A stretch of 41,858 bases of DNA from Bacillota bacterium (lineage in GTDB: Bacteria; Sysuimicrobiota; Sysuimicrobiia; Sysuimicrobiales; Segetimicrobiaceae), in NCBI GenBank assembly GCA_021324295.1, contig JAJPJJ010000105.1, forward strand, positions 1 to 41,858, written 5' to 3'. Of the stretch, positions 1-41,858 are shown piece by piece. Within the stretch, counting starts at the first letter, position 1. Each line of letters begins with the position of its first letter. The notes below the pieces were generated by a model. The model worked only from the letters and a program-made list of their open reading frames with translations. It had not been told where the DNA came from and made no database searches. The translations under genes and the position numbers were made by a program.

Positions 1-874
1 CCCCGACGATCTCCCCCGCGCGCGCGCTCAGCGACACGCCCCGCACCGCCGGCACGCCCCGGTCGCCCATCACCCACAGGTCGGCGATCCCCAGCGCTTC
101 CTCGCCGGGCGCCGCGGGCTCCCGCACGACGCGCTCCAGCGTCTCGCGGCCGACCATCATCCGCGCGAGCTCGACGGGAGGGGTCCCGCGCGCGGGCACC
201 GTGCCGACGCGCCGGCCGTGGCGGAGCACGGTCACGCGGTCGGCCACCGCCGCCACCTCGTGGAGCTTGTGCGTGATCAGGATGAGCGCCCGGCCCTCCG
301 CCGCGAGGCGCCGCAGCGTCGCGAAGAGGGCCTGCGCCTCCTGCGGCGTGAGCACGGACGTCGGCTCGTCGAGGATCATCACGTCCGCGCCGCGCGCGAG
401 CAGCTTGAGGATCTCGACGCGCTGCTGCTCCCCCACGCCGAGCTGCCAGACGCGCGCGCGGGGGTCGACCGCGAGCCCGTAGCGCGCCGCCTGCGCGGCG
501 AGCTCCCTGACCGCCTTGGGCTCGTCGATCCTCCAGCCGGCCCCGGGGAGGCTCAGGAGGACGTTCTCGGCGACCGAGAGGGACGGGACGAGCATGAACT
601 GCTGGAACACCATGCCGATGCCGCAGCGCACCGCGTCCCGGGGCGTGCGGAAGCGGCGCGGGGCGCCGCGGATCCGGATCTCGCCCGCGTCCGGCCGGTA
701 GAACCCGTAGAGGATCTTCATCAGCGTGGACTTGCCGGCCCCGTTCTCCCCGAGCAGCGCGTGGATCTCGCCGGGGGCCACCTGCAGGTCCACCCCGTCG
801 TTGGCGAGCACGCCGGGAAACCGCTTGGTGACCCCCCGCATCTCGACGTGGGGCGGAGGCGGGGAGGCGGACAT
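1..874 (-). CDS. Nucleoside/simple-sugar ABC transporter ATP-binding protein (3' end off the left edge)
   Basis: The reading frame is open on the minus strand from ATG 874-872 to the window edge, so the C-terminal part is missing. The first nucleotide-binding domain is complete: Walker A GENGAGKST, a Q-loop in GMVFQQFMLV, the signature VGEQQRVEIL, Walker B VMILDEPTSVL and the H-loop in LITHKLHE. The visible end starts a second ATPase domain (AVRGVSLSARAGEIVG), so this is a double-domain RbsA/YufO-type ATPase energising an importer. The VGEQQRVEI signature is typical of the BMP/nucleoside branch, so a nucleoside or purine substrate is my inference. Its start codon shares one base with the stop of the upstream GGDEF gene (TGATG), which implies translational coupling. 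Permeases and binding protein are expected to the left. Confidence 0.88.
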   Translation of the reverse strand, partial: MSASPPPPHVEMRGVTKRFPGVLANDGVDLQVAPGEIHALLGENGAGKSTLMKILYGFYRPDAGEIRIRGAPRRFRTPRDAVRCGIGMVFQQFMLVPSLSVAENVLLSLPGAGWRIDEPKAVRELAAQAARYGLAVDPRARVWQLGVGEQQRVEILKLLARGADVMILDEPTSVLTPQEAQALFATLRRLAAEGRALILITHKLHEVAAVADRVTVLRHGRRVGTVPARGTPPVELARMMVGRETLERVVREPAAPGEEALGIADLWVMGDRGVPAVRGVSLSARAGEIVG

Positions 875-2322
875 CACGGCGGGGCGTCGCGCCGCAGCTG
901 CTCCGCGAGCGGCCTCGCGAGCACCCGGTTGAGGGCGTCGAGGACGGCCTTGGCGACCGCGTGGGGGAGGTCCTGCGCCCGCGCGGCGCCGACGAGCCGC
1001 GCGGGCGCGCCGGCCCCGCCCGACAGCGCGACGACCACCACCTTGCCGGTCTCGTCGGGGAGCTCCGTCAGCCCCTCGATCACATACGCATGCCCCTCCC
1101 CGAGGTACCGGGCGATGGACGCGAGCGTGGCCTGCGCCACCAGGAACAGCGCGCCGCGCTCGCGCAGCGGGCCCGACGCCCGTCCGGTGGTCTCGCGAGC
1201 GCCGATCCCCAGGGTGACGGTGCTCGTGCACCCGGCCGGTTCGTCGCGCACGGCAACCTCGATGAGGCGCAGCCGGGCTTCGACCGGCAGCGCCCGGGGC
1301 TCCGGGGCCGGCACCCCCGGCGCAAACGCGGCCGCGCGCGCCGCCGCGGCGCGCGCCTCCATCCAGCCGCGGCGCTGCGGTGCCCGGTCCGCGGCCTCCT
1401 TCGCCGCGGTGCTGGCGCGGCTGGCGAGAGCCAGCAGGTCCTCGACGGTGGCCGCGATGTGGGAGGGCGCGCGGCCCTCGACCCGGCGACCGCCGGCGAA
1501 GCCGACGCTGCAGGTCACGTACCGCGGGCCCCCCCCGGTCTCGACGGGGAGGACCACGGTCTCCTGGACGCGCTGGGCGAGCGCACGCGCCTCCTCCTGC
1601 CGCCGCGTCGTCGCGATCGCGAACTCGTCGCCCCCGTAGCGGCAGAGCAGGTCGGTGGACACGTCGACGAGGCTGCCCAAAAGATGGCTCGCGGCGCGCA
1701 GGACGTCATCGCCGGCCGTGTGGCCGAGGACCTTGTTGACCGCCCCGAAGTTGTCCAGGTCGACGAAGAGGATCGCGATCTCGTGGCCGCGGGCGAGCGC
1801 GGCGGACGCCCACGCCCGCAGGGTCGTCGCCCACGGGAGCCCGGTGAGCGGGTCGGTCTGCTGGCCGTACGCGCGGAGGACCGCGGTGAGCGAGACCTGG
1901 CCGATGATGCGGCCGCCTTCGACGACCGGCAGGACCTCCAGATCCTGGTGCGCCATCAGCGCATGCACCTGCAGCAGCGAGAGGTCCCGCGTCGCCGGCG
2001 TGATCACCGGCTGCATCACTTCCGCCACGCGGCGGTAGGCGGGCTCGCGCAGGAGGTGCATCGGCGTCAGGAGGCCCACGACGCGGTCGCCCTCCGTGAC
2101 CGGCACGCCGGGCAGACGATGACGGCGCAGCAGCTCGGTGGCGACCGCGATCGTCTCGCGCGCCTCCACGGAGACCGTGGTCACCGCCATGATGTCCGCG
2201 ACTGTCAAAAGAGAATTGTCCATCGTCCATCCGGCGACGCCCGCGGGTGGGTCTGCGGGTGCCCGGCCGCAGGCGCGTCGTGTGCGTACGGCTCGCGTTG
2301 CCTTCATACCGAGCGCTGACAT
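874..2322 (-). CDS. CBS-pair and GGDEF domain protein (putative diguanylate cyclase) with an unassigned C-terminal domain
   Basis: This 482-aa protein has a CBS pair at about residues 40-155, starting near LLTVADIMAVTTVSVE. A GGDEF domain follows at about 160-315, with TDPLTGLPWAT at its start and an intact RYGGDEFAI (GGDEF at residues 230-234). I see no RxxD inhibitory site just before it. Diguanylate cyclases make c-di-GMP from two GTP, and a CBS pair often senses adenosyl nucleotides. The last 120 residues (LIEVAVRDE to LDALNRVLARPL) form a separate domain I cannot assign; its ending loosely recalls the LeuA regulatory domain. The chosen ATG at 2322 lacks a Shine-Dalgarno site, and ATG 2223 (MDNSLLTVADIM) is an equally good start that drops an Arg/Pro-rich leader. 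The stop overlaps the start of the ABC ATPase gene, so the two are co-transcribed. Confidence 0.85.
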   Translation of the reverse strand: MSALGMKATRAVRTRRACGRAPADPPAGVAGWTMDNSLLTVADIMAVTTVSVEARETIAVATELLRRHRLPGVPVTEGDRVVGLLTPMHLLREPAYRRVAEVMQPVITPATRDLSLLQVHALMAHQDLEVLPVVEGGRIIGQVSLTAVLRAYGQQTDPLTGLPWATTLRAWASAALARGHEIAILFVDLDNFGAVNKVLGHTAGDDVLRAASHLLGSLVDVSTDLLCRYGGDEFAIATTRRQEEARALAQRVQETVVLPVETGGGPRYVTCSVGFAGGRRVEGRAPSHIAATVEDLLALASRASTAAKEAADRAPQRRGWMEARAAAARAAAFAPGVPAPEPRALPVEARLRLIEVAVRDEPAGCTSTVTLGIGARETTGRASGPLRERGALFLVAQATLASIARYLGEGHAYVIEGLTELPDETGKVVVVALSGGAGAPARLVGAARAQDLPHAVAKAVLDALNRVLARPLAEQLRRDAPP

Positions 2323-2566
2323 GATGGGGGAAACGCCTGGTGCTGCCTGCCGGGAGCGCCTGTCAAGCCCAGAAGAGCCTGCGCCCTAATGGTCTTCGCG
2401 CCCGCGCGGTGCGTTCCTCTCTGCTCGCGCCGCCCCCGGGGCGCGGGCGGGACGGCGAGCGGCGGCGGCGCGAGGGAAGGGGCGCGCGGAGAGCCGGTCG
2501 AACCCCTCGGTGGAGCTGCCGCCCGTGCGCCGCGCCGGCGCGGGGCAGCCCGCAGGGGGTGATCCG

Positions 2567-4885
2567 ATGGCGGTCTCACGGTACGTCGGCGCGCGCGTGA
2601 GGCGGATCGAGGACCCCAAGCTGATCCGGGGCCACGGCCAGTTCCTCGACGATCTCGCGCTGCCGGGGATGCTGCACGCGGCATTCGTCCGCAGCCCGCA
2701 CGGCCACGCGCGCATCACGCGCGTGGACCTGAGCCGCGCGCGGGCGCACCCGCGCGTGGTGGCGGCGTACGCCTCCGCGGACCTGCCGGAGATCCAGCGG
2801 CCGCTCCCCGTGATCCCGGTGGACGGGATGCGGCCGGGCGCGCACCTGCCGCTCGCGGCAGGGACGGCGCGCTACGCGGGCGAGCCGGTCGCGGTCGTGG
2901 TCGCGGAGGATGCGTACACCGCGCGCGATGCCGCGGATCTGGTGGAGGTCGCCTACGAGCCGCTGCCGGCGGTCGTCGACCTGGAGCGGGCCGCCGCGGG
3001 GGCGCCGTTCGTGCACGAGGACCTCGGCACCAACGTGGGCGTCACCGACACGGTCGAGCGGGGAGACGTGGAGGCGGCGCTGGCCGGGGCCCCGGTCCGC
3101 CTGCGGCAGCGCATCGTGAACCACCGCGTGGCCCCCGTGTCGATCGAGACGCGGGGCACGCTCGCGACGTACGACGGCAGCACGGGACAGGGGATCCTCA
3201 CGGTCTGGACCTCCACCCAGGAGGCCCACGCGATCCGGGACGGGCTGAGCCAGGTCCTCGGCCTGGAGGCGCGCCGGATCCGCGTCATCACCCCGGACGT
3301 CGGCGGGGGGTTCGGCAGCAAGCTGAACACGTACCCCGAGGACGTCGTGGTCGCGCACCTCGCCCGCCGGCTGCGCCGTCCGGTGAAGTGGGTCGAGACC
3401 CGCCGGGAGAACCTCCTCACCACGACGCACGGCCGCAGCCAGGTCATCGACGTCGAGGTGGGAGCCGACCGCGACGGGCGCGTGCTCGCCATGAAGAGCC
3501 GGATCCTCGCCGACCTCGGCGCGGCGCTGCTCTACACGACGGCGGTCGTCCCGCCGCTGACGCCGCTGATGATGCAGGGCCCGTACGACATCCCGGCGCT
3601 GAGGTGCGAGCTGCTCGCGGTGTACACCAACACGTGTCCCACCGGCGCCTACCGGGGCGCCGGCCGGCCCGAAGCCACCTACTACCTGGAGCGGGTGATG
3701 GACCTCGTGGCCGACGCCACGGGCGTGGACCCGGCGGAGGTGCGCCGGCGCAACTTCATCCCGCCGGACCGGTTCCCCTACACGGCGGCGAGCGGCGCGA
3801 GCTATGACAGCGGCGAGTACGCGAAGGCGCTCGAGGAAGCGCTGCGCGTCGCGGACTACCCGCGCCTGCGGCGCGAGCAGGAGGCCGCGCGGCGCGCCGG
3901 ACGGCTCGTGGGCATCGGGCTCAGCAGCTACGTCGAGATCTGCGGGTTCGGGCCGTGGGAGCTCGGGACCGTCCGCGTGAACAAGGACGGGACGGCCACC
4001 GTCGTCACCGGCACGTCGGCGCACGGCCAGGGGGACGACACCGGGTTCGCGCAGATCGTCGCGGACGCCCTGACGATCCCGCCGGAGCGCGTCACCGTGG
4101 TGCACGGGGATACGCTGCTCGTCCAGTACGGCGGCGGGACGAGCGGCAGCCGCAGCATGGCGCTCGGCGGCTCGGCGATCTACGTGGCCGCCCAGGAGGT
4201 GCGCGCGCAGATCCTCGGGATCGCCGCGAACATGCTCGAGGCGGCCCGCACGGACCTCGTCCTGGAGGACGGCCGGGTCTCGGTGCGCGGCGCGCCGGCG
4301 CGCGCGGTGTCGATCGCCGAGGTCGCGGAGGCCGCCTACAACGGGGAGCACCTGCCCGACGGACAGGACCCCGGCCTCGAGGCGACGAGCCGGTTCAAAT
4401 CGCAGGGAACGACGTTCCCCTTCGGCACGCACGTCTGCGTCGTGGAGATCGACCCGGAGACGTTCGCCCCGCGCATCAGCCGCTACGTCGCGGTGGACGA
4501 CTGCGGGCGCGTCATCAACCCGCTGCTCGTCGACGGCCAGGTCCACGGCGGGATCGTGCAGGGCGCGAGCCAGGCGCTCCTGGAGTCCGTCGTGTACGAC
4601 GCGCAGGGGCAACTGCTCACGAGCACGCTCGCGGAGTACGGCATCCCCACCGCGCACCTCATGCCGCCGATGGAGCGCGGGACCTCCGTGACCCCGACGT
4701 CCCGGAACCCGCTCGGCGCGAAGGGCATCGGCGAGGCGGCCACGATCGGGTCGACGCCCGCGGTCGCGAACGCGATCGTGGACGCGCTGAGCCACCTCGG
4801 GGTGCGCCACCTCGACATGCCGTTTACCCCGGAGCGGATCGCGGCCGCGGTCCGCGAGGCGCGGGCCGGGGGCGCCGCGGGGTGA
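2567..4885 (+). CDS. Xanthine dehydrogenase/CoxL family molybdopterin-binding subunit
   Basis: This 772-aa protein starts at ATG 2567 behind AGGGGGTG; the frame is open further upstream but lacks family sequence there. Family features in order are VSRYVGARVRRIEDPKLIRG at the N-terminus, the Mo-cofactor loop PDVGGGFGSK, the active-site loop AYRGAGR (A361 onward), HGQGDDTGFAQI, and NPLGAKGIGEAATIGS with the expected catalytic glutamate at E723. The AYRGAGR loop marks form II ('CoxL-like') proteins, not true CO dehydrogenases with AYxCSFR, so the substrate is likely an aldehyde, purine or other heterocycle. The FAD (medium) and 2Fe-2S (small) subunits these enzymes need are not adjacent: a GGDEF gene lies upstream and convergent pyrD abuts the stop. 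Partners must be elsewhere, or the gene has strayed from its operon. Confidence 0.92.
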   Translation: MAVSRYVGARVRRIEDPKLIRGHGQFLDDLALPGMLHAAFVRSPHGHARITRVDLSRARAHPRVVAAYASADLPEIQRPLPVIPVDGMRPGAHLPLAAGTARYAGEPVAVVVAEDAYTARDAADLVEVAYEPLPAVVDLERAAAGAPFVHEDLGTNVGVTDTVERGDVEAALAGAPVRLRQRIVNHRVAPVSIETRGTLATYDGSTGQGILTVWTSTQEAHAIRDGLSQVLGLEARRIRVITPDVGGGFGSKLNTYPEDVVVAHLARRLRRPVKWVETRRENLLTTTHGRSQVIDVEVGADRDGRVLAMKSRILADLGAALLYTTAVVPPLTPLMMQGPYDIPALRCELLAVYTNTCPTGAYRGAGRPEATYYLERVMDLVADATGVDPAEVRRRNFIPPDRFPYTAASGASYDSGEYAKALEEALRVADYPRLRREQEAARRAGRLVGIGLSSYVEICGFGPWELGTVRVNKDGTATVVTGTSAHGQGDDTGFAQIVADALTIPPERVTVVHGDTLLVQYGGGTSGSRSMALGGSAIYVAAQEVRAQILGIAANMLEAARTDLVLEDGRVSVRGAPARAVSIAEVAEAAYNGEHLPDGQDPGLEATSRFKSQGTTFPFGTHVCVVEIDPETFAPRISRYVAVDDCGRVINPLLVDGQVHGGIVQGASQALLESVVYDAQGQLLTSTLAEYGIPTAHLMPPMERGTSVTPTSRNPLGAKGIGEAATIGSTPAVANAIVDALSHLGVRHLDMPFTPERIAAAVREARAGGAAG

Positions 4886-5962
4886 TCACCGGCTCGCGGC
4901 ACCGACGGCCTGCGCGAGCGTCTCGAAGCCGTCCCGGCGGAGGAGCCGCCCGAGCCCGTCCACGATGCGCCGGGGGGTGGCCGGGCCGCCGTAGACGAAC
5001 CCGGTGTAGATTTCGACGAGGGTGGCGCCGGCCTTGATCTTCTCGTAGGCGTCCTCGGCGGTGAAGACGCCCCCGACGCCGATGATCGGGAGGCGTCCCC
5101 GGGTCAGCCGGAAGAGCGCGCGGATCGTCCGGGTCGCCAGCGCCCCCAGCGGGCGGCCGCTCAGGCCGCCCGGCTCATCGCGATCGCGGCTCCGCAGCCC
5201 GTCGCGGCGCACCGTCGTGTTCGTCGCGACGAGGCCGTGCGCCCGGCCCTCGATCGCCGCGGCGATCCCCTCGAGCTCCCGCTCGTCGAGATCCGGGGCC
5301 ACCTTCACGAACAGCGGTTTCTCCCCGAGCGCGCGGTTGCGCCGGGCGAGCGCGTCCAGGAGCGCAGCGATCGCGGCCGGCTCCTGCAGGCTCCGCACCC
5401 CCGGGGTGTTGGGCGACGAGACGTTGACGACGAGGAAGTCGGCGTGCCGGTGCACCCGGTCGAGCGAGAACAGGTAGTCGGCCACGGCGCGCTCGTTCGG
5501 GACCGTCCGGCTCCTGCCGATGTTGACCCCGAGGGGGATCGGGTAGCGCGCCTGGCGGCGGCGCGCCGCCGCCAGGCGCGCGGCGACGGCCTCGGCCCCC
5601 GGCGAGTTGAACCCCAGCCGGTTGATCAGCGCCTGGTCCTCCGGCAGCCGGAACAGGCGCGGCCGCGGGTTGCCCGGCTGGGGCAGGGCGGTCACGGTGC
5701 CCACCTCGACGAAGCCGAAGCCGAGCGCGGGCCAGGCCCACAGCGCCCGCGCCGCCTTGTCGAACCCGCCGGCCAGGCCGACCGGGGTGGGGAAGGGGAT
5801 CCCGCAGACCGTGGCCGCGCACCGCGGGTCCGCCCACGCCGCGGGCCCGGGCACGCCCCGCCACAGCGGGCCGGCGGCGTCGAGCACGGTGAGCACGAGA
5901 TCGTGGCTCCGCTCCGGATCCATCCGGAACAGCGCCGGCCGGATGAGCGCCCGGTAGATCAT
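4886..5962 (-). CDS. pyrD: Dihydroorotate dehydrogenase (quinone), class 2
   Basis: This 358-aa enzyme oxidises dihydroorotate to orotate with FMN and membrane quinone, the fourth step of pyrimidine synthesis. The class 2 N-terminal membrane-associated helix is present (MIYRALIRPALFRMDPERSH). So are the FMN-site stretch PTPVGLAGGFDKAA, the catalytic-serine motif VNVSSPNTPGVRSLQ, the VATNTTVRRDG strand and the phosphate-binding IIGVGGVFTAEDAYEKI. The start ATG 5962-5960 overlaps the stop of the upstream sugar ABC ATPase gene by 4 bp (ATGA), so pyrD is translated from the transporter mRNA. The same frame stays open upstream to 6457, but that part is a shadow of the ATPase. It abuts the convergent dehydrogenase gene with no spacer. 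Confidence 0.96.
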   Translation of the reverse strand: MIYRALIRPALFRMDPERSHDLVLTVLDAAGPLWRGVPGPAAWADPRCAATVCGIPFPTPVGLAGGFDKAARALWAWPALGFGFVEVGTVTALPQPGNPRPRLFRLPEDQALINRLGFNSPGAEAVAARLAAARRRQARYPIPLGVNIGRSRTVPNERAVADYLFSLDRVHRHADFLVVNVSSPNTPGVRSLQEPAAIAALLDALARRNRALGEKPLFVKVAPDLDERELEGIAAAIEGRAHGLVATNTTVRRDGLRSRDRDEPGGLSGRPLGALATRTIRALFRLTRGRLPIIGVGGVFTAEDAYEKIKAGATLVEIYTGFVYGGPATPRRIVDGLGRLLRRDGFETLAQAVGAASR

Positions 5963-6729
5963 CCGGCCGGCGGCGGGGCGCCGGCCCCCGCCCCGGGCCG
6001 GCCGCCCGTCACGATCAGCTCGAGGACCTCCTCCTCCGTGGCGTCGCGCACGCGGCAGGTCGCCACGTGCCGTCCCTGCTTGAGCACCGTGACGCGGTCC
6101 CCGATCTCGAACACTTCCTGGAGCCGGTGGCTGATGAAGATCACGCCGACGCCGTGCGCCCGCAGCCCGGCGACGACCCGGAGCACCTCCTGGGTCGCGC
6201 CGGGCGAGAGGTTGGCCGTGGGCTCGTCGAGGATCAGCACCGCGGGATCGAACGACAGCGCGCGGGCGATCGCCACGCTCTGGCGGCGTCCGCCCGAGAG
6301 CGCGCGCACGCGGAGCGTGACCGCCGGGATGTCGATGCGCAGCCGCCGCAGCATCGCCTCGGCCGCCCGCTGCATCGCCGCGCGGTCGACGATCCCCCAG
6401 GCGCGCAGCGGCCACCGGCCGAGGAAGACGTTCCGGGCGACGTCGAGGTTGTCGCACAGGGCGAAGTCCTGGTACACCATCTCGATGCCGCGCCGGCGGG
6501 CCTCGGCGGGGGAGGCGAACCGCACCGGCTCGCCCCGGAACAGGATCTGGCCCCCGTCCGGCTGCAGGGCGCCGGAGAGGATCTTCATCAGCGTCGACTT
6601 GCCGGCGGCGTTGTCGCCGACGAGCCCCAGGACCTCGCCCGGCTGGAGGGTGAGGTCGACGCCGCGGAGCGCCTGGACGGCGCCGAAGCGCTTGTCGATC
6701 TGCCGCATCTCAACGAGTGGCGTCGTCAT
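5959..6729 (-). CDS. Sugar ABC transporter ATP-binding protein (single-domain, FrcA-like)
   Basis: This 256-aa ATPase energises a CUT2-type monosaccharide importer. Visible motifs are Walker A GDNAAGKST, Q-loop MVYQDFALCDN, signature LSGGRRQSVAIARAL, Walker B VLILDEPTANLS and H-loop FISHRLQEV. There is only one nucleotide-binding domain, as in FrcA-type systems and unlike the fused RbsA type seen at the left edge of the window. It belongs with the binding protein at 6861-7835 and the permease at 9304-10320 in the same minus-strand operon. A strong hairpin (6738-6762) lies directly upstream of its start, in the gap after the binding-protein gene. Its stop overlaps the pyrD start. Confidence 0.95.
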   Translation of the reverse strand: MTTPLVEMRQIDKRFGAVQALRGVDLTLQPGEVLGLVGDNAAGKSTLMKILSGALQPDGGQILFRGEPVRFASPAEARRRGIEMVYQDFALCDNLDVARNVFLGRWPLRAWGIVDRAAMQRAAEAMLRRLRIDIPAVTLRVRALSGGRRQSVAIARALSFDPAVLILDEPTANLSPGATQEVLRVVAGLRAHGVGVIFISHRLQEVFEIGDRVTVLKQGRHVATCRVRDATEEEVLELIVTGGRPGAGAGAPPPAG

Positions 6730-6737
6730 CGACCGCC

Positions 6738-6762
6738 GCCCCGGGGCCCGTGGCCCCGGGGC
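6738..6762 (-). promoter_or_regulatory. Intercistronic GC-rich hairpin between binding-protein and ATPase genes
   Basis: A perfect inverted repeat has an 11-bp stem (GCCCCGGGGCC paired with GGCCCCGGGGC) and a 3-nt loop. It sits about 100 nt after the binding-protein stop and 9 nt before the ATPase start, with no run of U after it. Such hairpins in importer operons commonly protect or partially terminate the upstream message so that the binding protein is made in excess. That role is inferred here. Confidence 0.5.
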
Positions 6763-6860
6763 GCATCCTCCGGGCAGCGCATCGCGGGTGCGACGATGTC
6801 AGACGGGGCGCCCGGGTCTTCGCTCCGCGCCGGGGGAGCGTGCCGGGCCGGCCCCGTCGC

Positions 6861-7835
6861 CTACTTCAGGAACCTCCCGACGTTCGCCTGGGTGACGATA
6901 TCGAGGCCGGTGTCCGTCGGGTCCTTGGGCTTGATCTTCTTCGTCACGTAGTTGTACAGCGCCAGGATGCTGTCCACCCCCATCTGGTACGGCCGCTGGC
7001 CGACGAGCGTGCTCACGTACCCGGCCTTGAGCAGCTCGAGCTCCGGCTTGAGCGTATCGAACGAGACCACCGCGAACTTCCCCGCGCGCATCGCCGCCGC
7101 CTTCGGCCGCAGCGCCTGCTTGTACGCCTCCGGGGCAAAGAGCGGCCACCCGCCCACGGCCACGATCCCGCTGAGGTCGGGGTGCGCCGTGAGCGCCTGC
7201 TCGATCAACTGCACCGCCCGGTTGATGTCGTCGTTGCAGGGGAACGGGGAGCCGGAGACCTCGGTGAACTTCTCCGCCACCCCCGCCTGCTTGAGCCCGT
7301 CGTGGACGCCCTTGATCCGCTCGTTGAGGTTCTCCGCGCCGAGCCCGCCGGTGATGATCGCGTACTTCCCGCCGCCGGGCAGGGCCCTGGCGAACGCCTT
7401 GCCGAGCGCGAGGCCGCCGCGGTAGTTGTTCGTCCCGATGAAGGCCAGCCGCCCGGACCCCGGCGCCGCGTCCGAGTCGAACATCACGACCGGGATCCCG
7501 GCCGCGATCGCCCGCTTGATCACCGGCACGACGGCCTTGCCGTCGACCGCGGAGATCGCGAGCCCGTCCACGTGGCGCTGGATCAGGCTCTCCAGCACCT
7601 GGATCTGCGGCTGGATCTCGGTCACGGTCGGGCCGGTGTACTCGCACGTCACGCCGAGCTTGCTCGCCTCCGCCTGGCACCCGTCGCGGACGAAGTTGAA
7701 GAACGGGTTGTTGATCGCCTTCGGCACCACCGCGAACGTCATCCGCTTGGCCCCGCTCGCGGGCGCGGTGCCGAGCAGGCCCGCCGAGACGGCCGCAACG
7801 ACGATCGCAAAGCCCACACCTCGCCAGATGCGCAT
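6861..7835 (-). CDS. Sugar-binding periplasmic/extracellular protein of a CUT2 ABC importer (Peripla_BP_4 type)
   Basis: This 324-aa exported protein binds the sugar for the FrcA/RbsC-type transporter encoded around it. The N-terminus is a signal peptide: MRIW, a hydrophobic stretch to about residue 25, then a TAPASGA cleavage region with no lipobox cysteine. The body shows the type I fold: MTFAVVPKAINNPFFNFV, VDGLAISAVDG, IPVVMFDSDAAPGSG, FIGTNNYRGGLALGKA and LSGIVAVGGW. The ATG at 7835 has a near-perfect Shine-Dalgarno site (AAGGAGGGAGC). The gene follows an isomerase-like gene after a 212-bp gap and precedes the ATPase after a hairpin-containing gap. The sugar cannot be read from the sequence; the neighbouring kinase hints at a xylulose- or ketose-related substrate. 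Confidence 0.94.
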   Translation of the reverse strand: MRIWRGVGFAIVVAAVSAGLLGTAPASGAKRMTFAVVPKAINNPFFNFVRDGCQAEASKLGVTCEYTGPTVTEIQPQIQVLESLIQRHVDGLAISAVDGKAVVPVIKRAIAAGIPVVMFDSDAAPGSGRLAFIGTNNYRGGLALGKAFARALPGGGKYAIITGGLGAENLNERIKGVHDGLKQAGVAEKFTEVSGSPFPCNDDINRAVQLIEQALTAHPDLSGIVAVGGWPLFAPEAYKQALRPKAAAMRAGKFAVVSFDTLKPELELLKAGYVSTLVGQRPYQMGVDSILALYNYVTKKIKPKDPTDTGLDIVTQANVGRFLK

Positions 7836-8047
7836 GCCGCTCCCTCCTTCTGCGCTTCGCTCGGGATGTGCGCGTCGATCCAGCCTCCTAGTACGCAGGG
7901 CTCCCCGGGCGGGTTCGGCCCGGCGACACGGCGGCCTGCGGGGCCGCGCCCTCCTGCTCCGCCTCTCCGATCCGAAGGACGGCCGCGCCGGCGGGGAGCG
8001 GGCACGCCCCGCCACCCCCGCCGGCGACGGACCTCCGGGATCGCGCA

Positions 8048-9268
8048 CTACCGCACCCCGATGTCGGGCACGCCGTCGATCGCCTCCGGGCCGAAGTACC
8101 GCAGCAGCACGAGCGGCTCGGCGCCGGTGCTGCGGATCCGGACTCCCTCGCGCGCGGCCGGCTCCGTGATGAAGAACTCGTCGGCGGTCATCTCGCCGAA
8201 GCGGATCACGAGCGGCGCCTCGACCGCGAGCCGCCCGAGCGTGCCGCGTCCCTGCACCGCGACCGCGCACGACGCGGCGCCGTCGCGGAGGACCACCTCC
8301 GCCCCCGGCCTGAGCGTCAGCTCGCGCGCCGCGAGCAGCGGCTTGCCCTCCACCCGTCCGTACACCACCCACCGGTCCTCCGCCCCCTCCGCCGGGGGCG
8401 TCAGCGGGACCGGCTCGAGATAGTGGTGCGCCTTGAAGCAGGGATCGGTCGTCGCCTCCCAGTCGATCAGCCCGACGAGGTAGTCGAGATCGTGATGGCG
8501 CTCGGGGGGCACGTCCTTCACGAGGAGGCGGCGGGGGACCGGCCGGTCGTCCGCCATCGATTGGAACATCGCGGCCACGTCCGAGGCCCACTGCGGCTCG
8601 TAGGTCACGAGCGTCCCCGGGGCGTGCAGGATCCCGGCCTGGACGAGCCACCCCGTGCCGGGGCGCAGCCGGTAGGCGCGCGAGAGGTCGAGGATGCCGT
8701 TGTCCCCGTCGTCCCACCGCTCAAGACACCGGCGCACGTCCGCGGGGCTCGTCCCCGGCTCCAGCCCGAAGAACGTGAGCGGGAACCCGTGGGGCACGGC
8801 GTTGAGCTGGGGAGGGAAATAGTACGCCTCCGGCTTGGGCGCGCGGCCGACCTGCGCGGCGTGGTGCGCGCGCTGATGGAGATGGTGCGGGATCGGCCCG
8901 CGGTTGTCGAAGAACTTCGCGAAGACCGTCCACCCGCCGTACGCCGCCGCGAGCCGCTGGCCGAGGAGCCGGGGGCCCGCCGCGGCGACGGCGTCGCGCA
9001 GGGTGAACCGCTCGCCGTCCGGCCCCACGACGTAGCTGAGGCCCTCGTCCGGCGGCGCTCCCTCGTTGTCCGCCGGCGTCGTGGAGCCGAGCCAGCGCTC
9101 GTCGATGCCGCCGCGGTGGGCGCCGAGCGCGTACAGGTCGGAGGGCGCGAGCCTGAGCCGCCCGCCGGGCACCAGGAACGAGCGCGGCACCCACGTCGGT
9201 TGGAGGCGAAGGACGCCGTCGCCCGCGTCCAGGGCGCGTTCGACCAGCCGGCCGGCGTCGGCGTTCAC
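8048..9268 (-). CDS. Mannose-6-phosphate isomerase-like cupin protein
   Basis: This 406-aa protein resembles class I phosphomannose isomerases, zinc cupins that interconvert aldose and ketose 6-phosphates. The metal-binding region is visible around FFDNRGPIPHHLHQRAHHAA. A downstream YRLRPGTGWLVQAGILHAPG cupin strand and a C-terminal jelly-roll end (LVLLRYFGPEAIDGVPDIGV) follow. The start chosen is GTG 9268, preceded by GGGAGGA at 5-nt spacing; the frame stays open far upstream to 10396, but that part is a shadow of the permease gene. Lying between the permease and binding-protein genes of a sugar importer, it probably isomerises the imported sugar or its phosphate. Whether the substrate is mannose is not shown. 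Confidence 0.8.
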   Translation of the reverse strand: MNADAGRLVERALDAGDGVLRLQPTWVPRSFLVPGGRLRLAPSDLYALGAHRGGIDERWLGSTTPADNEGAPPDEGLSYVVGPDGERFTLRDAVAAAGPRLLGQRLAAAYGGWTVFAKFFDNRGPIPHHLHQRAHHAAQVGRAPKPEAYYFPPQLNAVPHGFPLTFFGLEPGTSPADVRRCLERWDDGDNGILDLSRAYRLRPGTGWLVQAGILHAPGTLVTYEPQWASDVAAMFQSMADDRPVPRRLLVKDVPPERHHDLDYLVGLIDWEATTDPCFKAHHYLEPVPLTPPAEGAEDRWVVYGRVEGKPLLAARELTLRPGAEVVLRDGAASCAVAVQGRGTLGRLAVEAPLVIRFGEMTADEFFITEPAAREGVRIRSTGAEPLVLLRYFGPEAIDGVPDIGVR

Positions 9269-9303
9269 GCGGTCCTCCCGGCGGCCCGCCGCATCTCCGC
9301 GCG

Positions 9304-10320
9304 TCACGCCCGCGCCAGCCGCAGGCGCAGCCGGTCCAGGAGCACGGCCACGATGATCGTGCTCCCGATCACCACCTGCTGCCAGAACGCGGGCACGCCG
9401 GTGAGCACCATCGCGTTGAGGAGGACGCCGATGAGCGCCGCGCCGGCGAACAGCCCGAGCACGGATCCCTGGCCGCCGAGCAGGCTCACCCCGCCGATCA
9501 CGGCCGCGGCGATCACGTTGAGCTCCTCGCCCTGGCCGGTCGTCGCGTCGCCGACGGACAGCCGCGCCGCGAGCAGGATGCCGGACAGCGCGGCGAGGGC
9601 GCCGCTCACCATGAACGCCACGAGGCGCACGCGGTCGACGTCGATGCCGCTCAGGCGGCTCGCCTCGGCGTTGCCGCCGACGGCGTAGATGTTGTAACCG
9701 AGCGGCGTGTGCGTCAGGACGAACCAGCCCGAGGCGACCACCAGGAACATGTACACGACAGGGTTGGGCACAGGCCCGACGTACCCGGCGCCAAGGGCCA
9801 CGAACGCCGGCCCGGCCCGGCCGAGGTCGGTGAGGGGGTAGCCCTGGGTGATGACGAGCGAGAGCCCGTGGGCGATCGAGAGCATGCCCAGCGTCGGGAT
9901 GAGCGGCGTCATGCGCGCCCGGGTCACGAGCAGGCCGTTCGCCGTCCCGCAGATCCATCCGGCCCCGATCCCGGCCGCGATCGCGGGCAGCAGCCCCGCG
10001 CCCAGGCCGAGCAGCTTCGTCGCCACGACGCCGCCCAGGCCCATGACGGATCCCACCGAGAGGTCGATCCCGCCGTTGCCGGTGAGGATCACCATCGCTT
10101 CTCCGACGCCGACGGCCGTGATGAACGAGAAGTTCCGCGCGACCTCGAACAGGTTGTCCGGAGACAGGAAGCGGGGCGCGATGAGCGAGACGGCGACGAC
10201 GACGAGGAGGAGCGCGATGTAGATCGCGGCCTCGTACGAACCCAGGGCGCTCGCGCCAACTGCGCGGTGGAACGGGGCGGGCGCCCGCGCGGGCGTGCGG
10301 CCTGCCTGCTGGACTCGCAT
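9304..10320 (-). CDS. Sugar ABC transporter permease (RbsC/FrcC family)
   Basis: This 338-aa inner-membrane permease is rich in hydrophobic helices (AAIYIALLLVVVAVSLIA, SVLGLFAGAALIGVLLNAMV, VVIGSTIIVAVLLDRLRL). It carries family motifs: GNGGIDLSVGSVMGLGGVVA, PLGYNIYAVGGNAEASRLSG, GEELNVIAAAVIGGVSLLGG. The first is the conserved CUT2 permease signature. The start ATG 10320 (MRVQQAGRTPARAP) begins a short basic cytoplasmic tail. It is the first gene of the minus-strand operon permease, isomerase, binding protein, ATPase, pyrD, and is divergent from the kinase gene. With one permease gene, the channel is likely a homodimer, as known for this family. Confidence 0.95.
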   Translation of the reverse strand: MRVQQAGRTPARAPAPFHRAVGASALGSYEAAIYIALLLVVVAVSLIAPRFLSPDNLFEVARNFSFITAVGVGEAMVILTGNGGIDLSVGSVMGLGGVVATKLLGLGAGLLPAIAAGIGAGWICGTANGLLVTRARMTPLIPTLGMLSIAHGLSLVITQGYPLTDLGRAGPAFVALGAGYVGPVPNPVVYMFLVVASGWFVLTHTPLGYNIYAVGGNAEASRLSGIDVDRVRLVAFMVSGALAALSGILLAARLSVGDATTGQGEELNVIAAAVIGGVSLLGGQGSVLGLFAGAALIGVLLNAMVLTGVPAFWQQVVIGSTIIVAVLLDRLRLRLARA

Positions 10321-10476
10321 CGCGGAAGCGTCCTTCGGGCGACGTGCGCGACGGCAGCGTGAGCCTGCGGGGGAGTTCGCTACGAGGAATTCCCATCCTG
10401 CAGGGCTAACACGGCACGGAGGCTCGCGGCGCCCGGCCGGGTCCGGGACCGGCGCGTCGGGGCAGGGGGAGGAAGG
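10321..10476. promoter_or_regulatory. Divergent promoter region, sugar operon / kinase
   Basis: This 156-bp gap separates the divergent permease and xylulokinase-like genes and must hold both promoters. I see no convincing -35/-10 pair and no clear operator palindrome. The kinase ribosome site (GGAGGAAGG) is at the right end. Confidence 0.4.
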
Positions 10477-11988
10477 ATGCCGCTCCTGCTGGGCATCGAG
10501 GTGGCGACGACCGCCGCCCGCAGCGTGGTGGTCGCGGACGACGGGGGCGTGCGCGGGACAGCCGCGGCGGACTACCCGCTCGCGGTCCCGCGACCGGGGT
10601 GGGCCGAGCAGGACCCGGAGGCGTGGTGGCGCGCAGCCGGGGAGAGCGTCCGCGGCGCGCTCATGCGGTCCGGCGCGGCGCCGCAGGACATCGCGGCGGT
10701 CGGGCTCACCGGACAGATGCACAGCCTGGTGCTCCTCGATGCCGCCGGCCGCGTGCTGCGGCCCGCGATCCTCTGGAACGACCAGCGGACGGCCGAAGAG
10801 TGCGCGGAGATCACGCGGCGGGTGGGGCCCGCGCGGCTGCTCGCGATCACGCGCAACCCCGCGCTGCCCGGGTTCACCGCCCCGAAGATCCTGTGGGTCC
10901 GCCGCCACGAGCCGGCGGTCTACGCCCGCACGGCGTCGGTGCTGCTCCCCAAGGACTACGTCCGCTTCCGCCTGACCGGCGCGCGGGCGACCGAGGTCTC
11001 GGACGCCTCCGGCACCGGGCTGTTGGACGTGCCACACAGGACCTGGTCGGAGGAGGTCCTGCGCGCCCTGGAGGTCCCGATGGCGTGGCTGCCGGGGTGC
11101 GCGGAGTCCCCCGAGCTCACCGCGGTGGTGGCTTGCGACGGGGAAGCGGCGACGGGCCTCCGCGCGGGCACGCCGGTGGCGGGGGGCGGCGGGGATCAGG
11201 CGGCGCAGGCGGTGGGGACAGGCATCGTCCGCTCCGGCCCGGTGTCGGTGACGATCGGCACCTCCGGGGTCGTCTTCGCGTCGCTCGACGGGCCGGCGAT
11301 GGACGCCCAGGCACGGACGCATACGTTCTGCCACGCCGTGCCCGGCCGGTGGCACGTGATGGGCGTCATGCTCTCGGCCGGCGGGGCGCTCCGCTGGCTG
11401 CGCGACGCGATCGCGCCCGGGGCCGACTACGGCGAGCTGACCGGGGAGGCGGGCGCGGCGCCGCCCGGCGCGGGGCATCTGGTGTTCCTGCCGTACCTGA
11501 GCGGGGAGCGGACCCCGTACCCGGATCCGATCGCGCGGGGCGCGTTCGTGGGCCTCAGCCTGGCGCACGGCCGCGGCCACCTGGTCCGGGCCGTGATGGA
11601 GGGCGTGGCGTTCGGGCTGCGGGATTCGCTCGCGATCCTGCACGAGATGGGCCTCCGCCCGACAGAAGTCAGGCTCTCCGGCGGCGGCTCACGGAGCGCG
11701 GTCTGGAGGCAGATCGTCGCCGATGTGCTCGGGACGGAGGTCGTGACGATGCAGGTGGCGGAGGGGGCGGCGTACGGCGCGGCGCTCCTCGCCGGCGTGG
11801 GCGCGGGGGTGTTCCCGTCGGTCGAGGCGGCCTGCGAGGCGACGCTCCGGCCCGCGACCCGGACGGAGCCGGTCGCGCGGAACCGGGCGGTCTACGAGGA
11901 CCTCTACGGCGTGTACCGGGCCCTGTACCCCGCGCTCCGGCCCGCGTTCGCCCAACTGGCCGGCGCCGCCCGATGCCGCGCCGATTAG
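10477..11988 (+). CDS. xylB: Xylulokinase-like FGGY carbohydrate kinase
   Basis: This 503-aa kinase of the FGGY family transfers phosphate from ATP to a pentulose or similar sugar. It shows the N-terminal ATPase strand LLGIEVATTAARSVVV, the substrate loop GLTGQMHSLVLLD, WNDQRT, and the catalytic-base region GGGGDQAAQAVGTG with D240. YLSGERTPYPDPIARGAFVGL and the FGGY-C nucleotide site LSGGGSRSAVWRQIVADVLG follow. Length and motif order match xylulokinases, although the usual MHG of the substrate loop is MHS here. The ATG at 10477 sits behind GGAGGAAGG. It is divergent from the importer operon, so it probably phosphorylates the imported or isomerised sugar. Its stop overlaps the 3' end of the convergent signalling gene by 4 bp. 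Confidence 0.92.
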   Translation: MPLLLGIEVATTAARSVVVADDGGVRGTAAADYPLAVPRPGWAEQDPEAWWRAAGESVRGALMRSGAAPQDIAAVGLTGQMHSLVLLDAAGRVLRPAILWNDQRTAEECAEITRRVGPARLLAITRNPALPGFTAPKILWVRRHEPAVYARTASVLLPKDYVRFRLTGARATEVSDASGTGLLDVPHRTWSEEVLRALEVPMAWLPGCAESPELTAVVACDGEAATGLRAGTPVAGGGGDQAAQAVGTGIVRSGPVSVTIGTSGVVFASLDGPAMDAQARTHTFCHAVPGRWHVMGVMLSAGGALRWLRDAIAPGADYGELTGEAGAAPPGAGHLVFLPYLSGERTPYPDPIARGAFVGLSLAHGRGHLVRAVMEGVAFGLRDSLAILHEMGLRPTEVRLSGGGSRSAVWRQIVADVLGTEVVTMQVAEGAAYGAALLAGVGAGVFPSVEAACEATLRPATRTEPVARNRAVYEDLYGVYRALYPALRPAFAQLAGAARCRAD

Positions 11989-14900
11989 GAGGGCCGGAGC
12001 GCGCTGCGGAGAGCGTCCTCCAACGCGCCGAACACCGGGAACCGCTCGCAGGCGCCGGTGACCGCGAGGATGCGGGAGAGCGCGCTCTCCGCCGGCGTCA
12101 CGAGGAGCAGGCGCCGCTGGTCGACGAAGAGCCGCCCGCCGAAGCGGAACAGCACGTGGATCGCCTGGCTGTCGAAGTACGCGGCGCCGCCGAGGGCGAC
12201 GACGATCGCGCGGTGATCGGTCTGGGCCGCGCGGTCGAGCGTCCGCGCCATCTCGGCCGCGTTCGCCAGGTCGACGTCGCCGCGCACGTCCACGACCGGC
12301 ACGCCGTCCAGCACCCGGACATCGAACTGCCCCCGGGAGGCAGCCGGCACCGCGGTGAGCGGCGGGACGGAGGGCTCCGGCGATCCTGAGGCCTCGGGGA
12401 GGGCCGCGGACAGCCTGACCACCGTGCGGGAGAGCCTATGGGCGACGTCGACCGCGTCGGCCAGCGCGCGCATGATCACGAGGCCGTAGCCGCGGCCCTC
12501 CACCCGCTCGGGGCGCCAGCGGCCGTAGTCCTCGACCTCGATGATGAGCGAGCCGCGCTCGCGCCACGCCCGGACCTCGATCGTCCCGGTGCCGGGCCCG
12601 TACGCGTGCTCGATCGCGTTGTTCAGGGCCTCGCCGAGCGCCACCTGCAGGGCGAAGGTGCGGTCCGGCGACAGCCCGAGATCGCGGGCGAGGCGCCTGA
12701 AGCTGCGCCGCACCAGGGCGAGGCTCAGCGGGTGCGCGGGCACCGTCATCGCCAGCTCGTCGAGGGGCGCCGGTGCCGCCGAGACGACCAGGACCGCCAC
12801 GTCGTCGCGCAGCTGGCGGTGCCCGAGCATCGCGGCGGCGATCCGGGCGGCGGGGTCCGGCGACGGATCCTGGAGCTCGGCCCGGATCGCCGCCGCGAGC
12901 GCGGCCTCGCCTTGCGCGGGGTCCCGCGTGGACAGGATGAGGCCGTCGGTGTAGAGCACGAGCCTGGATCCCCGCGGCAGCGGAATGGTCCAGACCGGCG
13001 GCGCGCCGCCGTGCTCGATGCCGAGCGGCACCCCGCCGGCGGGCAGCGTCTCGACGCGCCCGTCCGGCGTTCCGAGCAGCGGCGCCGGATGGCCGGCGCA
13101 CGCGTACGTGATGGTGAGCGCGACGGGATCGAGCACGCCGAAGACGGCGGTGGCCATCGTCTCGCCCTTGTAGGCCAGCGTGAGCACGCGCCCCGCGCGG
13201 TGGAGCACGCTCGCGGGAGTGTGGTCCTCCCAGGCGACCGTGCGGATCGCTTGGCGCGCCTGCCCCATCACCGCCGCGGCCTGGAGTCCGCGGCCGACGA
13301 CGTCACCGACCGACAGCGCGATCCGCCCGTCCGCAAGCTCGAAGACGTCGTACCAGTCCCCGCCGACGTCCGCCTCGGCCGCCCCGGGGACATAGTGCGC
13401 GTCGATGCCGATCCCCGGCACCTCTGGCAGCCCGGCCGGGAGGAACGCGCGCTGGAGCGCTTCGGCCACCCGGTGCTCGTGCTCGTACAGCCGCGCCCGC
13501 TCGATCGCCTGGGCGCACTGCTGCGCGAGCGCCCGCAGGAACCCCCAGTCGCCATCCGCGAACGCCCGGGCGGTCGCGAAGAAGAAGGTGAGCGCCCCGA
13601 TGACCCGGTGCTTCGCCGCGAGCGGGACCGCCACGGCCGCGGCCACGCCGAGGCGGTCCGCGATCTCCACGAGGTGAGGGTACCGCAGGGCGAGCGCGTC
13701 CCGCGACTCGACGACGACCGGCGCCGCCGCGCGTATGGCGTCCGCCGCGGGCGTATGGGGCGACGCCACGCACGGCCGCCACGGCGTGGCGTCGTCGTCG
13801 GGGACCCCCGTGGCATGCACCACCTCGATCTCCGCGCCGGCGCCGCGCAGACGCACCACGACGCCGGCCCGGGCAGCCAGCGCGATCTGCCCCTGCTCGA
13901 GCACCACGCGCGCGACCTGCGCGGGGGTCACCGCCCCCGACAGCGCCGCCGTCACCGCCTGCAGGCGCGCGAGGCGCGCCGCCGCGCTTTCGGCGGCGCG
14001 CCTCGCGCTGATCTCGGCCTCGTGCAACCGGGCCCGCTCGAGGGCCTGCGCGCACTCCGCCGCCAGCGCCAGCGCAAACTGCCGCTCCGCCTCGCGGAAC
14101 CGGCGCGGCGCATCGAAGCAGAACTGCAGGGCGCCCACCGGGCGCTCGCGGACCACGAGCGGCACGACCGCCCATGCGCTGAAACCGTCGTCCCCGCGCG
14201 GCGAGAGCAGCCGCGGGTAGCGCGCCTGCGCCTCGTCCCGGGACCCGAGCCAGATGGCGCGCCCCGTGTGGACCGCCTCCGCGAGCGGCATCGGGGTGGA
14301 CACCGGGAAGCGGCGCCAGTGATGGGCGAGCGCGGGCGGGTAGTTCGCCGTCCCGGCGATCGAGACGGTGGCGCCGCCCGGGTCCAGCAGCACCGCGATG
14401 CCGGCGGACGCCTCCACCGCCGCCACGGCCTGCCGCATCGCGACGTCGATGATCTCGCCGGGCGTCAGCACCCCGGCGAGCGCGGTCGCGACGGCGTGGA
14501 GGCGGGTCACGCGCTCGGCGGCGCGCTCGGCGGCCTGCCGCGCCGCGCGCTCGGAGGCGATCAGCCGCGCGGTCCGGAGCGCCGCGGCGGCCCGGTCGGC
14601 GATCAGCGCGGCCACGTGCGGGCCGCCGCCGCCCTCTCCGCCCGCGCCGGTGTCGTAGAGCGTCACGACCACGGCGACCGGATGATCCTCCGTGCCGCGG
14701 ATCGGAGCGGAGCCGATCCGCACCGCCCCGAGCACGCCGTCCCCGAGGCGGAGCACGACGTCCTCGCCGGCGACGACCTCTCCGGTCCGGGCCGATCGCG
14801 CGGGCGGCCACTCCTCCGGCGGGTACGGCTGGCCGTCCGCGCGGAGCCGGGTCGGTCCCAGACACTCGTCGAGGCCGGTCGACGGGACCAGGGCGCGGCG

Positions 14901-15065
14901 CAGGATGCGCTCGGCCGACGCGTTGCCGGAGATGAGCCGGCCGGAGGGCGAGCGGGCGATGAGGACCCCGAACGGCAGGTGCGCGATGATCTCCGCAATC
15001 ACGTCCCGGTCGATGCGGAGCCGCGGCGGTCGGGCGCAGGGCTCGTCGGAGGCGAGATGTGTCAT
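11985..15065 (-). CDS. PAS-GAF-GAF-PP2C phosphatase-HATPase-STAS fusion regulator
   Basis: This 1026-aa protein joins a whole partner-switching cascade. A PAS domain lies at about residues 20-140 (LPFGVLIARSPSGRLISGN), followed by GAF domains at about 190-340 and 365-525. An RsbU/SpoIIE-type PP2C phosphatase occupies about 550-740 (GGDWYDVF near 568, DVVGRGLQAAAVM, LRDDVAVLVV). An RsbW-like ATPase spans about 750-880 (N-box EALNNAIEHAY near 812, G-box GRGYGLVIMRALAD). The C-terminal STAS domain covers about 925-1025 with the phosphoacceptor position at AYFDSQ (D965, S966). In known systems these parts are separate: the kinase phosphorylates the STAS protein and the phosphatase reverses it to control a sigma factor. 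No membrane segment is evident. ATG 15065 follows GGGGTGAT. Confidence 0.9.
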   Translation of the reverse strand: MTHLASDEPCARPPRLRIDRDVIAEIIAHLPFGVLIARSPSGRLISGNASAERILRRALVPSTGLDECLGPTRLRADGQPYPPEEWPPARSARTGEVVAGEDVVLRLGDGVLGAVRIGSAPIRGTEDHPVAVVVTLYDTGAGGEGGGGPHVAALIADRAAAALRTARLIASERAARQAAERAAERVTRLHAVATALAGVLTPGEIIDVAMRQAVAAVEASAGIAVLLDPGGATVSIAGTANYPPALAHHWRRFPVSTPMPLAEAVHTGRAIWLGSRDEAQARYPRLLSPRGDDGFSAWAVVPLVVRERPVGALQFCFDAPRRFREAERQFALALAAECAQALERARLHEAEISARRAAESAAARLARLQAVTAALSGAVTPAQVARVVLEQGQIALAARAGVVVRLRGAGAEIEVVHATGVPDDDATPWRPCVASPHTPAADAIRAAAPVVVESRDALALRYPHLVEIADRLGVAAAVAVPLAAKHRVIGALTFFFATARAFADGDWGFLRALAQQCAQAIERARLYEHEHRVAEALQRAFLPAGLPEVPGIGIDAHYVPGAAEADVGGDWYDVFELADGRIALSVGDVVGRGLQAAAVMGQARQAIRTVAWEDHTPASVLHRAGRVLTLAYKGETMATAVFGVLDPVALTITYACAGHPAPLLGTPDGRVETLPAGGVPLGIEHGGAPPVWTIPLPRGSRLVLYTDGLILSTRDPAQGEAALAAAIRAELQDPSPDPAARIAAAMLGHRQLRDDVAVLVVSAAPAPLDELAMTVPAHPLSLALVRRSFRRLARDLGLSPDRTFALQVALGEALNNAIEHAYGPGTGTIEVRAWRERGSLIIEVEDYGRWRPERVEGRGYGLVIMRALADAVDVAHRLSRTVVRLSAALPEASGSPEPSVPPLTAVPAASRGQFDVRVLDGVPVVDVRGDVDLANAAEMARTLDRAAQTDHRAIVVALGGAAYFDSQAIHVLFRFGGRLFVDQRRLLLVTPAESALSRILAVTGACERFPVFGALEDALRSALRPS

Positions 15066-15257
15066 GCGATCACCCCGGGCGCGACGGCGTATGCGGTTTG
15101 AGGACAGTCCTTTCGGACCGAAGCGGCCGCCCCCTCCCTCGGGCCGGCGCCGGGCCAGGCGTCCGGCGTTCCCGCCGCGGCGAGGAGGAACCCGCGTCCC
15201 GGCCGGCGAACGGCCGTTCGAAGGCCACAGCGCAGGCATCGCAGCAAGGAGCGCAGC

Positions 15258-17513
15258 ATGAACCTCGAACAGATCCTCGGCGCGTTTCGGACCCGGCCCC
15301 GGTTCGCCCCGCAGTTCACCGCGTGGCACACGATCCCGGCGCGACCGGCGCAGTGGGCGGCGTTCCCCCCGGAGATGGATCCCCGCCTCGCGCGGGCCCT
15401 CGAGCGGCGCGGCATCCGGCGGCTGTACACCCACCAGGCGCAGGCGTACGAGGCCGTCCGGCGGGGCGCGGACATCGCGGTCGTGACCCCGACGGCCTCC
15501 GGCAAGACCCTCTGTTACAACCTCCCCGTCCTCGACGCGATCCTTCGTGACGGCGGGTCCCGTGCCCTCTACCTGTTCCCGACGAAGGCGCTCGGCGCGG
15601 ATCAGGTCCTGGAGCTCCAGGGCCTGATCGATGCGCTCGGCGTCGAGATCGCGGCGTTCACCTACGACGGCGACACGCGCGGGGACGCACGGCGGACGAT
15701 CCGCGCGGCGGGCCACATCGTGGTCACCAACCCGGACATGCTGCACACCGCGATCCTGCCGCACCACACGAAGTGGCTGCGGCTGTTCGAGAATTTGCGG
15801 TACGTCGTCCTCGACGAGCTCCACCACTACCGGGGCGTGTTCGGCTCGCACGTCGCCAACGTGCTGCGGCGGCTGGCGCGCATCTGCCGGTTCTACGGCA
15901 CCCGCCCGCAGTTCATCTGCTGCTCGGCCACGATCGGCAACCCGCGGGAGCACGCCGAGCGGCTCACCGGCCGCACGATCACCGTGATCGACCGCAGCGG
16001 CGCCCCCTCCGGGGAGCGGGTGGTCGCGCTCTACAACCCCCCGGTGGTCAACCCGCAGCTCGGCATCCGCCGCGACGCCGTGCGCGAGGCGGTCGAGCTC
16101 AGCGCGGAGCTGCTCGCCGGGCGGATCCAGACGATCTTCTTCGCGCGGACACGGCTCGCCGCAGAGCTGCTCACGACGTACCTCGGGGAGCGCGCGCGAC
16201 GGTACCACCTCCCCCCCGGTGCGATCTGCGGATACCGGGCCGGGTACCTGCCCTCCGAGCGGCGGCGGATCGAAGCCGGGCTGCGCAGCGGGGCCGTGCG
16301 CGCGGTGGCGGCGACGAACGCGCTGGAGCTGGGCATCGATATCGGCGAGATGCAGGCGGCCGTGCTCGTCGGCTACCCGGGCACGATCGCCAGCACGTGG
16401 CAGCAGGCCGGCCGGGCCGGGCGCCGCGCCGGCCGCTCCCTGGCCATCCTCGTCGCGACGAGCGCGGCGCTCGACCAGTTCATCGTGACGCATCCGGAGT
16501 ACCTGTTCGCGCGCCCCGTCGAGGAGGCCCGGATCAACCCGGACAACCTGCTGATCCTCGCGAGCCACCTCCGGTGCGCCGCGTTCGAGCTGCCGCTGCG
16601 GGACGGGGAGACGTTTGGGGCCGTCCCGCAGCCGGAGATCCTCGCGTACCTGGAAGAGGCCGGCGTGCTGCACCACGAGGACGACGCGTGGCACTACATC
16701 GCCGACGCGTACCCGGCGGAGGAGGTGAGCCTCCGCAGCGCGAGCCAGGAGAACGTCGTCATCATCGACACGAGCTCAGCGCGGCCGCGCGTGGTCGGCG
16801 AGATCGACCTCGCGTCCGCGCCCGCGTTCGTCCACGACGACGCGATCTACCTGCACCTCGGCCAGCAGTACCACGTCGAGCGGCTCGACTGGGAGCAACG
16901 GAAGGCGTACGTCCGGCCGGTCGACGTGGACTACTACACGGACGCGCAGATCGCCGTCGACGTGCGCGTGCTCGCGGAGTTTGGCCGCAGCCCCGCCGCC
17001 GCGCACGGGGAGGTGGCGGTGACGTTCCGGCCGACGATCTTCAAGAAGCTGCGCCTCGCGACGCACGAGAACGTCGGGTGGGGGACGATCCACCTGCCGG
17101 AGACGACGCTGCACACGACCGCGGCGTGGTGGATGTTCCCGCGCGACCGGGCGCCCGCGCTCGACAACGACGCCCTCCAGGGGGCGCTCCTCGGGGTGTC
17201 GCACGCCCTGCACAACGTCGCGTCGCTGTACCTGATGAGCGACCCGAGGGACCTGGGCTCCACCGTCGAGGTGCGGTCGCCGCACACCGGGCAGCCGACC
17301 GTGACCTTGTTCGAGCAGGTGCCGGGCGGGGTCGGGCAGGCGGAGAGGCTGTTCGCGCTGCGAGGGGACCTCCTCGAGGCCGCGGCCCGCCTCGTCGAGG
17401 CCTGCGGGTGCGCGGAGGGGTGCCCGTCGTGCGTCGGGCCGGTGCTCGCGCTCGGCCCGGATGCCAAGCGGCGCGCGATCCACCTGCTGCGGGATGTGTG
17501 CGTCCCGGCCTGA
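15258..17513 (+). CDS. mrfA: MrfA-like superfamily 2 helicase with C-terminal zinc-cysteine domain (DUF1998)
   Basis: This 751-aa 3'-5' DNA helicase resembles B. subtilis MrfA (YprA). In that organism MrfA works with MrfB to repair mitomycin C damage independently of UvrABC. Motifs seen are Walker A PTASGKT with K83, the DEAH-like box DELHHY at D186, motif III CCSATIGN, TNALELGIDIGEM and the arginine-finger motif QQAGRAGRRAG. A C-terminal four-cysteine cluster (C716, C718, C722, C725 in CGCAEGCPSC) is the signature of the family. ATG 15258 has AAGGAG six bases upstream. The next gene encodes the MrfB exonuclease and overlaps by about 20 bp, which supports the assignment. Confidence 0.93.
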   Translation: MNLEQILGAFRTRPRFAPQFTAWHTIPARPAQWAAFPPEMDPRLARALERRGIRRLYTHQAQAYEAVRRGADIAVVTPTASGKTLCYNLPVLDAILRDGGSRALYLFPTKALGADQVLELQGLIDALGVEIAAFTYDGDTRGDARRTIRAAGHIVVTNPDMLHTAILPHHTKWLRLFENLRYVVLDELHHYRGVFGSHVANVLRRLARICRFYGTRPQFICCSATIGNPREHAERLTGRTITVIDRSGAPSGERVVALYNPPVVNPQLGIRRDAVREAVELSAELLAGRIQTIFFARTRLAAELLTTYLGERARRYHLPPGAICGYRAGYLPSERRRIEAGLRSGAVRAVAATNALELGIDIGEMQAAVLVGYPGTIASTWQQAGRAGRRAGRSLAILVATSAALDQFIVTHPEYLFARPVEEARINPDNLLILASHLRCAAFELPLRDGETFGAVPQPEILAYLEEAGVLHHEDDAWHYIADAYPAEEVSLRSASQENVVIIDTSSARPRVVGEIDLASAPAFVHDDAIYLHLGQQYHVERLDWEQRKAYVRPVDVDYYTDAQIAVDVRVLAEFGRSPAAAHGEVAVTFRPTIFKKLRLATHENVGWGTIHLPETTLHTTAAWWMFPRDRAPALDNDALQGALLGVSHALHNVASLYLMSDPRDLGSTVEVRSPHTGQPTVTLFEQVPGGVGQAERLFALRGDLLEAAARLVEACGCAEGCPSCVGPVLALGPDAKRRAIHLLRDVCVPA

Positions 17514-18831
17514 ACCGCCCGCCCCGGAGGCCCCCGATAGCCTCCGGGAGCGGCTGCGGCGCCTCGGCCTCGCCGACCCCGCGCGGTCTCGCGCGGACAC
17601 CCGGGCGGCCGGGGACGGGCACCTCGCGCGGCCCCACGTCGGCGTCCCCGGCCGCGGCAGCGGGGTCGAGAGGATCCGGGCCGAGTACGCGCTCGATCGC
17701 CGTCACGGCCGGTGCGTGCTCGGCGACGCGCTCGAGGCGATCGCCGCGCCTCCGGCCGGCGCCGGGGCCGCCCCGGGCGGACGCGTCCGCGGGCTCGACC
17801 TCGCGCGCACGGCGTACGTGGATATCGAGACCACTGGGCTCGCCGGCGGGACCGGCACGTACGCGTTCCTCATCGGGGTGGCGTACGTCGACGGCCAGGC
17901 GCTCGTGACCGAGCAGTTCCTCCTGCACCACCTGGGCGCGGAACGCCGGCTCCTGGCGTCCCTGCAGGAGTGCCTCGCGAGGGCCCGCCACCTCGTGACC
18001 TTCAACGGCCGCCGGTTCGACTGGCCGATCCTGGAAGCGCGGCTCGTGCTGGCGCGCGAGCGCCCCCTGCCCCTGGAGGATCACACGGACCTGATCCAGC
18101 CCGCGCGATGGCTCTGGCACCGCGTGCTCGGGACGCACCGGCTGAGCACGCTGGAGGCGGAGGTCCTGGGCGCGCGCCGCCCGAACGACGTCCCCGGGTG
18201 GCTGATCCCCGCGATCTACGTCGAGTACCTCCGGCGGGGAGACCGGGCGAGCCTGGACCCGGTGCTCGCGCACAACCGCGCCGACCTGCTGGCGATGGTG
18301 GCGCTGCACGGCGAGGTCGCGCGCATCCTCCGGGATCCGGACGCCGCGCGCGGGCCGCTCGACTGGGAAGGCGCGGGCGTCCTGCTCGCCCGCGAGGGAC
18401 GCCACCGGGAGGCGCTCGCCTGCCTCGACCGGGCCGCCGCGCTCGCCCCCGACCCCGACGCGCGCTGGCGGATCCTCCGGCGCGTCGCGCGCGCCTACCG
18501 TCTCCTCGGCGACGCCGACGGCGCGCGCGCCCGGTGGGAGCGCGAAGCCGCGGTCTGGATCGGGCCGGACCGCCTCCGGGTGCGGCTGCTCGAGGAGGTG
18601 GCCAAGGCGCGCGCGCGGCGGGGCGACGCGGACGGCGCGCGGCGCGCGGTCGAGGAAGCGCTCGGCCTCGCGCGGCGCCTCTGCGGTCCGGCCGCAAACG
18701 ACCCTCCCCCGGATCTCCGGCGGCTCACGGAGCGGCTCAGCGGGCGGTTGGCCCGGCTCGAGGGGAGGTGCCGCCTACCGATCCTGCCGCCCGGTGAGCG
18801 AGACCGGAAGGCGGCCCCGGGGCCGCAGTGA
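17494..18831 (+). CDS. mrfB: MrfB-like DEDDh-type exonuclease (YprB) with C-terminal TPR-like repeats
   Basis: This roughly 445-aa protein has an RNase H-fold 3'-5' exonuclease domain at about residues 85-275. Metal-binding acidic residues are in DIETTG (D110, E112), then FNGRRFDWPILEARL and HNRADLLAM (H260, D264). The rest, about 290-400, is helical with TPR-like units (GREGRHREALACLDRAAAL). In B. subtilis the homologous MrfB partners the helicase MrfA in mitomycin damage repair. The start is uncertain: ATG 17494 and ATG 17461 are both in frame and both overlap the end of mrfA. The 3' end overlaps the convergent nagZ gene by 57 bp. Confidence 0.9.
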   Translation: MCASRPEPPAPEAPDSLRERLRRLGLADPARSRADTRAAGDGHLARPHVGVPGRGSGVERIRAEYALDRRHGRCVLGDALEAIAAPPAGAGAAPGGRVRGLDLARTAYVDIETTGLAGGTGTYAFLIGVAYVDGQALVTEQFLLHHLGAERRLLASLQECLARARHLVTFNGRRFDWPILEARLVLARERPLPLEDHTDLIQPARWLWHRVLGTHRLSTLEAEVLGARRPNDVPGWLIPAIYVEYLRRGDRASLDPVLAHNRADLLAMVALHGEVARILRDPDAARGPLDWEGAGVLLAREGRHREALACLDRAAALAPDPDARWRILRRVARAYRLLGDADGARARWEREAAVWIGPDRLRVRLLEEVAKARARRGDADGARRAVEEALGLARRLCGPAANDPPPDLRRLTERLSGRLARLEGRCRLPILPPGERDRKAAPGPQ

Positions 18832-20328
18832 TCCGGCGAGCACGCGGGCGGCGGCCCCGAGGGAGGGCGCGTCCGCGCCGTAGACCGCGACGCAGGCGGC
18901 CTCTTCGGGGAGGCCGGCCAGCCCGTAGGGAGACCCCGCCGCGACGATCGCGGTCGGCCCGCGCGAGAGCGCGGCGCGGATCAGGTGCTCGACGCGGCCG
19001 CGGCGCTCCGGGGTCGCATCCGGCCGGTCGCCGTCGAGCACCACGGCAAACGCGACGCCGCCCTCGCCCGCCGCCGCGAGCCGGTCGGCCGGCACGACAG
19101 CGGCGTGCCGCCCGGCCGCGTGCAGGGCCCTCGCCAGGCGCCTGGCCGTCTCCAGGCTTCCCTCGGCCGCCACGACGGCCACGGACCCGGGAGGAAACGG
19201 CACCGTGTGCCCGGGGTTCCGGAGCAGCGTGGCCGCCGCCCCCGCGACGTGCTCGGCCACGGCCAGGTGAGCCCGGATGCCCACGCGCGAGTCCACCTCC
19301 TCCTCGGCGACCGTGGCGCGCTGCGCGAGCCCGAGCCGGTGCTTGGCCGCCCGGATCCGGCCGACCGCCGCGGCGATCCGGTCCGCCGGGATGCGTCCTT
19401 CCTCGACGCCGCGACGAACCGCCTCGAGCGCCTCCCGCTGCGCGTCCGCGGTGCCCAGCGCGAGGACGATGTCGGCGCCGGCGAGCACGGCGCGGACCGC
19501 CGCCTCCCCGGCGCGGAGGGTGTCGGCGATCGCCCGCATCGCCATCGAGTCCGTCACGATGAGCCCGGCGAACCCGAGCTCGTCGCGGAGCACCCGCTGG
19601 AGGATCGCCGGGGAGAGGGTGGCCGGGGCGTCCGGGTCGAGCGCCGGGTACACGACGTGCGCGGTCATCACCGCCGCGACACCCGCGCGGACCGCCGCCC
19701 GGAACGGCGCCAGCTCGACCGACTCGAGGCGGCGCCGGTCGCGCGAGACGGTGGGCAGGCACAGGTGCGAGTCCTGATGCGTATCGCCGTGTCCCGGGAA
19801 GTGCTTGGCCGTGGCGAGCACGCCCGAGGCCTGCATCGCCCGGATCGCCGCGGTCCCGAGCCGGGCGACGAGCCGGGGGTCCTCGCCGTAGGAGCGGAGC
19901 CCGATGACGGGGTTGGCCGGGTTGCTGTTGACGTCGAGGACCGGCGCCATGTTCATCTGGATCCCGACCGCGCGCAGCTCTCGCGCGGTCACCCCGGCCG
20001 CCGCGCCGACGAGCGCCTCGCTGCCCGCCGCGCCGAAGGCCATCGCGCTCGGGAACTGCGTCGCGCCCGCGGGCAGGCGCGCCACGCTCCCGCCCTCCTG
20101 GTCCGCGCTCACGAGCAGGGGAGGCCGGTGCGCCGCCGCGGCGATCCGCTGCAGGGCGTTCGTGAGGGAGGCGATCTGCCGGGGCGTCGCGATGTTCTTG
20201 GCGAAGAGGATCACGCCGCCGACGCCCTCGTCGGCGATCAGGCGCTCGACCTCCGCCGACGGCTCGCAGCCGCTGAAGTCGACCATGAACATCTGGCCGA
20301 CGAGGTCGCGGATGTGCCCGTCTGCCAT
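18775..20328 (-). CDS. nagZ: Glycoside hydrolase family 3 beta-N-acetylhexosaminidase (NagZ type)
   Basis: This 517-aa enzyme releases N-acetylglucosamine from muropeptides or chito-oligosaccharides. The GH3 TIM barrel shows GGVILFAKNIATPRQIASLT, VSADQEGGSVARLP and the NagZ loop KHFPGHGDTHQDSH, whose His/Asp dyad (H180, D182) serves as acid/base. The nucleophile lies in IVTDSMAM (D260). A C-terminal GH3-C domain (about 350-517) is present, as in Gram-positive NagZ and unlike the short E. coli form. No signal peptide is visible, so it appears cytoplasmic. The start is MADGHIRDLVGQMF at ATG 20328; the frame is open to 20454 but unconserved there. It lies downstream of a GNAT gene and a DUF4127/ABC operon. 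Confidence 0.93.
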   Translation of the reverse strand: MADGHIRDLVGQMFMVDFSGCEPSAEVERLIADEGVGGVILFAKNIATPRQIASLTNALQRIAAAAHRPPLLVSADQEGGSVARLPAGATQFPSAMAFGAAGSEALVGAAAGVTARELRAVGIQMNMAPVLDVNSNPANPVIGLRSYGEDPRLVARLGTAAIRAMQASGVLATAKHFPGHGDTHQDSHLCLPTVSRDRRRLESVELAPFRAAVRAGVAAVMTAHVVYPALDPDAPATLSPAILQRVLRDELGFAGLIVTDSMAMRAIADTLRAGEAAVRAVLAGADIVLALGTADAQREALEAVRRGVEEGRIPADRIAAAVGRIRAAKHRLGLAQRATVAEEEVDSRVGIRAHLAVAEHVAGAAATLLRNPGHTVPFPPGSVAVVAAEGSLETARRLARALHAAGRHAAVVPADRLAAAGEGGVAFAVVLDGDRPDATPERRGRVEHLIRAALSRGPTAIVAAGSPYGLAGLPEEAACVAVYGADAPSLGAAARVLAGSLRPRGRLPVSLTGRQDR

Positions 20329-20700
20329 CGCGGTGACGTCCGTCCTCCTCGCGTCCTCTCTCGACGACCCGGCACGGGACGCGGTCGCGGGGCGGGGCCC
20401 GCCGTCCGCTCCCGGCCCACGTGGTCTCCGGTCTGGCGCGGCGGCCGGGCGCACGCCACCGCGTCGACCGCGGCGCGGCAGGCTCCTGGGGATCGAGGCC
20501 TTCCGCCGGTTCGCGTGGCGAAGACCGGGATCGCCGCCCCCTCCGGGCAGGCCCCGTCCCCTCTGCGCCGCCGCAGGACGCCGGCGATGGGGCGCTCAGG
20601 ATCCCTGGTTACGGCCTCGCCCCGTTCGACACCTGTTCCCGTCCCCGCGGATCGTGCGCCGCTCGGCCGCGGCGTCGCGGGGGAGCGCTGCGGGGCGGGC
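20329..20700. other. 372-bp gap upstream of nagZ
   Basis: This stretch lies between the nagZ start and the stop of the acetyltransferase gene. Open frames cross it on both strands, but none shows a recognisable family. It probably carries the nagZ promoter. I see no tRNA, strong hairpin or repeat. Confidence 0.4.
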
Positions 20701-21714
20701 TCATCGCTCCAGCGACCGCTCGCCGTGCCGGTAGCGCTTCCACGGGACGAACCCGAGCTTGCCGTAGAAGCCGAGCAACGAGGTCCAGTCGATCACCACC
20801 TCGTCGGCGCCCAGGGCCGCCAGGCGGACGATGGCGCGGTCGAGGAGCGCCAGTCCCAGGCCCCGCCCGCGCAGCGCCGGGGCGATGCCCATCGGCCCCA
20901 GCCCGCCGACGCGCGATCGCTCGCGCTGCGTCCACGCGATGCTCGGCCCGATCCGGCGCGCGCCCGGGGGGAAGAGCCGGGCGAAGCCGAGGACCCGGCC
21001 GCGCCGGACGACCCCGACCACGTCCGCGATGTCGCATCCGGCGGCGAGCGCCCGCGCCACGTCGTACCGCCAGCGTCCCGGGAACGTCGCGTCGAGGAAG
21101 GCGAGCAGGGCATCCTCTTCCCCCGGTCGGAGGGGACGGATCTCCAGCCCCGGATGCGCCGCCCGGATCGCGGCCGGCGTCCGGTAGCCCGCGATCCGCC
21201 GGCGCAGGTCGTAGGCGTCGCCCTCGAGCCGGTAGCCGCGCGCCGCAAAGAACGCGAGCGCGATCCGGTCGAGCGGCACGCCGGGAAAGAAGTGCGCCGG
21301 ATCGCCGCCGAGCACCGCCCGCGCGCGGCGCCGGCGCCGGAGAAACGCCTCGGCGCGCCGCAGCAGCGCCGTGCCGATGCCCCGGCGCTGCGCGGACGGG
21401 TGGACGGCGATCGCGCTGATCCAGCCCCGATCCGGGAGCAGGCCGTCCGCTCCCAGCGGCTCGCGGGCCACCTTCGCGATGCAGAAGCCGAGCACGCGCC
21501 CGGTCCCGTGGTCGCACGCGACCCGGCACCCCGCGGGCTCGAAGTGCGGATCCTCGACCGTGTTCTGCCGCAGCAGCGCTTCGCACGCCGGGAACGCGTC
21601 GCCGAACGCCGCCCCCCACACGTCCAGGATCGGGGAGAGCAGCCCGGGGCGGAACGCCACGAACGCGACGCGCGCCCCCGCCACGTCACGGTCACGGCCG
21701 CTGCGCGCGTGCAC
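20701..21714 (-). CDS. Tandem GNAT-family N-acetyltransferase
   Basis: This protein of about 337 aa holds two GNAT domains. The first has ISAIAVHPSAQRRGIGTALLRRAEAF, the acetyl-CoA pyrophosphate-binding loop (QRRGIGTA). The second has LGPMGIAPALRGRGLGLALLDRAI and ends with the usual GFYGKLGFVPW strand. Such proteins acetylate amines on small molecules or proteins; the acceptor is unknown. The start is uncertain: GTG 21714 has a GGAG site four bases upstream, while the ATG at 21843 would add a Pro/Arg-rich stretch that does not look like coding sequence. It lies between nagZ and a DUF4127 gene on the same strand, so an amino-sugar acceptor is possible but not shown. Confidence 0.82.
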   Translation of the reverse strand: MHARSGRDRDVAGARVAFVAFRPGLLSPILDVWGAAFGDAFPACEALLRQNTVEDPHFEPAGCRVACDHGTGRVLGFCIAKVAREPLGADGLLPDRGWISAIAVHPSAQRRGIGTALLRRAEAFLRRRRRARAVLGGDPAHFFPGVPLDRIALAFFAARGYRLEGDAYDLRRRIAGYRTPAAIRAAHPGLEIRPLRPGEEDALLAFLDATFPGRWRYDVARALAAGCDIADVVGVVRRGRVLGFARLFPPGARRIGPSIAWTQRERSRVGGLGPMGIAPALRGRGLGLALLDRAIVRLAALGADEVVIDWTSLLGFYGKLGFVPWKRYRHGERSLER

Positions 21715-21969
21715 GTCGCTCCGAGCTTCGGCCGGGGGCGGAGGGCTGCCCGGCGCGGGCGTGGGTCCCGGTCTCGACCGAGTCGACGAGCGGACGACCC
21801 CGACCCGATCGGGCCCTTCGGCCACGTTGGCCGGCGCGGCCACCTCCTCGCGGGCGCCGCTCCGCGCCGATCGGAGCCGGCGCCGCGGGAGCGCAGGGAA
21901 GGCCCCGCGCCGGTTCGGCAGGGCTCCCGGCTGCCCGCAACGGGGCTCGAGGCCGCGGCTCCCGCACGG

Positions 21970-23448
21970 TCAGTCCACCGCGAGCCGGAGATCCACGTTG
22001 AACAGGCGCTGCCAGGGGAACCCCACCTCCTCGACCCGGATCCGGCAGCCGAAGCACCGCTCGAGGAGAGGGACGAACTCGCGCTCGAGCCACCCGCGGC
22101 AGGCCTCGGCGCACGCCCGGTACGCCGGCCCGAGGTGCTGCGCCGAGGCCCCGGGGTAGCGCGGCAGCACCTCGCTCGCGAGGCGCTGGCGGATCGCGGC
22201 TTGGTACGCCCAGTCGTCGAGGAGCCGCAGGATCGTGAACCGGCGGCTCGCCGCGCCGGCCGGCAGCAGCGACTGGGCGAGCGTCATGCCGAGCGCGTTG
22301 CTCGTCGTGTTCCAGCCCCCGTAGGCGCGGATGCCATAGGCCCCGGGCGCCTCGAGCAGACGCCCGACGAGCGTGCGGTCCGCCCCGTTGCTGTAGCGCA
22401 CGTCCGCGAGGCCGCAGGCGTGTCCTTCGGAGGCGGCACCGGCGAGCGCGCCCAGGAACCCCTCGAGCTCGGCGGCGTCGTAGGGCCGCTGGTGCGGCGC
22501 CTCCTCCTGCGCGCCGGGGAAGTTGTGCACGAACAGCCAGAGGTCCGCATCCGACTCCACGCGGCGGGCCCCCGCCGTCACGATGTGCGAGGTGACGGTA
22601 AGGTCGAGCGCCTGCCCCTCGTACCGGGGGATCGCGTCGGTGTTGTCCGGGTACGAGTAGACGACCCGCACGCGCGGCTGCTCGCCGCGCGCCGCGACGA
22701 CCGCGCGGGCGAGCAGCCGCGAGGCGAGCTCGTCGGTGCCGTACGTGACCCAGGCCCGGGAGCCCGCGCCGCGGTCGCGGATCGCCGCCTCGACCGTCCG
22801 CAGGTCCCGCCGCGTCCACCCGAACTCGGCCGCGTCGTCCTGGCCGATGAGGAGGGCGTCGAGCACCCCGTCCGCCGCGAGGTCGACGAGCGAGAGGAGG
22901 ACCGCGAGGTTGCGTGCCCGCCGCGCACGGACATCCGCGAGCACCGCGGGCGGGACGGCGGCGCAGGCCTCCGCCGCGAGCCGGGCCGAGGCCGCGTCGC
23001 CGGTGCGCGCGTGCCGATCGGCGTGGTAGCTGCAGGCGAAGATCTGCGGGCCGTAGTCCGCCCAGTACTCCGGCTCCTCGGTCGCGTCCGCCGCGGCGGG
23101 CAGGCGCATGTTGCTCGCGGACAGCAGGAGGCCGCGGCGGGGCGCCGCCCGGCGGGCCTCCCGGAAGCGGGCGGCCAGGCCGAGGCAGCGGTCCAGCGGC
23201 TCGTGCCCGATCCTCGAGGGCACGAGCCCCCCGTAGACGACCAGCTCCGCCGACCCGATGAGGAGGTCCGCGGCCGCGCCCGGCCCCCGGATCCAGCTCC
23301 ACAGGCCCTCGACGTCGGCCGGCGTCTTGAGGCTCCCGAGCATCTCCCGCGGCGGCGTGAGGACGTCTGCGCCCGCGATCGCGGCGAGCGCGAGGAACGC
23401 GTCCCGGGTGATCGGCCGGTCGTCCAGCGGCAAGAACGCGATCCTCAT
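21970..23448 (-). CDS. DUF4127 family protein
   Basis: This 492-aa protein begins with the family hallmark MRIAFLPLDDRPITRDAFLAL. Other conserved-looking blocks are TPPREMLGSLKTPADVEGLW, VYGGLVPSR, LLIGQDDAAEFGWTRRD, VVYSYPDNTDAIPRYEG, YSNGADRTLVGRLLEAPG and GGWNTTSNALGMTLAQSL. The many Asp, Asn and Gly residues in these blocks suggest an enzyme active site, but the function of this family is not established as far as I know. No signal peptide is seen. It is the last gene of a minus-strand operon with a carbohydrate ABC importer (gap of 13 bp to malG) and lies just upstream of a GNAT gene and nagZ, pointing to sugar or amino-sugar metabolism. Confidence 0.85.
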   Translation of the reverse strand: MRIAFLPLDDRPITRDAFLALAAIAGADVLTPPREMLGSLKTPADVEGLWSWIRGPGAAADLLIGSAELVVYGGLVPSRIGHEPLDRCLGLAARFREARRAAPRRGLLLSASNMRLPAAADATEEPEYWADYGPQIFACSYHADRHARTGDAASARLAAEACAAVPPAVLADVRARRARNLAVLLSLVDLAADGVLDALLIGQDDAAEFGWTRRDLRTVEAAIRDRGAGSRAWVTYGTDELASRLLARAVVAARGEQPRVRVVYSYPDNTDAIPRYEGQALDLTVTSHIVTAGARRVESDADLWLFVHNFPGAQEEAPHQRPYDAAELEGFLGALAGAASEGHACGLADVRYSNGADRTLVGRLLEAPGAYGIRAYGGWNTTSNALGMTLAQSLLPAGAASRRFTILRLLDDWAYQAAIRQRLASEVLPRYPGASAQHLGPAYRACAEACRGWLEREFVPLLERCFGCRIRVEEVGFPWQRLFNVDLRLAVD

Positions 23449-23461
23449 CGGCCCGCCCGCC

Positions 23462-24328
23462 TCACTTCACCGCGCCGAGCGTGATGCCCCGGAGGAAGTA
23501 GCGCTGGAGGGCGACGAAGACGACGATCACCGGCAGCGTCATCAGCACCGCCCCGGCCGCGATGTACCGCGTGTTGTGGGCGAAGAGCCCGGAGAGGTAG
23601 AGGAGCCCCACCGCGAGCGGGTAGCGGTCCGGCGACTTGAGCACGATCAGCGGCCAGAGGAACGAGTTCCAGTAGGCGGTGAACTCCACGATCGCGAGGG
23701 TCGCGAGCGCCGGGGCGACGAGCGGCAGCATGACCTGCGCCCACAGGCGGAGCTCGCCCGCGCCGTCGATGTGGGCGGCGTCCTCGATCTCCTGCGGGAT
23801 CACGAGGTACGCCTGGCGGAGCAGGAAGATCCCGAACACGCTCGCGACGCCCGGCAGGTAGACCGCGGCGTACGTGTCGACGAGGTGGAGGCGCATCATC
23901 GTGACGAAGTTGAGGATGAGGCCCACGTGCTGGGGCAGCATCAGGCTGCCGACGATCGCGTAGAAGATGACGTCGCGCCCGGGAAAGCGCATCCGGGCGA
24001 GCGGGTAGCCCGCGAGCGCGCTCGTCAGCAGCGTGAGCGCGATGCCCATGCCCGTGATGTACACGGTGTTGAGCGCGAACCGGCCGATCGGCATCGTCTG
24101 CCACACCCCGGCGAAGTTGGCGAGGGTCGCGGGGCGGGGGATCAGCACGGGCGGGAACCCGAACACGCTGCCGGTCGCCCGCAGCGACGTGGCCAGCAGC
24201 CACAGGAACGGGAACGCGGTGACGATCGCGAGCGCCCCGAGCCCGGCGTAGTGCGCGGCGGTGGCGGCGGCGTGCGCGGTGCGCCGCCGCGCCGCGCGAG
24301 CCGGCGCGCGCGCCGGGTACCCCGCCAC
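23462..24328 (-). CDS. Carbohydrate ABC transporter permease (MalG/UgpE type)
   Basis: This 288-aa membrane protein has about six hydrophobic segments (GLGALAIVTAFPFLWLLATS, YITGMGIALTLLTSALAGY, FYAIVGSLMLPQHVGLILNF and others). The cytoplasmic EAA loop that contacts the ATPase reads EDAAHIDGAGELRLWAQVMLP. The C-terminal end QRYFLRGITLGAVK is typical of MalG-type subunits. The start is GTG at 24328. It follows the MalF-type gene closely and pairs with it to form the channel for the binding protein at 25233-26477. Confidence 0.95.
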   Translation of the reverse strand: MAGYPARAPARAARRRTAHAAATAAHYAGLGALAIVTAFPFLWLLATSLRATGSVFGFPPVLIPRPATLANFAGVWQTMPIGRFALNTVYITGMGIALTLLTSALAGYPLARMRFPGRDVIFYAIVGSLMLPQHVGLILNFVTMMRLHLVDTYAAVYLPGVASVFGIFLLRQAYLVIPQEIEDAAHIDGAGELRLWAQVMLPLVAPALATLAIVEFTAYWNSFLWPLIVLKSPDRYPLAVGLLYLSGLFAHNTRYIAAGAVLMTLPVIVVFVALQRYFLRGITLGAVK

Positions 24329-24341
24329 GGAGACCGCGGGC

Positions 24342-25214
24342 TCAGTAATACGACAGCCCTCCCTGCCGGAGCAGCCGGAAGTTCACCACGGACAGCCCGA
24401 TCGTGACGGCCGCCAGCACGACGCCGACCGCCGCGGCGTACCCGAGGTGCAGCGCGTTGAACGCCTGGTCGAACATGTAGTAGAAGAGCGTGTACGTCGA
24501 GTACACGGGCCCGCCGCCCGTCATCACGTACATCTCTTCGAAGACCCGGAGGGCCGCGATCGCGGACAGCGTGCTCGCGAGCAGGATGCTGGGGCGCAGG
24601 AGCGGGATCGTCACCCGGAACAGCCGCGCGGCCGCGCCCGCCCCGTCGAGCGCGGCCGCCTCTTCGTACACCGGGGGGATCGCCTCCAGGCCGGCCAGGT
24701 AGATCACCATGTAGTAGCCGAGGCCCTTCCACAGGGTGACGGCCATCACCGCGTACAGCGCGAGCGACGGGTCGCTCAGCCAGTGGACGGGGGCGTGGAT
24801 CATCCGCAGGCGCAGCAGCACGTAGTTGACGAGGCCGGACTCGTCGTAGAGCCATCGCCAGAGGAGGCCAGCGACGACCATCGAAGTGACGACCGGGAGG
24901 TAGTAGGCGGCGCGGAACCACCCGATCCCGCGGAGGGGCCTCCGCACCCACAGCGCCAGCACGATCGCGCCGAGTTGCAGCGCCGGCACGACCGCGAGGT
25001 AGACGAGGCTGTTGCGCAACGCGATCCAGAAGTACCGGTCCGTCCACAGCTCCCGGAAGTGCGCTGCCCCCACGAAGCGCGGCGGGCTGATCACGTCGTA
25101 GTCGAACAGGCTGAGCGCCGTGCCGAAGACGACGGGGTAGAACGTGAACACGCCGAGCAGCGCGAGCGCCGGCAGCAGGAACAGGTAGGCGGCGAGGGCG
25201 CGGCGGGCGGCCAT
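24342..25214 (-). CDS. Carbohydrate ABC transporter permease (MalF/UgpA type)
   Basis: This 290-aa membrane subunit begins with a basic start and a helix (AAYLFLLPALALLGVFTFYP). It has the family pattern NSLVYLAVVPALQLGAIVLA. Its EAA loop reads YEEAAALDGAGAAARLFRVTIPLLRP. It ends SVVNFRLLRQGGLSYY, typical of MalF/UgpA proteins. The start ATG at 25214 lies 18 bp after the stop of the binding-protein gene, so they form one operon. With the MalG-type partner it forms the transmembrane path of a CUT1 importer for an oligosaccharide or polyol. No ATPase gene is present in this operon. Confidence 0.95.
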   Translation of the reverse strand: MAARRALAAYLFLLPALALLGVFTFYPVVFGTALSLFDYDVISPPRFVGAAHFRELWTDRYFWIALRNSLVYLAVVPALQLGAIVLALWVRRPLRGIGWFRAAYYLPVVTSMVVAGLLWRWLYDESGLVNYVLLRLRMIHAPVHWLSDPSLALYAVMAVTLWKGLGYYMVIYLAGLEAIPPVYEEAAALDGAGAAARLFRVTIPLLRPSILLASTLSAIAALRVFEEMYVMTGGGPVYSTYTLFYYMFDQAFNALHLGYAAAVGVVLAAVTIGLSVVNFRLLRQGGLSYY

Positions 25215-25232
25215 CGCGTCAGGCGAGGGGCG

Positions 25233-26477
25233 CTACCGGAGCCGCGTGTTCCACTCGCCCGCCGCCCACGCGAGGGCCCGCTGCGGCGTCATGCGGCCGT
25301 AGAACGCGCTCTCCACGGCCTCGCGGAAGATCCGGAACAGCTCGTCGCTGTGGGGCACGACGACCGAGAGGTCCCGCGCGATGCCGAGCTCCCGGGCCGC
25401 GATCACGCGCGCGCGGTCCTCGGGGTTCGTCCCCGCCCGCGTGAAGTACGGGTCCGCGGCGGCCTTGCGCGTCGACGGGAAGATCACGACCAGGTGGGAG
25501 AACGCGAGCTGGTTCTCGTCGTTCGTGACGAACAGCGCAAACTCGACCGCCTCGCGCCGGTGCCGGCTCGCGAGCGGCACCGCCAGGTCCATCGTCGGCA
25601 GGTCGAGGACGTGCGCGCGGCCGAGCGGCGCGGGCGCGACGAGCGTGTCCTGGTAGACGCCCGGGCTGTCGGAGCGCACGCGCAGGAGGAACTGCGGGCC
25701 GGTCACGAGCATCGCGAGCTGGCCGGCCGCGTACCGCTCCGTGGCGCCGAGGTACCCGCGCCGCAGCGTGTCGTCCGGGAACATCCCTTCTTTGTAGAGG
25801 GCGACGTACCGGGCGAGCAGCGCCACGTGGGCCGGGCTGTCGAACACCGCGCGCTTGCGGTCGGCGCTCAGGATCGGGAGGCCGTCCTCCTGGAATCGCT
25901 TCAGCATGCGGATGTTGTCCACGTTCGGCATGAAGCCGTACGCGCCGGTCCGTTGCTTGATCGCCACCGCGGCCCGGACGAACGCATCCTCGGTCGCGGG
26001 CGGGCGCGCGGGGTCGAGCCCGGCCCGCCGGAACAGCGCCCGGTTGTAGGCCAGGACGTCCGGGACGACGTACCAGGGGATGCCGTAGGCGCGACCGTCG
26101 AGCCGCGTCGAGGCCCAGATGTTGGGGAAGTAGCGGCCGCGGGCGGCGGCCGGGACCGCGGCGTCCATGTCGACGAGGGCGTGGACCTCCGCCATCCGGA
26201 TCGTCCCCTCGGTGTTGAGGTTGACGACGTCGGGGGCGACCCCGCCGGCGATCGCGGCCAGGAGCTTCTGGTCGATCGCCTGCGGCTGGACGTCGATCCA
26301 GCGGACGCGCACCCCGGGGTGCGCGCGCTCGTAGGTGTCGATCAGCCGCTGAACGTAGGCGGTGAAGAACGGCTGGAGGGAGATCGTCCAGAACTCGATC
26401 GACGTCTGGGGAGCCGCGGCGGCGGCGCCGGCGCCGACGAGCAGGGCGATGGCTGCGGCGATGAGGCTGCGTCTCAT
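25233..26477 (-). CDS. Extracellular solute-binding protein, family 1 (carbohydrate ABC importer)
   Basis: This 414-aa exported protein starts with a signal peptide (MRRSLIAAAIALLVGAGAAAAA) and no lipobox cysteine. The mature part opens SIEFWTISLQPFFTAYVQRL, followed by YERAHPGVRVRWIDVQ, KLLAAIAGGVAPDVVNLNTE, YGIPWYVVPDVLAYNRALF and AVEFALFVTNDENQLAFS. All are typical of CUT1 sugar-binding proteins. ATG 26477 follows GAGGATGAG. It is the first gene of the operon binding protein, MalF, MalG, DUF4127. The sugar is unknown; neighbouring nagZ suggests a wall- or chitin-derived amino sugar. Confidence 0.95.
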   Translation of the reverse strand: MRRSLIAAAIALLVGAGAAAAAPQTSIEFWTISLQPFFTAYVQRLIDTYERAHPGVRVRWIDVQPQAIDQKLLAAIAGGVAPDVVNLNTEGTIRMAEVHALVDMDAAVPAAARGRYFPNIWASTRLDGRAYGIPWYVVPDVLAYNRALFRRAGLDPARPPATEDAFVRAAVAIKQRTGAYGFMPNVDNIRMLKRFQEDGLPILSADRKRAVFDSPAHVALLARYVALYKEGMFPDDTLRRGYLGATERYAAGQLAMLVTGPQFLLRVRSDSPGVYQDTLVAPAPLGRAHVLDLPTMDLAVPLASRHRREAVEFALFVTNDENQLAFSHLVVIFPSTRKAAADPYFTRAGTNPEDRARVIAARELGIARDLSVVVPHSDELFRIFREAVESAFYGRMTPQRALAWAAGEWNTRLR

Positions 26478-26742
26478 CTCATCCTCGGTTCCTCAGGTCA
26501 TGGAGTCCGGCGAGGCCTCCATGTACCATATAGGATGTAGCGGGGACGGCGCAGGGCGGAGATCGCGCCCGCCGCTACGGCTTTCGTCGCCGCCGCCGGC
26601 CGCTCCTTGGCGCGCGGCCGGACAGCGGGGCCGCCATCCCTCGTAACGCGGCGGCTCCCCGGCCGGTTCGGCCGGCGCGATGCGGAGCCGGGTGGGGGAT
26701 CGCGGTGTCGAGCCGGGGGGGCGCCGCCCGGGGACCGATACG
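26478..26742. promoter_or_regulatory. Divergent promoter region, ABC operon / O-antigen-ligase-like gene
   Basis: This 265-bp gap lies between divergent genes. On the minus strand an AT-rich CCTATATGGTAC stretch near 26523-26533 stands out from the GC-rich background and could hold a -10 element about 50 bp upstream of the binding-protein start. A matching -35 is not evident. Confidence 0.4.
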
Positions 26743-28782
26743 ATGGGGGATGCGACGGACGCGTGCTGGGCACGGGGCGGACCGGCGGTGCTGACCGGGC
26801 CGCGCCGCTCCCGTGGCACGCCGCGCCGGGGGGAGCCCCGCGGCTGGGCGGCGGGGCCCCGCGCGCGCCGGCTGGGCGGCCTCCTCGGGGAGGGGCTCGA
26901 CTGGCTCGTCCTCCTCGGGGGCCTGGCCGTGCTCGGGCTTGCGGCCGCGCGCGGGCTCACGTTCATGCCCGCGGCCGGGTTCGTCGCGCACCGCGACCCC
27001 CTGGTGCGCTTCGAGCAGGCCGCGCTCGCGCTCGGCGCCGCCGCGGTCGTGCGCCGGCTGCTCGGCGGCCGGGCCCTGCCGGGCGCGCCGCTGTGGGGGC
27101 TTGCGGCCCTCGCCGGGGTGTGCTTCCTCTCGCTGCTGCACACGACCGACCTGCATGCGACGCGCGACGAGGTCTTCTTCCTCACGTCGGCGGGCGTGCT
27201 CACGCTCTCGGCCCTCGCGAGCCTCCAGGACGCGCTGAAGACGCGCGCGCTTTTGGGGGGGCTCGCCGCGATCGCCTCCGCGGAGGCGATCGCGGGCCTC
27301 GGCCAGTACGCGAGCGGCGCGCCGACGCCGGCGTACTGGCTCAGCCAGGCGTTCGCCGGGGTGATCCGGACGCGCGTCTACGGGACGCTCGGCAGCCCCA
27401 ACGTGCTTGCCGGTTTCCTCCTGCTCGGCATCGCCGCGACGACGATCCTCGCGATCTCCGCGCGCGGGCCGTGGCGGGCGCTCCCGGCGGCCGCCCTGGT
27501 CGTGCAGGTCGCCGGGCTCGTCCTCACGTACTCGCGCGGGGGGTACGCCGGGCTGGCCACGTTCGCGCTCGTGGCCGCCGGGCTCTCGTGGCCGGTGCGG
27601 CGCCGCGCGTGGCCCGTGCTGCTGCTCATCGCGCTCGTCGCCGGCGCGGCGGCCGCCCGGCTCCCCGCCGTGGGGTTGCGCGCCCAGAGCATCGCCCCCG
27701 CGCAGGAGGACACCGCCACCAGCCGCATGTTCATCTGGCGGGCCGGCGCGGCGATGTGGCGCGACCATCGCGCGTGGGGCGCGGGTCTCGGCACGTTCAA
27801 CGTGGCGTACTCGCCGTACCGCCCGCCCGGCGTGCTCGCGACGTACGCGATGATCCGCGTCCCGGGGTCGGCGCACAACGACTACCTGCAGATCCTCGCG
27901 GAGACGGGAGAGGTGGGCGCGGCGCTCCTCGCCGCCGCCCTCCTCTGGGCGCTGTGGCGCCTCGGCTGCCGTTACGCCCGGGGCGGGCCGGAGCAGCGGG
28001 CCTGGCTGGCCGTCTGGGGGGCGGCGCTCGCCGGCATCGGCACGACCAGCGTCGTCGACGAGAACCTGTACGTCGTCACGAACATCGTGATGCTGCTCCT
28101 CCTCGGGGCGGCCGTCTCCGCCCACGTCTCGCTGGCCGACCGCCCGCCGGTGCGGCTCGGGCAGCGGCTGCTGCTCGCGCCGCTCGCCGCGCTCGCGGTG
28201 GGGCTCGCGCCGCTGCTCGCGATGCCCGCGCAGGCCGTCGCGCTGCACCGCGAGGCGACGCGCCAGGTGCAGGCGGGCGCGCTCGCGCAGGCGGCGGGCA
28301 CGTTTCAGGCGGCGATGGCCGCCGACCCGCTGAGCAGCGTCGTGCCCGCGTACTTCGGTGATCTGCTCGGCGATCTGTACATCCGCCGCATCCCCAGCGC
28401 CGCGGGGCCGTGGCAGGCGATGCGGGACCGCGCCGCGGCGCTGTACCGGCTGTCCGCGCAGCGGAACCCGTGGTACGCGTACCCCCACGCGGAGCTCGGC
28501 CGCCTGCTCTACCTCGAGCGGCGCTACGCGGAGAGCGCCGCCGAGCTGCGGGAGGCGGCGCGCCTGGATCCGTACGCGCCGCAGTACCGGCTCTGGCTCG
28601 GGGAGAGCCTCGCGGCGGCCGGCGACCGCGCCGGGGCGCTGGCGCAGTTCCAGGAGGCGATCCGGCTGTACCCGCTCGAGCTGCTCGTGATCGAGAGGCA
28701 CGAGGGGCGCGACGCCCGGTACGCGGCGGTGCTCGCCGAGCTCGGGACCGCGGAGCGGGAGCGCGCGGCGGTGGACCGGTGA
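26743..28782 (+). CDS. O-antigen ligase/polymerase (Wzy_C) family membrane protein with C-terminal TPR repeats
   Basis: This protein of about 679 aa has an N-terminal half with roughly ten hydrophobic helices. The Wzy_C/ligase-type region includes VYGTLGSPNVLAGFLLLG, VLTYSRGGYAGLATF, AWGAGLGTFNVAYSPYRPPG and the loop PGSAHNDYLQILAETGEVGA. HNDYLQ is a recurring motif of this family, which joins sugar chains to lipid or protein carriers at the outer membrane-leaflet side. After the last helices, about residues 490-670, are TPR units (YPHAELGRLLYLERRYAESAAELREA and on). ATG 26743 has GGGGA upstream; ATG 26680 in the same frame is an alternative. No glycan-synthesis genes lie beside it, so its acceptor is unknown. 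Confidence 0.85.
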   Translation: MGDATDACWARGGPAVLTGPRRSRGTPRRGEPRGWAAGPRARRLGGLLGEGLDWLVLLGGLAVLGLAAARGLTFMPAAGFVAHRDPLVRFEQAALALGAAAVVRRLLGGRALPGAPLWGLAALAGVCFLSLLHTTDLHATRDEVFFLTSAGVLTLSALASLQDALKTRALLGGLAAIASAEAIAGLGQYASGAPTPAYWLSQAFAGVIRTRVYGTLGSPNVLAGFLLLGIAATTILAISARGPWRALPAAALVVQVAGLVLTYSRGGYAGLATFALVAAGLSWPVRRRAWPVLLLIALVAGAAAARLPAVGLRAQSIAPAQEDTATSRMFIWRAGAAMWRDHRAWGAGLGTFNVAYSPYRPPGVLATYAMIRVPGSAHNDYLQILAETGEVGAALLAAALLWALWRLGCRYARGGPEQRAWLAVWGAALAGIGTTSVVDENLYVVTNIVMLLLLGAAVSAHVSLADRPPVRLGQRLLLAPLAALAVGLAPLLAMPAQAVALHREATRQVQAGALAQAAGTFQAAMAADPLSSVVPAYFGDLLGDLYIRRIPSAAGPWQAMRDRAAALYRLSAQRNPWYAYPHAELGRLLYLERRYAESAAELREAARLDPYAPQYRLWLGESLAAAGDRAGALAQFQEAIRLYPLELLVIERHEGRDARYAAVLAELGTAERERAAVDR

Positions 28783-28931
28783 GCGGGCGCTGCGGCGAGA
28801 CGGTCTCGCCCACGCGGCACGCACGACGGCCGGCGCGCGGCCGCGGTCCGGTGCCGGGCCGGGAGGACGGGCCTCCCGCCGGACAGAAGATAGCACTGGT
28901 TCACGTCACCATCGCGTCGGAGGTGAGCGAG

Positions 28932-29105
28932 ATGCCGAGCATGATTGCGGTGCGCGACGCGGCGGCGACCTGTCAGCGTGAGCTCGCACGGATCGCTGCC
29001 GACCTCAAGGGGCTGGGCGAGTACCCGAGCACGAAGGACGTGGTCAAGCACATCCAGGCGCTCGTCGACGCCCTGCAGCGGTTCATGCGCGAGTCCTCCG
29101 CCTGA
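28932..29105 (+). CDS. Small hypothetical protein (57 aa)
   Basis: ATG 28932 follows a near-perfect Shine-Dalgarno site (GGAGGTGA, spacing 5), the best argument that this short frame is real. The product is mostly helical and amphipathic (AAATCQRELARIAADLKGLG, then DVVKHIQALVDALQRFMRES), with one cysteine and no signal peptide or membrane helix. I do not recognise a family. It follows the O-antigen-ligase-like gene after 149 bp of GC-rich hairpins and is convergent with the phosphofructokinase gene. Confidence 0.65.
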   Translation: MPSMIAVRDAAATCQRELARIAADLKGLGEYPSTKDVVKHIQALVDALQRFMRESSA

Positions 29106-29127
29106 TCCCCTGGAGCGGTGCCGGGAG

Positions 29128-29154
29128 GGCCGGGGCCCGCCGCGGGCCCCGGCC
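29128..29154. terminator. Bidirectional GC hairpin between convergent genes
   Basis: This is a perfect 12-bp inverted repeat (GGCCGGGGCCCG paired with CGGGCCCCGGCC) with a 3-nt loop. It lies between the stop of the 57-aa gene and the stop of the convergent phosphofructokinase gene, touching the latter. There is no U-run, but its placement fits a shared transcription end. Confidence 0.6.
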
Positions 29155-30182
29155 TACCAGAAGGTGCGCGTCAGCGCGTAGAGCTCGGGATCGACCGTCC
29201 GGGGGCCGCGCTGGACCTCGTCGAGCGGCACGGCGACGATCGCAGCGCCCCTGAGCGCCACCATCACGCCCGCGCGTCCCGCGGCCAGCTCGTCCACGGC
29301 GGCCGCGCCCAACCGCGTCGCGAGCACGCGGTCGAACGCCGTCGGCGCGCCGCCGCGCTGGACGTGCCCGAGGGCGACCGCGCGCGTCTCCCACTCGGTC
29401 CGCCGCTGGATCTCCCGCGCGAGGGCCGCGCCGATGCCGCCGAGGCGCGCGTGGCCGTACTCGTCGACCTCGGCCTCCTGGACGACCTGGCCCGCCGCCC
29501 CGCGCGGGGCCGCGCCTTCGGCCACCACGACGATCGCGAACGCCCGGCCCGCGGCGCGGCGCCGCTCCAGCCGGGCGCACACCTCCTCGACCTCGTACGG
29601 GACCTCCGGGACGAGCACGACGTCCGCTCCTCCGGCGAGGCCGCCCACCGTCGCCACCCAGCCGGCGTCGCGTCCCATCACCTCGACGACGATGACCCGG
29701 TGGTGCGCCTCCGCGGTGGGGTGGAGCCGGTCCAGCGCCTCCATCACCGTGTTGACCGCGGTGTCGAACCCGATGCACGCGTCGGTCCCGTGGACGTCGT
29801 TGTCCATCGTCTTGGGCACGCCCACGACCGCGAGCCCCTCCCGGCTCAGGCGCGCGGCCGCGCCCAGCGTATCGTCGCCGCCGATCGCGACGAGGCCGTC
29901 GATCCCGCGGGCGGCCATCGTCGCCCGGGCGCGGCGCGGGCCGTCCTCGGCCGCGAGCGGGTTGGTGCGCGAGGTCCCGAGGATCGTCCCGCCCCGCGGC
30001 AGGATCCCCGAGATCTCCGCGCGCGCGAGCGGGACCGTGTCGTCCACCAGCAGGCCGCGCCACCCGTCCCGCACGCCGAGCACGTCGAGGCCTCGCTCGG
30101 TGGCGCGTCTCACGACCGCCCGGATGGCGGCGTTGAGGCCGGGGACGTCCCCGCCGCCGGTGAGCACTGCGATCCGCTTCAT
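29154..30182 (-). CDS. pfp: 6-phosphofructokinase, PPi-type active site
   Basis: This 342-aa enzyme phosphorylates fructose 6-phosphate in glycolysis. Family motifs are GGGDVPGLNAAIRA at the N-terminus, ILPRGGTILGTSRTNP, AIGGDDTLG, VPKTMDNDV, GFDTAVNT, EVMGRDAGW and LGHVQRGGAPTAFDR. The residues that decide the phosphoryl donor sit at D104 (second Asp of GGDD) and K124 (PKT). ATP-dependent enzymes have glycine at both, and PPi-dependent enzymes have this Asp/Lys pair. I therefore predict use of pyrophosphate, with reversible glycolysis/gluconeogenesis, although some related enzymes with mixed features use ATP. ATG 30182 follows GGAGGGGAC. The gene is single, followed by a strong hairpin. Confidence 0.94.
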   Translation of the reverse strand: MKRIAVLTGGGDVPGLNAAIRAVVRRATERGLDVLGVRDGWRGLLVDDTVPLARAEISGILPRGGTILGTSRTNPLAAEDGPRRARATMAARGIDGLVAIGGDDTLGAAARLSREGLAVVGVPKTMDNDVHGTDACIGFDTAVNTVMEALDRLHPTAEAHHRVIVVEVMGRDAGWVATVGGLAGGADVVLVPEVPYEVEEVCARLERRRAAGRAFAIVVVAEGAAPRGAAGQVVQEAEVDEYGHARLGGIGAALAREIQRRTEWETRAVALGHVQRGGAPTAFDRVLATRLGAAAVDELAAGRAGVMVALRGAAIVAVPLDEVQRGPRTVDPELYALTRTFW

Positions 30183-30563
30183 CGAAGTCGCGTCCCCTCC
30201 GTCTCGATGCCCGCCGTCACCGGGATGCCCCCGCCGGGGGGATGCCGGACGGCGGCTGCTGCCACCACGATCCCATCATAGCGTCTCCGCCAGGGGCCTG
30301 TCGTGTGCGCCCCTCCCTCGGCCGCACGACACTGCGTCCCAGCTCCTGCACACGCCGCAGGACGGGCCGCTTCTCGTGATCTAGGTCTAGCGTTGCTCAA
30401 CCCTGGGCAAGAGTGCTACTGGCTCGAGGGGAGGCGAAAACGAGGGATCAGGCCGCGCCGTTCGACATCCGTTGAATCGAGTCCACGCGAACGTCATCTC
30501 GTGGGCTGCGTGTGGCTTTCCACGGACCGCGTGCTCGATCATCTCGTGACGCGGAGACGCCAA
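30183..30563. other. 381-bp boundary region between chromosomal backbone and cas operon
   Basis: This stretch lies between the divergent phosphofructokinase and cas3 genes. The left part is as GC-rich as the backbone; from about 30380 the composition falls to that of the cas genes. It holds the pfp Shine-Dalgarno site and an imperfect hairpin near 30300-30330 (GTCGT...ACGAC arms). The cas3 frame stays open through it, but no conserved protein sequence is seen before ATG 30564. I found no convincing attachment site or promoter. Confidence 0.45.
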
Positions 30564-33296
30564 ATGAACCGCCTGGATGCATGGTTCGAGTCGGCGTTCC
30601 AAGCCCTGACCGGACATCGACCCCTGCGCTGGCAGCACAGGCTCTTCCGATTGCTGAGCTCCGGCCAAGTGCCGCCGTTCTGCGGTTTGCCGACAGGGCT
30701 CGGCAAGACGGCGGTGATCCCGATCTGGCTCGCTGCCGTGGCAGCCCGCGCCCGAGAGAAGCCGGTGGGTCTGCCACGGCGCCTCGCCTACGTGGTCAAC
30801 AGGCGCACGGTTGTCGATCAGGCGACGGCAGTCGTGGAGCAGATGCGAGCGCGTCTGCGCACACCCGAGGACCCCAAGTGGGCGCGGCACAGCGCCCCGC
30901 TTCGAGAGTTGGTCGATCGACTCAGGGACCTTGCTGCATTCCCGGGCGAGCCACTGGCGGTCAGCACGCTCCGTGGTGAACTGGCCGACAACGAGGAGTG
31001 GAAGATCGATCCTGCACGAGCGGCGGTGATCATCGGCACGATCGATATGATCGGCAGCAAGCTACTCTTCAGCGGCTACGGCGACGGGCGATACCGTCGC
31101 GCGCACCATGCCGGACTCATCGGCCAGGACGTGTTGGTCGTCCACGACGAGGCGCACCTCACGCCGGCGTTCAGCAGCCTCCTGAGCGCCGTGGGCGACG
31201 CGCAAAGGCGGGACCGGGAACCGCGCCCGGTCCACGTGATGGAACTATCGGCCACGCTGCCCCACGGTGCCACCGCCGCCGTGCAGCTCGGGGCCGAGGA
31301 CGAGCGCGACGAATTCGTGGCCACACGTCTGGACGCGAAGAAGCGCCTGCGCCTGCACCGTTGCGATGGCAACAGGAAGGATCTCGCAGCGAAGCTGGCG
31401 GATCTGGCGTTCGAGCACGAGCCGTCCCGGGCCAGGATACTGATCTATGTTCGGTCTCCCGAGGACGCCCAGCGCGTGGAGAGCCAGCTCACCAGGAAAC
31501 TCGGGGCACGGGCAGACGAGCGGATAGCGCTGCTCACCGGTACTATCCGCAGCCATGAGCGTGATGCGCTCGTCCGTTCGAACGTCGTGTATCGCGCGTT
31601 CCTCGACCCCGGCACTGACATCGAGAACACGAAATACCTTGTTAGCACCTCGGCGGGCGAGGTGGGGATCGATCTTGACGCGGACCACCTCGTCTGCGAC
31701 CTCACCACGCTGGACGCAATGGTTCAGCGGCTCGGCCGGGTGAACCGCCGCGGGGGGAGCGGCCGGGTCGCCCGGGTTGACGTGGTGCTACCGGACGATG
31801 CCGCTCCGGTGCGCGGCCCTATGGACCTGGACCACGCGATGCGGGCCACCCGTCAAATCTTGGAGCACTGGGGCGCCGGGTCGAACGCCGGAGCCGACGT
31901 CTGTCTCCGTGCGCTGCAGGCGCGACTGGCGCTGTTGAAGGCGGAAGAGACGCAACGCGCCTTCGCGCCTAGACCCGAGGTACCGCCGCACACGGATATC
32001 CTCCTCGACACCTGGTCGCTGACCAGCATCGCGGCGGCCATGCCAGGTCGGCCGGAGGTCGACGCCTACCTGCACGGGCTGACCGCCGATCCGCCCGAAA
32101 CCTACGTCGTGTGGCGCAAGGAAGTTGCTGCGCTGAGCCGGGACGAGCTGGACGATGACACGGTGCGCGCCTGGTTCCGCGCTTGCCGCATCGAGACACG
32201 CGAGCGCCTGCGCGACCAGACCGCTCGGGTGAAAGACACGCTCGACACCCTTCTCGGAGCTCACCGCAAGGGCGACGCGACGAAGGACTTCCCGGTCATC
32301 TTGCTCGACGAACGGGGCAATGCGGAGCGACGGCGATTGTCGGACGTTGTGCGCCGAGAGTTCTCGCTCGGCTACCGGACGGTCGTGCTGCCGGTCGAAG
32401 CCGGGGGCTTGAACAACCGGGGCATGCTCGACGGTAGATGGACCGAGCCCGCCCGTGATGTCGCCGACCATGATCTCCCAGGCGCTGCCGCCAGCGACCA
32501 GCGGCGCGAGCGTTGGCTGTACTCCGTTGGAGCTGAGGGCGAGGGATACCGGCGTCTGCTTACCGGGCAGCCGGGGGACCCGCAGGCGGACGGGCTGCAC
32601 GAGGTCACGCGGGTGGCTCTACAGAGCCGCCCCGAAGGCACTGACGACGAAGGCGAGGCCCTGTACCTGCTGCTGATGGTATCATCCAAGCGAGCGGCGG
32701 AGACCGACCCGGAATCGACCCCAGTCAGGCAGGCGTTGAGCGATCATACGCGAGCGGTGGTGCACTGCGTGGGTTGCATCGCGGACGCGCTTGGGCTCGA
32801 CGATCGGTTGAAGGAGACCTTGGTCCTGGCCGCGGAACGCCACGACAGCGGCAAGGCTCAACCGCTGTGGCAGTGGTACGCGTGTAACGCGAACCCGGCA
32901 GTGCCTTTGGCGAAGTCGCCGAAGTACCGTCACTGGCGAGCGCTCGGCGGCTACCGCCACGAGTTCGGCTCGCTGCTCGATGTTCTGACGGACCGCACGC
33001 TCATCGGTCGGGACGATGCCGACCTGATCCTGCACCTCATCGCCGCGCATCATGGGTGGGCCCGCCCGCACTTCGAGCCGCGGGCCTTCGCACCGCCGCC
33101 GGCCAGTACAGCGCAGAACTATGCGGCGGCCGCCGGAGTGCTGCGCCGGTTCGGCCGGCTCCAGCGCCGGTTTGGCCGGTGGGGACTGGCCTGGCTGGAG
33201 TCGCTGCTTCGCTGCGCCGACATCATGGCGTCGGAGCACGTTGCTGAGGCGGCCACCGGGTCCCGACCAACGGTGGACGCCGGCATGTTGGCATGA
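30564..33296 (+). CDS. cas3: Cas3 helicase-nuclease, type I-G (helicase followed by HD domain)
   Basis: This 910-aa protein unwinds and degrades target DNA recruited by Cascade. The superfamily 2 helicase comes first: Walker A GLPTGLGKT (residues 41-49), DEAH box at 195-198, motif III ELSATLP, STSAGEVGIDLD and motif VI QRLGRVNRRG. The HD nuclease follows at the C-terminus, with ERHDSGK (H760, D761), H799 in RHEFGSL, HH at 829-830 and a final Asp (D886 in CADIMAS). HD after the helicase is the reverse of most Cas3 proteins and is characteristic of the GSU0051-type Cas3 of subtype I-G (I-U). The start is MNRLDAWFESAF with GGAG eight bases upstream. The last bases overlap csb3 (ATGA). Confidence 0.96.
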   Translation: MNRLDAWFESAFQALTGHRPLRWQHRLFRLLSSGQVPPFCGLPTGLGKTAVIPIWLAAVAARAREKPVGLPRRLAYVVNRRTVVDQATAVVEQMRARLRTPEDPKWARHSAPLRELVDRLRDLAAFPGEPLAVSTLRGELADNEEWKIDPARAAVIIGTIDMIGSKLLFSGYGDGRYRRAHHAGLIGQDVLVVHDEAHLTPAFSSLLSAVGDAQRRDREPRPVHVMELSATLPHGATAAVQLGAEDERDEFVATRLDAKKRLRLHRCDGNRKDLAAKLADLAFEHEPSRARILIYVRSPEDAQRVESQLTRKLGARADERIALLTGTIRSHERDALVRSNVVYRAFLDPGTDIENTKYLVSTSAGEVGIDLDADHLVCDLTTLDAMVQRLGRVNRRGGSGRVARVDVVLPDDAAPVRGPMDLDHAMRATRQILEHWGAGSNAGADVCLRALQARLALLKAEETQRAFAPRPEVPPHTDILLDTWSLTSIAAAMPGRPEVDAYLHGLTADPPETYVVWRKEVAALSRDELDDDTVRAWFRACRIETRERLRDQTARVKDTLDTLLGAHRKGDATKDFPVILLDERGNAERRRLSDVVRREFSLGYRTVVLPVEAGGLNNRGMLDGRWTEPARDVADHDLPGAAASDQRRERWLYSVGAEGEGYRRLLTGQPGDPQADGLHEVTRVALQSRPEGTDDEGEALYLLLMVSSKRAAETDPESTPVRQALSDHTRAVVHCVGCIADALGLDDRLKETLVLAAERHDSGKAQPLWQWYACNANPAVPLAKSPKYRHWRALGGYRHEFGSLLDVLTDRTLIGRDDADLILHLIAAHHGWARPHFEPRAFAPPPASTAQNYAAAAGVLRRFGRLQRRFGRWGLAWLESLLRCADIMASEHVAEAATGSRPTVDAGMLA

Positions 33297-34207
33297 CGTG
33301 TCCCAGGCCGAGCTTCTCGGTGGCAGTCGACGTCGCGAACCCTGGCCAATTCTTCGCATGTTGCGGCCTGCTGGAGCTGGCGCACCGCCTGTGGCCGGGA
33401 GCAGAAGGGTGGTTCAGTCGGGACGGCTCCACCTTTTTCGTGGCAACTGGTGACGCGCACGGGACGCTGGCGCGGTTGGTCGACGAGTTGAGCAAGTGCA
33501 AGATCACGGGTCTCAATCAGGAGCAGCGAAGGGAGCGAGACATCCTCGAGGAACGAAGGAGGCAGCTTAAGAAGGCCGGTCAGAGGCTGTCCCGAGACGA
33601 CGAGGCGCGGCGTAACGAACTGGGTGATCTGGCGCGCACGGGCCCCGTCCAAGTCGAGGCTCCCTTCGGAATTCTGCTGGACTGGTGGCAGACAAGCGAG
33701 GACGACCAGAGTGCGCCGAAGACCTGGGCCGGCAGACAGGAGATTCACAAGATAGCGACAGCGGCTCAAGAGGCTCTCGTCGATCGCGCCTCGAGCGGTC
33801 TCTTCGATTACGCCTGTGTGCTTCGGTTGCCTCACGACTACAGGAAGGGGAGGGCGGACCACAAAAAGGCGGTCGAGCCATTCTACTTTGACGCGCGTCG
33901 ATTCGCCCATCCCCTGGATGCCGGATTCTCGCTGGACGTCCAGGATGCGGAGACCGTGGCGCACCCGGCGGTGGAGCTGCTGTGTCTCATTGCATTGCAG
34001 CGTTTTCGTCCGTCTGCTGTCAAGGGTCAGAAATGGCTCTTTGAGTACACAATGTGGTCCGGTCCCCTGCCGGCTGCCGTGGCGCCGGCGGTAGTGTGCG
34101 GTGTTGTTGCAGGGGATCGCCGGTACCGTTTCCCGCTGGTCTTCCGGGACGATCAGAAACGGTATAAGGCTTTCGGTCTGGCAACCCCAATAGGAGGTGG
34201 TCAATGA
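33293..34207 (+). CDS. csb3: Type I-G Cascade subunit Csb3 (Cas8g, GSU0052 family)
   Basis: This 304-aa protein opens with the family hallmark (residues 12-41) VDVANPGQFFACCGLLELA, then RLWPGAEGWF. A charged, probably coiled helical insert lies at about 70-115 (QRRERDILEERRRQLKKAGQ). Blocks FGILLDWW, AQEALVDR and AHPAVELLCLIALQRFRP follow. In type I-G it takes the place of the large Cas8 subunit, which in other type I systems recognises the PAM and recruits Cas3. Its start overlaps the cas3 stop by 4 bp and its stop overlaps the csb1 start by 4 bp, so the three are translationally coupled. Confidence 0.9.
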   Translation: MTCPRPSFSVAVDVANPGQFFACCGLLELAHRLWPGAEGWFSRDGSTFFVATGDAHGTLARLVDELSKCKITGLNQEQRRERDILEERRRQLKKAGQRLSRDDEARRNELGDLARTGPVQVEAPFGILLDWWQTSEDDQSAPKTWAGRQEIHKIATAAQEALVDRASSGLFDYACVLRLPHDYRKGRADHKKAVEPFYFDARRFAHPLDAGFSLDVQDAETVAHPAVELLCLIALQRFRPSAVKGQKWLFEYTMWSGPLPAAVAPAVVCGVVAGDRRYRFPLVFRDDQKRYKAFGLATPIGGGQ

Positions 34208-35391
34208 CCGGCATCGATGTGAGCCTCGGTCGTTTCGACGAGTGGTTGAGCGACGATAGCCCATATGCGGCGCTCGTCCTACGCCAGTGGCTCGTGCCCG
34301 TCGAGGGAAGGGACGCTGTAGTCTTCCCACCCACATACGCGAGGCCCGACGGAGTTCACGACGAAGACTGGACCGGTTATAACATCGATCGGTTGGACGA
34401 CGGGACACGCGTATGCCTCATCGACAGCGTGGGTTCACAAGCCAACCGGATGGAGCCGATCTTCAAGCGCGAGAGGTACAAGCACCTTGTGCCGCAAGTT
34501 ACGGTCAATGCCAGAGTGGTAACCAACGGCCAAGCCCGAGACGTCTCGATTCACCTGCTGGATGCGGGCCACCGTGCGGCGGACGCGATTGTGCGCTTTT
34601 CGACACTTGGCCCTCGGTTTCACGAGGCTTTCCGCGCGTTTCAGCAGGACGGGAGTGCAGAGAGGCTGGCCCGCATCGCGCCGACGTCCATCGTATTCGG
34701 TTGCTGGGATTCTCGGGCAACGCAGGCCAAGCTTCCCCGGGTCGTCCGCTCCGTCATTCGGGCCTTCGACATTGAATTGCTCCATCGGTCGGCCCAATAT
34801 AGCACCATCGCTGGGGAAATCCTCGAAGCCGGCGAGGCGGAAGTCACCACAAAGGGACCCAAGGCCGAGCTGGGTCTCGCCCACGTACCCGCCGTCATGA
34901 CGCACGGCGGCATCAAGGTGAAGGGTGAGATCCGTCGCGACGCCTTGCTAAACCTCGTTGCCCTGCGTGCCCTCGGCAGCGACTCCCATGAGCCGCAGGA
35001 TGACACTTCGCTTCGGCGGTATATCCTGGGCCTTGCTCTCGTCGCGTTTACTGCCCCTCAGGAGACGTTCTTGCGCGAGGGATGCCAGCTCGTGCCGCTC
35101 GCGGACAGAGACAGCGAGTGGACGCTCGTGAGTCACGATGGTGGTCGCTACGACATGAAAGTAACCCACGAGGATGCTCTCGCCTTCGCGACGGCGGCTG
35201 CAAAGGCGTTCCGCGTAGACCCGGGCGAAGCAGCCGACTTCGATGCAGACCTCGCACGCAAGGTCCTGGCGCTGAACGAGGCCAAGCGAAAGGCCTTGCT
35301 GAGGCAGGGCCCGGTCACGCGGGAAGCGGTAGTGCGCATGTCGACCGCAAGACCGCGGGGGGGCAGGGGCAACAGCGCGTCGACTGGATGA
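34204..35391 (+). CDS. csb1: Type I-G Cascade backbone protein Csb1 (Cas7g, GSU0053 family)
   Basis: This 395-aa RAMP-fold protein polymerises along the crRNA. Family features are FPPTYARPD, CLIDSVGSQANRMEPIF, RVVTNGQARDVSIHLLDAGH, FGCWDSRATQAKLPRVVRSV and, toward the C-terminus, MTHGGIKVKGEIRRDALLNL followed by VALRAL. ATG 34204 has AGGAGGTGG directly upstream inside csb3, and the genes overlap by 4 bp. csb2 starts 12 bp after its stop. It is the third gene of the interference operon cas3-csb3-csb1-csb2. Confidence 0.94.
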   Translation: MTGIDVSLGRFDEWLSDDSPYAALVLRQWLVPVEGRDAVVFPPTYARPDGVHDEDWTGYNIDRLDDGTRVCLIDSVGSQANRMEPIFKRERYKHLVPQVTVNARVVTNGQARDVSIHLLDAGHRAADAIVRFSTLGPRFHEAFRAFQQDGSAERLARIAPTSIVFGCWDSRATQAKLPRVVRSVIRAFDIELLHRSAQYSTIAGEILEAGEAEVTTKGPKAELGLAHVPAVMTHGGIKVKGEIRRDALLNLVALRALGSDSHEPQDDTSLRRYILGLALVAFTAPQETFLREGCQLVPLADRDSEWTLVSHDGGRYDMKVTHEDALAFATAAAKAFRVDPGEAADFDADLARKVLALNEAKRKALLRQGPVTREAVVRMSTARPRGGRGNSASTG

Positions 35392-35403
35392 GGACGCGGA
35401 GAC

Positions 35404-36873
35404 ATGGCCCGCCATCTGTGCATATCCGTCAGCCTATTGGATCGGCGCTTCCACGGCAGGCGTGATGCGAATCAGCCCGAGTGGCCGCCATCGCCGATGC
35501 GCCTGTTCCAGGCGCTGCTGGCCGGCGCGCGAACAGGATGCCGCAACCGCCACTGGTCCCAGGCGAAGGCAGAGGCGTTCCGCTGGCTCGAACGTCAAGC
35601 CCCTCCGATCATAGTCGCTCCGCCGGCTCGCGTGGCTGCCACCGGCCACACTTTCTATGTACCGAACAACGACGCCGACAGGCGCTTCGACCGCCAGGAG
35701 CGGTTGACGAGCAAACCCGCGCGCCCGCACCATCTCCACGACGGCAACACAGTACACTACCTCTGGGCGATCCGAGAGGACCAATCGCCGGACGCCGAGC
35801 AACACGCAGAGATGCTCTGCTGCGAGGCCCGCCACATCCTTGCACTCGGGTGGGGCATCGACCAGGTGGTCGGCAACGGCCGGATCCTCACAGACGAGGA
35901 GGCGGCGGCGCTCACCGGATACCGCTGGCGCGTCTGGGCCGGTAACGGAGACCTTGAGAGGCGGTGGCGGGTCCCCATCGATGGTTCCCTCGACGATCTT
36001 GAGCGTGTCCACCGTTCGTTCGTGGAGCGGGCCGCACGTGAGCCATACCGCCCGCAGAGCCGAATCCGCAGGTACGGCACGGTAACCTACTCAAGGGACA
36101 CGACACTGCCTCCTCGATCGTTCGCCGTGTTCGAGGTACCCGACGGTGTGGCGTTCCGGCACGTGGACGCGGCCAGAGTCGCCGTCATGCTCCGTTCTCT
36201 CGCGTGCCGACCGGGACACCGCGACGATTTCCGAGAACAGTTTGGCGAGGACCCGGAGGTGTACCTGGCGGGGCACGTCACGGTGGGGAATCCCACGCCC
36301 CCGCGCTTCTCTTATTTGCCGCTTCCCACAATCGGACACCAACACGCCGACGGCATGATTCGCCGGCTGCTGATCGCCGAACCGTACGGTGGCGATGGAA
36401 CCCACGCGCGTTGGGCCGAACGCCGGTTGCGAGGACAGACACTGCACGACGACGAAGGGAACGAGCGCGGTATTCTGCTCGAACCGTGGCGGCCCAGTTC
36501 GCGTGCAATGATCGCCCGGTACGTTGGTGAGCACGCCGTCTGGACCACCGTGACACCCGTCGTCCTCCCCGGGTATGATGATTTCCGCAGGGTCAGGACC
36601 CGACGCGATGCGCGCCCCACCAAGGCCGAGCGGCTGCTGTTTAAGGCCTTGCAGCAGGCGGGTATTCCTCTCACTGCGGTTTCTGACGCGACACTGCGCA
36701 AGGCCCCGTTCTGGCCCGGCGCCCAGCATCCGCGCCAGTATCACCGGCCGAATTACTTGCAGGATTATGCCGTTTGGCATGTCCGCCTCGTGTTTCGCGA
36801 GGCCATCCACGGCCCGCTGGCGGTCGGCGCGGGTCGCCACTGTGGGCTCGGCTTGTTCGCGGGAGCGGAGTGA
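35404..36873 (+). CDS. csb2: Type I-G Csb2 (Cas5-Cas6 fusion, GSU0054 family)
   Basis: This 489-aa protein combines the Cas5 cap of Cascade with the Cas6 processing nuclease in subtype I-G. The N-terminal Cas5-like part opens CISVSLLDRRFHGRRDAN with EWPPSPMRLFQALLAG. The middle has PPRFSYLPLPTIGHQHADGM, where the conserved His may serve in RNA cleavage. The C-terminal glycine-rich loop GAGRHCGLGLFAG is typical of Cas6/RAMP proteins. It ends the interference operon; a 291-bp gap without a gene separates it from the MNT gene. Confidence 0.93.
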   Translation: MARHLCISVSLLDRRFHGRRDANQPEWPPSPMRLFQALLAGARTGCRNRHWSQAKAEAFRWLERQAPPIIVAPPARVAATGHTFYVPNNDADRRFDRQERLTSKPARPHHLHDGNTVHYLWAIREDQSPDAEQHAEMLCCEARHILALGWGIDQVVGNGRILTDEEAAALTGYRWRVWAGNGDLERRWRVPIDGSLDDLERVHRSFVERAAREPYRPQSRIRRYGTVTYSRDTTLPPRSFAVFEVPDGVAFRHVDAARVAVMLRSLACRPGHRDDFREQFGEDPEVYLAGHVTVGNPTPPRFSYLPLPTIGHQHADGMIRRLLIAEPYGGDGTHARWAERRLRGQTLHDDEGNERGILLEPWRPSSRAMIARYVGEHAVWTTVTPVVLPGYDDFRRVRTRRDARPTKAERLLFKALQQAGIPLTAVSDATLRKAPFWPGAQHPRQYHRPNYLQDYAVWHVRLVFREAIHGPLAVGAGRHCGLGLFAGAE

Positions 36874-37164
36874 GCTACGTGCTGCACCAGCTCATCGAGG
36901 TCACGGCAGGCGAGCACGCGCGAGGCGGAAACGCCTCACGGCATCGGCCAGGCACGGGGCGACCGCGACTTACAATTCTCGTCGCAACACACAGCGGAGC
37001 GAATGGCGCGCTCTCAGTACCGCAGCGAGGGTGGACCTTGGGGGTCCATCTTGCCGCCCGTACGTCTTCTGTGCTCGATCGTGCGGATCGTAGCACGACG
37101 CGTGCCGCACGGTCCTTGCAAGCCTCGTTGCGGCACGCATCGTCCCGACACAGGATAATCGCCC
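36874..37164. promoter_or_regulatory. Structured 291-bp gap between csb2 and the MNT-HEPN-cas4/1-cas2 unit
   Basis: No family-like protein is encoded; a frame open from GTG 36870 to 37175 looks random. The gap is dense in perfect inverted repeats: GAGGCG-GAAA-CGCCTC at 36922-36937 (a GNRA-loop hairpin), TGGACC/GGTCCA at 37032-37048 followed by TCTT, and TCGTGC/GCACGA at 37079-37098. A 10-bp pair GCGTGCCGCA/TGCGGCACGC lies at 37100-37109 and 37129-37138, 26 bp before the MNT start. It likely holds the end of the interference transcript, a promoter for the downstream unit, and perhaps an operator or small RNA. No repeat-like copy of the CRISPR repeat is visible. Confidence 0.5.
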
Positions 37165-37521
37165 ATGGGGACTGACTGCGAACGGAATCTAGAAAGTGAG
37201 CTCCTGCGCCGCGAGCCTGCGTTGGCCGAAGTCGTCCGTCGGCTGATTGATGCGTACCAGCCGGAACGGATCTACCTGTTCGGGTCAAGGGCACGCGGCG
37301 ATGCGGGACCCGACAGCGATTACGACCTGCTACTCATCGTTCCGGACGGCGCGCCGCCCGAGCGCAAGCACAGCAAGCTAGCCTACCAGGTGCTCTGGGG
37401 AACCAGGGCGGCCGCCGACGTGATCATTTGGGAGAAGTCAGCCTTCGAGCGAAGGGCCCGCGTGGTCTCCTCGCTCCCCGCCACCGTCCTGCGCGAGGGT
37501 AAAGTTCTCTATGCGGCATGA
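37165..37521 (+). CDS. mntA: MNT-type minimal nucleotidyltransferase (antitoxin-like)
   Basis: This 118-aa protein has the complete GSX10DXD nucleotidyltransferase motif: G40 S41 in LFGSRARGDAGPDSDYDLLL, with catalytic D52 and D54. MNT antitoxins of HEPN/MNT modules inactivate the HEPN partner by adding AMP residues to it. Here the partner gene overlaps by 11 bp (ATGCGGCATGA), the usual arrangement. ATG 37165 has AGGA nine bases upstream and lies just after a 10-bp inverted repeat. It is unusual in being inside a CRISPR-cas locus, between the interference genes and cas4-cas1. Confidence 0.9.
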   Translation: MGTDCERNLESELLRREPALAEVVRRLIDAYQPERIYLFGSRARGDAGPDSDYDLLLIVPDGAPPERKHSKLAYQVLWGTRAAADVIIWEKSAFERRARVVSSLPATVLREGKVLYAA

Positions 37522-37924
37522 CCCCGAGCTGGTAGCGGAGACGCGTGCATGGTTGGTCAAGGCGCACCGAGATCTCGCCAGCGGGAACGTGGTGCTCGCC
37601 GCAGAAGCGTCCCTCACGGGAGACGCCACCTTTCACGCGCAGCAGGCAGCAGAGAAAGCGATGAAGGGGTTCTTGACGTGGCACGGTCAGGTGTTCCGGA
37701 AGACGCACAATCTGATCGAGCTGGGTGAGGCCTGCGCCCGGCTGGACCCGAGCCTTGAGCTGCTCCTGCGCCAGGCCGCGGGTCTGACGGACTATTCCTG
37801 GAAATTCCGCTATCCGGGCGAGCCTGAGGAGCCGAGTGACAGAGAGGCTCGTGACGCGTTGGAAACGGCGCGAGCGGTCTACGAAGCGGTCCTCGCGCGC
37901 CTGCCCGCTGAAGTCCGCCCATGA
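37511..37924 (+). CDS. hepT: HEPN domain protein (toxin-like partner of MNT)
   Basis: This 137-aa four-helix HEPN protein shows the PF05168 pattern FHAQQAAEKAMKGFLTWHG followed by FRKTHNLIELGEAC. HEPN toxins with an RX4-6H motif cut RNA. Here the later helices lack a canonical RX4-6H; only RAWLVKAH in helix 1 fits the spacing, probably by chance. It may thus be of the HI0074-like, non-nuclease type, or act by another route. Its start overlaps the MNT gene by 11 bp, and its stop overlaps the cas4-cas1 start by 4 bp (ATGA), so its translation is tied to the adaptation genes. Confidence 0.88.
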   Translation: MRHDPELVAETRAWLVKAHRDLASGNVVLAAEASLTGDATFHAQQAAEKAMKGFLTWHGQVFRKTHNLIELGEACARLDPSLELLLRQAAGLTDYSWKFRYPGEPEEPSDREARDALETARAVYEAVLARLPAEVRP

Positions 37925-39573
37925 TGTCACCGACCGACGCCTCCGACCTCATCCCTGCTCGAATGGTGAACGAGTTCGTCTACTGTCCCCGCCTGTTCTA
38001 TCTTGAGTGGGTCCAAGGTGACTTTGCGCACAGCGCTGACACCCTCGAGGGGGCTGCCGTCCACCGACGGGTGGATCGGGAGCAGGGCCCTCTCCCGGAC
38101 GCAGGCGAGCTGGAGGCGGAGGATCGGGTCGCGGCCCGTGGTGTCCTGCTGTCGGCTCCCAAACTCGGATTGATCGCGCGTATCGATCTCTTGGAAGGCG
38201 GGGAAGGGCGGGTACGCCCCGTGGACTACAAGAAGGGCGCGCCAGGACGCGAGGGGCCGTGGGAGCCGGACCGCGTGCAACTCTGCGTCCAGGGGTTGAT
38301 TCTGCGCGAAAACGGCTACCGGTGCGATGAAGGAGTCGTATACTACGCGACCAGCCGGCAGCGGTTTACGGTACCGTTCGATCCGGGGCTCATCCGCCGC
38401 ACGCTCGACACGGTTCAGGAAATCCGGCACGCGATCGCTTCCCCTCTCCCGCCGCCTCCGCTTGTAGATAGCCCCAAGTGTCCCCGGTGCAGTCTCGTCG
38501 GGATCTGCCTCCCCGACGAGGTGAACCTGCTCCGGGGAGCAGGCACGGACGAGGTGCGGCGACTTGTCCCAGCCCGCGACGACGCGGCCCCCTTGTACGT
38601 AATGAGCCAGGGCGCGACAGTCGGCAAGACCGGGGAACGCCTTGTCGTCCGGCGCCCCGGCGAGGACCCGTCATTTGCCCGGCTCATCGACATCTCTGGC
38701 CTGTCGGTGTTCGGTAACGTGCAGATCAGTGCCCAGGCGCTACGGGCTCTGAGCACCAGGGGAATCCCGATCCTCCACTTCACGTACGGCGGATGGCTCG
38801 CAGCGGTGACGACGGGGCCAGCGCAGCGCAATGTTGTGCTCAGAATGGCCCAGTACAAGATGGCCAGCCGCGCGAGAACCGCACTTCTCGTCTCGCGAGC
38901 CATTGTATTTGGCAAGATCCGGAATCAGCGGACGATCCTACGGCGCAACCACCGCGACCGGCCCGAGGGTGCCATCGGCGAACTCGGCCGCTTGGCCAAG
39001 GCCGCGTATGCGGCACAGTCGCAGGAGCGCCTTTTGGGAATCGAGGGGACGGCCGCCCGCATCTACTTCACGCTGTTCGGAGGGATGCTCAGGCCCTCCA
39101 TGTCGTTCGACTTCACGGAACGGAACAGGCGGCCCCCCACAGATCCGGTGAACGCGCTCCTGTCGTTCGCCTACGCGCTGCTCACCAAGGATTGCACAGC
39201 CGCGTGTGTCGCGGCTGGCCTCGACCCGTACATAGGATGTTTCCACCAGCTTCGGTACGGACGACCGTCGCTGGCGCTGGACCTAGCGGAGGAGTTCCGC
39301 CCATTGATCGCCGACTCGGTTGTGCTGACGGTGGTGAACACTGGCATGGTCACCGACAGCGATTTCATACACCGCGGGCCAGCATGCGCACTAAGAGAGG
39401 AAGCGCGTCGACGTCTGATCGAGGCGTACGAGGCCCGCATGGAGACGTTGATCCGTCACCCGCTCTTTGGCTACTCGATCAGCTACCGGCGGGTGCTGGA
39501 AGTCCAAGCCAGGCTCCTGGCCCGTGTCATCGCCGGTGAGTTGCGTGAATATCGCCCGTTGGCAACACGATGA
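37921..39573 (+). CDS. cas4-cas1: Cas4-Cas1 fusion, type I-G adaptation integrase
   Basis: This 550-aa protein joins Cas4 (about residues 1-205) to Cas1 (about 215-550). Cas4 has the four iron-sulfur cysteines C22, C187, C190 and C196 (FVYCPRLF and KCPRCSLVGICLPDE). Its RecB-type nuclease motif is VDYKKG (D102, K104), followed by QLCVQG. Cas4 trims prespacers and selects for the PAM. Cas1 has its metal-binding residues E375 (GIEGTAARIYF), H442 (CFHQLRYGRP) and D454 in LALDLAEEFRP, and it integrates spacers with Cas2. This fusion is a hallmark of subtype I-G. It overlaps HEPN upstream and cas2 downstream by 4 bp each. Confidence 0.96.
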   Translation: MMSPTDASDLIPARMVNEFVYCPRLFYLEWVQGDFAHSADTLEGAAVHRRVDREQGPLPDAGELEAEDRVAARGVLLSAPKLGLIARIDLLEGGEGRVRPVDYKKGAPGREGPWEPDRVQLCVQGLILRENGYRCDEGVVYYATSRQRFTVPFDPGLIRRTLDTVQEIRHAIASPLPPPPLVDSPKCPRCSLVGICLPDEVNLLRGAGTDEVRRLVPARDDAAPLYVMSQGATVGKTGERLVVRRPGEDPSFARLIDISGLSVFGNVQISAQALRALSTRGIPILHFTYGGWLAAVTTGPAQRNVVLRMAQYKMASRARTALLVSRAIVFGKIRNQRTILRRNHRDRPEGAIGELGRLAKAAYAAQSQERLLGIEGTAARIYFTLFGGMLRPSMSFDFTERNRRPPTDPVNALLSFAYALLTKDCTAACVAAGLDPYIGCFHQLRYGRPSLALDLAEEFRPLIADSVVLTVVNTGMVTDSDFIHRGPACALREEARRRLIEAYEARMETLIRHPLFGYSISYRRVLEVQARLLARVIAGELREYRPLATR

Positions 39574-39872
39574 AGACGACGCTGCGCCGCCGCTTCGTTG
39601 TGTGTTATGATATTCGGGAGCCGCGACGTCTTCGGAAGACACATGAGACGATGCTCGGGTACGGAGACCCGATGCAGTACTCGGTCTTCATTTGCGACCT
39701 CTCACGAAGCGAGCTTTTGGTGATGGAAGACGCCCTACGCAATGTCGTCGACTCGGCGGTGGACGCGGTGCACATTGTAGACCTCGGCCCAGCCGCAGGC
39801 ATCGCACGGGGCCGGATCCGAGTTTTATGTGGTTCCACGATGCCCGCACCTACACGGCATCAGGTTCTGTAG
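39570..39872 (+). CDS. cas2: Cas2
   Basis: This 100-aa protein of ferredoxin fold forms the dimer bridging Cas1 in the spacer integrase. The first strand carries the conserved aspartate in FVVCYDIREPRRL (D14), followed by LGYGDPMQYSVFICDLS, the typical second helix and strand. DAVHIVDLGPAAG and RIRVLCG complete the fold. Its ATG overlaps the cas4-cas1 stop (ATGA). It is the last gene before the array. Confidence 0.95.
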   Translation: MKTTLRRRFVVCYDIREPRRLRKTHETMLGYGDPMQYSVFICDLSRSELLVMEDALRNVVDSAVDAVHIVDLGPAAGIARGRIRVLCGSTMPAPTRHQVL

Positions 39873-40097
39873 AGTAGATCCGCACCTTGACAACCACATA
39901 CTTGGCAATGGTCACCTGCGAGCGGTAGGGGTGGTGCTCCACCCCCAGGCGGTCGCTCGCGCGGCTGCGAGCCAAGAGAGGCATGGCCTAGCGCATGGGA
40001 AAGGCAGCCCCGATGGCATCGCAGGCTGGATGCGGAGGGGAGGTGCTCGCAGTGAGCCCGTGGAATGCTTGATATACAAGGCCCAGAGGGGCGCGCG
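39873..40097 (+). promoter_or_regulatory. Putative CRISPR leader
   Basis: These 225 bp between cas2 and the first repeat hold no gene. A TTGACA hexamer lies at 39887-39892 without a good -10 partner. A perfect hairpin GGGGTGG-TGCT-CCACCCC is at 39928-39945, and a TATACA at 40073-40078 lies about 20 bp before the first repeat. Position beside cas2 and the repeat orientation favour this side as the leader, with spacer 1 the newest. Confidence 0.6.
39928..39945. terminator. Hairpin after cas2
   Basis: A perfect 7-bp stem (GGGGTGG/CCACCCC) with loop TGCT sits 55 bp after the cas2 stop. No U-run follows. It may end the cas transcript or be a leader structural element. Confidence 0.35.
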
Positions 40098-41724
40098 GTT
40101 TCCACGACCGCAAGGTCGTGGCTCCATTGAAGCGATGAAGAAGACGAGGGTGTCCCGCAACGCCGCGAGTTTCCACGACCGCAAGGTCGTGGCTCCATTG
40201 AAGCGTCAGCCAGTCCGCCGTCTGGTCCGTCGGTTGCGAGTTTCCACGACCGCAAGGTCGTGGCTCCATTGAAGCATCTGCACCCGTCCCCCGGACGTCA
40301 AGTTGATCCCGAGTTTCCACGACCGCAAGGTCGTGGCTCCATTGAAGCTCCTTGCCGGGATGCGCTCGCCCTGGGCGATGAGCGCGTTTCCACGACCGCA
40401 AGGTCGTGGCTCCATTGAAGCAGACTGAGCAGCCGCCATCGGATGAAGAAGACGAGGTTTCCACGACCGCAAGGTCGTGGCTCCATTGAAGCTAGTTAAT
40501 TTGATCGACCAGTTCGGGCCGAGTTTCCAGGTTTCCACGACCGCAAGGTCGTGGCTCCATTGAAGCCGGACCATCCCCGGCGTCCGCCCCGACAAGCGTC
40601 GGTTTCCACGACCGCAAGGTCGTGGCTCCATTGAAGCCCTCCCCAGCCGTGGGGATGGCCGTTGCGGTTGAAACGTTTCCACGACCGCAAGGTCGTGGCT
40701 CCATTGAAGCTTCGGGGGCCTGTTCGGCGCCCTGGGCGGCGCCGGGTTTCCACGACCGCAAGGTCGTGGCTCCATTGAAGCACGAGACGAGAGGCCGCGG
40801 CAGCAGGGGGGGATTGGTTGTTTCCACGACCGCAAGGTCGTGGCTCCATTGAAGCCGTATCAAGGCTTTCCGGCGGAGTCTGTCATACATAGTTTCCACG
40901 ACCGCAAGGTCGTGGCTCCATTGAAGCGCAGTGATCATGAATCCCCTGCACGCGGATATCAAGTTTCCACGACCGCAAGGTCGTGGCTCCATTGAAGCCG
41001 TGTGCATTGAGTCCCACCATCGGAGAGTGGTGAGGCGGTTTCCACGACCGCAAGGTCGTGGCTCCATTGAAGCAGGAGAATTGCCAGCCGCGGGTCAGAA
41101 TAGGCATGAAGTTTCCACGACCGCAAGGTCGTGGCTCCATTGAAGCCCACGTTCATCAAGCCGAGGCGCGACGGTTCTTCGCGTTTCCACGACCGCAAGG
41201 TCGTGGCTCCATTGAAGCTTCGACGGCTCGGGCCAGCCGCGCCCCGGGGTCGTGTTTCCACGACCGCAAGGTCGTGGCTCCATTGAAGCTGGATGGTCTC
41301 CGGGGTCGTCTTCTTGTTTGTGAACAGTTTCCACGACCGCAAGGTCGTGGCTCCATTGAAGCGGTAGCCCTGCGCTTCGAGATTCTCGATCATTTCGCGG
41401 TTTCCACGACCGCAAGGTCGTGGCTCCATTGAAGCACCTTGGAGCAACGCGTGCGCTTCGGCATCGTCTGGTTTCCACGACCGCAAGGTCGTGGCTCCAT
41501 TGAAGCCCGGCCGCCGCGCCTGCCGCTGAGCTCGCCGAGGACGTTTCCACGACCGCAAGGTCGTGGCTCCATTGAAGCTTCGTCTTCAAGGACGAGATGG
41601 ACCGGGGCCGACTGGTTTCCACGACCGCAAGGTCGTGGCTCCATTGAAGCTGCTGGCCTTGGGCCTGCACGCCCGGACCGTTCACGGCGTTTCCACGACC
41701 GCAAGGTCGTGGCTCCATTGAAGC
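40098..41724 (+). CRISPR. CRISPR array, 23 repeats and 22 spacers (type I-G)
   Basis: I count 23 copies of a 36-bp repeat, all apparently identical, the first at 40098-40133 and the last at 41689-41724. Each begins GTTTCCACGACC, has the stem CCACGACC-GCAA-GGTCGTGG and ends CTCCATTGAAGC. The 22 spacers are 35-39 bp. The GCAA (GNRA) loop and the ATTGAAGC 3' end, which resembles the ATTGAAAS ends of many type I repeats, suggest transcription on the plus strand with a 5' handle from CTCCATTGAAGC. Open frames through the array on both strands are artefacts of the repeat. Spacers 1 (40134-40168) and 5 (40422-40456) overlap by 15 nt. Spacer 6 ends in GTTTCCAG, copying the first bases of the next repeat. 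Confidence 0.99.
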
Positions 41725-41772
41725 GCGCACAAGCGCGGCCGCGCGACCGTGCGTGGACTTGCCCCGCTTTCG
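41725..41772. other. CRISPR trailer remnant
   Basis: These 48 bp between the last repeat and the insertion element contain GC-rich palindromic sequence (GCGCGGCCGCGC) and no degenerate repeat. The array stops sharply here. Confidence 0.4.
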
Positions 41773-41858
41773 TGGACACCCTATCGTTAGGGGCATCAAG
41801 CCCCGGGGAGGTCCGCAGTGGGGAAGAGTCGGCCACCATATCCGCAGCAGTTTCGGGA
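41773..41858 (+). mobile_element. Left end of an IS3-like insertion sequence (runs off the window)
   Basis: A candidate terminal sequence TGGACACCCTATCGTTAGGG starts at 41773, 45 bp before a transposase-like start codon, a layout typical of IS3 elements. The right end is outside the window, so the inverted repeat and target duplication cannot be checked. Confidence 0.55.
41818..41858 (+). CDS. IS3-type transposase OrfA (first 13 codons only)
   Basis: GTG 41818 is preceded by GGGGAGGT at five-base spacing. The product starts V(M)GKSRPPYPQQFR, matching the usual opening of IS3-family OrfA proteins (a short basic lead then YPxEFR). OrfA is the helix-turn-helix DNA-binding part; OrfB, the integrase part, would follow to the right. 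The assignment rests on 13 residues and the ribosome site, so it is tentative. Confidence 0.55.
   Translation, partial: MGKSRPPYPQQFR

Follow-up and report, generated by a model that had tools for sequence, protein, structure and literature searches.

The type I-G CRISPR array at the right end of the window, that is, of the whole 41,858-nucleotide stretch of DNA analysed, raises the question of whether its spacers 1 and 5 were captured from overlapping protospacers. The array (40098-41724, + strand) consists of 23 identical 36-nt repeats (GTTTCCACGACCGCAAGGTCGTGGCTCCATTGAAGC) and 22 spacers of 35-39 nt. Spacer 1 (40134-40168, +), the leader-proximal and newest one, and spacer 5 (40422-40456, +) are both 35 nt long, and the 15-mer GATGAAGAAGACGAG forms the exact 5' start of the former (40134-40148, +) and the exact 3' end of the latter (40442-40456, +). 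A previous sequence-only reading had claimed that the end of spacer 5 equals the start of spacer 1 over 15 nt and that the two join into 55 bp; the match is exact, and joining the spacers at GATGAAGAAGACGAG gives 55 nt. The 15-mer was absent outside the array, both in the window and in the 4.02-Mb host genome. When all 231 spacer pairs were compared on both strands, the next longest string common to any pair was 11 nt. Spacer 17 has 10 nt in reverse complement in common with spacers 1 and 5; it was rejected as a third overlapping spacer, since 10 nt falls within the 10-11 nt background.

The cas genes beside the array are all located on the + strand and constitute a type I-G set. They encode Cas3g (30303-33296, TIGR02621), Csb3, the subunit annotated as Cas8g (33293-34207, TIGR04106), Csb1/Cas7g (34204-35391, TIGR02570), the Csb2 Cas5-Cas6 fusion (35404-36873, TIGR02165), a Cas4/Cas1 fusion (37921-39573; NF049935, 763.6 bits versus a cut-off of 560) and Cas2 (39570-39872; TIGR01573, 31.3 versus a cut-off of 24.5). 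The matches of the first four all exceed the curated cut-offs, and the Cas4/Cas1 fusion and Cas2 stand next to the array, as befits an I-G locus. Type I-G systems (formerly I-U), such as those of Geobacter sulfurreducens, Methanosarcina barkeri and Bifidobacterium, are alike in having Cas3g, Csb1, Csb2, Csb3, the Cas4/1 fusion and Cas2, as well as a 36-nt repeat and spacers of 35 nt and longer. The leader lies between cas2 and the array (39873-40097, +) and carries the blocks GCACYTTGACAA and GGTGCTCGCA, which are common to the I-G leaders of two same-family genomes; the GCGC before the first repeat is also common to the I-G loci of these two genomes. In the relative G008, the sole degenerate repeat is found at the array end far from cas. 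Since the leader adjoins cas2 and the degenerate repeat of G008 is at the opposite end, spacer 1 is taken as the newest spacer and its 5' side as the PAM side (for the M. barkeri I-G Cas4/1, see PMC10504553). Between csb2 and the Cas4/1 fusion gene (37165-37924, +), the cas locus also contains a gene for an NTP_transf_2 (MntA-like) nucleotidyltransferase and a HEPN-domain gene, which overlap, are co-directional and form a type VII toxin-antitoxin-like pair.

How often such a match should arise by chance was estimated in several ways. The probability of any shared 15-mer among 22 spacers was approximately 5e-4 under an iid model, 6e-4 under a Markov model and 8e-3 when real window chunks were used, the highest value being derived from real GC-rich coding DNA. 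For suffix-prefix overlaps of 15 nt or more on the same strand, the expectation was far lower: 2e-6 per array (iid), and approximately 4e-5 per array, with an upper figure of approximately 5e-5, when the window's own rate of 15-mer coincidence was applied. A true overlap demands that the 3' edge of one spacer match the 5' edge of the other, and this is where the 15 nt are found; the suffix-prefix identity thus goes beyond chance (2e-6 to 5e-5). In the arrays of four genomes from the order to which the host belongs (G005, G008, G034 and G019), spacer pairs share at most 11 nt; the G019 array is not I-G as judged by its repeat. A crude random-uptake model with one element of 10-100 kb gave 0.002-0.5 expected overlapping pairs per array, which exceeds the chance expectation by orders of magnitude, although the odds of overlap versus chance are estimates resting on assumptions of this kind rather than measured values. 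A real overlap is by far the likelier reading, even when a penalty is paid for the odd PAM considered below.

The main rival explanation is coincidence, namely, that the two spacers were captured from unrelated genes which use the same codons for an acidic DEEDE stretch or for a hydrophobic LVFFI stretch on the other strand. GATGAAGAAGACGAG can be translated as Asp-Glu-Glu-Asp-Glu, and its other strand as Leu-Val-Phe-Phe-Ile. In 386 genomes (roughly 1 Gb), it occurred 21 times outside the array versus 5 times for its reversed control, and is thus about four times commoner. Moreover, the spanning 20-mer ATCGGATGAAGAAGACGAGG had three exact matches, in cellular genomes, among 85,000 genomes, all with non-matching flanks; two of the three were read by ORF, one in an rpoH-like gene (L033) and one in an unrelated gene (L034), and both encode SDEEDE. 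A 19-mer of spacer 1 recurred in two homologous IMG/VR contigs, within a membrane-protein gene reading TLVFFI there, and the remainder of the spacer mismatched. The triplet TCG before the spacer 1 protospacer, which is no known I-G PAM, would also be in keeping with coincidence. However, a common codon run should seldom fall exactly at both spacer edges, and since the suffix-prefix expectation is at most approximately 5e-5, we regard coincidence as improbable. A rearrangement within the array, by which spacer 1 would combine the end of spacer 5 with degraded repeat sequence, could explain why the shared string directly adjoins the repeat in spacer 5. Nevertheless, all 23 repeats are identical, and a rearrangement is very improbable. 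A repeat-derived tail of spacer 1 was rejected as well, as its remaining 20 nt fitted the repeat no better than shuffles did (23% and 13.5% of which scored as high).

The comparison of the 55-bp joined sequence with phage and plasmid data, which the sequence-only reading had proposed, was run, but neither the 55-mer nor any of the spacers gave more than chance-level matches by BLAST. IMG/VR was searched with the joined 20-mer, three wobble-tolerant patterns (one for each codon phase) and the unique parts of both spacers, and no target was obtained; nor was there a full-length match to either spacer in the 386 genomes, including the host's own. The joined sequence was thus absent from the phages, plasmids, IMG/VR and genome contigs searched. 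Several partial matches were examined and rejected as protospacers: three IMG/VR contigs matching a 17-mer of spacer 1 without extension, the two homologous contigs with the 19-mer, in which 24 of the 35 spacer bases match, and the GC-rich partial matches that made up the results of the all-spacer searches. Neither phages nor 43 genomes of the order contained protospacers for the I-G arrays of G005, G008 and G034. The I-G array of G005 is divided between contigs 127 (L055) and 85 (L071), and the single extra 100% match, in contig 85, was this same array continuing across the contig break, not a protospacer. Separate full-length matches of the two spacers to unrelated targets, which would point to coincidence, were not seen, but neither was a full-length match of any kind. 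Since no source element was found, we infer the 55-mer, and with it a contiguous 55-bp target, from the two spacers.

In the joined sequence, protospacer 1 is preceded by GCCATCG, so the flanking triplet, which can be read for spacer 1 only, is TCG as had been claimed. The accompanying argument that TCG is not the TTN of some I-G systems is correct as to the triplet but weaker than it appeared, because other PAMs have been reported for Bifidobacterium I-G. TTN is the PAM given for one I-G system (PMC9638904), while the PAM of Bifidobacterium I-G is TAT (PMC12915315) or probably TAC (PMC7284854); TTN is therefore not universal in type I-G. Given a genuine overlap and an invariant target, the flank here would differ from the TTN of Geobacter, the TAT/TAC of Bifidobacterium and the TTC of M. 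barkeri (read from the GAA strand). Since there is no TT anywhere in the joined 55 bp, small slippage cannot yield TTN for this sequence. A consensus PAM accompanies 90-93% of the new spacers in type I-F, and only approximately 0.5% lack one within 3 nt (PMC5059440), and if I-G acts like I-F, TCG needs explaining. It may be a lineage-specific PAM; the target may have been a variant in which one C-to-T change gives TTG; spacer 1 may have been inserted in flipped orientation, which would place the PAM beyond the known sequence; or the shared 15 nt may be a coincidence. That both spacers came from one unchanged target and that TCG is the real PAM of this I-G lineage is unlikely in our judgement. 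If it were true, I-G PAMs would be more diverse than TTN/TAT/TAC, with only the leading T as their common feature.

Taken together, the best explanation, to which we assign a probability of approximately 85%, is that spacers 5 and 1 represent two separate uptakes from one element or close relatives, at sites lying 20 nt from each other on the same strand. This reading rests on what was observed: the overlap is exact and unique, it falls at the edges of both spacers, the array is oriented with spacer 1 at the leader end, and the cas genes are an I-G set. Counted against it are the lack of a source element in the searches, the triplet TCG instead of TTN, and the common codon run that forms the core of the match. 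On two separate occasions, the Cas4/1-Cas2 machinery of the I-G system would have captured a spacer at nearly the same position on one strand, either of a single invading element or of two close relatives having that stretch in common. The start points of the two protospacers would be separated by 20 nt, with 15 nt in common; spacer 5 would have been inserted earlier, followed by spacers 4, 3 and 2, and spacer 1 last, and we infer that the host was re-exposed to the element. The claim of repeated attack by one invader is supported in part: overlapping protospacers on the same strand are much the best reading, but a single invader is not established, as two relatives fit equally well.

The second uptake may have been aided by the crRNA of spacer 5, and primed adaptation had indeed been put forward. 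In this case of primed or interference-driven adaptation, the crRNA would have bound a mutated or persisting target and led to the uptake of spacer 1 beside it. In type I-F, primed or targeted uptake clusters around the targeted protospacer (PMC5059440), and the present pair is similar in that the newer spacer would map beside the target of the older one. Furthermore, by sequence inspection, replacing C by T at position 19 of the spacer 5 target is enough to turn TCG into TTG, which is a TTN PAM. However, there is here one pair, with no strand or distance pattern and no further clustered spacers: no other spacer of the array overlaps or demonstrably shares the target, and three unrelated spacers stand between spacers 5 and 1. 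The same outcome would be obtained if a small or abundant element were sampled again at random, and the literature examined holds no record of priming in I-G. We consider priming possible, but a doubtful addition to the reading of two separate uptakes.

Overlapping acquisitions are a rare but known kind of event, here in an ordinary I-G system. They have been seen directly on one element in Sulfolobus solfataricus, in which separate newly inserted spacers came from overlapping positions and overlapped sufficiently to assemble into contigs of 80-150 bp (Erdmann and Garrett 2012, PMC3468723), as spacers 5 and 1 assemble into a small contig. In Sulfolobus, however, there were many spacers, a known element and an invariant CCN PAM, whereas we observed one pair in a natural array with no known element and no recognised PAM; according to the same authors, natural Sulfolobus arrays seldom contain overlapping spacers. 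Within the array itself, the pair would record that one spot was sampled repeatedly, and an overlapping pair discloses the protospacer flank without the genome of the invader. If the 55-bp target were found, it would show which PAM this uncharacterised I-G lineage uses and allow the idea of a primed second uptake to be tested.

Some irregular spacers were also seen in the related I-G arrays. In G005 (L055), the adjacent spacers 5 and 6 share ACCGCCGTCAA in inverted orientation, with 16 of 19 bases matching when the string is extended by eye, possibly because a repeated or related sequence was sampled twice, once from each strand. The last repeat base in this array changes from G on the leader side to C on the far side. 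Spacer 7 of the G008 array (L056) is 51 nt long and contains a 13-bp tandem duplication (CTTGCCACCCCGG twice), without which it would have a normal length of 38 nt. Elsewhere in the window (15258-18831, +), two successive genes overlap; the first encodes a DEAD helicase with MrfA Zn-binding and HRQ1 winged-helix domains and the second an RNase H-like/TPR protein, and we take this pair to resemble the MrfA-MrfB repair pair.
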